Positions 1-64,000 of a stretch of 64,000 bases of DNA are shown here, in pieces (positions within the stretch are counted from its first letter, which is position 1; each line of letters starts with the position of its first letter). The stretch is from Sipunculus nudus. Its lineage: Eukaryota > Annelida > Sipuncula > Golfingiida > Sipunculidae. The DNA lies in NCBI GenBank assembly GCA_026874595.1, contig CM049307.1, forward strand, positions 81,320,643-81,384,642, given 5' to 3'. The notes below the pieces were generated by a model. That model did no database searches, was not told the DNA's origin, and saw only the letters and a list, made by a program, of their open reading frames with translations. Made by a program: the position numbers and the translations under genes.

Positions 1-339
1 AGAGGCAAGCCCTCTCCAGTTTGTTCAGATGGTTTGCGTTTGATGAATTTTAGCGGAGTTACAAGAATTTGAACTTAGTCATTTGGCCAAGTAAGCTTAC
101 TGACATAGTAATCTCAGAAATTACAGTAGCTAGTATTACCAAGTAATGTGCGTTGTTGGTCACATGACTCATATTTGATGTTGCAGATTTCGTGGTGCCA
201 TCTACATTGACCTGTTTTTTATGGGCAAAAACCTCATAATTTTAGCCTCTTTCAGCTTAAAATGTTAATGATGAAACTGTCAAGTTGAATTGTTCAATTT
301 TTCAAAAGAATTATCTTAGGACATGGTTCTTTCAATCAT

Positions 340-625
340 AGCTTTGCAGACTGCCAACTGTATCAGATTAGGCAACAGGTCAAGAGTTCACTCAGTGCAG
401 CCAGGTCTAGGTCAGGAGTTCACTCAGTGCAGTAGCTGCATTCTATTTATAGCTTTGGTAGACTGCCAACTGTGTCAGATTATGCAACAGGTCAAGAGTT
501 CACTCAGTGCAGCCTGGTACAGGTCAAAAGTTCACTCAGTCTAGCCAGGTGCAGGTCATGAGTTCATTCGGTGCAGTAGGCTGAGCAAGCAATTTGTCAC
601 AGTTCACTCGGGGCAACTGCCTTTC
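340..625. repeat. Short tandem repeat around a GTTCACTCAGTGCAG core
   Basis: A 25-35 bp unit ending in a GTTCACTCAGTGCAG core recurs at about 376, 410, 490, 522 and 553, with a decayed copy near 598. A longer unit containing GACTGCCAACTGT and TCAGATTA occurs twice (about 349 and 461), so the array shows nested periodicity. The open frame through it looks like a by-product of the repeat, not a gene. Confidence 0.75.
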
Positions 626-699
626 TCACCTAAGCCTGGTCAGCCCCATGCATCAGACTCAAGGTAAGTTTGATGTATTGGCCTAATATTTTGACCTGT

Positions 700-2560
700 C
701 TATGTGTCTTTGATGGCTTTCTCGCTCACAAGACAGGTGTTGCCACCTACAATGACTTTTGCACAGTGTGTGTCCCTGCGTTTTTCTCAGGGGGGGTTTG
801 ATATATCAGTCTGAAATTGGGCATATGTATATATCTCTAATAGCTTCGTTGTATACAAGACTGGTGGTGCCAGCTACAATTGTTTTAGTATTGTGTGCAC
901 CCATGCCAGAATTTCAGCAGTGATGTTTGTGTAATTGTTTCTTATTCAAAATGTGTAGTACTTGCATTGTTCATATACATGAAAAGTAATGGTCCAGTAT
1001 GAAACATTATACCTTGTGTATTTCCCAATGCACAGGTTCGCATTAGGCCTGTAGGCCTTGTTTTACAATACACAATACAATCATCTGAGAGGCATTGCCC
1101 AGAACTAGTAAACAGCTACTGAAAACTTGATGTAATGGATTTTTTTTCTATTTTTACAATACACATGATGTATGTACCTATGCCTGGTTTGAAATATATT
1201 ATCACCGGTATTTGTTTTTCTTACAATCAGAATATTTTACTTTTAGTTTGTACAATGTGTACTTTAAAAGTGTTATTATACCATGGGGATAGCTGTCCAG
1301 GGGGTAATTGTACCGGGGGAAATTGTCTGGGGGGGTAGTTGTCTAGGGGGTAATTGTCGTTGGGGGTAATTGTCCAGGGGGTAATTGTCGGGGGGTAATT
1401 GTGTGGGGGGTAATTGTCCAGGGGGTAGTTGTCCTAGAGACGGATACAATACATCCATCTTATACATGAGACTGGTGGCACCACCTATCATCATTTTCGT
1501 GTGGCATCCATCCATGCATTTGCCATCTGTTCGTCTTAATGATTGGTTCAATGTATTGGGCTGAATTTTGCATGCCCATAGATATCATACCCAAAACTGG
1601 TGGAGCCATCTGCAATCACATTTGCATGGCATCCATCCATGCATTTGCTTTGCATGATTTTCATTCATATCTCAGAAGTAGTTCAATGTATTGGTCTGAA
1701 ATCTGGCATGTCCATCCATCTTGGAGAGTTTTCTCATAGACCAGACAGGTGGTGCCACCTACCTTCCCGTTTTCTTAGAATACATTGATGCCATTTCCTC
1801 AGGAGTGGGTTGCCATATTAGCCTGAAATTGTGCATATCCATATATTTTAGATACCTCCATCTCATACTCAAGACTGGTGGCACCATCTGCAATGGTTTC
1901 TGTAAGGCATCCATCGGCATACATTTACTTAAAGTGAAAATTGCTCCTATCTCAGGAGTGGGTCAATGTATTGGTTTGAAAGTTGGCATGCACATCCACC
2001 TTTGAGAGTTTTCTCATAGACCAGACAGGTGGCGCCACCTACCTTGCTTTTTTTTCGCATGGTGTCCATCAGTCGGTTTGCTTTAGGTGTAAATCTCTTA
2101 TATCTTAGGAGTGGATAATTGTATCAGCATGAGATTTTGCATGTTTATCCATCTTGGATAGCTTTGTTGTACACTGAACAGGTGGCACCACCTGCCATTC
2201 CATTTTTGTAGAATACATTGATGCATTTTTCTCAGTACATATAATAGTAATTATCAGGCCTTATGTATCACCCTAAACAAATTATTCCACCAACAATCCA
2301 GTCCCACCTTTATATAATGTCACAATACTAATTTCATGTCCATAAATCTTTGAATGATTAATCTTGTTACAAAACTAGTAGCACCACCTGCAATCAAATT
2401 CATCTGGGATACAGCTGTAGGTCTTTTTAATGGAAGTTGCACATATATATCAAAGACTCATTAATGTATAAACCTGAAATTTATAAAGTTTATTCATCTT
2501 GGATAACTTAGTTTTAGACACAGGTACCACCACCACCCACCATGACATTTTTTAATGTGA
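700..2560. repeat. Diverged tandem array, unit about 128-152 bp, with GGTGGCGCCACC-like cores
   Basis: A core of the form AC(A/T)GGTGGNGCCACCT recurs at about 732, 861, 1469, 1597, 1745, 1873, 2024, 2176, 2373 and 2520, mostly 128-152 bp apart. Each core is followed by CTGCAAT- or CTACCTT-like sequence, a CATCCATCCATGCATTTG segment and TCTCAGGAGTGGGTCAATGTATTGG. Copies differ at many sites, so the array is old. The same GGTGGCGCCACC core reappears near 12,979 and 14,036. No credible coding exon lies inside. Confidence 0.75.
1281..1437. repeat. G-rich minisatellite of GGGGGTAATTGTC units
   Basis: About ten 12-16 bp units of the form GGGGG(T)AATTGTCC run head to tail, with variable G-run length and small substitutions (TAGTTGTCTA, TAATTGTCGT, TAATTGTGTG). 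One strand carries closely spaced runs of five to seven G, which is compatible with G-quadruplex formation. It is inserted in the larger 128-152 bp repeat field. A proline/leucine/glutamine-rich frame on the minus strand is an artefact of the repeat. Confidence 0.8.
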
Positions 2561-2834
2561 GACACCTTTGCATCTCTCATCCCACAAATTCTGAGAACTG
2601 TCATGTGAGGAACATTCAGTGCCTTACTTTACCCATGCCTCTGTGATTTAGCAGATACCTGTAATAACTTGTTGACTACCAATTTTCTAGTTTAATTATC
2701 TATATTTATGAGTTCGTGTTGGCTTTGTTGCAGAATGCTGTTTAGTTCTGGCACATGGACTTTGATGAAATATGATTATGTGTGCTTTCATTACTTGCTC
2801 AGCCATTAATGATCTTGTGTTGTTATGGTTACAG

Positions 2835-3023
2835 GATGCTGACAAGTTCTGGTACATGATACTGGTGGGTGCCGTCATCATGTTCCAGTGTCTGGCGATC
2901 AACATATTTGTGTTTCATCTGCCGTCACCGGTGCCAACACCCACCACTCCTACACCACACAATGTCACCAACACAACAACGCATAAACCACCAGGACTAA
3001 TGGGGTTTGCTAGTTTGTATTGA
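2835..3023 (+). CDS. Terminal exon of an unidentified membrane protein
   Basis: A clean acceptor (TGGTTACAG) precedes an open frame of 62 codons ending in TGA at 3021-3023. It begins DADKFWYMILVGAV. The first ~30 residues form one hydrophobic segment of transmembrane length with flanking charges. It is followed by a tail of about 33 residues rich in Pro, Thr and Asn with two N-x-T sequons, ending GFASLY. This looks like the last membrane span and C-terminal tail of a multi-pass protein or transporter. I do not recognise the family, and upstream exons were not found, so they probably lie before position 1. AATAAA at 4043-4048 is a possible polyadenylation signal. The surrounding sequence is poorer in GC and non-repetitive, unlike the array just upstream. 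The exon call rests on the splice site, hydrophobic profile and stop, not on recognised homology. Confidence 0.55.
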   Translation, partial: DADKFWYMILVGAVIMFQCLAINIFVFHLPSPVPTPTTPTPHNVTNTTTHKPPGLMGFASLY

Positions 3024-5258
3024 TGCAGACCTCGGGTGAGTGAGAGTCAGGGTAAACAATGTCTACACATGATAGGGTACCAAAGACCGATGTACAGTCA
3101 CTGCAATATGTGATTGCTATACTTACCCCTCAGAAAGGGCATGCACCAAACTGGATTGTAAATTCCTAGAAATTTTCAGACTGTAAATTTACTCTGGAGC
3201 ATATATGTGGTTTCACCGAAATGTTCTGTTATTTATGTAAATTATCAGACAACATTTATAAAATAGTATATATCGTTTTGCATCAAGTAATTTGAAAAAT
3301 TAATAGAACAAAAATTTCTGTGAAATATATTATTTTGAAAAATTCTAAATAAGAAAATGTGTACAGTACACCACAGTGGTTTTAAATTTATAAAAAGTAT
3401 TATTAGTATAAATTGCTAAAAAAATTATGTGATTAAATGTGTATATTATCAACATGACTGTAAAAGGTAGTATTACAAAAGTCAAAATTGATTAGTTTAT
3501 TTATTAATTATTCTTTCATTCTTAACATATTAAACCCAACTTCAGCTGATGTTTAAGGTAAAACAGTTAAGATATACAAACCTAAATTTACCTTTACTGC
3601 AGGATGTGTACATATAGAATTAGAAGAATGACCATGGAAATTATGTAATATATGAAGAAACATTTATAACACTATACAAGCCTAAGTGCAACCATTATTT
3701 GTTTTTATCCAAGCTTGTAGATTCTTCTTTGATTGGCTGTTAAAAACCATAGAACATGGGTTGGTGTATTTAGCCTGTAATGTTGAAATATTGAAATTGC
3801 CTCAGTTTTAAGTATATATTAAAGCTTTTCAATAGATGGAATTTGTATTTTTAAGTTCAGTCAGTGTTATAAATTCACTAGCTAAACACTTGTGACATGT
3901 GGACAGTTCTTGTCAAGTTCATCAGCTGAGCATCACAACCAGTGGGTCACTTGTGGTTTCTGAAATAGAACAGACAACATATGTGAAAATGAGCAGAAAA
4001 GGAGACAATCTGTAAGTTCCTTATGGGAATAAGTATAACATAAATAAACCTCGTATGAAGGATATGAATAAATTATATGATGATTTTTGTCACATATATT
4101 AATTCATTGGCATAATCAATAAGAGCAAACACATGACACTAACATTGAAAGGCTGAGCATTTATTGTCCAGTTTGTAGTTATCTGCTGGTGCTTTAAAAA
4201 AAACTTACCTATTATATTAAATTGCACATACCTGAACATTTGATGTTCTTCAATGATTTTGTGAAAGCAAATGTATATCACAAAGGTTTATATACACAGT
4301 GTTCTGTAATAGAAAATGTGTCTTTAACTGTGCTGAGTGATACTGGTTGATTCATGTTCTTCTGTGGGTCTAGCAGGGTGGTTTTTACAGTTTCATTTTA
4401 ACAATCAGTCATGTTGCCAAACAAACAAAAAATTGACTAGAAATCTGCATTCTTAGAAATGCAAGCCTCCATCATTTAGGGTTCCAAATTATTGGATGGT
4501 CCAAAAGTTTGTGTTTGCATTCATGTTGGGAGCAAACACACACATGAATGGGGATGAATACATACTCTCTTGGCAGGGGAAAATTTATGCTACATTCAAA
4601 CATTTCTCCCTGTTAACCTTCAACATCTGAAGAAAATTTTGTTACCAGATTCTTAAAACATTACAAACAGAATGGCTCTAAATATCACTATTTTGGCAAA
4701 TAAGTGGACCAATATCTAATTACAAATTGCCTTCAAATTTTACTTGCATGTTGATCATGGTAACCTTATTGTTTAATTTGACATCTGGCACCATAAATAT
4801 TTTGTTTCCCCTTTTTTTTGTTTTTCTAAATGTATTATGTAATGACAGATAGACAAATCTTGTCTTGTGACATTACTGGGTATTAGCTTGTCTTGATAAA
4901 TTGTCTTGTGACATTATGAGCTCAGTAATCATATACAGTATATTATTTTCTGCTTCAGACAGACATATATTCCTGTCATCCGGAAAAGTTAAAAAAAAAA
5001 AATGGCCAACATGTGCTTATGAAATGTCACTTAATTACTGACCCATTTTGAGTAGAACTTTACTTAAAAGTTTAATTTCTCAATTATGGTTGCATGGATT
5101 TTGTTGAAGCTTATTGTTGCAAAGGATTGGTTGCTGCACCCTTAAATGTTAGACCTTAGTAGCAATTCTAAGAGCGAAATACTGAAAAAGAGCAGTAATA
5201 TCAAATAGCACGGTGGTCCTATATTTCACATTTTACAAGAAAATATAAATGAGATGGC

Positions 5259-5308
<50 letters not shown>

Positions 5309-6805
5309 ATATATATACCTGTAAAAGTTTGTACAAAATCAAGCCCACCTTTAGAAAATATCACAAACATTTTCCTAATGTCAATTTTATTATTTCTTTT
5401 TTTTTCACCATTGTTGTTTCTAATTAAACAGTTATTATTTTTAATTTCCCTTTATTTTGTATATCGCTATATTATTACACATAATGTCACTGGTTGTGGT
5501 CATCAGCTTTGGAGGTTGTGCTCTTCATCTGAGCATCATGACCAATAGGTCACTTGGTTTTCTGTATAATTTTACTCTTTCTGAGTCATGTTAATATGTA
5601 TCAGGACTTCAGAAGTTTCTCATAATATTTGCTTTGTATGATCTATATTTACCAGTAAATATGTACTTTAATCAAATTTTATTTCAAAGGATAATTTTAT
5701 TTTATTGTCAAAGTTGTTTCAAATGCCTGTGCCTTAGATTGACAAACCAGTATTTTGGTGTATGCTATTCATGTTTATGTTGTAAATTATCTTATTGATA
5801 GTATATATGAGAAAAAAGTCACAATTTTTATAGCTTAGTGCTTTAATTGTATTAACATACATTTTTCATTGTAATTTTTTATTTGCATAAAATTTAAAGA
5901 AGTAACAAAGATGAGTAAAAAAATTAAATTTGTAAGATTTTTACATATTTTTTTGTCATATAAGGGTTATGTAAGGTAAACATAAAGCAGACAAAGGTAA
6001 TACATATATCTATGTCACACCCTTTTGAATCATAAGTAGATTATTCAAACATTAAAATTCAGACAACAGAGACATGCATTATTGTTTTAAATAAAAAACA
6101 GGAAAGAAGTTTTGTCAACATTGATAAATAAGGGTGGTGTGAAGTTGACTTGTGAAATATCTATGAATTCAGTTTAAATGTCCGTTTATTTTCTTTGAAT
6201 GTAGAGTTTTCAGATTTATATAGAGTATTATCTCAATGTTTTGAGTTAATTAAAACCTAAGTTGTAAGTTCTTGAACAATTTACTTAAATTGTACCAAAG
6301 TAAAAGCTGTTGCTCTCTTACTTTGCTTATGTCAAAGCTGTACTTGTCAGTCTGGTCCATTCACACACCATGAGGTGTTATTGTATTTTGTATAAAAGAG
6401 GAGTTGGTTAAATTTTAATGCATAATTTCCTGCCTACCAATAATTAATATGCATTTCCATTGGCAAATGAGTTATTGTATTTTAAGTGAAATATCAAATA
6501 AAATTTAAAGTGAATTTAGTCCTAAAATTTCTGAACCGCAAAGATTGTCTTGATATATTAGAATTCTGACAACATGTGCTGCTGTCATTAATGTTGTTCC
6601 TCTGACCTCTTTGTTATATACAAGAATTTTACATGGATGTCACTTTTCTTGTTTCTGTGCATGTCACAAGATTAAAATATCAGATATGTTGTATGCTTTA
6701 ATAATGATTTTCCTACATTTGTTAAAGGACTTCTGCCTCTGCATATAAATGACAATGGTAAGGGTTACTGTGATTATTATTTATTGATTTACTGTAATTT
6801 TGATA
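3024..6805. other. AT-rich noncoding DNA with two repeat termini and a microsatellite
   Basis: No supported exon is visible. The first kilobase is probably the 3' UTR of the preceding exon. Two short related repeat ends occur at about 3,924-3,957 and 5,501-5,559. Both contain CATC(A)GCTGAGCATCA, then ACCANTNGGTCACTTG, and match the right end of the element at 6,811-9,451. An (AT)n tract lies at 5,261-5,304. The rest is low-complexity A/T sequence. Confidence 0.5.
5261..5317. repeat. (AT)n microsatellite
   Basis: About 44 bp of uninterrupted AT dinucleotides, followed by a short TTGT(AT)n extension. Confidence 0.95.
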
Positions 6806-6810
6806 TTTTT

Positions 6811-9451
6811 AGCTCAGCTGACTATAAGTCATCTGAGCTATAGTCGTGGTCCATTGTCCGTCGTCCGTCCGTCTGTCCGTCCGTCCGTCCGTCCGTAGAT
6901 GTGGCACGTTTTGAAACCGTAAGACCTAGGAATCCAAAATTCAGCATAATGTTAGATGTCCCCAAGATCTCCTACCAAGCCAAAAACTGGGTCTTTGCGA
7001 CTTCGTTCCTTTGAGAAATTAAGTAAAAACCTCAATTTTTTATTAAAAACCTATTTTCCTACTTCAGGACTGCCTAATATCAAAACCACTCATCTGTTTT
7101 CCCTCATATATACCATAAATATTCTTCTATATAGTTCCTATGTACATGCCAGAAATTATGTCTGTATTGTATAATTTAAAAAAGTTATGGGCCCAAACAT
7201 AATGCATTTTGTAAAAAATCAGGAAAGATATTTGATCACTTAACACAAAACTTGTTAAAGCTATGGACTTTTTTTCCAGTAATATAACTTTAATTTATCA
7301 AAATTAAATTGTATACCAAAAATTAGATCAAAATCTGTTAAATTTTTTAAAATATTAACAAAAATAAAAAATTGGTACCTTAAATTTTGCCCAACTTTGA
7401 CCATGGCACGTTTTTTTACTGTAAGTACTGTGGATTTAATTTTCTCAGCATGTTTTTGTTAGCATTTTGTCTGTTAACACCAAAAATTTGAAACCAGTTG
7501 ATCAAAAACTGTAGATTTTATTCAAGTTTTCAAGCACCATGTAACAAATTGTTTACATCAAGCTAGTGTTATGCAGTTTGCAAGAGCTCAGCTCCCCAGC
7601 TTCAGCTCTCAGTTCCTAAAATTTGGCATACAATTAGATGTCTCCAAAATTCCCTACCATGCCAAGAATTTGGTCACTAGGACTTAATACCTTCGAGATA
7701 TTAATGAAAAACTTCATTTTTCCATTAAAAACCCATTGTTACACTTCAAGACTGCCTAATATCAAAACCACTGATGTGACTTTAGTCATATATAATATAC
7801 ATATTTTTCTATACATTCTTTATGCATATGCCAGAAATGATGTCAGTATTGCGTAATTGTTTTAAGTTATGGGCCCAAACATAATGCACTATGTAATAAA
7901 TCAAGAAATATATTTACACCCTTAACAAGGGGATTGCTAAAGCTAGAGTTTTTTTTTGTCAGGGATGTAACATTATTTAATCAAGATTCAATTGAATACC
8001 CCAAATTAGTCCTGAATTTTTCAAATTTTATATGTTATTAGTATAAATATAAAATTAGTACCTTAAATTTTGCCCAACTTTGACCATGGCACATTTGTTT
8101 CTTGTGAGCACGGTTGATATAATTTTCATATCATGCACACAAGGATTTCAGCTTTTTAGTTTAGAAAGCTGAAAGAAATTGGCCAAAAATTGTAGCTTTT
8201 ATTAATGTTTTTATGAGACCATGTCAGACCTTAACTCTCTCCAGCCCCTCTTGAGTCACCTGTATGTTGACCTTGTTGAACTTTCAGCAAATTATGCATG
8301 CTTGAGGCGAGCCATACACTGTTGCAGGTAGGCAGCTTATGGCCAGCCACAGTTGATCCCGGTGTCCAACCCAACTCATCTAGTAGTTTTAACCAACAAC
8401 ATAACAATTAACAATAAATTAATAAATTTTTATTGTTTTTTAATAACAAATTAAAGAAAAATAAAAAAGAATTTGTTAGTTTATAATAACAGGAAATCAA
8501 CTTGCAGTTACTGATGATAAAAGAATCTTGTATCGATGGATAGAATGTCACGTACTCCAAATAACACCATGCAGTCACCTATGGTATTTTTCAGTTCAAT
8601 TTAAATGATAAAAAAGTAAATCTTATTATTATCCATTACTAATCATTAGGGATCATATGAAGGAAATTAATGATAGACAAAGATGCAGTTGATATTATTA
8701 ATCTAGATTCCTACTGTGTCTAGTGTGTACATTGATGTGAAATTAGTCCAAAATGAATATATTACATTTTTTTTTTTTAATATAAATAAAAGCCATAAAA
8801 CCAGGTACTTTTGATCATAATTTAAATGTGTGAATTTTGTATATTCTGGATTCTCAACATAATTGTTTGGTGAAAACTGAAGTTTGCCAGTAATGGTGGG
8901 AAAACTTTGCAATTGTATTTAAATACGAATATGAATATGTACTCCATTATAAAATGTCTTGCATAAAGAATTGGAATTCAGGTAAAAATGAAAGTATATG
9001 AATACCAGTGCAAATACTTTCAAAATGTATTCATGAATGCATTCATGAATATATTCTTTAATATTATTTTAATAATCATTTCAGTTATATTTCATTTTAA
9101 AAAATCATAAGATTCTCTTATTATTTTTAATAAAAATTATATTTGGGACAATATTTGTAATTTTTTTTTAATAAATAGTTAAACTCTTATATCATATGTT
9201 CTGCTTATAAGTTATATGGCCAAGTCAAAATCTGTGTGACAATAGTACTCCATTTGTTAATAAAATAAATGAAATCAATCCTCTTCCCTGTCTCCAAAGA
9301 TAATATCATAATCATACATAAGCTAAACACCAACAACTCATAATAAAGCTTATATTTATTACCACACCAAACCAGCATATGCCTCATTCCTAAATCATAT
9401 TTTTTAATCATATATAACAGCTGAGCGCCGTGACCCATAGGTCCCTTGTTT
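6811..9451 (+). mobile_element. Non-autonomous transposable element with AGCTCAGCTGA left end
   Basis: The left end reads TTTTTAGCTCAGCTGACTAT. It is followed by a matching TGAGCTATAG and a (CCGT)n-rich stretch (6,858-6,896). The right end is CAGCTGAGCGCCGTGACCCATAGGTCCCTTGTTT-like sequence at about 9,418-9,451. Similar right ends sit at 3.9 and 5.5 kb, and inverted left ends sit near 13,300 and 14,370. No transposase frame is visible, so this is a non-autonomous or decayed copy. Boundaries follow terminal similarity and are approximate. I infer that these ends belong together; no target-site duplication was confirmed. Confidence 0.55.
6900..8140 (+). repeat. Internal direct duplication (~685 bp units) within the element
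   Basis: Two head-to-tail copies start near 6,900 and 7,585. Matching blocks include CTACCAAGCCAAAAACTGG/CTACCATGCCAAGAATTTGG, CTGCCTAATATCAAAACCAC, ATGGGCCCAAACATAATGCA and TTGCCCAACTTTGACCATGG. Both copies carry a similar open frame of about 72 codons (6,956-7,174 and 7,638-7,856). The frames share residues such as RLPNIKTT, but the duplication explains this and I do not call them genes. Confidence 0.8.
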
Positions 9452-10909
9452 CCTTAAATGGCAGCCACTTTTTTATTAGTCATGTATACTTCAGATCACT
9501 TCAGCTGATTTTGTTTATTAAGTTTTTGATGGTATCTATGCTAATGTTGATGGTTATAATGATATAATGTACTGGTAAATGTGTACTGTTACTGTATTAT
9601 GTCACAATGTCATCTGTACTAGATACATAGTCCCATCATGAGGGACTCAGTAATTCAGTGTGAAAGTATGTTATTTTTGTACATGGTAATTTCCTAAATG
9701 CTTGCCAGTCCAAAATTTCTTAAAAGAGGATATTACAAAATGTTCATTCTAGAAACCGGTATTGTAGTTACGTCAATATTGTGTGAATGCAATTGTCCTT
9801 ATATATACACACACACACAAACCCTCACACACACACACAACCTGGTATAACTAATGCCCAGATGAGCCTGTCTGAATTCCAGTCAAATTCTTTTTCTTTT
9901 CAAAATAATATCAGCAGGATTGTGAAATATTTATTTATTTATTCCCATTCACTTTCATTTATATCAGTGATCAGGTCTTACATGTTTAAACCTGTTATCC
10001 ATAAAAATGAAAATTCATTTGTGCATCCTAACTGAAAAAAAATATTTGGGAAGCATTGAAAGGCAGATCGTTATATATATGAAGCAACTCATAGCAGAAT
10101 GATTACAGTTTCTAAGAAAAGAATGACCACTTGGTGACATTGATAGCCAATTGAGGTATTCCTGTAAACAGTGCACTGCAACAGTGTGACATGCTGTTTT
10201 GGGAAAGTAATAAATTTCTGTCATAACAATATTTTTCAGCAAAATGCCTCATCAGTTATATAGAGTAAAGGGAGTTCTTATCAGTGTAATTGGCATTTCA
10301 AAGGATTCCTTATTTTCCCGTTTTTAGTTCATTTGAGTTAAGAATGCTGTACTGATACATTCAGCATATTGTCTGATTTACTGATGGATGATTTTGTGAT
10401 CCCCAGGGAAACTAGAAAAAGAGGACTGAATTGTATACAATATATTTCCAAAGAATATATTTACATTAATATAAGCAGATGGAGGCCTTTGTTTATTTGC
10501 AGATTCATTGTTAAGAGAATCAGTATTCCAGATAGATCAATAAATGTATCATAGAAAATGGTTTTCACTTATTTGTGAGAGTTTACATGAATGAGAACTG
10601 TGCGAGTTGATAAGCTGCAAGTTTGCTGTTTTTGTTTTTCTTATTTCTGTGTTACAGCTTTTGATATGATAAAAAACGTCCCTTACAAAAACAATTAACG
10701 CAAAGGTTGGACTTTCTATCATTGTCTTGGTACACTGATAAATGTTTCGTAACTGAATAATTGGTTTGAAACAACATATTGAAATCAAATGGCATTTACT
10801 GTCATACACACAGTCCTATTTATCACATGCCAGTTGTCAGGTTCCCTCCTGGTTAACTAATAAATGACTGAAGCAATCAAAACAAACAGACCAAATTATA
10901 TTAGTCAAC

Positions 10910-10915
<6 letters not shown>
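9452..10915. other. AT-rich noncoding DNA, no supported gene
   Basis: It contains a short (CA)n tract at about 9,808-9,842 and otherwise unremarkable AT-rich sequence. Open frames on both strands are short and lack splice context or recognisable domains. Confidence 0.5.

Positions 10916-10979
<64 letters not shown>
10916..10979. repeat. (AT)n microsatellite
   Basis: About 64 bp of AT dinucleotides with one TTT interruption, directly before the CCAAT-containing minisatellite. Confidence 0.95.
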
Positions 10980-10981
<2 letters not shown>

Positions 10982-10989
10982 ATATATAA

Positions 10990-11765
10990 CATAACCTATA
11001 TTGGTCACCTGACCTTATAATTGGCCAATCAGAGCAGTCAGAATTACCTTGTTGGTTAAATGACCTGGGATTCCCTAATAAGAGCAGGCAGAATTACCTA
11101 TATTGGTCACCCGACCTGGGATTCGCCAATCAGAGCAGGCTTTTACCTATATTGGTCAACCAATCTACCTGGGATTCACCAATCATAGCAGGCAGAATAA
11201 CCTTTATTTGTTACCTGACCTGGAATTTGCTTATCAGAGAAGGCAGTCTGACCTACATTGATCACCTGACTTGGGATTCACCAATCACTGCAGGCAGACT
11301 AACTTATATTGATCACCTGACCCAGAATGTCACCAGAGCAGGCAGAATTATCTATATTGGTTGCTTGACCTGGGATTGGCCAATCAGAGCAGGCAGACTG
11401 ACCTATATATTGATCACCTGACCCAGAAAGTCACCAATTAGACTCATTGAGAGCAGTCAGACTGACCCACATTGATAATCTATCCTGGGATGTCACCAAT
11501 CAGAGACTGACCTATATTGAACACCTGCCTATGAAAGTCAGTAATTAGAGCATGGAGACTGATCTAGCTATATTGGTCACCTGATCTGGAATGCCACCAA
11601 TCAGAGAATTTTTGAACACCTCACCAGGGATGTTAACATTCAGAGCAGGCAGACTGACCTACATTTGTCACCTGACCAGGGGTTTGACCTATCAGAACAG
11701 GTATCTGCTGATCTGTCTGTATTGATCTCCTGACCAGGGGTGTCACCTATCAGAACAGGTGAACA
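10990..11765. repeat. ~55 bp minisatellite carrying CCAATCAGAGCAGGCAGA
   Basis: Roughly fourteen units of 45-60 bp read ACCTATATTGGTCACCTGACC, then TGGGATT(C/G)(A/G)CCAATCAGAGCAGGCAGACTG or close variants. Cores fall near 11,022, 11,079, 11,122, 11,177, 11,229, 11,277, 11,329, 11,376, 11,430, 11,488, 11,539, 11,597, 11,627, 11,685 and 11,740. Later units are more degenerate. The CCAATCA core equals a CCAAT-box heptamer, but nothing shows regulatory function. Confidence 0.85.
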
Positions 11766-11779
11766 ACAGCACCTAAGTA

Positions 11780-12400
11780 TGTCCATCAGGGGTGGATTTA
11801 AGGGGGCTCAGAACCTTCAACAAACCAGGGGTCTCGATGCTCAGCTGTATTTGTCTTTAAGGATATTTTTAAAGAAAATTTCAGATTGACGGTCCAGTGA
11901 CCTTAACCAATGACCTTGTGACCAAAAAATCTGAGAACTTATTATCCTTAAACTTGCAGCATTTACATTATTGTAACAATCTTCTAAAAGAAGTGGGTCA
12001 AGTGACCTTGACCTCTTGCCAGGTAACCTCAAAATCTACAGATTTCTTCCATTTTTGGCAAGTAAGCCATGTGTGAAAGATGGAAAGTTTGGGATGACAA
12101 GTTTGATTTACATTGCATCCACAATCATTTTAAAGACGGCTCCTGTGACCTGTGGTGGGTCATTAATAAATCAAGTTAGAAGCCAATCTGTCTAGCGAAA
12201 GCAGAATCATCAACCATAAACTAGTTTGTGAGTGGATGGGCCTATGACCTTGAATTTGACCCTATGACCCCAAATCGAAAAGAATCTTCACCTATTGGCA
12301 GGTGAGAAATATTTTGAAGATGGAAGGTTAGTGGTGAAATGTTTGACTTGAAATGCATACACATTCCTTTTTAAAGAAATGGGTCGTGTGACCTTGACCT
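11780..12400. repeat. GACCTTGACC-type interspersed repeat, single diverged stretch
   Basis: After a GGGGTGGATTTAAGGGGG motif, this stretch has repeated TGACCTTGACC(T), CCATGTGTGAAAGATGGAAAG and AAAATCTACAGATT segments. These are diverged relatives of the tandem unit that begins at about 12,401. Confidence 0.65.
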
Positions 12401-14525
12401 TTGGACCCTAAAATCTACAGGATTATTACTTTACTGGTGAGCAATATATAAGTTAAGTTTGAAACCAATATATCTGACTAAACTGGAGTTATCAGCTGGA
12501 AACTGATTTGTGAACAGATGGCCCCTGTGACCTTGACCTTTGACCTTGTGACCCCAAATTCATTTATGCTCTCCCTATACTGGCAAGTCAGCTCAATGTG
12601 CAAGATAGAAAATTGGGATGAAAAGCTTGGCTTAAAATGCAGCCATAATCTTTTTAAAGTGAGTCTTGTGACCTTGACCTTTGACCCCACGACTAAAAAA
12701 TCACATATGTTCGTTCTTTAGTGGTGGGCCATGTGTAAGTCATGTTTGAAATCCATATTTCAATCCAACCTCGAGTTAACATCTGGAAACAAATTTGTGT
12801 GGATGGACAGATGGACAGACAGACAGGGTGATTACTATAGGGCATCCACTTGTGATCAATAAACACACCAGGTTTTGGGACACTAGATAGACTCATAGCC
12901 CAGAAACTGAGAGATTGTTGTCATTTCATTGTAAAAAAAAAAAATAGAAAAATATTCGTAAAAATTAGAAAAAATACAGGTGGCGCCACCACTTTTCTGG
13001 AACTGACAAAACTAGTCATGATCAATATTCAAGGCAAGTTTCATGACAATCCATGCATTTATTATCAAGATATTGGAGATTTTGTATCAAATATTTTATT
13101 ATTCTGGGGGGGTATTTACAAGTCCAATAGCTCGGAGGATATAGGTCGCAGTGACCTAATTTCAGGTTTTCAAGAAGATTTTTTATTGACCTCCCTGGAT
13201 GTACACTTAGAAGTTTCTAGGACCAGCAGTTACAATTTGTGCCCTGCTAACGGACGTACGAACGGACAACGGACAAAGCTCCATTCCAATACCTCAGTTG
13301 ACTTATAGTCAGCTGAGCTAAAAAATCTGGAAAACTGAAAAAAAACACTTAATCTAAAAAAAAAGAGCCTGATATAAAATCATGAAGCTTTTAAAACAAC
13401 GCCAGATTACATCAGTACAGGTATACTGTCTAAATAATCAAAAGATTATTTACTCTGGGACCATTGGACCCTAAAATCGACAGGATTATTACTTTACTGG
13501 TGAGCAATATATAAGTTAAGTTTGAAACCAATATATCAGACTAAGCTGGAGTTATCATCTGGAAACTAATTTGTGAACAGATGGCCCCTGTGACCTTGAC
13601 CTATGACCTTGTGACCCGAAATTCATTTATGCTCCTCCTATACTGGCAAGTCAGCTAAATGTGCAAGACAGAAAATTTGGGATGAAAAGCTTGGCTTAAA
13701 ATGCAGCCATAATCTTTTTAAAGTGAGTCTTGTGACCTTGACCTTTGACCTCATGACTAAAAAATCACGTTCTTTCTTTAGTGGTGGGCCATGTGTAAGT
13801 CATGTTTGAATTCCATATTTCAATCCAACCTCGAGTTAACATCTGGAAACAAATTTGTGTGGATGGACAGATGGACAGACAGACAGGGTGATTACTTTGG
13901 GGCATCCACTTGTGATCAATAAACACACCAGGTTTTGGGACACTAGATAGACTCATAGCCCAGAAACTGATAGATTGTTGTCATTTCATTGTAAAAAAAA
14001 ATAGAAAAATATTCGTAAAAATTAGAAAAAATACAGGTGGCGCCACCACTATTCTGGAACTGACAAAACTAGTCATGATCAATATTCAAGGCAAGTTTCA
14101 TGACAATCCATGCATTTATTATCAAGATATTGGAGATTTTGTATCAAATATTTTATTATTCTGGGGGGTATTTACAAGTCCAATAGCTCGGAGGATATAC
14201 CTAGGTCGCAGTGACCTAATTTCAGGTTTTCAAGGAGATTTTTTATTGACCTCCCTGGATGTTCACTTAGAAGTTTCTAGGACCAGCAGTTACAATTTGT
14301 GCCCTGCTAATGGACGTACGGACGGACAACGGACAAAGCGCCATTCCAATACCTCAGTTGACTTATAATCAGCTAAGCTAAAAAATCTGGAAAACTGAAA
14401 AAAAACACTTAATCTCGAAAAAACAAGAGCCTGATAAAAAATCATGAAGCTTTTAAAACAACGCCAGATTACATCAGTACAGGTATACTGTCTAAATTAT
14501 CAAGTTTCTTCACTCTGGGAGGGGG
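12401..14525. repeat. Tandem duplication of a ~1.06 kb repeat unit (two copies)
   Basis: Copy A (12,401-13,463) and copy B (13,464-14,525) are direct repeats with an offset of 1,062-1,063 bp. Examples are TTGGACCCTAAAATC at 12,401/13,464 and GTATACTGTC at 13,421/14,483. Copies differ by scattered substitutions and a few small indels, so the duplication is recent. Each copy contains GACCTTGACC clusters, a GGTGGCGCCACCAC core, an open frame of 96-97 codons (13,018-13,308; 14,075-14,368) and an inverted AGCTCAGCTGA-type terminus with GGACGGACAACGGACAAAG (about 13,250-13,325; 14,310-14,392). The frames lack recognisable domains and are treated as part of the repeat. Confidence 0.9.
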
Positions 14526-17500
14526 TGCCCACTCCAATTAATCACCCACTACAGAAACCCCCCCCCCCCCCTTAGCTAAATCCTGTATCTGCCCCTGTCC
14601 ATAGTGATATATCCTGTTTGCATTGCAAAGGTCCTTCTCTTTTTTTTGTGGGGGGGGGGGGGGCATTATGTTAATAAAGTTATGCAAATATGCCATGATG
14701 CCAGTACTTTATACCAAGAGACAAAGAGGTTTGAATAATGGGAAATTATTTGCAGTTTAGGACTTTGTATTTAATAACTGGGCTTAGCTAAAGTGATTTG
14801 GCCAGTTTCACTCATACATGCTCACACACCTGTACCACACAAAAAGTTGACTCAATAAATTTTTATTATCAGTTATTCCTAGAAAATGCTTACAAAAGCC
14901 CCTAATATAGGGATAATTTGGTATATATTACCACTAGCAGGACTCTGCTTCAACAGTTTTAAGTCCTAGAATGTTAATTAAACTTAACAGAATTAATCTT
15001 GAATCCTCCCTAATAGAAGGTAGTCATTGTTTGCACTAATTAAATTTTAAATCAATACATTCCATGCTAATTATCTTTTATATGCTTATGGGAAGTCTAT
15101 ACTGCCATTAAGATAAAAAAAAATACACTATAATACAGAAATTATAAAATAAACAAAGTAGTGATTCTCATGTAATCAGAAATGCAATCTCTCTTATTTT
15201 AACTATTAAAGTAAATCTGTATGCTTGGCCAATCTGTTTGGTCACTTTGCAACACACAAATGTCCATACCATTGTCGACAAACCTGTCCACATTTCCATG
15301 CTACAAAAAAAAATGTCCTACCCTACAGTATTTTACTCCAGTAAGAAATTACTGTCTGCATACAGCTAAACCAAAATTTCTCTTATTGAAGCCGTATCTC
15401 CATTTGAAGCCACACCAACACTACCACAAATGTACACTGTTAAACTGGCTACAAACCCCTCTTTGAGGTTATAAGATGTAAATAAACTAAAATATCTTGT
15501 GCTTGAATAGCATGCTTTATGGTTTTTAAACCAAGTATTAAAATAAAATGAAATAACAAAATTTACCAACAAAATAAATTATTTTTATATATTTTTATTT
15601 GAATGTGCATCATTTGAATACAGCATAACAGAGCTGAAATAATTCTACATGTAATTAAGCAAACTGCAATGAAACATGTAAACATGAAATAAAATTTATT
15701 GACAGAGTAATAGTCTGTAAAGTGATTTAAAAAAAGAGTCAATATTTAGAATCATATGCAAAAATGATTTTGATGGTTCAGAAGAGCTTCTTGTAATATA
15801 TATTTAACTGCAGCAGGTTGTTATATAGCAGCATTTGTAATATCATGTGTTTGAATATATAAGAAAGATGTGATATATGTTACAGATATACATATATAGT
15901 AACATATTTTCACATTGTATAAGTTATTTATAGTAGTATAGCATAAAAGCAGTCATTAGTATAAGATAGATGACAGGCATAAGGATGATTCCAAAGAAAA
16001 TTGGTAAAAAAACTGAAATATAATGTCTTTCTTTTTTTATACAGTTTTGTAAAAGTTTGCAAAAACAAAAATAATGTAAAATAAGCAATTTTGTGCAAAC
16101 TATGTAAATTCTTTTCTTTGACAATATTTAACTATCATTTGTTTAAGAATTATATGTATGTTTTTTTAATCATTTACATGATTAAAAATGATATTAAATG
16201 TTAATAATGTTAAGTCAAAATGTTTATCTTGAACACAAAGATTTTATGCAATAACATTTTTCTTTCATTCGTAATTTTGCTTGCTTTTGACAATTTCCTC
16301 ATTAGTTATGTTAATGTACTGTGGAAAATTTTAAATATGTAAACCCCACCCAAGCAGCCTGCATATGGTCATCAAACTGTAAGATTCTGACATAATTATT
16401 TGATACTTTGTGTTAAGTACTATTCCCAAATGCCAAAACATAGATCATGGGTTTTCATTAACCCAAATTACTTTAATTTATCTTGATTACAAATATTTAC
16501 AACTATATTTACACTGTGTAAAATATTGACATGTAACAAATCTATCATAAAGGAAACTCTACTGTTTATTGTCAAGTTAGTATGGATTGGCCATATCATA
16601 GTAGAACACCTTTTATATGTATATTTTATTACTGCAACTTATCATTGATATTTAACATAATATGTACTTTGCTACCTCTATTCTACAGGGTTGTATTTTA
16701 CAACTCTGTATTTACAGTAAATATTACCATGATTGCTCAACAGCGCCATCTGGATTTTATTCTTAAAACTATTCTTGTTTTGTTAAACTTTGATACAATT
16801 TATCTGGTTCTGGGAAGTACATGGTTATACACAGTAAAAGACATGAACACTAGTACTCTTGGTCATGTTACCATGGTGATCATGTCAGAAAATTATTGAC
16901 AGTCATACACTCAACCTGTACTGAAAATAGTAGAACTGAGATTGGATATTAAAAAAAGAAAAGCTTGAAGTAAAAAGTGCAGTTTCTTAAACATGAATCA
17001 GTTATTCTCATTTTTTTGTTCAAATCTTACTGTCTTAGAAACTGTGGATTGTCAAATTACATATGAATACAGGGTTCAAATATTAAAATTCCCCACACCT
17101 TGGTAGGGGGACACACCATTATATTCCCTCTCTACAAAAGCTATGAGTGAAGCAATTTAAAAGAGTGCTAATACAAATACAGTGTTAGCAAATTCACTCT
17201 GTGGTTCGCATACTCCCGGTTATTTTGTCACAGGATAATGAGTAGCTTAAACTTTTTGACAGCAATATTTTAATGGTAACCATACTTCCATTGCATTTTA
17301 ACCAGTATTAGCCTCGTTATTGATATATTAGAATGAGATATCTATGCTCAAAATCACAAGAATTACTGACCAAAAGTGTTATTAATTTACAGGTGGTTGT
17401 ATTAGACAGGTGGTCTTTCAGACAAGTTCTACTGTAACAATATAAATAAAAAATCTTATAAAGCCTACATTCAACTGGTCAGGATAGGAAAAAGGCCAGC

Positions 17501-19394
17501 ATTTTATTAAAGCAAAAAAAAAACAAAACTGCACACCTTTGTATCTGTTTCTAAGAACACGATAATCAATGTCAACAAGTAAAGGCAACACCATTAGGAT
17601 CAACCATCGAAAGCTAGCTTTGCACATCTGCAAGCAAGTTCTCACATGAAAACTGCACAAGCTATCTATTCAAGCCGCCAGTTCCCAGGATATACTAGAG
17701 TTCTGATACAGACATGCAAGGTTTTACCATAGATTTTATCATATAAACCAGAGATATGAATTGGAAATTTGCCAAGCACTGTAACCAGCATCTTTCCTGG
17801 GTAACAGTGTGATAATATCTGGAACAAAATTGGAATACACAGTAGTCATTCTTAAACTCACCTGTAAGTTTCCAATTGTTTTATCATGCATACACATATG
17901 GCAACAACATGCCACTTGGAAATGGCCCACACAAATGTATGCAATTAATTGGAAGTTTTTCCTCAATTAAAGCTGGGCATTAAAATGTGGAACATATTCC
18001 AATATACCAAGTTACCTGGAACATAATCCACATGTATATACCAGAGAATTATTATTAAGTAATTTATTATTTTAATGACCACATTCAAGCTGGGCATGTA
18101 CATATAAACCTATGCCAGCAATGATTGCTTTCACATCTTGCTTGGGAACATGGCTTATATACATGTACAGTATTGAAAATGTAAATAATATGTGCAAGTT
18201 TTTTTGCCTTGCAAATTCAAGTAATGTGACCCATATACCCAGTGATCCAAACCAAGAGGAATGAAATCTAATTTTCTTGACAAAGTTTGAACAAAACATT
18301 TACCAGTTGTGTATCATTTGCAACATGTGCAAAACATGTTGGGCAGTTTGCCATAGATGCATTACGGCACCTCCATGGTAACCATGCAGTTTTACTGTGC
18401 TACATGAAACTATGGCTTATTGCTATGGTGCCTCCATGGTAACCATGCAATGTTGCTATGCTACTTAACCATGGAATTGTGGTATGTTATACCATGATGA
18501 CATGGTGAAGATGCCATGTTGCTATCCTATCATGTAACCATAGTTTCTATGGTGCCACATCACTAATATTTGGTATTGTACCTACATTAATTGTTAAATT
18601 TGAGATATTTCAGTAGACAGGTATGAATTCAGGTTCAGGTATGAATTTGAATGATAAAAATGTGTGCTTTATTAAATACATGTACATGTACATATATATT
18701 AGGTACTTGACCAGGAAACTTTAAAAAAAATGAAAAGCCTGAGGAAACATGGTATTAGATATAGAAATACAATTTCATTTAGTATATACATAAATATATA
18801 TTTAATTGCCAGAGGAAATTACCTGTTACAAGTTTGTCGAAAGTATATGGTGAATTATATTGTCAATGACTTGCACGTTACGTTAGCCTACTGATATATT
18901 AACTTATACAAAATATACATGTTCAACAACACACAAAGCATAAAAGATGAAGGACACATCAAAATGGTCTCTCTGTAATGGTAGGGTCTCTTCCTTTTAT
19001 ACAGAGTAATACCTCAGACACACACACATGAATGATCTCACTGAGAAGTCCATGTCTCATATAAGACTTAACACACAGATGATTAAGTCTTTGTCAATAT
19101 TCTTAATCTGGTGTTTTGCATATCACATACATTCAGATTTAAATATACGGCTAATAAAGCTCATTTATCCCCTTATCAGTTTCTTATCATTCTGGGTATA
19201 CATTTTGTCAATAAGGTTTATAAGAATTACACAGAGTTGTCTCCGTTGGCCTGCAACTCAATTCTGCCTGAGTGATGAAATTTTTGTGCCTTTTATGCCT
19301 TCCGCAAGATAATATAATAATATATGTGATCATTAATAATATATATATATAATAACCAATACATTATGTATATATTAATCTAATATTAATGAAA

Positions 19395-19436
<42 letters not shown>

Positions 19437-20620
19437 TTATTCTACTGCAAAAAAATATAACTACAAAAACATTTTACATACATACATATGTATATATATT
19501 CATTTATAAAGGAAAAATATGTAAAGTCATAATTAATTAAACAAATGTAAGGAAGAAATCACCAAGTATATTTACTTGACCCAGAGCTTCATGACAGAGC
19601 TGGCTTTCCCATAAAATATTTACATTTTTTTATTACTCATAGGATGTTAGGAATGAATGTTTTTCCAAATTAGTACATTTTAATATAATTGTTTGATATA
19701 GTGTCAATAAAAACACAAAAAATGCAACTTATATGTATAAAGTTGTTTCAGAGCAGAATTACACAAGAACCAAACAGAATCTACTTGCACAGACACACAC
19801 ACCAGTATTTGCAAATACAAACTGTATGGAATATGACATATATGGATTGTTAACAATTATATCTTTAAAAATTTTTAATGAAATTTATAGTTATAATAAT
19901 TATAATAATAATAATATTAATTATTATTTTTTATATCAGCTTAGCTGGCATTTCCCCATTACTTCACTCTTTTGTGATGTCTGTTTTTTCGATAATATTT
20001 GGAGATGAAACACACCTAGAAAAAAAGGAAACATATTATTTATTCTCTGACAAAAAAAAACACTGAGGTGGCAAAAGAAAGTGTATAAAACCTTAAATAA
20101 TCATGATTTATCAAATTATATGAATAATGATAAAATAAGATTGATAAAGTTGTTTAAATGACTCCGAATTGACACTAAAATAATAATATAATAAACTGGT
20201 CTATAAGATAAAAAATGTACATTTCACATGGCAGCCAATATAGTATAATGATTAATATAAAGTATAAAAATACAATGAGTGTATTTAAATTATTCAGAAT
20301 AGTGGGTCATAAAAAAACTGTGGCTAATCCTTAATTGGAAGGAACCCTTGCATTAACAACAAATTTTCCCCCTATGTAAATTATACTTGGATAAATACTG
20401 AACATATTAAAAAAATCTTCATCATATTCAATATTTGTTATACAGAGGTAGATCTTGAAAGGCATCATTTGAATGAAGTGCATTATTTGTCTTACATCAA
20501 TGTGTCTGTATATTTTGAATTATTGTGGTCTGTTTATACCCTCCAACACCAGGACACCCTTTTAAGGATATTTAGATCTGGTGCAAGGATATTAATGGAT
20601 GGTTAAAACAGAGGACGAGG
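14526..20620. other. Noncoding 3' flank of the TNIP1-like gene
   Basis: No supported exon. Poly-C and poly-G runs occur at about 14,560 and 14,650, and (AT)n at 19,398-19,433. A copy of an interspersed repeat (CAGGTGGTCTTTCAGACAAG type) lies at about 17,390-17,435. Two CCTCCATGGTAACCATGCA blocks lie at 18,369 and 18,431. An AATAAA on the minus strand near 20,035-20,045 could serve the TNIP1-like transcript. Long frames at 16,582-16,899 (+) and 19,028-19,312 (+) are hydrophobic, AT-driven and unrecognised. Confidence 0.5.
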
Positions 20621-20633
20621 CTCACCTTCTGAT

Positions 20634-20726
20634 TCAGTAGCGATCAGGAACTACATCTCTCGTTAATTGGTAACGAGGAAATAGAGGCGAGCTTTCTTCT
20701 TCTCGGGCCATGTTTCTTGACCGATG
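20634..20726 (-). CDS. TNIP1: TNIP1-like terminal exon 16 (frame uncertain)
   Basis: Acceptor is TTCTGCAG. In the favoured frame it reads [20 protein letters not shown], then [10 protein letters not shown] and TGA. The alternative exon 15 frame continues here as [20 protein letters not shown] and stops at TAA. A good donor (AAG|GTGAGC, 20,625-20,620) lies 8 bases after the TGA, so the 3' UTR may be spliced. An (AT)n tract lies directly upstream in the intron. Confidence 0.5.
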   Translation of the reverse strand, partial: HRSRNMAREEESSPLFPRYQLTRDVVPDRY

Positions 20727-20741
20727 CTGCAGAAGAGACGG

Positions 20742-20804
<63 letters not shown>

Positions 20805-23800
20805 TATATATAGCTATGAGTTATGCGGTTTTTAAAACATATCACATCCTTTTGATATCATTCCTCACCACCAAAGGTCACCTTTGTATACTTTCATTTC
20901 ATTCTCCACCTGTAAAGATCACATTTGTGTACTTAGGTGAAAAAGTATTAAATTTCAATATGTGGCTTTATAGCAAATGGCCTGGTACTCATGTCCACAA
21001 TCCAAAGTGTTTTCAAATTGTTTCATTAAAAACTCTTTAATATCCTATAATCTGCTGTGTTCAATGCCATATGAATGCTCAATTTGCATCCATAATTGTT
21101 CAGATCTAGTTTTGAAGTGGCAAAAGGGTTACAGAGCATGTACAAAAAGCTTGTGTCAGCATGTTTTAAATTATTAGACATTTGTAATGTACATCTCTTG
21201 CTTTGGTGCTTGATGTTTGTGTGACTGCACAAATCATTTTGGAATTTAATTTATTCACATTGCCTCAAAAGGCCAAAACATTTTGTGCGTGAAAGTTGAT
21301 GTATAATGCAGAGACGTATGATGATACCAATACAATATTTGACACTCTATCACAATGTGTCAATGAAATGTTATAGTAACTTAAGATAAAGAAGACTTAC
21401 TATATGGCCGCATTCATGCTCAGTAAGTTGCTGGGTTTGTACTGGTCTTTCAGTGTGCTGTCTGTGGGCATCTGGAAATATTCCATACAGTTATAAAAAT
21501 TGATACTACCTGTAATAACGAAGACAAAAATAAATAACAAACATATTTTTGATGATTATATAATGCTTAAATGAATTTTTTTATTTTTTCATATTTAACA
21601 TCAATACATTATGACCATACAACTTATGTATTCAAACAGGTAATGAATGATATACATATTTCTTTCACCAAAGATAATCCAATACCAAAGATAATCTGTG
21701 TCTCCATTTAGAGCCACATCTTTGGAAGAAAAACATAACCCTATGTATAACACACCCATTTTCTGGCCAAAATCCTGGATATTGTAAGTTGTATTTGTGA
21801 TAATCATTTGAATTTTTAATGGCTCTGTAAACTTTGTCAGTCACTTGTAAAATCCCTTAGATCTAGCACAAGAGCAGACCGTTACAACTGAAATCATAGT
21901 CTGTTCTCGTGGTCTTTAGGCCTTTCGTACAAACAAATCATGTCCAAGCATGAAAATAGTTTGGAAATTATGCTTCCATGCATAATACACACCTATGTTT
22001 TTGTTTTCAATTTTATGATGAAAAAATTATCTTTGGTGAAAGATGGTATATTTTTACATATAGTTAACAATGATTAACACTTTTAGACTTTAACAAACAG
22101 TTAACAATGATTACCACTTGTATATTTTAACAAATGGTTAACAATGATTAACACTTTTAGACCTCAACAAACAGTTAATAATGATTAACACTTTTAGACT
22201 TTAACAAACAGTTAACAATGATTAACACTTGTATATTTTAACAAACAGTTAACAATGATGAACATTTGTATATTTTAACAATGAGTTAACAATGATTAAC
22301 ACTTGTATATTTAAACAAGTGCACAACAATAATTTAACACTTACTGGCAACTCTTGATGCTCCACACAATTCACATGTGGTACGTTGTGGTACATTATGG
22401 TAGGTACACATCCGACAAGGCCAGCGGTCGGGGTCACTTTCTCTCTCCCAGTTAAATGTGGAATGGTTTCCACTCGCTGTTGATAGGAAAATCACATCAG
22501 TGATGAATAATTTTCAATTATTCCATATAATTATAAAAACAATTAACCAAACCATACACTAAAGGGGACTCTGCAAATGAAATTCATGTCATCAAATCTA
22601 TACAGATCTATCCAACATCTAATTATTATATGTTCCTCGGCAGTTTTGTTGCTTAAACGTTATCTACGATCATATGGAGTGGCACACCAAGTCATATTGA
22701 AAACCGTGCAGTGAAAACCTTAATGGGGAAATAAAATTTTTTCTGATTTTGGAAAAAACCTCATTATTTACATATACTATTTAAATGCTAAATCAGTTGT
22801 GCATTCATGTATAGCTTTCGTGTGTAATGAAATATTTTTTCAGGTTTCTACCTTATCATTTTGTAATACAGTTAACCATATGAGCTAGTTTGGTCTTAAT
22901 TTTAATGGTTGCATCATTCTAAGATGAGATTTATGAGATAGCTTATGGTACTTACAAATAAACCTCTGGTATCCAGGGGGCGCTGTTGGAGTAGGGTAGT
23001 CTGGTGGTGGCTCAAGCTGGCGTGACTGCTGCCAAAGAACAGAAAAGTTCATAAAAATATGTCCAACAAATTGACACCAAATTATGGTCAACACTATTAA
23101 TGAAAAAAAAAATCCATATCTGCTGTCAATGCCTGCATTCTGGACTAAGTGCCTTTGAATTATTTCACTGAAAATCACTTACATTTCAATGAAGAGACAC
23201 TGGGAAACAACTTGTTACTATGATACAGGACAGTGCTACTTCATGTAGTTGAAGTGGATCACTTTACCTTGAAATTGATTTTTTTTTATAAAATTACATT
23301 TGTTTCTTAATTTTGTTGAAAGTTGCTGCCCCAAAAAATTCTGCATATCAAAAACCGTGAAAATATTTCATAATCAAAATTGTTTGATGATAAACCAATG
23401 CCTCCCGCAGTGTCACTCACTTCCAGTAGTCTTCTCTCAAGTTCAATGTTTCGTGCCCTCAGGTTCTGTAGGTCCCTAGAATTGGCAGAACTCTGAAGAT
23501 CAAAGAAAAATTATTTACCAAAGGATTGTATCTACCAAGACTACAAAAGATAATCAGGGCACAGCAAATATGCTCAGCTCACTGTTTTGTCAATTTAATG
23601 CTGCTTTTATGAATTCTTGAAAAACTGACACCCTTTTGTTTTGAGAGTTAACCTGGGCCAGCCGATCCTGCCAATGGGAAGCACATTACTTCTTCCCTGA
23701 GTTAACTGATGGTGGCTCTATTTGTTTGTTAAATATTGTCTTCTGCAGTAAAGTTATAGGATAGAGCTTAGCTGATACCACAAAGTATAAGTTTTTTAAA

Positions 23801-26800
23801 TTTTGCTGAAATATGCTGGTTTGAACCTACAAGTGAAGGTATACAAGAAAAATATATATTGTATAAATAAGCAATGCATCTTAATTTTTAATCTTGGTAA
23901 ATGAATATGTGTCAACCAATAGTTAAACAGTACAAGGGTCTAAGGCGCCAGTACTAGTAAAATTTATATAAAATTTATTCATATACAATAATATTATTTT
24001 TTATACAATAAAATGAATATGTAATATATAAAAAAAATAAATAAAAAATGATAGAATATGTATAAAAGGCCATAGTCTTATGTCTTCTGAATCAGGGAAA
24101 GCTCTGAAAATGTAAATATAAATTTGACCTACCAGATACCGCAGATTTTGGTTTTCCATCTTCTGCTCTTCCAGTTGGGTCTTTAATAAGTTGACCTCTT
24201 CTTGTGCCCGTTCACGATCCCTGCGTTCTCTTAGAAAATCCTCCTCATGTATTTTAGACTGTAATGCAATGACAGTAATTTTATTATATTTCAACCGTTT
24301 ATAGATATTCTGCAGATTCTTTTAACAAAAGGAGTGTCATTTAAAGGAGTGACATTTAAGTTTGTCCCCTTAAAAGTTAGTCCCCTTACAAGTTTATCCT
24401 GATAAAAAATATGATAAATATAAAAAAAAACCTACTGAAGGCAAATATTTGGTCAGCATCTCAGGCTATAGATAAGCATTAGTACAATCAATATTTCTTC
24501 ATAATTTTTAAAAAATTTTTATTATTTTTCTTTTTATAAGTTTTCTTAAATATTTACAGAAAAAAAATCAATAGTAATGTTACCATATGTGGCTAACTGA
24601 CAGTCAGCTAAGCTTCACAGCAGGCTTTGGAAGTACTGACCTGTTGTTTGAGGACCTGGTTTTCTGTGATCAGCATTGATCTTTCTTCAAAGAAGGGAGA
24701 ATAGTCACTCTGTCTCTGCATCCATGCCTCAGGCTGAACAAATTGGAAAATCAAGAATATCATTATGAAAAACAAGCATATAATGTCAGTTGGAAAGAAA
24801 ACTTGTCAATTGGAAAGAAAACTGAAATTGAGAGAGTGATATACAAACTATAACCCATTTCAATTACATTCAAAATTAAAATTTAATTTTGGAACACTAA
24901 ATAAACCGAAACAGCTCCATGTTCCTGGCATCCAATCAGCATTCTAAGCATTTTCAGGGCATACGTTTATTTTTTGTGAACAACTGGGATTGGGTGCTAC
25001 CTTTCAAGGGTTTGGGTCAGTATCTTTATTTCTGTACTGAGCACTTACATGCAGAGTGAAAACCTGTGTAATGAGGCCACCTGTGAGACTAGCAAATCAT
25101 GGTCTTAATCTGCAGGTGGTCTTATTAAACAGGTCAGTTATAAACACTGTAAATACTTTTGGTTCACACAAAGGTGTTCTCAATAGAGAGGTGGTCCTAT
25201 GTACTAGAAAGATGGTTTCTTAGAAATGTTCCACTCAACACAATTTACACAAAAAATCTTGAACATCAGATTTAAAATTTATCATTTTGTCATTTTTGCA
25301 GAATTCATGAGTTTAATGAACGTTAGCTACTCCTTCAACCTTGGTTTAAATAATTTTGTTTTGAATATATTGTACCAATGTAAGGGTATCCAGTAAATAT
25401 TCTTAAGTTTCTACCTGGTACTGGCGGCTGTCTGAGATCAGCTGTTCCTTCATCCTGACCAGCCTCTGGATCTCCTCCTGGGCCTTGAGTTTTTCCTGTT
25501 CCAGGATGACCCTGCGAGCTTTCTCTTGCTGTGCGACCTCCTCGGCCACTGAGCGAGAACGTCTGTCAACAGCAGACTGCTCATGCATCTCCGCAAGGGA
25601 CAACTACAAAGAATGAACACATGCTTTACAAGCAATTATGAAAAAGGTAGACAGAAAAAATATGTAGCAGAAAAATTGTAGCACATGATTAATCATACAT
25701 TACAATTAGAGCTAAGGGGGGATATTCCAACTGGCTTTGATCAGAGAAGAAAATTGAAAGTCAAGATTGAAAAAAAAAATCACAAAAATAAAAAAACAAA
25801 CCAAGTGTGGCTTAAACTCAATCAGGTAATGAACACAATAGGATACACCTGCCATTTCAATACAACTAGGTGGATATAACTGACAGTTCTTGAGAGATAT
25901 TGCATCAAGTAATAACTGTTCAAGCAGGGACAGAGTTGTTCTGGAATTAATAAAGTTACCAAGATTATGATTGGACGGGGCTCGTACCTGTAGGTTGCTG
26001 ATCTCTGCCTCCAGTTGATGGACTTTTGTCTGCAACTCCTGGATTTGTTCCCGGAGCCTCGATATTTTCTCGGTAGCTTCCTTTTTGGTCTGTTTTAAGT
26101 GCTCATCCCAGCATTTATTAGCTGTCACCAGCTGGAGGAAGACAAGGAAAGTCATTTTAATTCCTGCAAGGCTTGGCTGGCATGGTTTACTTCAATGTAG
26201 TAGGTGTTCAATGCTATGTCTGTATTTCTATATTATGCCATCAACAGACCACAGTCTTAAAATTTTCCTCTTGGCAACCTGCTTGTTCAAAATTAATGCA
26301 AGAACACACAAACTCACCAATGTAAATGTGACAAAAGTTTGTCAATCATAGCATAAGGTAATTAACAAAGGTTTCAGTGAGAATCAGTAGAAAATAACAC
26401 CTACAAACTTAATAAACAGTTACAAAAGACAAAAAAGTTTACAGATTATTTCAAATTTGTATCACTCTTACTAAGGATATGACAAAGAATAATCAATAAG
26501 CACACATTGCTTTCAAAGTTGTGAAGAGGAAAAATTTACATTACAATCATCCAAAACAAGACAACAAAAATCAGTCCTGCAATAGCTCAGTCAGTGATTC
26601 GATTGGATATACAGCAAAGACCTACCTTTTGCATATGATTTCTTAACTTCTCGACCAGACGGTCTTTATCATCCATGTCCTTTAAGCACACTGATGTCGC
26701 GCCGGACTGGAAAAAACACACACTCATTAAAAGGTGTTACAAAATACTGTAATATCATGGTTAAAATATACAGGAACTTTATTCAGTATAATGATGATAT

Positions 26801-28376
26801 ATCTAATGAAGTAGCCAGAAGAGGGTACTTAAGTGCAAGAGGTTATATTAGTTCAAACTAAAATGGGTAATGTTCATGGTAATTATTATTTCCAGTAAAA
26901 CCACTATTGTTTGTCAGCACCACCTGGTGTTTACATTTGGAATCATTCAATGTTTTGCTTCATGTGAGGAGTGAAAAAGGTATTTCCTGGAATTTTCCAG
27001 GAAGATCTCTTAAGGTGCCGCTTTGTTTCAAAGAATTAATTACCTTACCAGTATTTCTAAATTACCGATAGCCCTTGATTCATGGCCAATGTGTCACCAT
27101 AAGGAAAGTTTCATTTATCAAACATGTGAAAATTAGAACTTTGACCTCAAAGATACCAGGCTGGAATTTCATGGTTATAGTTTCATCAAACATGCACACC
27201 CAGTGACCCAGTGATCGAAAACTCAAGTAGGCGACTGACCATGAAATGTTCTTAATAACCTCACTATGTTCTCAAGTCCTCTGCCATCTTGTGGTTAAAC
27301 AACAGTTTATCTTTTTAGGAAAGATTATAAATTACATCAATGTATTAATTGATTATAACTATGCTGTGAATTATATGGTGGTTATTTTTTTCATGGTAAC
27401 CGCCTCCATATTTTAATGCTAACTTATATAATTAACTAAGTGCGTACATATTCAGAATTCAATTTTCATTTCTGATTACATGACAGGGCAGCAGCACACT
27501 CTCATTTTATATTCTTGTGTAAACCAGGCCCAGTGACTACTGCATTGCTGCATCATACCCTAAAGGAACCCCCAAAACATGCACTCGTTTTAGAGCAATA
27601 TGGTGGTTATGATAAATGTATTATTAAATAATGATATATTTTTGTGCCAGAGATATTAAGCTGAGTCATTCTTCATACAGAGCTAACATAGCGACAGCTT
27701 GTCACCCCAAACGTCGATTTTAGATGAACTGGAGACGATGGAATAAGATCTTTTCTATCATTATGTAAAAAATCAAAGTTATCCATCTGAAGTTATAGAC
27801 TATTTCTTGCTCGGTAATGCCCGGTTATGGTCCAAATAACATGTGTAAAACTAGCCAGTAATGGCTAATGCACTGGTCATCATGTCGTCAGCAAACGTGT
27901 CAAGCATTTTCGGTTTCTTCAATATCACATATTTATCATAAACTCTGTTTTGTAACATTAATTATGCTGTTTTTTATAATATATTATATTGATATTTTAT
28001 TTCATGTTGTAAAACATGATTATATAATTACTCATCAATATTTTCGCTATTACTGTATTTTTTGTTTGTGGAAACATGAAAAAAAAAATAAAGATTTGTT
28101 AATATTTTAAAAATTACCCTGATAATATCATAGAGAGTTAAACAGATAATTTGACAGAACCACAAAACGTCCAGTAAATGTTTTAACAAGGGTGTTTCGA
28201 ACAAAATATTTTATTTATCATGTATCAATTGAAAAACCTTTTCCTCTTCCATTGACCAAAAGATTTAATCATGATTATGAATCTCTTAAACTCTTATCTA
28301 TTATGTAATACTTTTTATGCCAAATTATATTTTACATTTCATGGTCAGGTTGCACACATTTATATATATATGTATG

Positions 28377-28416
<40 letters not shown>

Positions 28417-30712
28417 TCACATTGCAATGTGATATTTTCCCCTATATATATACCTGCTGTAAATGGAACCTGTTTCAATTCATGTTTTGAAATTTTGCCA
28501 AAATAGCATAATATACATGATGCTTTACAAAAATTTGTTTGCTACTGATTTCATCAGACGTATCCTGCAAAATTAAAAATAACCACAAGCATTAACAATA
28601 CCTTGACAGAAAAAAATACACAATGCATGTGTAAATAGATATGATCCCGATTGTAACATTTTACCATCATATAAAAAACAATAGTTTCTGTTTTTGCAGA
28701 ACGATTCAATATATAATCGATATTTTTTATGCAGTTAGGCACAATATTCATCAAATTAATGTTCTGAAAATTTGCAAAACCACAGGACACAAACATTTAT
28801 ATACTTTATATATATATATATATTTGTAAAATACGTCAACTAAAAAATCAATAAAACATCAAACAAAACATTTTGCATAGCCAAAAAAAGTTCATTAAAT
28901 GTTTAAAAATAAATTGTTACAGATCAAATGTTATAGATATAAAAAAATCTGTTTATTTGTAGAACCTGATACCAGCAACTATTAAGTCCGGAGAGAAGGG
29001 GGTCCGAAAGCGCACGGTACTTCTGTATCGAGAATTCCGATTATAGTCCGGTTAATTTTGTTTCTGAGCATAAAAATATGAATCAAATAAAAATAGTGAG
29101 TATACACGGAATATTCAGATGCATATATTTTTATATAAAGATAAAAAATTTCTATACAGCAGAAGTAGAATGGGAATAATTAATATTTGTAATTGAAATA
29201 TTTATCTTAGCGGTAAATATCTAACTTGATTTATCAATCCGGTTTGGTTCCATTATTGCATGGTGTCATCATTTTTATGTGGAATTTAAAGGAATGAATC
29301 ATAAAGATGAGCAACAGGTTCAATAAAAATGCCTATATCCCGTAGCATCTTTAAAACACCAGGTCACCTCTAGACAGACTTTTACTTGAAGCCCCAGATG
29401 TCTTACGTGTCGATAAAGATTCTATATGGTTATTTATTAAAGATTTTACATTCAAAATTGTAATTTCTGATCGAGATCCTTGTAATCGTATACAGTTATC
29501 CGAAGTTGAAGGGAGCACATTCTGTTTACATGCCCTTATCATGCACATATTATAACGTATGAGAGTGAAATCAGTTGCAAATATACTTTAAAATATTATT
29601 AAATATCCATTTATTTGGAGTTGAAATGTGATGTTGAAACATCAGGAGTGAATTTTAATATATAAATATCAAGATTGAAAAAGTTTGAAAGAAAGAGTTA
29701 AAACTTGAAAAAGAATTGATTTTAGTTTTTAAAAAAATTATTTGCTTAAATATACAAATCGATAAGATTTTATAATCACACATGTATTAGTATGTTATAT
29801 ATTACCTGGACTGTTGTATCCCTTTTCTAAGATATATTTTAACTTTTTTTTAAATATCGTAGAACTCTGACATATTGAAGGACATTTCGTTTTGTATTTG
29901 ATACATGTATGTTTTTTCTAGCGATGACCTACTGGGATATATTGAATTTTTATATTTGTTCAACGTATGGAAAATATATTACTGTTTTTATTTTGAATGA
30001 CATCGTAATTTATAACTGTATTTTTAATGCCGTATTAGGGTTTATTATACCATATTTATTATTCAGTGGTGCATCCATAGAGGGCGCAAGCATAACACCG
30101 AGGAATCCCCATCCCCCCCCCCCCCCCCCCCCCCCCCATCGCAGTACCGTGTGAGTCATACACGGTCTCCCCACAGAGCTCAGCTCGGGTTGGGATCGAC
30201 CGTGAAAAATCTCACGGCTCCTCGGCTGATACTCAGACTCGCGCACTGTGCTGTCCGAGTCTGCATGTGCGCTCTCAGATCACAAAATTCGGTAAAATGC
30301 TAAGATTGTCATAAGACTTTAACATATCAATTATTTTACAACGATTACTACATTTAAATACTAGTAGTGACATTTTGCAAGTTATAAATGTATAGACGCG
30401 CATTTCATCATTGACATTAACATTTGAATATTTGGACTTTCCAATTTATACCGTAATGTTATAGAAATATAAATATTAAAGCCCAACAACCTGAAGTTTG
30501 AATACATTGTTCCAATACATGTAGGAGTAAAGTTGCGGAACAGAAAATCTTCATACTCTTTCGTTTAAGGTGCCTCAAAATGTCCTCTTTACATTGCATA
30601 TTTTAAAAATTTATCCCTTCCCATACCATCCCCATGTTAATATAAATAATTTTCACAAAACATAGCTCTAGATAGGGTGAAATATATTAAGTGAAAATAC
30701 CATCACATATAT

Positions 30713-30762
<50 letters not shown>

Positions 30763-33448
30763 TATATATATATTTATATTAAATTTACAAATAAAAAAAT
30801 TAAGAACTTATAGTTTTTCCGATTATGTATCATGTTTTGTGTTATTCACGCATTTAAAGCAGAATCATGCATAAGCAATTTTAATATATGCATGCAACTA
30901 TAATTATAATGAAACTGCATTTGGGCTGTGGCTCTTAACTGACCACAAGTTAACCAGTGCGTCTCTGTGACTTCCGAGTTATACACATTGGATAACATCC
31001 CAGCACTTCTGACTGACTTCCGAGATTGCTTCCGAGCACAAAATCGTCCATAACGTTCAGATTGAAGAATGGATAACTATCATTCTTTACAGAATGATAA
31101 TAAAGATCTTATTCTATCGGGGAAAAAACAAAACGGTATTGAAGCGTTAGCATTTTGTATATGCTTTAAACTGCATTATTTATAAAACGATTCCTTGGTT
31201 TCCGGCGTCCGGCTTCCGACTTCCAAGTTTTCATATACGACCGCGCCATGACACCTTCACTTTTGAATGCGAAGTACCGCTTCACGTGAATCGGTGCCAC
31301 AGTGATGAAAGAAGGTAATAAATGTAATTATTTTTGTGTAACAACATTTTTTCTTCGATATTAAGCACATATAATACGACTATATAAGGCTGTGATGCCA
31401 AATAATACCAGACAGTAAATATTTTGATCCGACCCTTAGAATGGGCGTTCTGTTGTGACTGCCATCATGACTCCAGGCCCTATCAGTTTATTTCAGAAGG
31501 CCTGAATGTCATGTTGTCATGGCTAGAGCTAACATAGCTACTTCTTCAGCATGAAACACTACAAGAATACATTTATCCATGTACCATAACACATGTAAAG
31601 AAACAAGATACCATAAATAATCCTTCTAAATTTCACTGTCATGCACTGTCACTAGGTGTCACCAGATATTACATTTAAAAACCTTTGACCTCTGACCTTA
31701 TTAGGATCTTGCTGTTGTTTTTCCACAGTGATCCAGCCTTTGGTTTCAGCCTGTTCTACCTGTAGGGAGGGTGGGTCCAACATCTGTGCTCCAGCCTCAG
31801 CCTGTTCAGCGGACCTTTTCCTCTCAAGCTCAAGCTGTTCCACCTTTTTCCTACAATTCAGTCAAAAACTTAAAACAGAAAGGAATATTAACATAACAAC
31901 AACCCAAGATCCAGATCTATCAGTAATTGTGCATTGCCAACAATGTAAAGTTAGAAATTTCTCATGATAGTGAATGGGTGCAAATTAATCATATAATTTA
32001 CCATCAGATGGCAGTGTTGCTGTGTAGCTAAGGTAAATTATACCATGTGGGCCTACCAACTGGGCCTGTCTATTCAAGATGGACAAAAGTGAAAATACAA
32101 ACACAAGTATTTAAACAATGGTATTTAACAGGTAATATGACAGGGAGTGTGTACAATAAAGATTCCAAAAACAGGCGTTTACTGAATTTATTTTGGAAAA
32201 ATCATGTTCTTCTGTAAAATCTAATTTTCATTATAACAAAAAGATGAATTTATATCAGGTGATGAAAAGCTCAGGAGGTCAAGTTTTGAAATATAGCAAT
32301 TAAGATATTACTTAAATACTATTACTAAAATAGTTGAAATAAGTAATTTGAGGGAATCTATTACTGGAATTTACAAGTCGAATCATTTTTATGTCTTTGT
32401 GGACGCTCATTGTGAATTCTGCTAAAAGATGAAAATAAATGAGAATTACCGGAGTATATGGATATGCTCCTTGTGTTTCCGATCCTCTTCCTTCAGTTGA
32501 TCCCGTAACTTCTGGTTATCGCTACCTACTGCTGCTAGATATTTCTAAAAAGGTCAAATCAACATAAGTAAAGCACTTTAAATATTATTATGATAAAATA
32601 AATATATATATATATATATAAAGGTGCAATGCAATTACAGTACTGATGCACTGACCTAGCTTAGCTCCCATTCATAATTAAAACAAACGTAGGTATCTTT
32701 AAATGGTCTTTGGATATGTTTCAAATAAATTCTACAATATACACTATCATTCAGTTTTCTTCATCTTTCATTAAAAAACAGTGCCCCCTGCAAGTCAGTG
32801 TGCCCATCAAATATGACATTTCCCAAATAAAAAAAAAAATTAACCTGTTTCTTACTTTTTGAACAAAATTAAAAATATTAAATTAATTAAATTTTCAATA
32901 AAATGTTTAAAAAATACATTGAACAAAAGGTTTAAGATTCATGCATAACCTGTGTTTGCTTTGTGTAATCATGAGAATGGTATACAAGCTGTTAAGTAAG
33001 TGACTTACCTTTTGCAGACGGAATTGTTTCATAATTGTTTGTATGTTGTGTTCTGCTCCCAGCAAATGGGCCTCAAATTCCTCTGGGTTGATCGCAGGTT
33101 GAATCAGAGGTGAACTCTCCTGGATAAGAGGTAAAAATATCAAATTAGCCTATGATTTCTAAAAGGAATTTTGGCAATTTGCCAAATTACACAACACCTC
33201 ACAATTCCTTCAAGTGTGTAAGTTTATTTATATGACCATTTGTTTCACTGGATGACATTCACTTACTCATAAATCCAGCTCCAAGTTTCTTATGTCAACC
33301 ACAAGTTTAATTTAATTGACTGACTTTCATTATGCCATCCCATGCAAACTTAGTATTGTAATGATATGGATGCTTACATACATATTGGAACTGCATTGGT
33401 TTGTTTCATCAAAGTAACCCTACTGATGCATTTGCATATATATATATA

Positions 33449-33536
<88 letters not shown>

Positions 33537-36500
33537 TACACTCTACTAATAGAGGGACAGACAGTCCAAAATAAATATAGTTACATTTTTTTAATTCTCT
33601 TCCAACTCTAGAATTCATTATAGATATGACCAACTTGACAAGTTCTTTCTTGTTTTTATTGAAAGGCATTTATTTTTCATGATGAATAAAAATATTATAT
33701 TAAAATTTACCTGTGACTGGGGCTTTTCCTGAGGACTTAGGGTAAGGTTGGACTTGGTTATGTTATTTTCCTTGGCAGGGCTTTTCACAGCTGCTCCAAT
33801 GTGAACAAAACTTGTCTCAGGTGACGAGTTCCACGTTTTTTCCTGATCTAATGAACTCTTTTCCCTGTTGGGGTAGGATAAATTGTCTGAGGATTTTGGT
33901 AAGCACATTTCCTGTGTAGGGGAAATGGGGGCTGGTTTAGGGTCTCCAGATGCAGTGTTGCTAGGAGACTTTTCCCACGATGACGTGAGTGATGCATCCT
34001 TGCTGTTCTGTCCGACCAACGTCCGTGCACTTCGGCTCCGAGCAACACAATGTGGGTCCAATGTTTTATCATCTGCTTGGAGGTTACTGATTTTTTCTAT
34101 ACTACCATCATCAGGATTCAGCACAGAATTTTTATCTTGTGCATCCTTACCAGATGCAGCTATCATACTTCCTATAGAAAACTCACTCCGCACTGATGAA
34201 ATGCTGGGGGACTTAATAACATCGTATCCTTTCTGAGTTGGACTTCTCAGTGAGTCATCATCTGTGTGAGTCCCTGACGCAGTATTGGTCATACCCCCAC
34301 CGGGGTCAGGCTGCGGAGAGTTCGAGGTCATTGAATTGTTTATAGAAGGGTGTCTCTGCAAAAGTTAAAATCATTCAGTTTTTAATTTTTATGTGAATGT
34401 TCTGATTAAACTTTCTCAATTTACATTATTTCTAACCTGAAAATGCACAACTTACTGTTTCTGTATATTTTTATGGTAAGATAACAATCTTAAAACCTTA
34501 ACACTTGGTTTTAATTTTTGCAGTCATGCATGGACACATTTTTCTGGTTTAAATATAAAATAAAAAAAGTTTTGACTTTAAAGTTTAGTGAAAAAAAAAT
34601 TTAGGATTTCTGTGGTTTAAATCTTAAAAAATATATCAATTCTTTAAAGCAAAGATGAGTCCAAGAAGAAAATGAATTTGAGCATTACATACATTCCAAG
34701 TTGACCATATTTTCATGTTCATATCAATTGCCTGATGCACCTAAGGAGTCCTAGAAACTGAATAAATACTATAGATATAAGAACCATGTTGGATTTCCCT
34801 GTGATGTTTCACGGTAGGAACCTAAAGTATTACTTCCTGGCAGGTGTAAAGGAAAAAGGAAACTCTGAGAAATATTTTGGCGAAAACTATTTCAGAACCA
34901 TAACCTTGTAATATAAAGGCCCAGTAGTTTTACAAACAGGAGATTGGAAAGTTGTTTGATCAGTACTTATTAAAATTTAAAATAGTGTTGCAGGTATAAG
35001 GTTTGCACACCCCTCCTCCCCCCCCCACAAATGGCCACAATGTAAGATTGAAAACCTGCCTTCACAATCACAATAGATATTCTTTCAAATTTTTATAAAA
35101 AAAGTTATCAATTTAATTTTCTTAGAAAAGTAGTAGTTCTAGAGTGGTTTACCTAACAAAATCTGTAACTTTTTAGATTGCCTAATAACAAGTGATCAAT
35201 ACTTTCATTATCAGGAATAATAATCTAATAGATTGACTAGTTAAAACTTTCAATATCAATAATAATATTCTTATACATTAAAGTGGGTAATATTTTACAG
35301 AATGCAGAACAGAAATGAACATAAAACCACAGAAATTTTGTGATTTTCAGAAGAATAAATCCAACAAATGTGTCGTCATTTCATCTGAGAATTTTTACGC
35401 CCCATAACTTAAACAAATAATATACACAAAAGCACTGGAAAAGATAAAATCTGAGACACTTCCTGGAACTGATATCCCATTTTCCTTTATTATCTGTTTT
35501 GTCCCCCATCCTTATTGTTCTCTATTGTCCCTGTACAGGAACATCAAAGGTGTCACAGAGTTTATCAGGATCTTGGCATTTCCTAGGGTCATATTAAGGG
35601 GGAAGTTAGGAATGGTCTGTATCCTATTCAACTAGAACAAAGTACTATGCTCAAAAAGTCCTCTGTGAGTCAACACAGATGACATGACACACAATTACAG
35701 GATTTGTTTACCTATCCTTGTATCAATAAAAGAGATAAATGTTGAACACAGTGACAGAGGTTAGGTTAAACATTACAAAATTATAAACTTAGACAAATTT
35801 GAAGGTCAACATAAGCATATACTGTGGAACCTGTCTGAAAGACCACTTGTCTAATAAGACCACCTGTGAATGAAGACCACTCTCTGTCTGCCCCACAGCT
35901 GGTCTTATTACACAGGTTCACTGTATTTAATCAGACATTTTTAAGTCTTTTCACTTTGTTGTGATTAGACATGAATCATTAATTTAATTAATTTCAGTAT
36001 ATATGATAATATAAAATGTTTTAATGAATGGCATAACTGATAACAGTTATACCCATGATGAAGCTCACATTTCAAACTGTGGTTATCTTTCTGGAAATCC
36101 CAATATAACTGACACTCAAATGTAACATTTAGCCTGCTTCTTCAAGCATTGATGTCAGTTACTGTTACACTAACACATATTTACATGTAACAATCATATC
36201 TGATTGGACATTTTCCAAATTCAGTGCTTGACATTTACAACAGATAAATGAAAAGTGTGTTTCCGTCAAAGACTCATTCTGTCAGGTCTGCTAGTGAAAC
36301 AATGCTTGTCCCAAATATGATTATATAATTGTTTACATGAACATTCAGTATTAAGTCTTAATTTTAATGTCAGTGTATAATAAAATAAAATGACTATTAT
36401 CTCATCACCCCATCAAAAAAGATTATGTTTTCACTTCTGTCTATTATCAGTTTGTTTGTCTGTTCGCAGGATTATGCAAACAATGCTGCATTAATTTTCA

Positions 36501-38994
36501 ATTTTTTCTGCTGTGTACATAGTGCTATTCTACCTGAAGTTGCAATTACAGTTAAAAACCCTTGCTGATGTAGTTATATTCACAACTAACAGATGATAAA
36601 GAAGACATACAATTAAACATGGGTAAAACCATAACCTCCTATGGATGAGGTAACAGGACTGGACTAACCTGTGTTGTCAGATGTGACTGTGTTGACCCAC
36701 TCTGTCCGGGGGAAGCCAGCGTATTTTTGCACTGTCCACACAGTTGCTGCTGCAGCATCTTGCTCTCCTTCTCCAGCCTGTGGTTCTTCTCCTTCAAGCA
36801 ATCACCTGACCACAGCAATAAAATCAATTATTTCAACAAACCAACACACCAACCTCTGCTGTCATTATGGAATTTAGTTATTGACCAACAAACTTCATGG
36901 TTAACATAACATAACTATGCAATTTCTTAAATTATGGGATACTTTCTTTTTGGGATGTTTTTGGTATACCATACATATCCTTAAAACTGAATAGACTGGC
37001 ATACCATAGTTGTGCTTAAAAGTAATTTAAATGCCATGAGGCAGGTAACTGATGGTATTTTATTTTTTTTCCCATAGTGAAACCGAAAGAATGAAGATGC
37101 CAACATAAAGGCAGTTTCAATAAACAGGGCAGTGGTTTGATGGGCAAGTATTTGATAACATTTCAATAGACTTTGTGTCTCTGACTCATTCCCATATTTT
37201 TTTTTATATTAAAGATGTCTTTTCCATGAAAGACCATAATACAATGTGTAAAACACCATTTACCTTCTGAAATAATTTCCTCAATTCTTATAAAATGTGA
37301 TATCATTCCCATCTATGTCATACAAAGTGTCATATTTGAATTTAAATTAGGCCAGAAAAAAAAGTTGGTTCTCAAGCATCCCCCACGTCAGTTTTAACCC
37401 CCATCCCCCCCCAACCTAAAAATTTTGATTTTGATTTTCATTGTCAAGTAGATAAAATAATACAATTTTGACAGGATGTCCTCAAGTTGTTATGTAGTGC
37501 TTTTACCTGTTAAGTGAAAAAATTCTGTTATTATCATGCTTTTCTACGGTGGCTCGTATAAGACATGCACAAAATTATTTTTTATCTCGTTCCCACACGA
37601 TAGTATCTCTTGGCCACGCGATAATTATCTCGTTCCCACAAGATAGTATCTCGTTCCCACGCGATAATTATCTCGTTCCCACGCGATAGTATCTCGTGGC
37701 CACGCGATAATTATCTCGTTCCCACGAGAAAGTATCTCGTGGCCACGCGATAATTATCTCGTTCCCACGAGATAGTATCTCGTTCCCACGCGATAATTAT
37801 CTCGTTCCCACGCGATAGTATCTCGTGGCCACGCGATAATTATCTCGTTCCCACGCGTTAGTATCGCAAGGCTAAGCGTTAGTATGCCATGCTATAGCTT
37901 AAGCCCTCATTTGGACAAGAATGTTTGTGGTCTGTATTATATCGAGCGTCGATGCAGCTTAAATTGTTTGTATGTATTTCGTTGTATGTGTGTTTGTGCC
38001 GATTGCTTTGAGGTAAATTTCAGCAGTTTTCATTGTGTTGGTTCACCATTTTATTGCGTTGGTTCAACTAGCCCATTTTTATTTGATCATGGAAAACTGT
38101 ATTGAGTTTGTTTTAGGGTAAGGGTGATATAAACCCTTGTGTCCCAAACATGAATTCAACTGAAACACTTGTTTGTATTTTACCTTCCTAGAAAATCTTA
38201 TTTTTAGGACTAGGGTTGGGGTTATTTAATTTCGGGTATACCGAACAGGGTAAACAACATGTCGGTTTGTGTTATTTCTCAAGGGAGAAGCTATCAGCAA
38301 AAGGTCTCAGCCATGCCACTTCATTATGACTGGGGGAGGGGTTAAGGAGACCTTTTTACGAGAAATTTGCTCATTCTTCCCCTTCGCATTTTTCTTTGTA
38401 CAATAAAACTTCAGTTATGTATTCATAGGCGCCGAAACCGTTGGTTTTTTTTTTTTACCCTACATAATGATGAGTATAAAAACATCCACTCTATTATTAT
38501 TGGGTATTTGCACCCTCACATATATATGTATGTATATATATATATATATCCTCTTCTGCTCAGTACTTGTAGTCCCATATATACAGGGCCGCAGACTCCG
38601 GGATTTGTGGTGAAAAAAGTTGATATTCTGTGTGAAAATGAACCCATTGCCAGACAAATAACAAATAATCTCCCTACAAGGAGGTACTGTTTTACTTAAT
38701 AAGCATTGACCATTAAAATGCACCAGAATGCAGAAGTACAGTTTTTCAAAATTTCAAAAAAACTTGGGAGGGTAAGACCCCCTCCCAACCCCCCCCCCCC
38801 CTCGTATCGGATTACCCCATCAAATCCCCCCCTGCCATTTGTGTCAGGCTACGGCCCTTATTTATAAATATATATATATATATATATATATACATACATA
38901 TATATATATATATAAATAATATACATATAATATATATGTATATATAATATATATATATAATATATATATATACTAGTATATATAATATATATAT

Positions 38995-39062
<68 letters not shown>

Positions 39063-40522
39063 CTATTTGGTTATACTATTGGGCCCCCAATGAAAATTTG
39101 GTTTCGCCGCCAATGGTAATTTATATTGTGAACATTTATTATGAAAAATATTTTACCCGAACTAGCCCCCCCCCCCCCCCTTTCCCCACTCACACATTCT
39201 CCAGACAAACATGGCCCACGAGTGTTGTACGAGTGCCCGTTGTATCATTTCAGGTCTCAGCATATTAAGTCCGCTCTAAATTCATGCAAATAATTGACCA
39301 TAGTCTTCATCCAGTGTATAGAAGCATGCCTCAAGGATTTAAGATGTAGGTCTTACTGTATTATCTATCTACATTTATCTCGTTCCCATGCGATAATTAT
39401 CGCGTGGCCACGCGATATTATCGCGTGGGAATGAGATAATTATCGCGTAGCCACGAGATACTAACGCGTGGGAACGAGATAAATATTGCGTGGGAACGAG
39501 ATACTAACGCGTGGGAACGAGATACTAACGCGTGGGAACGAGATAATTATCGCGTGGCCACGAGATACTAACGCGTGGGAACGAGATAATTATCGCGTGG
39601 CCACGAGATACTAACGCGTGGGAACGAGATACTATCTCGTGGGAACGAGATAAAAATAATTTTGTGCATGTCCTATGCGAGCCACCGTCCTTTTCCCTGA
39701 TCCTATTACCTTTTTATTGAAACATACAAAACAAAAGGTAAAAAACACCCACCCACACTGATTTTTGAAGAAAAAGTGCCTGACAATCTTTTTTTCTTGG
39801 CCTTACACAGCTGCATTTTTTTTTTCAAATGTGTTTCATCAATACTATCTTCTAAATTAAATATCACATAAGCAGAGATGGTGCATTCTAGGACTACTTT
39901 TTTTATTGCTATTAATTGAAATTTTAAGAGTTAACATTTGATGGAACTATGGTGTCAGGCAGGCTTGCAAACTTTGAGACAAGAAAAAGATGATGATTGC
40001 AGACTGGTTCACTTGGAAGAATTGATCACCAGAGAAATTATCAGATACATGACAGGCCAATGTTTTTGCTGCTAGATCTTATTTCCCTGATGTCTTTGCA
40101 CCAATCTTTGTGATGGTTAAGATTTAACAGAAAATTTTCAATAAATGTGATGAATTATTTCAAAACATTCAATTATAGGTTAAAATAAATGTTGTCATCA
40201 TAAGCATTTCCGAATTAATTAATAAGTGAATGTACTTCAGATCCAAAGTGGGCATGGAACCAATCTATTTTCACTTTTGCATTTTTTTTTCAACAAATAT
40301 TAAAGTGCATATAAATCAGAGCCAATGTGAACATGGAACCAATCTATTTTCACTATTGCAGGGTGTGATGAAATGCAGTTTGACCTTTGACCTACCCATG
40401 GCTGTGCTGATCTGGAGTCTGCTCTGCAGGTCAGCCAGCCTGGTCGTGAGCTGCTCACATTTAACACACTTGCTACCGGTATCCTGAGAACCACATATGT
40501 CTAGGGCAGGAAGATCAGTCAT
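20634..40522 (-). CDS. TNIP1: TNIP1/ABIN-1-like ubiquitin-binding adaptor with C-terminal NZF finger (16 exons)
   Basis: TNIP1 family members are cytosolic adaptors that bind polyubiquitin and the deubiquitinase A20 (TNFAIP3) and restrain NF-kB and death signalling. Exons, in transcript order, are 40522-40396, 36805-36669, 34355-33711, 33119-33009, 32544-32450, 31850-31697, 26706-26626, 26131-25988, 25603-25415, 24733-24641, 24258-24133, 23492-23421, 23028-22956, 22476-22345, 21471-21401 and 20726-20634. All borders are GT-AG and phases agree, giving about 780 residues (human TNIP1 is about 640). Order: short coiled coil with two CxxC pairs (1-88), Ser-rich disordered segment (89-303), coiled coils (304-450), ABIN homology block with [10 protein letters not shown] (451-498), coiled coil (499-561), UBAN (about 580-634), Pro/Tyr segment (659-682), NZF finger (701-724) and an unconserved tail. 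The NKxWDxH and EEDFxRERxDRER blocks align with human TNIP1 as I know it. Vertebrate TNIP1 has no NZF. Start choice: an in-frame TAG lies 15 bases upstream of this ATG. Uncertain points are the last two exons and any 5' noncoding exon. Confidence 0.85.
20746..20813. repeat. (AT)n microsatellite in TNIP1-like intron 15
   Basis: About 66 bp of TA/AT dinucleotides with one AA interruption, ending about 20 bp before the exon 16 acceptor on the minus strand. Confidence 0.95.
21401..21471 (-). CDS. TNIP1: TNIP1-like exon 15 (frame uncertain)
   Basis: Acceptor is ATTTCCAG and donor GTAAGT. With the strong exon 14 donor, the frame reads [25 protein letters not shown] second open frame starts at the ATG at the acceptor ([20 protein letters not shown]) and also looks protein-like. 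It would need a weaker exon 14 donor (AGA|GTTGCC) or initiation elsewhere. The exon is probable; its reading frame is not settled. Confidence 0.55.
22050..22330. repeat. ~38 bp intronic minisatellite next to the NZF exon
   Basis: About seven units of AACAAACAGTTAACAATGAT followed by TAACACTTTTAGACTTT or TTGTATATTTT. Unit length is 36-41 bp and variants alternate. The array abuts the donor of exon 14 (22,344) in the following intron. Confidence 0.9.
22345..22476 (-). CDS. TNIP1: TNIP1-like exon 14, RanBP2/NZF zinc finger
   Basis: 132 bases, acceptor CAACAG, donor GTAAGT, entering in phase 1 and leaving in phase 1. It encodes a complete W-x-C-x2-C-x3-N-x6-C-x2-C pattern: W701, C703, C706, N710, C717 and C720. 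After the second Cys comes Thr-Tyr, the place where ubiquitin-binding NZF fingers carry Thr-Phe. The zinc ligands are all present. A short unit repeat lies immediately downstream in the intron. Confidence 0.9.
22956..23028 (-). CDS. TNIP1: TNIP1-like exon 13, Pro/Tyr-rich segment
   Basis: 24 codons plus one base, acceptor TGGCAG, donor GTAAGT. It encodes [20 protein letters not shown], a Pro/Tyr-rich linker. Vertebrate TNIP1 has a similar Pro/Tyr-rich stretch after the UBAN. Confidence 0.85.
23421..23492 (-). CDS. TNIP1: TNIP1-like exon 12
   Basis: 24 codons in phase 0, acceptor CTTCAG, donor GTGAGT. It encodes the last coiled-coil turns ([17 protein letters not shown]). Confidence 0.85.
24133..24258 (-). 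CDS. TNIP1: TNIP1-like exon 11, UBAN ubiquitin-binding core
   Basis: 42 codons in phase 0, acceptor ATTACAG, donor GTAGGT. It encodes [20 protein letters not shown] followed by a leucine-heptad helix. The DF, RER and RER residues form the UBAN signature shared by ABINs, NEMO and optineurin, which as a dimer binds Met1-linked ubiquitin. The SKIHEEDF...RDRER pattern is closer to ABIN than to NEMO (YKADF). Confidence 0.92.
24641..24733 (-). CDS. TNIP1: TNIP1-like exon 10, start of UBAN
   Basis: 31 codons in phase 0, acceptor GTTCAG, donor GTCAGT. It encodes [20 protein letters not shown]. The [11 protein letters not shown] end corresponds to LVTQNELLKQQ immediately before the UBAN of vertebrate TNIP1. 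Confidence 0.9.
25060..25215. repeat. Interspersed repeat, AGGTGGTCTTATTAAACAGG type
   Basis: It contains GAGGCCACCTGTGAGACTAG, GCAGGTGGTCTTATTAAACAGGTC and AGAGAGGTGGTCCTATGTACTAGAAAGATGGT. Related pieces occur at about 17,390-17,435 and 35,820-35,931. It lies in the intron between exons 9 and 10. Confidence 0.6.
25415..25603 (-). CDS. TNIP1: TNIP1-like exon 9
   Basis: 63 codons in phase 0, acceptor TTTGTAG, donor GTAGAA. It encodes a long Glu/Gln/Arg-rich coiled coil ([20 protein letters not shown] and on) ending SRQYQ, between the ABIN block and the UBAN. Confidence 0.88.
25988..26131 (-). CDS. TNIP1: TNIP1-like exon 8, ABIN homology block
   Basis: 48 codons in phase 0, acceptor CCTCCAG, donor GTACGA. 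It encodes [17 protein letters not shown], then [20 protein letters not shown] and EAE. This lines up closely with the vertebrate TNIP1 stretch containing VNKQWDQHF and KITELRQKLADLQKQV, the conserved region linked in vertebrates to A20 binding. It is one of the two strongest homology anchors for the gene call. Confidence 0.9.
26626..26706 (-). CDS. TNIP1: TNIP1-like exon 7
   Basis: 27 codons in phase 0, acceptor TTCCAG, donor GTAGGT. It encodes [20 protein letters not shown], the helix leading into the ABIN homology block. It is separated from exon 6 by the longest intron after intron 1 (about 5 kb). Confidence 0.8.
26707..31696 (-). other. TNIP1-like intron 6 (about 5 kb)
   Basis: No exon was seen. 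It contains (AT)n at 28,369-28,413 and 30,714-30,773, a poly-C run at about 30,113-30,137, and a GC-rich patch with two short hairpins at 30,138-30,220. Non-repetitive CpG-richer sequence lies at 30,950-31,310 with repeated CTTCCGA words. The patches could be an internal promoter for a shorter transcript; this is only inference. Confidence 0.5.
31697..31850 (-). CDS. TNIP1: TNIP1-like exon 6
   Basis: Completes the codon split with exon 5 and ends in phase 0. Acceptor is TTGTAG and donor GTCAGA. It encodes [16 protein letters not shown], then a less ordered Gln/Ala-rich stretch with a single GWITVEKQ segment. Confidence 0.82.
32450..32544 (-). CDS. TNIP1: TNIP1-like exon 5
   Basis: 31 codons plus two bases, acceptor TTTTTAG, donor GTAATT. 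It encodes a continuous helix ([19 protein letters not shown]) that corresponds in position to the ENEALKAKL coiled-coil part of vertebrate TNIP1. Confidence 0.85.
33009..33119 (-). CDS. TNIP1: TNIP1-like exon 4
   Basis: 37 codons in phase 0, acceptor TTATCCAG, donor GTAAGT. It encodes [16 protein letters not shown] followed by an amphipathic helix ending KQFRLQK. It opens the central coiled-coil region. An (AT)n tract of about 98 bp lies some 300 bp upstream in the preceding intron. Confidence 0.85.
33436..33533. repeat. (AT)n microsatellite in TNIP1-like intron 3
   Basis: About 98 bp of AT dinucleotides with one TTT interruption near the 5' end. Confidence 0.95.
33711..34355 (-). CDS. TNIP1: TNIP1-like exon 3, disordered Ser/Pro-rich region
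   Basis: This is the largest exon (215 codons), phase 0 at both ends, with acceptor TTTGCAG and donor GTAAAT. It encodes a low-complexity Ser/Pro/Asn/Asp segment (residues 89-303) with many SP/TP dipeptides, typical of the phosphorylated linker in TNIP1. Two aromatic-x-x-aliphatic sites could be LC3-interacting motifs: YDVI (132-135) and, after [10 protein letters not shown] (271-274, coded at 33,798-33,809). Confidence 0.88.
35820..35931. repeat. Interspersed repeat, CTGTGGAACCTGTCTGAAAG type
   Basis: It begins ACTGTGGAACCTGTCTGAAAG, contains GACCACTTGTCTAATAAGAC and ACCACCTGTGAAT, and ends CTTATTACACAGGTTCACTGTA. Its ends are roughly complementary (CTGTGGAACCTGT against ACAGGTTCACTGT), suggesting a small palindromic element. 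Relatives lie at about 17.4 kb and 25.1 kb. Confidence 0.65.
36669..36805 (-). CDS. TNIP1: TNIP1-like exon 2
   Basis: Acceptor is GGTCAG and donor GTTAGT, with phase 1 entry and phase 0 exit. It encodes a Lys/Glu/Leu-rich coiled-coil stretch ([13 protein letters not shown]) ending in LCGQCKN (C65, C68), then a Ser/Thr/Gln-rich linker. Confidence 0.85.
38428..39115. mobile_element. Possible third-level insertion with GGCGCCGAAACC ends
   Basis: The left ATAGGCGCCGAAACCGTTGG and the right TTGGTTTCGCCGCCAATGG are imperfect inverted ends. Between them are T and C runs, (AT)n at 38,520-38,550, compound (AT)n/(CA)n at 38,865-39,061 and GGGCCCCCAATGAAAATT. It lies within the core of the foldback element. 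No target-site duplication was confirmed. Confidence 0.4.
38865..39061. repeat. Compound (AT)n/(CA)n microsatellite
   Basis: A run of TA/AT dinucleotides with short AAT interruptions, then about 44 bp of pure (CA)n, then AT again. Tyr/Ile- and Cys/Val-rich frames across it are artefacts. Confidence 0.95.
40396..40522 (-). CDS. TNIP1: TNIP1-like exon 1 (start codon)
   Basis: Encodes residues 1-42 plus the first base of codon 43. Donor is GTAGGT. It holds a CVKC pair (C19, C22) followed by a short heptad-like helix. An in-frame TAG lies five codons upstream of the ATG, inside the same probable exon if the acceptor is TTCCAG at about 40,555. A second possible acceptor (GCTAG) lies just before the ATG and would allow an upstream coding exon, so the start is likely but not certain. 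Confidence 0.75.
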
Positions 40523-42751
40523 GTCACCGTCACACTAGCATGACTGAACCGACTGGAACACACAAAGCCAGGGACCCATGAGTGTTTAAGCAATACATAC
40601 TTGGTATTAAGATATTGCAATATTTTAACACTCAAGACCTTCAGTGACTCAGGTCCAAGTTCCATAACTGTTGTCTGCATTTATATAATTATATGATATT
40701 TATTAAGGCTGACTTAATATTAGACCTGCCAGGCCATTAGTTACCACGCTTGCCCTTAAAATATATAAAATAACACTATAAAACTTCAGTAGAGTCCAAA
40801 GCTTCTGTGCTGACTCATAAGCATAATGATAATATAATTTGCCACCAAATGGCAATTCCCATCCTGGGTGTTTGCCATGCTGCCATATGGAAAGAGTACC
40901 AGTAAGTATTATTAGCTTTACCAGTTGTGCCAGTCTAGATTCAAATTTATGAGGTAAAAATTTGTTATGATTTGAATGTATAATAATACCATACTCTAGG
41001 ATATCTTAATACATTAAAATATATTTTATTACTATTATATCTAATGTTTAGAGTATCAAGTCAGATTATGTAATACATAGTTTAAAGAAATACTGCAAAA
41101 ATCTTTTTAGATAATTAGAACTGAACAACCTATTAAACCCTATGCTGATTATGTATATTGTATAACAGAGATGTAGTCGAATCTGCAACACCCAAGTCCA
41201 AGTCCAAGTAGGAGTCCAGGGCACTCAAGTCAGAGTCCTAGTCAGAGTCTTTGAGGTCCAAGTCCACCTTTTAAAAGACTGCACCACCTCAGGAACATGA
41301 GTCCAGGTTCCAGTATGAGTCCAATCGACCAATACAAACCTCATTTTTTAACAAAATTTTTATTAAAAATTTGAGATAATCATGAATATTTTAATGTTAG
41401 TTTACACATGATTTTCCTAGGATGTTTAATTACATTTAGCTCTCATTGCTGAACTACAGTTCAATAAATATAGTCTTTTCTGGATGCCTAATATTCTGTT
41501 GGTAGTGTGCATGTATACAAGTATTTATAGTATGTGAAAAAATATTTTCCTCAATTGACTTGAAATAGACTTGGACAGATATCACGAGTCCTTAGTCCCA
41601 AGAAAAAGTCCAAGAGTCCAGGACCCTCGAGTACAGACCTGAGTCCTACATCAGAGCTATATATTACCCTACACTATCTGTTGTATACTATCTGTTTATA
41701 TTCTCATTCGTTTTTTTTTGCACACAAATGAGCCAGTGCTAAATTCATTTCCCATTGCCTTTTTTTCAACAAAAGCAACTCCCAATAAAATAACAGAAAA
41801 AATAACAAACTTTTCCTCCCAGCTTTTTTGGTGTTGAACAAAGTTCTAAGGTCAAGGCTATTGAATGACCAATGAGAGAGCATGTTAGTACAAGCAAAAC
41901 ATATGTGCAGGACATGATTTGAAGATAGAATTATTTATAATTGGTATCATGTTTCACTGCAGAGATTTTTGCATCAGCTCCATAACACAGCTGAATGTCT
42001 ATATTTGCAAGAAATTCCTAAAACTGTTTCTAGAATGGTTGCTTGTCCAAAAAGAAAATTTTTAATTTTGGTCATAGGTCTTCTTAAAAGTAATGGAAAA
42101 AGTTCTTACTGTAATAAGGTTCAAGGTCAAGATATAATTCCAAAGTGTGTTGGGCAATATCAGTATATAAGTGTGATTGCAACATTCAACAATTTTTAAA
42201 ATTTAACTTTTTATCCCTGGATATGCAATTTTAAGACAGAATGTCTGGCTCAAGAAGGAACACTAAAAATTCCACCTTTCAGTTCTGAAATTATGTCACA
42301 GTGTCCTAATTTAAGCAATTTTTTTTTTTTTTTTTACATTATATCCTATTCAGACTTATGGACGAATAGTTGAAACTGTCCTTCATACATGACAACACCA
42401 CTACAAGACTTTATTTCAGGAAAAGAATTAGGAAACAAATAAATAAGTATAATTAAAGATTTTATACAGATGAAAAAAACAAGTGTGACATTTTTATATA
42501 TATGGGATAATGAGTAACTTATTAATTCCTAATTATTTTATATTTCCTTTTACTCACAATTTCTCATGTTCACGTGGTCAACCATTTCAGCATTAAAATT
42601 GTAAAATCACGTGTCTGACCTAGTCCACAAGTTTTTCTTCCTCCGTGTATGTATATAATGCACGTTCTGAGCTCTTTTCCCGTTTGAGCACATGCTGGTG
42701 ACTGTATTGTTAAATACGTCGTTCACCCGATCGGGCCTGAGTCAGCTTGAT
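40523..42751. other. Upstream region of the TNIP1-like gene, no supported exon
   Basis: AT-rich sequence holding one GTCCAA-type repeat (41,168-41,658) and a poly-T run at about 42,319-42,337. A 5' noncoding exon of the TNIP1-like gene could be here or further upstream, but none can be singled out. Confidence 0.45.
41168..41658. repeat. Repeat element with AAGTCCAAGTCC-rich ends
   Basis: The left part holds GATGTAGTCGAATCTG and tandem CAAGTCCAAGTCCAAGT-type words. The right part holds AGTCCAAGAGTCCAGGACC and ends TGAGTCCTACATC. The ends are partly inverted copies (GATGTAG at left, CTACATC at right). The middle is AT-rich without a gene. Confidence 0.6.
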
Positions 42752-42946
42752 TCAATAATCTTCCATGACTAAGCGGTTCATATCGTTCGGCAACTGGAGT
42801 TTACTGGTCATTACCGCAATCACGTTCTTGGAAATAATTTGTACTAACTGACCCGGAGTTAGCGACCACTGGATGACAGGAAGTTTTCGGGTGAAAGGTC
42901 GGTTAAACCTTATCTGTTTTAAGTATTGCTTGTGTGATTGAGTCAT
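42752..42946 (-). CDS. Unidentified 64-codon open frame near a candidate promoter
   Basis: An uninterrupted ATG-to-TGA frame beginning MTQSHKQYLKQIRFNRPFTR and ending NRLVMEDY. It lies in non-repetitive sequence of higher GC than the surroundings. Composition is balanced, without low complexity, a membrane segment or a recognised motif. It is divergent to the helicase-like exon that starts 465 bp away. It could be a small protein, an upstream open frame in a 5' exon of the TNIP1-like transcript, or chance. No function is proposed. Confidence 0.25.
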   Translation of the reverse strand: MTQSHKQYLKQIRFNRPFTRKLPVIQWSLTPGQLVQIISKNVIAVMTSKLQLPNDMNRLVMEDY

Positions 42947-43410
42947 TCTTATCTGACTAAGGTTAAAAAAATTCTAAATATTCAAAGCAAATATAACATT
43001 CTAGCCCTAGTAACGGGTCTCACATGGGGCCCTGGCCCATGTGAGAGCCCTAGTAAGACATCATGTACAAACTGGCGACCCTTAATTCTGCATTAAAACA
43101 GTATTATTTTAGTAAAATATTGCAATATTGGTTATATTTGATGGTATGGTAATTAAAGTTACGATATATTTCGTGTATCTCTGCCCAAAACAACTGATTT
43201 TCAGAAGGTACCGTTTAGCCGGTCATAACACAGCATGTCTGTTGGGAATTCCCCGGGAAAACCCCGTTTACGTCATATGCGCCACCTCGTGATGGCCCGT
43301 AATCCCGGTGACAGCTGAGGGACCGTCTCAATTGCACACATTTCGAGTGGTTTCACGTATGATTCATCGTCTCAGTATTTGCACACGGACAGCACCGCGC
43401 CGTTTAAACA
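42947..43410. promoter_or_regulatory. Candidate bidirectional promoter region
   Basis: About 460 bp between two divergent open frames. It is CpG-richer near the helicase-like exon (43,250-43,410) and carries an 11-bp-stem hairpin (TCTCACATGGG/CCCATGTGAGA) at about 43,017-43,046. CCCTAGTAA is repeated directly on both sides of the hairpin. Promoter function is inferred only from position and composition. Confidence 0.3.
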
Positions 43411-43587
43411 ATGGAGTCTCACGTGGCGAGGGTGTTGGAAAAGTACAATTTTCCATTCACAGAACTTCGTCAAAAGCAAGCTGATATCATCAGGACTGTT
43501 TTAAACCGAAAAACGTGTTTTGGGGTACTACCAACAGGCTTTGGGAAAAGTGAAGTGTTTGGTTTTCCTCCATTGATAATGGATGAG
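43411..43587 (+). CDS. First exon of a RecQ-like helicase (fragment)
   Basis: 59 codons from ATG to a GTATGA donor, phase 0. The frame reads MESHVARVLEKYNFPFTELR and continues QKQADIIRTVLNRKTCFGVL, then PTGFGKSEVFGFPPL. It has the arrangement of a superfamily 2 RecQ-type N-terminus: an RxxQ motif-0-like RQKQ, then motif I (Walker A) PTGFGKS with its Lys and Ser, then the F-x-x-P segment that follows in RecQ proteins. RecQ helicases unwind DNA 3'-5' using ATP. No motif Ia to VI exon is recognisable downstream in the window. Either the rest lies in short exons I missed, or this is a truncated copy; RecQ-like families can be multiplied and broken in animal genomes. Motif assignment is firm; completeness is not. 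Confidence 0.6.
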
Positions 43588-45911
43588 GTATGAACATATT
43601 CTTTATCTATGAATTATAAGTATAATCAATAAATATATTTATAATATATATATATTTAAAAAACTGACAAGTTTTTTGTGTGTCAAAGTAATATTTTTTA
43701 TAGGTTTACTATTATTTTTATAGGTTTACTGTATTTCCCAGTATGGATCGTTATATGGTTTTAAATAAAACTTATTTTATCTTATGAAATAAAATTCTTT
43801 ATCAGTTAATTTATTTCCTAGTTCACATATTTAACTTATTCCTCATAAGTGCATACAATACTGGTTACTAGTACACCAAGGTTGCAGTCAGCTTCTTGTC
43901 CTGTGCCGTTGCTGGCCCAGGTCAGTCACACACGCTTAGCCTATAGGCAAATACCTGGATACAGGTAAAATTTATAATAAAAATAATTTGGTTTTAAATG
44001 TTTTGCACTACTTTTTAAATCCACTTTAGTTGCTTTGCTTGGGCAGGGCATGGGGCTGGTTGGTCGGTCATTTTGCTGCCAGGTAATAATTAGTCACCCT
44101 TAATGAAGCATTGTCCAGCTCATGCAGTCGCTCTCGCAATTAAACTTCTACTATTCTATATATATATATTTGTTTCTTTTCTGTGTGAAAATCTGTAAAA
44201 CAAATAAAACGTTATTTTTGCTTATATTTTATCATCTAAGACAACATGTTATTTAAAAAGGTTAAAATTATTGACCACCCCAGTCAGTTACTCTCGCATT
44301 TATTTCCTATTTGTTCGAAATTTATTGAATTTGTGTGCGAGAGCTATTGTAATCGATCTAACTGTTAGGTCTTCATAGTTATACTTACACAATAGTGGAC
44401 CAGAATCTCAGGATAATAATATAGAATTGCTGAACTGCGTCCGAATGATAGGCCATAACCGGGACGTCGCTCTTGGTTACACCACTAGCTGCATTTGTTT
44501 CCTCTTATACGGCCCCTCAGTGCCAAAATTAGCGGGTACCGGAACTCCTCTAGGCGGAAGTGCTTATACGCATGCGTCGTTCTGGATCCAGAGGCAAATG
44601 TGATGGCTATACAGGTGTTTCTTTAAAGTGAGTACTGGTTAGCTTCAATAACATACTTTTCCAAACTTTTTGGGAGGTACGCGAATAGTATAAGTTCTCA
44701 TGGTCAGGTTTGCGCAAGTTTCATTGTTAAAAACAGAAGGGTTGATTTTATATGATTTTTCCCCATGACTGGTTTAGAAGTCGAGCGTTTGCTCTGAATG
44801 ATTTTATGCGGCCGAAACCGGAGTAAGACGAAGGTAAGGCCGCTTATGCAGCTAATAACATTCATGCAATCAGGCATTCAATAACTATGATTTCGAGGAA
44901 TGGTGTCAAATAGGTTAAAACATTCATTTTTAAGTCTATTTTGCATTACACATTTTCGAAAAATCAATCCAAAATAATGAACAGGGACTCCGTTTGACAA
45001 CTCTCAAAATGTTGCTGGTGTTTAAATGTTTGTGATCTTGAAAACTACTCGGCTGTATCCAGTCACGTGATAAGGTCACATGACTCATAGGGGATTCCCG
45101 TGACTCAATTCCAAAAATAGGTCGCGTTTGAAGATTCGAATTACAGGCACACAATGCGCCAGAAATTCTGGAGGCCCCGGAACATTTCTGCATAAAAATT
45201 ATATCGCTTTGACGCTTACCTTACCAAGGTGCCATCCCAAATAATTGGAATGGCTAACGTTTCGCCATGGCCGACCAACGAATGATGTTACTATGGAGGT
45301 GTAATCCTTCTGCTTTACACGCAAGCAAAGAAGAAACGAAACTATAATAGGGGATTTTGGTGACGTTGACGTATGGGCCCCAGAACCCGCATAATGATTG
45401 CCCAAGTACGGTGCAAGCGCCGCGCCATCTGCTGGTAACTTGTATCACTAGCGAACTAAAGCCTTTGACCAATGGACAGCGGGGGAAAAAATTCCATCGC
45501 CTTGCATTCTCTTCCAGGATAGGTGGCTTTAAAATAATATGACTTACCTAAGTCAGGCGTAACAGATGACTTAATATAAACCAGTAACTTTATTTACTTA
45601 ATGTGTTCATGTGAAGTGTGTGGGCGTTAGTTTGTAGCAACACGCCCTCAAAAATAGGCGTTGCCTTGTCAATTTCTTTGATGTTTAATGTGTATCCTTT
45701 GACACAGCATATTACGGATATTCAAAGCATATATATATGCCTAGTAGCCTACGCCCTTTTCACATCGTTTGCACTGTCTGACACGATGGGTGTAAATTAC
45801 TTGGAAATTTTTTTTTAATCAAACATTTCCCTTATTCTGCATTTTTCTGTGATTATCTTATTAATTTTCTAATTAATTAATAATTTATCATAATTTATTC
45901 TGATATAAGGC

Positions 45912-45912
<1 letters not shown>
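43588..45912. other. Noncoding DNA after the helicase-like exon
   Basis: AT-rich to about 44,400, then a more GC-balanced stretch (44,450-45,560) with CpGs. E-box-like GTCACGTGATAAGGTCACATGAC lies at about 45,061, and ACGCATGCGTC at about 44,569. Short frames on both strands at 44,936-45,542 lack motifs. The balanced stretch may contain a promoter or a noncoding exon; no gene can be supported. Confidence 0.4.

Positions 45913-45974
<62 letters not shown>
45913..45974. repeat. (AT)n microsatellite
   Basis: About 62 bp of uninterrupted AT dinucleotides. Confidence 0.95.
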
Positions 45975-45979
<5 letters not shown>

Positions 45980-46534
45980 CATCATTACAAATGCTCGGTC
46001 AGGTGTTAACATGTGGTATATTTCTAAGCGCGGTGTCAAGAGAGACAAGATAACAAATTCAGTATATCTTGATGAAGTACTTGATCGATACTTTTTACTT
46101 CTGATTATTAATGATATAAAATGATATATACATCATGTTTAATCGATACCTGTATATCGTTATATAGAATTCCTGAGAGAGCAAGCAGATCCCCTCATAA
46201 ATTATATTGTTTATCTACAGACTTTAGTCGATCGAGTCTAGGAAAAAAATGACGAATGCCATCTTGAAAAAAAGTAAAATATCAATGATCAGGCTTGTAT
46301 CAGCCATCATCTATCTACAAAATGCATAATGGTGAAGTCTTGTCCATGCATGGATCTTCATGTCCTATGATATATCCCTCCTGGATGGACCGTAATGTCC
46401 AGCAGAGATACATATCACGGTACATAAAGGTCATGTATAGGAACTAGGCCTATATAGGTAAAGCCAACAGAATGGTTACAAATGTCTCAACAGCGCTTAT
46501 GATTTGTCTTTTGATATTTACAAACGCACGCGCA

Positions 46535-46541
46535 CACACAT

Positions 46542-46632
<91 letters not shown>
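46535..46632. repeat. Compound (CA)n(TA)n microsatellite
   Basis: Short (CA)n then TA dinucleotides, with one TACATA interruption near 46,605. Confidence 0.95.
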
Positions 46633-46749
46633 CACCTCCCGTTGAATCCTAATAAAACAAAGTTAACTGTTGTATGCAATACGTTAGCACATTTAATGCT
46701 GGTTTATGAACGCAAGCCCAAAAAAATTGTGTCTCTGTTCAGAAACTAT

Positions 46750-48069
46750 ATATAAATGGTTGCATCACAGGTCAGCTCCGCCTGCTAGAACAAAGGCGGT
46801 CCCTTATACCTACTGTCCTCTGCAAGGTTAAACAAACTGCCCCATCTAACAGTAGTTAAAAATATCAAAGCAAAACCATGCCGGCGATCCAAAATTGTTA
46901 TTAATGGATTGTAAGGTGCATGATACATAAATTTCTGGCATCGGAGATGGCGTAGTATCCCCAGACAATTAAGGCATATCCCCTTTGAAATCCCCCCCCC
47001 CCCCCACCTTCAAAAGCATATACTGACACTTAACAAAGCCAAGGTAGGCCACCATTGACTAGGGTCAAGTTCACAAATGTTTTAATTTGTCGGACGTCTT
47101 AATTGGAGACAATTCGTGTATTAAATTTGAAGAAAATGATACGCAGTTATTTAAATGTTATTGGGTTCCCAAAAATCCTGTGTTTCTTCAGGTTTTACCT
47201 TGAGATCCAAGGTATTTATGCATATGCATAGCGTGAAAGAAATATATCTATTAGTTTTTTTTAATTATAATACTCACAGTCCTGCGAAGTTGCAATGCTT
47301 GGATATTAAATGTGCGAAAAAAGAAAAGGATAATAGGTGGGGCCACGCTTTGCCAGTAAATGACAATTCTATCCAAGATCTTTGGTCAACTTGATTTTTG
47401 GATGAATCTTTGCAAGCTCTCATGAGATATTTAAGAATCCGTGTGATTTTCCACCAAAATGGATCTGATATAGGTCAATGCCTTCTACTAAAGGTCATGA
47501 CCCTATTTTAAATAGACTACGTCCTCTCACCCATATCTACATACATGTCAAGTTTGATAAAGATCCGTGAAATTTTTTTAGTTATCTCACTCACCGGATT
47601 TTTCTGCGGCGGCGGCGGCGGTGGGACCGTGCTAAAACTATTTTATCCCTCACTTTGTTTGGGGATACAATGAATTAAACGATTACAAATTTAATAAAGA
47701 ATTTTTAACGGTTACTTTAAACGTACCGCCCCCAACGGAAAGTAACACATTTAGATCTGGAAGATCCGGGGCCAGGGTGGTCAGATCTTATTAACTATGG
47801 CGCCACCTTACTCGTTTACCTGAAATAGGTTTAATAGGCACGTCTAGTATAAATGTTAAATATCATGGGTCTTGTTTGTTGAGTAAATGTGAGGGACACA
47901 TTCCACAAAGGGCATGGCAACCCCCCTCCATCTTAACCCCAAACAAAAGCCCCCCCCCCCACCCCCTCTTCTACGACAATAAGAGCAGCATCCCCTCTTT
48001 GAATATCATATTTTTCTTCACTACCATAGAAACGGATCGGGGGGAGGGGGCACCATGTCCAGAGCACAC

Positions 48070-48105
<36 letters not shown>

Positions 48106-48248
48106 ATCATGGTTTTTAGGCCATTTTATGCAACCTGCAACTCCCTTCCCCTGTCATTAGTCCTCTTGAGTTGGACCCCTCCTTTTCCTAAACCCTGGAT
48201 CGGCCTCTGCTCCCACTATATATTTATTAAAAATATATTAATTGAATA
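46750..48248. repeat. Mixed interspersed repeats, no gene
   Basis: Fragments of poly-C-flanked repeats (about 46,990 and 47,950), a GGTTCCCAAAAATCCTG segment at 47,163, and a (CGG)n tract at about 47,607-47,622 inside a repeat that ends GGGACCGTGCTAAAACTATT and TATCCCTCACTTTGTTTGGG. A (CA)n tract lies at 48,063-48,103. The sequence then ends with CCCTGGATCGGCCTCTGCTCC, a relative of the CCTGGATCCGCCCCTG family. Confidence 0.5.
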
Positions 48249-48321
48249 ATATATATATACATGTATATTTATATATACATGTATGTATATATATATGTAT
48301 GTAAATATATATATATATATA

Positions 48322-48384
<63 letters not shown>
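48249..48384. repeat. Long (AT)n microsatellite with ATGT interruptions
   Basis: About 136 bp of TA/AT dinucleotides interrupted by ATGTAT and AATATAA words, with pure (TA)n in the last third. Confidence 0.95.
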
Positions 48385-48386
<2 letters not shown>

Positions 48387-49131
48387 TTTATAGCCACGCT
48401 GTAGCCGGCGCCGGGCGGGGGTAGTATAGCCGACACGGGCTTCTGCAAAAGATCTTAAATATTGTAAAAAAAACCAGCTACCAGCAATGACACTTTGGTT
48501 ATTTATTACCCCAAACTGCATTAAATTTTTATTTCATTAGTATTTTTACAAAATTGAATCAATCGAGACCCAAAATAATCATTAAAAAATGGTTATAAAA
48601 CATAGAACAACGCAAAGATAAAGCTTACATATTCCGAAACCTAGTGTGCACCTAGTGTAAATACCTGACATTATAACATAATCTGTGCGTGATGAAATGG
48701 GAATATCCCGGAATCCCCTCTGTGATTGACTAATTCCGGAGTAAAGGTCAAAGTGCACATCCGGAAAGTTCCAGTTTAACGGATCTGTCTAAAAGTCGGA
48801 GAATCCGCTTTGAACTAGGGAATCCCCGGAAAATTTTGAATTTCTAAGAGTTGTTGAAGGATATTTATACAGTTGACTGTCAAAAATAAATATTAATTTC
48901 GCTTGAAAACTTGTGTACCATATTACTTTCAGCATGTTTTTCATCTGTTAAAAGATCGTTGTAAAAAATAATTCTTGCATAATTAAGTATTTCTAAGATC
49001 TAAATAAAAGTTCTCGTCACTCGTGTGTGTATAGTATATCACCCCCCCCCCCCACACACACCGTGACCACCTCCGCTTGCTTCGCAAATGTCCTTGAATT
49101 GAGCCGGCACTCAATTTGTCTAGCTATAACC

Positions 49132-49133
<2 letters not shown>
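48385..49133. other. Noncoding DNA, no gene seen
   Basis: It begins with a CCGGCGCCGGGCGGGGGTAGTATAGCC-like repeat end and continues as single-copy-looking AT-rich sequence. No splice-bounded frame was recognised. Confidence 0.4.

Positions 49134-49206
<73 letters not shown>
49134..49206. repeat. (AT)n microsatellite
   Basis: About 73 bp of uninterrupted TA/AT dinucleotides. Confidence 0.95.
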
Positions 49207-49209
<3 letters not shown>

Positions 49210-49852
49210 TTACAAAACAATTTTTCTCAATTTGAATAATGGTAATCTAAATTTAATTTGAAAATTCAGGAGTACTGTATCAGCTAACATTATTATGATG
49301 ATTCAATAAAGCCATTCAAGCAAGCCATGTTCCTTATTTTCTTATTATTAAATGCATAATTTAAAAGTTATTAAGGCGAATATGTTCAAAAGTTTGCGCT
49401 TTATTCCCATTGATAAAAAAAGTAAGGGGGGGCTGGGGTAATGTTATGTTGTCCTCCACGCTTTCGATAAAATAGAATGTTCTAAAAAAGGATGGCTTAA
49501 ACTGACGGAATCTGAGGAAATCTACATATTCCAAACGGAGATTTACAGATCTGAGAAAAAAAAACTTTTTTTTCTAAATTAAGTTAAAGCAGACACGTTT
49601 TGCGTATTGTATATGTAATTATAAGATTGTCTAGTATCTTATTAATGAATATAAAAGGTGCACGTCAAATGGCTTTTTCTGACCTTTATCATCAAGTCCT
49701 CGAGCTTCCTCTGTTACCTTGTATACAAACTGTATACCTAGGTATACTGACCGGTTATATACACTCGTGAAGTTTTCAATCTGACGCGTGTATTGTCACA
49801 GTAACCTTGCATGTAACCTCTTGCAGACTAGTTTGACCAAACAGAAGAATAT

Positions 49853-51120
49853 TAACATGGAAACCCTCTGGACTATATATGTTTCTCAGAACTAACTGGA
49901 CGCTTCGCAGAAAAGTACCGGGCTTCTTATCATTAGGGCACGCGCGCATGCGCACTAAGCATGCTATTCATCGGGCTGACGAAAGGAATTACGTTTGGGC
50001 TTTCTGGAAAGCGCCATATCTGTTCGGCCCGCTACATTTACATATTGCGGATTAAGCTTAAAAATAACCCCTTTAATCCGTTACACTCATGCCGTCGTAT
50101 TCTTTTCGTAAGATTTTCTTCCCCTTTTTGTAATAGTATATATTGAGGACCGTCGATGAGAACCGTCGATCGGTTTTATGTAAGCATGGAGATCCATGCA
50201 TGCTTTTTTTTCTATTTCAAAAACATTTAATTTAAACGGGAAATTTTACTCCGGTACTCTGTCAATTTGGCTTTTGAGCGTATATATAGATTAACCAATT
50301 TCTTAATCCTATATGATAATTACTTTATTTAAAAAAAATAAAATAATTCTGCGTAGAAATTGTACATCTAATAAGTAAAGTATCGGGAACGGTTTTTTTT
50401 CAGGTGTCAGATTAAAGTGTTTGCTCATCTGTGTATTAGGCCTTTATTTATGCATTATGTCTTTTATTTATTTTCACTGGGTCTGTAGAGTGCATGGTTT
50501 GTTTCTCGAATGAAATATTTATAGCTTGAATGTTTTCCGTTAATATTAAAATGCCATCATTAATAATCTGATTGAAACCTCCTTCACTGTAAAAAAAATT
50601 AATTCACCCCGCTGTTGATTAACATGTTAAAGACTGACGACGGTTAAATTTACATGAAAGTATTTCTATTTCTTCTAAAATGCCAAGAAACATCGCCACA
50701 TGATATCTTAATAACAAAAGGGCTTGTCCGATTTATTCGCCATCAATTTACATGACGCAGAATTGAAGATCCCTAAAACAATCTGAATAGATTTAAACCT
50801 GTTATATATCGATACTTTCTCTGATTCTCTAGCAATGTTTTTTTATATACAAATATGATAATTAAAATTAATTTTAAAAGTTCAGATATGCATGAATTAT
50901 TTGACATGTCTGACAAAACAAAAGAACTAATGGACACCCTCTCATCTTTGTTTCCCAGAATTAATTGTAGAGATTTCTCAGAAAAAGGTACTGTTCAAAC
51001 CACGCATGCGCACTAAAAGCATGTTGCATCGGACTGACGAATTGTTTACCTTTAGACCCTCTGGTAGCCATTGCTATATTTTGCAACGACACTCGATCCC
51101 CCACTTAAAAAGAGTCCATT
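49853..51120. repeat. Diverged direct duplication with GCGCATGCGC-type palindromes
   Basis: Segment 49,853-50,040 resembles 50,935-51,090. Both have ACCCTCT, TTTC(T/C)CAGAA(C/T)TAA, CGCATGCGCACTAA, AAGCATG, ATCGG(G/A)CTGACGAA, then TCTGG and GCCAT(A/T)GCTAT-like words in the same order. Divergence is substantial and the copies are about 1.06-1.08 kb apart. The palindrome at 49,944-49,953 matches an NRF-1 core, and the second copy near 51,003 is nearly the same. No exon was recognised. Confidence 0.55.
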
Positions 51121-52364
51121 CACCGCGGTCTGGTAGATAATGTTAACTTGCGCATGGCATGCAGAAAATAAGAAAAATAGTAAATTCCAAAGGTATAACT
51201 TTATAAAACGCTGAATTTAAGGTCTCTTTTGGCAGAACTAATTTGGTGATGTTGGTGCGCTCTTCTTGGATAAGTTTGTTTTCTTTTACCCGATTATTTT
51301 TTAGCTGCATAATTGATAATTTTTAATATTTTATAACGATTTCATTAATCACAGAACTTTCTTTGCCTATTTTTTCCCTTTTCATAAGATATTAATACAG
51401 AAAATGATACAGATAATGGACTTATTTTAATAATATCGGAAAGTAGCGTTTGTGTTACATAGTATGATATAAACTTTTGAAGTATGATATGCTTCGCCCA
51501 TTGAGAGTAACACTTTTTTCCGAAAGGTGAAATGTTTTCCCGGTATCAAATAGCCTTCATGCATGTTTAACATCGGCTATTAACCGGAATTTAAGTATAT
51601 ACATGAATTAAGAGATATGATAACTGACATATATATTATTCTATCTTGTTGTTGCCCAAAGCAATTCTTCTGACGGTGCCATATGACAAACTCTTTCCTC
51701 GGAATATCCTTTGATTTTCCGGGTCTATCCGGTGCCGCGGTACACCCACACGGTAGTCTGATCATGTGTGCCATATATGAGCCTGGTGGTTTGTCATATA
51801 ACGCAAAGTACTAGACAAGGCACATGAGCAGCAAGTTTACGAAGATTTCAGCACACGAAAAACGCTCTTGCTGGAAACATTGGGCCTGCCGGGGATTTTC
51901 TATGGGAAGCAATGGAGGATTTATTGATTGTCCAGTTTATGGATTAGCTGTACCGTGATCACATTATCCACACATTACAAACAAAGTTGAAAATTTGACG
52001 ATTTTACAACACAGTGCCACACCCCCTCAGAGCTAACATCTCCTCCCCAAGAAAAATCCTAAGGTCGAAGAAAACCTATTATTCTTGTTATATGACTACC
52101 GCCACCCTCAGACTATGCCCCTGACATCTACATATCATGAACTTTATTAATTAGTTTGTATTAATATTTAATATAATTATGTCTGAATATTCAAAATCAT
52201 TATATATAATTATTCAAACTATAATTATTCTTGAATATTCAAAGTAATTATTCTTGACAATTCAAAATAATAAATAAATTATATATGAATATTCATGCAT
52301 AATATAGGCCTTAAATATTCAAAATAATGATATATGAATATTCAAATAAGAATATAGGATATTC

Positions 52365-52366
<2 letters not shown>
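51121..52366. other. Noncoding DNA, no gene seen
   Basis: AT-rich, with a more balanced patch at 51,640-51,960 that has no recognisable frame. It is followed by AT-rich sequence repeating GAATATTCAAAATAAT (52,180-52,360). Confidence 0.4.
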
Positions 52367-52399
<33 letters not shown>

Positions 52400-52407
52400 C
52401 TATACAA

Positions 52408-52441
<34 letters not shown>
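52367..52441. repeat. (AT)n microsatellite
   Basis: Two (TA)n runs separated by TGACTATACAAATG. Confidence 0.95.
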
Positions 52442-52445
<4 letters not shown>

Positions 52446-52788
52446 GAATATACAATCGTAGATGCATGGGTTTACATATAAAATAACGGAGTGAAATGGA
52501 AAATTTCCTCAATGGATTGTATGCCGATCTAGTGTATAGTCTGTATTAGAACCAGAACAGTTCCAGAGAAAAATAAAAAAACTTCCAGAAAAAATCTCGA
52601 TGGCACCGTTTTTTTTTTTTTTTTAGGAAACCGGAAGGTTTTCAGATGAACCATTTAAGAGGTTTTATGAAGAACGTAAGACAATATCTGGGATAATACG
52701 TCTGCATCTTTTCGCTGTATTATTATTATCAAACAAGCATATACATACAAAAGTAATGTAAATGGTTGACACCTTTTGAAAAAGACTA

Positions 52789-53076
52789 GCTGTGTGTGGG
52801 TTCTTGTACACAAGCTTTCGGGTGCTCGGCCCCCTTCCTCAGGTGTAAATGGAGCTGTTCCTCAGGTAGCTGTTCCCAGTATGGTTCATTTGGACAGGAT
52901 TATGGCAAAGCTTGTCGGGTCTATTGTTAAGTTGTGTGTGGGTTCTTGTACACAAGCTTTCGGGTGCTCGGCCCCCTTCCTCAGGTGTAAATGGAGCTGT
53001 TCCTCAGGTAGCTGTTCCCAGTATGGTTCATTTGGACAGGATTATGGCAAAGCTTGTCGGGTCTATTGTTAAGTTG
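52789..53076. repeat. Two tandem 144-bp units in the left arm
   Basis: The unit running from TGTGTGTGGGTTCTTGTACA to GGGTCTATTGTTAAGT occurs twice, at 52,789 and 52,933, almost identically. The inverted right arm carries one copy (about 53,752-53,897). Confidence 0.9.
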
Positions 53077-53320
53077 TGTCGGTGCTGGCTGAATTAGGGG
53101 ATTGGTGGATTAGTGATCATGATTTCCAGGTAGCAGGTGTCCAGTGAAGTGGTTACTGATCCTTAAAAGCAAGGGAGTGTTCAAAGTTTTCAATTGTTGT
53201 GTTGTGTAATGGTGTAAAAATAAAAAAGTATGTACATAGTCTAAAATAGTTGAGTCCTATGTTTAGTCTTTGTAATGGGTTAGGAATCCATTATCTCTGT
53301 TTAATCCCATATTTAAAACC

Positions 53321-53563
53321 TTGAGACAACGTGTCAACGGCCATAGACAAACCATTAACTCAAACAACCGCTTTGTGCCAATAGGAAAACATTTCTCTGA
53401 AAACGGACATCAGGCCTCGGACATGAAAATATGTGTTTTAATGGGTAATCTGCCAGATACACACAACAGAAGAATATGGGAACTGAAACTAATAGAACAG
53501 TTCGACTGTATAAATATGGGATTAAACAGAGATAATGGATTCCTAACCCATTACAAAGACTAA
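53321..53563 (+). pseudogene. C-terminal remnant of a Penelope-like element protein (GIY-YIG part)
   Basis: About 80 codons to a TAA. Residues read LRQRVNGHRQTINSNN, then GKHFSENGH, ICVLMGN, RRIWELKLIEQF and MGLNRDNGFLTHY. The order LR-x-R-x2-GHR, HF-x3-GH, R-x2-E-x2-LI and GLN matches the end of the GIY-YIG endonuclease region after the reverse transcriptase in Penelope-like elements. The reverse transcriptase and the catalytic GIY-YIG residues themselves are missing: the frame is cut at the junction with the inverted arm near 53,316. Confidence 0.7.
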
Positions 53564-53840
53564 ACATAGGACTCAACTATTTTAGACTATGTACATACTT
53601 TTTTTATTTTTACACCATTACACAACACAACAATTGAAAACTTTGAACACTCCCTTGCTTTTAAGGATCAGTAACCACTTCACTGGACACCTGCTACCTG
53701 GAAATCATGATCACTAATCCACCAATCCCCTAATTCAGCCAGCACCGACACAACTTAACAATAGACCCGACAAGCTTTGCCATAATCCTGTCCAAATGAA
53801 CCATACTGGGAACAGCTACCTGAGGAACAGCTCCATTTAC

Positions 53841-53885
53841 ACCTGAGGAAGGGGGCCGAGCACCCGAAAGCTTGTGTACAAGAAC
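53841..53885 (+). ncRNA. Hammerhead-ribozyme-like core in the Penelope arm
   Basis: CTGAGGA (53,843-53,849) matches the CUGANGA hammerhead box. A helix with GGG/CCC pairing follows, then GAAA (53,866-53,869) and the self-complementary CTTGTGTACAAG. Penelope-like elements are known to carry hammerhead motifs in their terminal repeats. The cleavage-site nucleotide and stem I partners are not clear here, so activity is uncertain. Two further copies on the minus strand lie in the left arm (about 52,805-52,845 and 52,949-52,989). Confidence 0.45.
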
Positions 53886-54320
53886 CCACACACAGCTAGT
53901 CTTTTTCAAAAGGTGTCAACCATTTACATTACTTTTGTAAGTAACAGACTAGCACGGCATTTCAAAACTTTACAAGCATATACATACTAAGTAACAATAT
54001 CGACATTAATACAAACGCTCATGTAAACAAGCAATTAGTGTTTATGAAACTAGAAATATAACTTTGGAAATTTTAGTAGCATTCACTAATTATACTCTAT
54101 GGACTTTTCAAAGCTAAGACAGAATATTACTTTATTTGAATCCACTTCTGGTGCAAATTCTGACATTCCACTTATATTCCTAACTTATACACTCCTCACA
54201 ACTATAGTCTGTTACACTAGTAAGTCCCATGGAAACCTAGCGATTTTTCACTTAAACCTAACTATATTATCATACATTAAGACACTAAAGGGGCAGACGG
54301 AGCACCGGCCTAATATGGCC

Positions 54321-54662
54321 TAAGGCCAAAATAAAAAAAAAGAATGGTTCTCAGGCATTTTATTTTCAGAAATCAATGCCGGCGGGCGCTTTTTTTATTT
54401 TAATTTTTTTGGTATGTTTCGATAAAAATGTCAAATGATAAGGGAAAAGCATGAAAATAACAGTTTTATTTTGCTAAATAAGTAAAAGCACTACAAAACA
54501 AAGGAAATTGTATGGTTTTATCTTCTTGAAAGAACTGTCGGAGCGGCAGCAGCTCAAAATTGGAAAGTTTTTTTTTGCAAATCAAAATAAAAAGTTTTGA
54601 TGCGGGGTTTAAAATTGATGCGGGCGGTGCCTGAGAACAATACCTTGATTTTTTTGGCCTAA
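54321..54662 (+). mobile_element. MITE copy B, uninterrupted (342 bp)
   Basis: Inverted ends are TAAGGCCAAAATAAAA with GGTTCTCAGGCA, and TGCCTGAGAACAATACCTTG with TTTTTTGGCCTAA. It aligns in reverse with both halves of copy A. It contains the unoccupied site, read inverted, TCATGCTTTTCCCTTATC, into which the foldback element inserted in copy A. The AT-rich interior holds no gene. A 2-3 bp TAA/TTA duplication is possible. Confidence 0.8.
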
Positions 54663-55089
54663 TAGAGGTGTAAAATTTCATAACAAGAAGCAACATTTAC
54701 ATTTTGCAACAATTGTTTCCTCCAAAATTTTTAGCCAAGCGACATGGTGTCTGTTATGCGGTTGAAAGACTCATTTTCATAGTTACATTTTTTAGAATAT
54801 TTATGACACTAAATAACCAATCAGGAGCTTTAAAGTGTAGTTGTTTGAGCATGTGACCAATGACCTTGACCTTACTTAGCAGGATTGATATGTTGTAAAA
54901 AATTGTCCGTTTACTCAGATATTGATTTGATAACATTATTTTAAAAAATTTCAAGGTATGGCTTTAATTTCATCATAATTAATTAGGCCTTGCCAAATTC
55001 CTACATTGCAGCAAATCATTTTGTATTTGCCAGATTATAAAAATATTGCCAAATTTCAACGGCACCTCACCACGGGACAGACCGTAGGT

Positions 55090-57190
55090 TAAGGAATTCC
55101 CTGTTGTTAGTCTGTAAACATAAACTACTAGGACCATTAAAAACAATAATTTCGGTTTATTTTCATGTTTTTTTGTTATTTTTTGTTAAATTTTTGGTGT
55201 ATGCGAAACGTGTTGTCAACCGCTAATTACCCAGCTTGAATCTTTCATACAAGAAAAGAGAACTTTGTATTACATTATGTTTCAAAGAGTCTATTTGAAT
55301 CCGGTATTGGTGTAAAGACATTTTCATATTCTCATTACAACCAAAAATCACAAAAAAACTTACAGTTAGGGAAATTCCTTTTGTCAATCTGTAAACACGA
55401 ACGTCTTGGAAAATTAAATAGAATGTTCTTCGTATATTGCATTAATATTTCATAATTTGTTTCTATTTCATTAGAATCCGTTCTTGGTGCAAAGGTACTT
55501 ACCAAAGTTCATGAACTATCCGGGCGTGCATAAACATTCTGTTTTATTGCAGATCATTGATTTGTGAATATAATCTATAGACATGCAAAAAAAAAAAAAA
55601 TATGCCAAGAGATGTACTTAAATGTATGCCACGACTAAATGTACGCTGGATCCTGAATGATAAATCGTGGAATATTCATGTTGGCCATGATAAGGCTGCA
55701 CAAATCCTGCATGGTTGAGAGTGAACGTGGTTAGGGGCGTCAGTACAGGGACGTCGGGGGGGGGGGGGGGGCGGCTACTTTTTAGCAAAGGCGCGTGGTT
55801 GGTCAATGTAATCATTCCCCTTGCATCATCAAAAAATAATATTTATATATTGGAAATGAAATATATTAATAATGAGAAATATACACTTTGGTTCCATTTC
55901 TGAGTTTACTATGAAATATATATCTAAAATATGTATATTTATTATTTATGTGTGTGTTTATAATAAATGTTGCTATTTCTAAGTCTTATGTGTTCACAGG
56001 TGTATTATATGCTTGACATCTTTAAATATATAAAGTTTGAGTCTTTCCGAATGTCTAGTAAAACGTAATGTCATATATATATATATATACATCTTCGGAG
56101 ATGGATGGATAGCAATTAATGGTCAATGAAAATTCCCCATGTTTTTATTAGTGATGTCATTTTTTAATTTAACGGCTATTATGATGGTCTGATCATATCC
56201 CTTAAGACAAGTTACCTCAAGTGCAGTTCAGGTAAAAAATTTCAGAAGAATTTTTTCTCGACACCGCCTTTTCCAGAGGTTATATAAAGAAGACCCTTTG
56301 TATGAGTGTTTCACTATTAGCCCTAAAATTCGATGAATTTTAGAGGAGATAGAGATGAACAGTTCCATCTTTGATAAAGTGGGCGTAAAACCTCTTGACG
56401 TTGAGCACCTACAGAGAGAGAATGGTTCTTGAAAGCACCATATTCATGGATTGTACAATATCAAAGTTTTCTGAAGAACCTTAAGATCGAGGTTCAATCA
56501 AGGAAGCTGACAAGAAGACTCCTGCTTTGAACATAAGAAATTTCACTTCGAATTTGTTTAGCACTTACAGAAAAAGAGTTGTTCTTGAAATGTTCTTTCG
56601 GGGATAATACAAGAAAACGGCTTTCTGGAGAACCATAGTACCAAGGTTCCATCAAGGACGCTGACAAGAAGATCTTGCTATGAGCCTAAAATGGTTCAGA
56701 AAAGCTCCAATTCAAAGACCTTTAGTGTTCCACCTGTGACCATTTTTTCTAGTGTAGTATAAGGTGAAACAAGTAATCTTGGAAATCCCTTTGAATCTTT
56801 CGCCTAATCATCAGCCTGTGCATTACATATGAAACTGTGCTGTCAGTCTTGAAAAAGGCCTATCCAGGTCCTAACCTATAACTTTAAATCAGGATATTGA
56901 ACTTCACATTACATGAAATTTTAAAAGCGATCATTTCGATCCGATAGACCTGCAATGACAGTCTCAAACTGTACTTACAATAAAGAATATCGCCACAACT
57001 TACAGTTAAGGAAATCCCTGTCAGGAAATCTCATAAGTACTCTTCAGACTGCTAGAAATGAATGTTCTCGGTATACTGGTTGAATCAGTTCCTGGTGCAA
57101 AGGTGTATTAAAAATCATGACCTCACAGAGCATTCCATTTTCCTACAGACAGAGTAAATGTTAACATAAACGAAGACACACCGTCTGGGA
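55090..57190. repeat. Three diverged copies of a ~200 bp sequence
   Basis: The order ACAGTTAGGGAAATTCC, GTCTGTAAACA, GAATGTTCT and GAATCNGTTCTTGGTGCAAAGG recurs with variation at about 55,090-55,320, 55,360-55,540 and 56,995-57,190. A partial fourth copy lies at about 54,130-54,160. Between the second and third lies a G17 run (about 55,755). Confidence 0.6.
56405..56700. repeat. Direct duplication of ~130-160 bp (AGCACTTACAGA ... GCTGACAAGAAGA)
   Basis: AGCACCTACAGAGAGAGAAT with a matching AAGGAAGCTGACAAGAAGACT (56,405-56,530) is followed by AGCACTTACAGAAAAAGAGT with AAGGACGCTGACAAGAAGATC (56,562-56,695). Both carry GGTTC/GTTCTTGAAA words. Confidence 0.65.
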
Positions 57191-57410
57191 TACATCATGT
57201 TGCACAGACTTAATGTATATGCAGGGTCTTTTGTCATAAACTGTGAAAATCATGTTGGTTAGAATAAGGCTGTTCACTTCCTGCTTCCATGGGATTGATT
57301 ATACGTGATGGTCTACCATATTCGTGGTATAATATTTTTTTTTCAAAGGGTATATTGAAATACATACACAAATGCTCCCACACATAGATAGACATACACA
57401 TATATAAACC

Positions 57411-57580
57411 AATATATATATATATATATATATATATAACAGAAACGGATCAAGGGGGGGGTCTGGAGCAACCCTTTTTCTAAGGGCTTCAGACCAATTT
57501 TGCTACCCGGAGCCCCTACCCCCTTTTCCGGACCTGAGAACCTTTACCTAAATCCTTGCTCCGCCCCTGCAAAGACACAC
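57411..57580. repeat. (AT)n followed by a G/C-rich interspersed repeat
   Basis: (AT)n at 57,411-57,437, then AACGGATCAAGGGGGGGG and TTCCGGACCTGAGAACC, ending CCTTGCTCCGCCCCTGCAAAG. This belongs to the GGATC...CCGCCCCTG family, also seen at about 11.8, 14.5, 48.2 and 59.5 kb. Confidence 0.7.
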
Positions 57581-59435
57581 CCAACCATGTATACATACAT
57601 ACCTACACACATCTATCTGTCTGCACGCAAAAACTGGAAGCCGGGTGCTATGATAAAGCAATGGGTGTGGCTATAGAATCAGGAATAAAATTAAGATTTC
57701 AATCGGCAGTTGTGCGTATTAACAGGTCCTCCGCTTTTATGAAAAGCCTATTGGAAACGTTTAATTCATCACATCAAAACCTCTCGTTAATTGACTTTCG
57801 GATATTCATGAGCATTCTTGTTGGAAGGTTTGACTTATCCGTAACCCTCGCATACCGCCAATGATTCCTGTCACCATGATTTTGGCGAGAGAATGAACGT
57901 TTACTGTACATTAAGGATTTATTTTTTCTGATTCCTGAAAGTCTATGATCAATATACAACCTCGTAAATTATAACTGCAACTCAACAGTTAAAATCTAAC
58001 CTATAGAGAAAAATTTTAAAATGACTTAATTATTATTATTTCGTTAAATATATGAGAATATTGGAAGGATTATTATTTTCTGTTTTCTTATAATTATCAG
58101 TTCGCGCATAAAATGTGAAGGACTTGCTAATTCCGATACATCAGTTTAACTATATATATTCAGATATTTCGTACAACGGGCGGTAATCTTGGTATAATAC
58201 ATGCTGTATACTAACTATAAAAAGGTAAAAAAATGTTATACCATCAGAAAAGCTTAGGTGCCCCAGGTAACAGTTAAAAATAAACATACTGGATTTATTT
58301 TTTTTTTGTGAAGCCACATGGTCTCACCCTAAATGATTCATGTTCAACTACATCGTCACACTCATGTGTAATAATTCCGACGACGTTCGTATCGTTCCGG
58401 TTTATATGACGTGCAATTGACAACCGATTCTGTTAAACGCTAATAAAGTTCGATCTCACAACCATATATAGGTGTATTTCAGATAATAGTAAAATAGGAA
58501 GTTTCTTGCTCTCTATACACATTATACTGAGTGGAGCCCATGCACATATCAAATATGTCAGCAATTGAAAGTTGGGGCCCGAATTCTTTTTTTATAATGT
58601 CAGCAAGCTAAATTGAATTATGAAAATCCTAGTGGTCGTATTGACAGTGCTCTTATATCGACTACCTGAATGATACAGGAGCCTATACATGATCACATAA
58701 TTGTAACAGTGTCAGTATTTCAACAATGTGACTGTAAATTTATTAAATGAAATAAAACGCCGTAAAAATTAAAATTGTCCATTTTCAAAATCATATTTAA
58801 TTCAAACTATTTTATTATGCAATCAGGAAAATATAGTCATGAGCCTATAAGACTTTAAGGAAAGGATATCTTTGTTTGACACATAAATGTGAAAATGTAA
58901 TGGATAGTTGTAAAACAGGTTTGATATATGGCCAGATGAGAAAAATATTAAAATATAAAAAAATATCCACGATTGATTGAGTGTACCAGTGCTATGTAAA
59001 GCCTTGCAGGCCTTGCCAGCTTTAAGAGATACGAAAGAATTAACCAAATTGCGAATTTCATCTCATTGTTTTATTTGGGGAATTTTATTTCATTCAGAAA
59101 ATCAATCTAGTTGAAAATTCAAGAGATAAGATATTGAAAACATTTGAATAACGGCTAAAACTACCTGCTTTCACGGGTAAGCCAGTCTTAGGAGATATGA
59201 ATGAAATGCTACAAAATATACACTAAATTGGGAGTTATATTTCGATATTATTTTCCAAGCATTTCATTTAGGACATAAACATAATTAAAAATTCAAGAGA
59301 TGAAAAATTCAAAACAATTTAATAATGGCTAAAAGTGTCGCCTCTCATACCTTCAATATATCATTTTTAATATTTTTAACACATAACAATTTACACCTGT
59401 AAAGTTACAGTACTGTATAGCTTACAAGGCGCTGA
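57581..59435. other. Noncoding DNA with one balanced patch
   Basis: 57,640-57,900 is less AT-biased and non-repetitive. A plus-strand frame crosses it (57,556-57,864) but starts in the repeat and has no recognised motif. The remainder is AT-rich and no exon is supported. Confidence 0.4.
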
Positions 59436-59660
59436 TCCAGGATTTTTTTGCAGGGAGGGGTGAACGGATGTCATGCTTAAAAAATGTCTAAAAGATAGTC
59501 GTTGGTAAAGAGCGGGAGGGGGGGGACCCCCAAAACCCCCGTCATGCATAAGATTTGTCTAAAAAAAAGTTGTTGGTTGAGAGTGGGGGGGGGGGGGGGG
59601 GTCGACACATTCGCCATTCCCCCCCCCCTCTGGATCCGCGGATCCGCGTATGCTTACCGA
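59436..59660. repeat. Poly-G/poly-C interspersed repeat, two units
   Basis: Two direct units of TCATGC(T/A)TAA(A/G)A, TGTCTAAAA, GTNGTTGGT(A/T)(A/G)AGAG and a G run (59,470-59,525 and 59,542-59,600), followed by a C run and TCTGGATCCGCGGATCCGCG. Confidence 0.8.
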
Positions 59661-61433
59661 ACATGTGTATTTATTTCTACACACTTAATTAACAAGAATC
59701 TTGATTACTATAGGTGTCTTTATGCCATGACTCTATACCTTGAAACGTTTCAATAAGTAGTTGCGGAAGGTCCTAATATGTTATCATATAGGAATATTTA
59801 TTCCTTTAAAAGTTAATTCATAATTTAAAAATTCTAATATATATAGTTTGGAATTCAAGATCTGAAAATTTGATTAAAACTTCCGAAATTTATCAACGGA
59901 AAAAATGTATGAATTAAACACTGAATTAAAAAAAAGGGAGGGGGGGGGGTAAGAGAGGGTCAGCTCCCCATGCAGTGAAGTTACATAACTAGCCACCGTG
60001 ACATGTGGCCAAGCCAACTCTGGGGTGATCTGGCCTAATGTAAACAAAAGTTACTTTACATGACACTGTCAACTAGAAACTTGAATAAATGTTGGTTTTT
60101 GATCAATTGCTTCCAAATTCCTTACTTTAGCAGCTTTAATCCATATGTGTTCATCATATGAAAATTAAATCAGCCGTACTTACATATTTAATAATTTATT
60201 AGCAGAATTATTGGACCATATATATAATGTTATTACACATATGTATATAGTATTTTACAGAAACTCCGGGGTACACTGGGTTTTGGTAAAATTAAAGTTT
60301 GAAATCAATATCCTTATCCATGGTTCCCCTGCTAGATTTTTTTAGTTATCCAACTTTTCTGCAACGATCTCCCGAATTAAGGCAGTGTGAACACACAATT
60401 CTGTGAATCCGTTCCCACGAAATTCGGACCATAAACAATTGGAAATTGCTTGCCGATTCCTAACGCACTTTACACAGCGCTTTACCTATAGGCCTACTAC
60501 CTATATCGTAAGCGCTGTTTCTTTTGACCTCGTATCCTGAATCTCTACACCAGAGGAGAGGCCCGTAATTTGTTCCAATCAGATGAGAACCTGTGCTGGA
60601 AGATAAAACGGATTATCAGCCGAGCCAGGAATACACGGAGCCAATGTTGTTCATTTCGTTTTGAGTGACAGCTCATCGCCCCGGCAACCGTTTGAACAGG
60701 CAACAGGCTCAGAGAGAATGGCCCCACAGGTGGTTTGCACAGGTCCCTGTGTGCTTCGTGCACACCTCGCTGGCTGGTTTCAGTTTTGCTGACAACGGAT
60801 ACATGGCTACGCTAATATTAGTCGTAGTGTCATAGTCGAATCGGTCGATGATGCGAGAACGCAGAGGGAGCAATTAAAATTCGACTTTTCTTCACTTAGA
60901 GTAACCATAAAACTGTCAAAGCTTGAAGCGCAGCTCTGGGCAGAGTAATGATGCGCCTGTCGAGTGTTTGTTAACTGGCATTTGGTTGGCTGCTAGTCAC
61001 ATCAGCAGTTTTTTTCAGCAGACAGACCTAACACCTGGTGTCTAAGTGTATCATGAATGGTCATACCAGGCAGCGGGAAAATCAGTAGTTTCTTTAGAAG
61101 CGCAAGATTTCCGCTGCCTCGGGAGCGTATCGAATCCCCGAAAATGGGACTGTTGGACCCCGGTATATTACGCATAGAAAAAAAAATTGAGAGATAAAAA
61201 TACCCTTTAATAACACAAAACACGTAAGACACAACAAGAATAACACCAGCAGTTTCAAATTAAATACCAAAATTCTTCCGATACGTTTGACGATTATCAT
61301 AGATTTTTATCTCCATGACATGTGTATGTTGCTTTTTGTTCTAAACCAATATAAAACTTTCTTTTTCTTATCCATATACGCGATGTTTAGCCTCTGTGCC
61401 TCCATATTTGTTAAGCTAAGTCTGATCATAATA
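59661..61433. other. Noncoding DNA with a GC-richer single-copy patch
   Basis: Another poly-G tract lies at about 59,938-59,950. 60,340-61,000 is compositionally balanced and non-repetitive, with words such as CCCCACAGGTGGTTTGCACA and CGTGCACACC. It might be a noncoding exon or enhancer, but no open frame with splice context was found. Confidence 0.4.
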
Positions 61434-62040
61434 GCGGATAACCCCCCCCCCCCCCCCGTACGTAAACAGATTTTACCCGGTGTAAAGCGATCAGGTTACT
61501 CCCCATTGCAGGTTACCCCCGGTAATCTGAAATCGACATGTTACCTCCACACTGTTCAGATTAACCCCCCCCTCCCCCGCTAATTTAATTAATTATAAAT
61601 TCTTGTTCTTTGAACTCGTCATATATAATTTCAATAAATTAGCCCTAGGTGTTAGATACAAGAGGTAAAAGCTTAAATCACTGTATGAAAAAAATAAAAT
61701 TGTCGCAAAATGTTGTTATTTATACTTCTGTTGGCTCATGTACTTCACCAAACTGCATGAAACATTACATGCAAACATAAGTTATACAAAGATCCAGCCT
61801 TATTTAAGAAATTAAGAAGAAGAAAAAATGTATGAATGAATTTAAATCAAATAAACAAACAGAAACAACTCCATGTTAGGAGGAGGTAATCTGAAAACGT
61901 AGGGGGTAATCTGAAAAATATTTAAAGTTACCCACAGGGTTATCTGAGTTCAATTTCAAGTTACCGGGATGGGGGGGGGGGGGGGGGAGTAACCCTTCGG
62001 TTATCTGAAGCGGGGGTAATCTAAAATCGTTACACCCGTG
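61434..62040. repeat. Palindromic repeat with GGGGGTAATCTGAA units
   Basis: The left part (61,434-61,582) carries TAACC-poly-C, GGTTACTCCCC, GGTTACCCCCGGTAATCTGA and CAGATTAACC. The right part (61,870-62,035) carries GAGGTAATCTGAAAACG, GGGGTAATCTGAAAAA, AGTTACCGGGAT-poly-G, AGTAACCCTTCGGTTATCTG and GGGGTAATCTAAAATCG. The two parts are broadly inverted around an AT-rich centre. The unit resembles GGGGGTAATTGTC at 1.3 kb. Confidence 0.75.
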
Positions 62041-64000
62041 AGGCAATAGAATTCGGAATTACCGACGGTAAGATTATTGCAATATCCACGATGCAAAATT
62101 CCTTGCTATGTCACGTCATAAAACCATACACACAGGCGTCAATAACATTCAACTCGACTTCCATGTTAGGTTAAAGCTACACAAACGATATAATGTTATG
62201 ACTGACCCTTGACACAAGACCGTCGTTATTCAGTGTAAACTCCTTCAAAACAGACTCTGAATCTTGTGCGATCTATATGAGTAATTGTTGTTTAAGAAAA
62301 AAGATAATTTTCAGTAATTATCATATCTATTACATGTCTGTTTTAAGGGCATTTCTACAAAATGCTTTGCCGACAGTGTCTTAAAATGATCACCTCATTT
62401 AATTAAATCATATGCCAAAAAGAGACACGAGAGTCAATGTATTTAACAAAATTTCCGTGAAATTCTTTGGGATTCCGAAAAAAAAATTGGGTTAGGAGTT
62501 TCCTAAAGACCTAGATAACCTCAGTAATACTGGAGACCGCACTTTACTGCCTTAACTACAATTAAATCCTATAATGACATTTAACCTTGAATTTCAAATT
62601 ACCCATGTATGGTTACAGCTATGCACGGTAACACTTTGTTGCTGTTAAAACGTTAATCTCATTTTTTTTGGTATCATTTTAGGTTATACAGCTCACAATC
62701 TCAACACTGGACCCTTTAAGGCCATACAAAAATATTTTCCCACAGGTTCGCAGCTCTTACTCCTCTTGGATATTTTTTTCTTTGTAAATGATGATAAGAT
62801 TCTTGGTAATGTTGCTAACTTGTGTTATGGTACAAATTCCCTTTAAAATCATAAAAGTATGGAGAATGAACTTCATTTAGTGCTGGGCAGATCCACCATT
62901 TCATGAATTGAAACGCACACTTTTTTTTTAATATTCTAGGTAAGCTGGCAAAGTTCTACGTAGTGCGTCTCGACTGATAAAGGAGAAAAGAAGAAACATA
63001 ATTCGCCTTTTCTCACCCTATATGTTGTTCACATACAGAAAACCGTCGAACAAAAATTTGTGTGTGTGTGGCCTAACTTGTTTTGAAATTAACTTTGATA
63101 TGCCTAAGTCATCATCCACCTTATTGTTTTCACTGTACTTACTATTTGTAATGCTATTTGTAATGCAGGGCCTTCTTTAAAATGAAACCTCGTGCACGCT
63201 ACCCTACAGGATGATGTTACAAATAATCAAATAAATGACATCACGAAGATTGCTATATTATAAAATAATTAAAACAACTGACTTTATTTGATTGAACAGG
63301 AAATCTACCTGACAACATTTCATATACTATTTCACTGCTAAATTAATGAAAACTTTCAAAATGGCGTCCATGCTGACCTGAGCCTGTTAAAGGAATATCA
63401 GGAAAATTAATAAAATAATTCATAAAAATATGGAAAAATAATCAAGTGTATGCAAAACCATATAATACATTAGGTTTTTTTACTGAAAACAGTTTTTAAT
63501 GTTGGGCTCAGTAATATTCACTTGGGATGTGTCTTTTTTAATAATAACGAAATATTGCTCTTTATTAATTGGCTTTTACATGCAGGCGTGCATGTATGTT
63601 GTTATAGTGTATGGCATTTTAAAGGGACATAACCAGGAGCAATATTATTCCTATTCTTTCCGGAATCAGTGCAGTTTTGCTTTATACAAAAGTTTCCAAG
63701 CAAACACTTCCCAGCACACAGTTTCAGTACCTCGCATATAGCTGTTTAACACCTTATTATGGCTCTGCTTGTTGGTAAACACAGTCCACGTGTGTCTGTT
63801 TACCATATATAACAAGGCCGCATGACCGGAGGTTCGATTGTGAGCCACAACACGCGATGTTTCAGCCAGCGGAAACATGTATTGAATTTTTGGGCCAAGT
63901 CAGAGAGGCATCTCCTGATTGACACATTTTGTTGCCCGGGCGATACACGCGCTGTGTTTATGTTGACATCTGTGATCGCGCCCGGTCCATCGCACTATCG
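62041..64000. other. Noncoding DNA to the window end
   Basis: AT-rich, non-repetitive. The last ~260 bp (63,740-64,000) are GC-balanced and complex, with CpGs toward the end, as at the edge of a promoter or conserved element. No exon is supported. Confidence 0.4.
63773..63805. promoter_or_regulatory. Palindrome: two forkhead-type sites around an E-box
   Basis: TGGTAAACA (63,773-63,781) and its exact inverse TGTTTACCA (63,797-63,805) flank CACGTG (63,787-63,792) with near-symmetric spacing (5 and 4 bases). TGTTTAC is a forkhead consensus and CACGTG a bHLH E-box. Binding is inferred only. Confidence 0.35.

Follow-up and report, generated by a model that had tools for sequence, protein, structure and literature searches.

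A TNIP1-like gene of Sipunculus nudus with a UBAN and an in-phase exon encoding a predicted NZF zinc finger

Results and Discussion

A gene model in the Sipunculus nudus genome, identified within the window analysed here (the whole stretch of 64,000 nucleotides), joins a TNIP1-like UBAN to an NZF zinc finger. Judged from its sequence, the gene probably encodes an adaptor of the type of TNIP1 (ABIN1), an anti-inflammatory protein, that acquired an NZF finger by exon shuffling; the finger would provide a second ubiquitin contact and thereby additional avidity. The sequence-only reading had proposed a two-handed ubiquitin reader of this kind with a TAB2-like finger; the TNIP1-like UBAN and the in-phase NZF are indeed found within one gene model, whereas the resemblance to TAB2 is not supported.

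Gene Model

The 16 coding exons are in continuous phase, separated by 15 GT-AG introns, and the 780-aa reading frame contains no internal stops (Table 1). The exon joins are based on splice-site consensus and phase. The G+C content is 48% in the exons versus 32% in the introns. The range originally proposed for the UBAN and the finger, 22345-24733, coincides exactly with exon 14 through exon 10 of the model. The linker encoded by exon 13 contains two PPxY motifs, which are WW-domain ligands. The tandem repeat of intron 14 probably plays no role in function.

Table 1. Positions of the TNIP1-like gene and its parts in the window
Feature	Position	Strand	Basis or remark
TNIP1-like gene, 16 coding exons, 780 aa	20634..40522	minus	start codon 40522, stop end 20634; coding exons only
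Exon 9; terminal EEIQRL aligns with start of TNIP1 crystal construct, upstream of UBAN, toward AHD1 part	25415..25603	minus	alignment 542-625 with 7eao
Exon 10, UBAN start at the exon's end	24641..24733	minus	gene model, Pfam, PDB matches
Exon 11, UBAN core	24133..24258	minus	gene model, Pfam, PDB matches, genome-wide CC2-LZ match G000:C2:81344784-81344936
Exon 12, stretch past UBAN	23421..23492	minus	gene model
Exon 13, proline-rich linker, two PPxY motifs (PPDY, PPGY)	22956..23028	minus	gene model
Exon 14 (132 nt, phase 1-1), NZF zinc finger	22345..22476	minus	gene model, Pfam, PDB matches
Exon 15, C-terminal tail	21401..21471	minus	gene model
Exon 16, C-terminal tail and stop codon	20634..20726	minus	gene model
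37-bp tandem repeat, 7.4 copies, intron 14, adjoins NZF exon	22046..22318	minus	repeat search

The UBAN of Exons 10 and 11

The assignment of exons 10-11 to a UBAN is confirmed by the Pfam CC2-LZ match of exons 10-12 (E 3.4e-8) and by TNIP1 as the best relative among PDB sequences. The CC2-LZ scores fall below the Pfam cut-off of 35.3 bits (34.3 for exons 10-12, 29.9 for the whole protein and 34.7 in the genome search); the two exons are nevertheless called a UBAN because their nearest solved relatives are UBANs. Their peptide scores 37.7 bits, compared with at most 12.7 in shuffled sequences (n=500). By sequence comparison, this UBAN is closer to TNIP1 (E 1e-7) than to NEMO (5.5e-5), TNIP2 (0.005) and optineurin (0.78), with 26 of 47 residues identical to the TNIP1 PDB stretch in an ungapped alignment.

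The similarity to TNIP1/ABIN1 continues upstream: the alignment with 7eao extends into exon 9 (EIQRL), toward the A20-binding AHD1, although the PDB chains span only part of this region. The S. nudus gene differs from vertebrate TNIP1/ABIN1, which is not known to carry an NZF, in its 132-nt NZF exon. The C-x2-C...H-x3-5-C pattern, typical of the NEMO/ABIN2-type CCHC finger, has no match on the window's minus strand, and a hidden CCHC finger in the TNIP1-like gene was rejected on this ground.

The NZF Finger of Exon 14

The finger itself was correctly recognised from the sequence: exon 14 encodes a complete W-x-C-x2-C-x3-N-x6-C-x2-C motif, is joined to exon 13 in phase 1, and places the NZF 66 residues past the UBAN exon, beyond the proline-rich linker. 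Pfam Zn_ribbon_RanBP (PF00641) matches exon 14 alone with E 1.1e-5 and 25.1 bits and the whole 780-aa protein with E 0.0015 and 18.2 bits, both under the cut-off of 27. A genome-wide PF00641 scan, with 150 of 190 candidates scored, gave 19 matches at E<=1e-3, and exon 14 is not one of them. The finger reaches 21.3 bits, compared with at most 11.9 in shuffles (n=500), and the G+C content of exon 14 is 49% versus 32% in introns. Across the six frames of the window, exon 14 is the single match to W-x-C-x2-C-x10-C-x2-C.

In randomised windows, the finger pattern was obtained in 0 of 300 order-1 Markov sequences and in 12 of 4744 order-2 sequences when internal stops were allowed; with internal stops excluded, the count was 4 of 2500, and 1 of 2500 with the N in place. 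The chance of the pattern is therefore about 0.04-0.25% per 64 kb, before any demand on strand, phase or splice sites. An AlphaFold2 model of exon 14 alone, computed without an alignment, was unusable (mean pLDDT 51.7, pTM 0.16).

The 132-nt exon has phase 1 on both sides, and without it the remaining exons still read through as a single open frame of 736 aa. This is what would be expected of a regulated cassette that is mostly skipped, in which case the NZF isoform would be minor or tissue-specific and the main product an ordinary TNIP1-like protein. The splice sites of exon 14 are, however, mid-range for the gene (acceptor 5.1 bits, donor 8.4), and predominant skipping is considered rather unlikely.

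Relatives and Specificity Residues of the Finger

The closest PDB matches to the finger are TRABID, HOIL-1L, HOIP NZF1 and NPL4 (E 5.1e-4 to 0.0041), with 9 to 11 of 25 residues identical; they share with exon 14 the NZF core as well as the T-aromatic and hydrophobic contact columns. HOIP NZF1 is reported to bind ubiquitin chiefly via T360 and F361/I372 (PMC9294000). The corresponding columns of the alignment hold T, Y and L in exon 14, and the ubiquitin-binding triad T-Y...L is kept.

TAB2 (E 0.032) and TAB3 (0.13) carry fingers of the same NZF type, but score below these four. According to PMC6220233, exchange of TAB2 Q686 for Met yields a linkage-independent TAB2. When the columns of the K63-specific TAB2-type NZF are located through the TRABID-TAB2 residue pairs of that paper and the TRABID alignment, Q686 and H678 correspond to L and V in exon 14, with E685 retained as E. 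The finger thus departs from TAB2/TAB3 in its lower score and in a Leu at the Q686 column, hydrophobic like the linkage-independent Met, and its description as TAB2-like has to be abandoned. TRABID W18/S20/T25 are replaced by V/Q/E. For the M1-specific NZF of HOIL-1L, PMC10511788 names the core residues R208/P209 and a helical tail with YxP; HOIL-1L K205-P-T-R208-P209 becomes V-P-Q-R-T in exon 14, so that R208 is kept and P209 is T, and no YxP tail follows the finger. For want of P209 and of the tail, a HOIL-1L-like M1 specificity was rejected.

The finger might instead dock in cis on its own coiled coil, acting as an internal lock and not as a second reader. HOIP, the third gene among its PDB matches, offers the precedent: NZF1 of HOIP binds the NEMO coiled coil (PMC9294000, PMC7246992). 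Only one of the four residues E374-R375-P376-R377 on which the NEMO-binding site is centred (PMC9294000) is conserved, however (G-A-S-R here), which makes cis docking improbable. On these alignments, the residues tied to TAB2, TRABID, HOIL-1L or HOIP-NEMO specificity are mostly missing from the finger.

The weaker PDB matches include the fingers of ZRANB2, RBM5 and Nup153, which are not known to be ubiquitin readers, and a RanBP-type finger with RNA or another protein as its ligand in place of ubiquitin can be envisaged. Since the best matches all bind ubiquitin and exon 14 retains the T-phi...phi triad, there is little chance of such a function. It is highly improbable that exon 14 is part of another gene or a decoy exon, as it lies on the same strand, matches in phase on both sides, has a raised G+C content and is followed by two more in-phase exons that reach the stop codon.

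Origin of the Finger and Other UBAN Genes

The NZF exon appears to have been gained through exon shuffling into a phase-1 intron. Its origin as a recent copy of another NZF gene was rejected, since the genome has exon 14 only once and the second-best of the 14 matches at E<=1 stands at E 0.02. The same chromosome carries an NPL4-type NZF exon, which was rejected as a phase 1-1 exon like exon 14 because it ends in a stop codon. In the search for relatives, 1 pattern match in viral contigs and 23 in bacterial and archaeal genome contigs were obtained, with none confirmed in either set.

The genome-wide CC2-LZ search gives three UBAN genes in S. nudus: NEMO-like, TNIP2-like and TNIP1-like. The first two match NEMO and TNIP2 best, respectively, and have CCHC fingers nearby, whereas the third has the NZF instead; the finger of the NEMO-like gene matches Pfam zf_C2H2_10 (3.2e-10), and that of the TNIP2-like gene has no good Pfam match. 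NEMO and TNIP2/ABIN2 likewise have a zinc finger C-terminal to their UBAN, but these fingers are of the CCHC type and end within a few residues of the stop, in contrast to the internal NZF described here. The NEMO finger binds ubiquitin (PMC11854354; ubiquitin binding according to the title of a reference cited there), and pairing a UBAN with a finger of this capacity is consequently not new per se. What is new is the type of finger, an NZF, and the probable route of its gain. Among the titles and opening parts of abstracts listed for the literature on ABIN, TNIP1 and UBAN, invertebrates included, none describes the UBAN-NZF layout, and no paper came up for the combination of CC2-LZ with zf-RanBP. 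The layout may well be already annotated in invertebrate proteomes.

Relatives of HOIP (UBA pair, E 9.8e-17) and of HOIL-1L (an NZF with tail, L007, nearest to HOIL-1L, E 2.4e-16) are also found in the genome; from these similarities, writers of linear ubiquitin are likely to exist in S. nudus.

Proposed Mode of Ubiquitin Binding

For a TNIP1-type adaptor with an added NZF, the UBAN dimer would bind Met1-linked diubiquitin, and the NZF, itself with little preference for linkage, would occupy an Ile44 patch left free on that chain or on an adjacent one. Avidity would rise through this second site, mixed K63/M1 chains could come within the range of the reader, and the gene product would serve an A20-type brake on NF-kB signalling.

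A more far-reaching and less likely proposal is that this TNIP1 unites in a single polypeptide what takes two in the case of HOIP and NEMO. Its UBAN would hold the Ile44 patch of the distal ubiquitin and the Phe4 face of the proximal one in Met1-diubiquitin, and its NZF would bind the proximal Ile44 patch, which is still free, or else a K63 ubiquitin that branches off. The result would be a clamp gripping linear or mixed chains, switchable by in-frame skipping of exon 14, with an exon-shuffled NZF gained in parallel to the CCHC finger of the related NEMO and TNIP2. In the crystal of HOIP NZF1 with NEMO, the NZF-bound ubiquitin belongs to a symmetry mate, and on NEMO the site for NZF1 is 25 A away from that for diubiquitin (PMC9294000), so that even this structure does not show the sharing of one chain.

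Conclusions

If the proposed layout is true, two routes led UBAN adaptors to a second site of ubiquitin binding in the form of a finger, a CCHC in NEMO/TNIP2 and an NZF here, which would hint that a lone UBAN is often insufficient. The gene would offer a natural fusion for studying the joint use of one linear or mixed chain by a UBAN and an NZF, and its symmetric exon 14 a simple isoform test. Should the layout prove common among invertebrate TNIP1 genes, vertebrate TNIP1 would represent a reduced form.

Gene model, UBAN and NZF finger

The TNIP1-like gene model is continuous in phase across its 15 introns, all of which are GT-AG, and its predicted product of 780 aa has no internal stop. The sequence-only reading had placed a UBAN and a C-terminal, TAB2-like NZF finger of one TNIP1-like protein at 22345-24733, and this range coincides exactly with exon 14 to exon 10 of the model. 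Exon 14 is internal, with two further coding exons after it; its splice sites (donor 8.4, acceptor 5.1) are mid-range for the gene's own sites, and its G+C content (49%) is that of an exon (exons 48%, introns 32%). PPxY motifs, of which exon 13 carries two, are known elsewhere as WW-domain ligands.

The Pfam CC2-LZ profile scores 34.3 bits on exons 10-12 (cut-off 35.3; E 3.4e-8) and reaches E 7.7e-7 on the whole protein. Among PDB sequences, TNIP1 is closest to the UBAN stretch (exons 10-12 and most of exon 13) at 1e-7, followed by NEMO (5.5e-5), TNIP2 (0.005) and optineurin (0.78); with the whole protein as query, the TNIP1 alignment starts upstream of the UBAN exons, at EIQRL in exon 9. The core EEDF-x-RER-x-DRER is common to TNIP1 and the window UBAN. 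The retained aspartate of EEDF is probably the counterpart of human TNIP1 D472, whose change to Asn is described as weakening ubiquitin binding (PMC11940065).

When all six frames of the 64-kb window are scanned, the motif of the exon 14 finger occurs only there. By chance the motif arose per 64 kb in 0 of 300 order-1 and 12 of 4744 order-2 Markov windows, and with stops excluded in 4 of 2500, or 1 of 2500 with the N in place; the probability of a chance match is low, not nil. Pfam PF00641 gives 25.1 bits on exon 14 (below the cut-off of 27; E 1.1e-5) and E 0.0015 on the whole protein. The PDB matches are TRABID (5.1e-4), HOIL-1L (0.0016), HOIP NZF1 (0.0032), NPL4 (0.0041) and TAB2 (0.032); against four of these finger cores exon 14 scores 21.3 bits, and 500 shuffles reach at most 11.9. 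An AlphaFold2 model of the finger alone was too poor in quality for use.

Exon 14 is 132 nt long and in phase 1 on both sides, and its skipping leaves a 736-aa product in a single open frame. Exon shuffling usually moves symmetric exons of this sort, each carrying one domain. Exon 14 is not a recent copy, because it is single-copy and the next of its 14 genome matches has E 0.02.

Features of the window and related genes of the same genome (window positions, unless sequence C1, C2 or C11 of the genome is named; L numbers are NZF loci)
Feature	Position	Strand	Observation
TNIP1-like gene model	40522 to 20634	minus	16 coding exons
Its exon 13	22956-23028	minus	proline-rich; PPDY and PPGY between UBAN and NZF
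Arrays in its intron 1	37560-37880; 39380-39690		mutually inverted, built on ATCTCGTTCCCACGCGATAATT (by eye)
Helicase-like gene, probable first coding exon	43411-43587	plus	Pfam DEAD 8.7e-5, below cut-off; divergent to TNIP1-like gene
ORF	53276-53560	plus	resembles Penelope-like retroelement end (by eye); no Pfam match at E<=0.1
Inverted repeat of one ORF-like sequence	52770-53069; 53733-53915	plus; minus	~0.7 kb apart
Near-identical ORF-like block pair	12856-13305; 13916-14365	plus	spacing ~1.06 kb; no match in Pfam search of second block
NEMO-like UBAN gene	C1, 21.00 Mb		best PDB match NEMO, 5.4e-6
TNIP2-like UBAN gene	C1, 41.14 Mb		PDB: TNIP2 3e-6, TNIP1 2.9e-4
HOIP (L018)	C11, 66.42 Mb		UBA pair (UBA_HOIP) 9.8e-17, same strand as NZF
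HOIL-1L-like (L007/L020)	C11, 69.80 Mb		L007 NZF with tail nearest HOIL-1L, 2.4e-16
NPL4-like NZF gene (L027)	C2, 75.82 Mb		7.9e-7
TRABID-like NZF gene (L021-L022)	C1, 27.06 Mb		by eye
Two RYBP-like copies (L017, L023)	C1, 85.77 Mb		by eye

Comparison with known NZF fingers

HOIP NZF1 is reported to contact ubiquitin mainly via T360, F361 and I372 (PMC9294000), and these columns are T, Y and L in the window finger. The linkage-choice residues of other fingers are mostly absent. TRABID W18, S20 and T25 are replaced by V, Q and E; the adjoining column, that of TAB2 Q686 (T25 itself corresponding to TAB2 E685), is Leu, and Q686M is described as making TAB2 linkage-independent (PMC6220233). HOIL-1L relies on core R208 and P209 and on a helical tail defined by a YxP motif (PMC10511788); the arginine is kept, whereas the P209 position is T, and no YxP is found in the sequence following the finger. 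The E374-R-P-R377 site on which NEMO binding by HOIP NZF1 is centred (PMC9294000) reads G-A-S-R. Since T/Y/L are present and the specificity residues mostly absent, the finger most resembles a plain Ile44-patch binder, probably without marked linkage choice.

Other UBAN and NZF genes of the genome

A CC2-LZ search of the 1.43-Gb genome (E<=0.1), which may miss UBANs with weaker profiles, gave 4 exon matches among 15 candidates, read as three genes, the third being the TNIP1-like gene. Further along the strand, just ahead of a stop, a CCHC finger follows the NEMO-like exon (~0.9 kb; Pfam zf_C2H2_10, 3.2e-10), and another precedes a stop ~9.6 kb beyond the TNIP2-like exon (best Pfam match poor, 0.075); strand and order suggest that these fingers belong with the UBAN exons. 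The TNIP1-like gene differs from both in finger type, NZF instead of CCHC, and in carrying it on an internal exon. UBAN then finger therefore seems the habit of the UBAN family in this genome. Linear-ubiquitin writers also appear to be present, because a HOIP UBA pair and a HOIL-1L-type NZF with its tail were found.

Proposed reading of ubiquitin chains

In the crystal described in PMC9294000, a UBAN dimer on M1-diubiquitin contacts the distal ubiquitin at its Ile44 patch and the proximal one at its Phe4 face, so that the Ile44 patch of the proximal ubiquitin stays free; HOIP NZF1 sits on such a free patch, but of a symmetry mate, and the two NEMO sites lie 25 A apart. The window NZF starts 66 residues past exon 11, beyond the proline-rich exon 13. 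It could occupy the free proximal Ile44 patch within one chain or, alternatively, the patch of a neighbouring K63-linked ubiquitin of the same chain. No description of a UBAN plus NZF layout was found in the open-licence papers searched. Both parts are present in the gene model; we infer that the TNIP1-like protein binds ubiquitin, and such binding would affect an A20-type brake.
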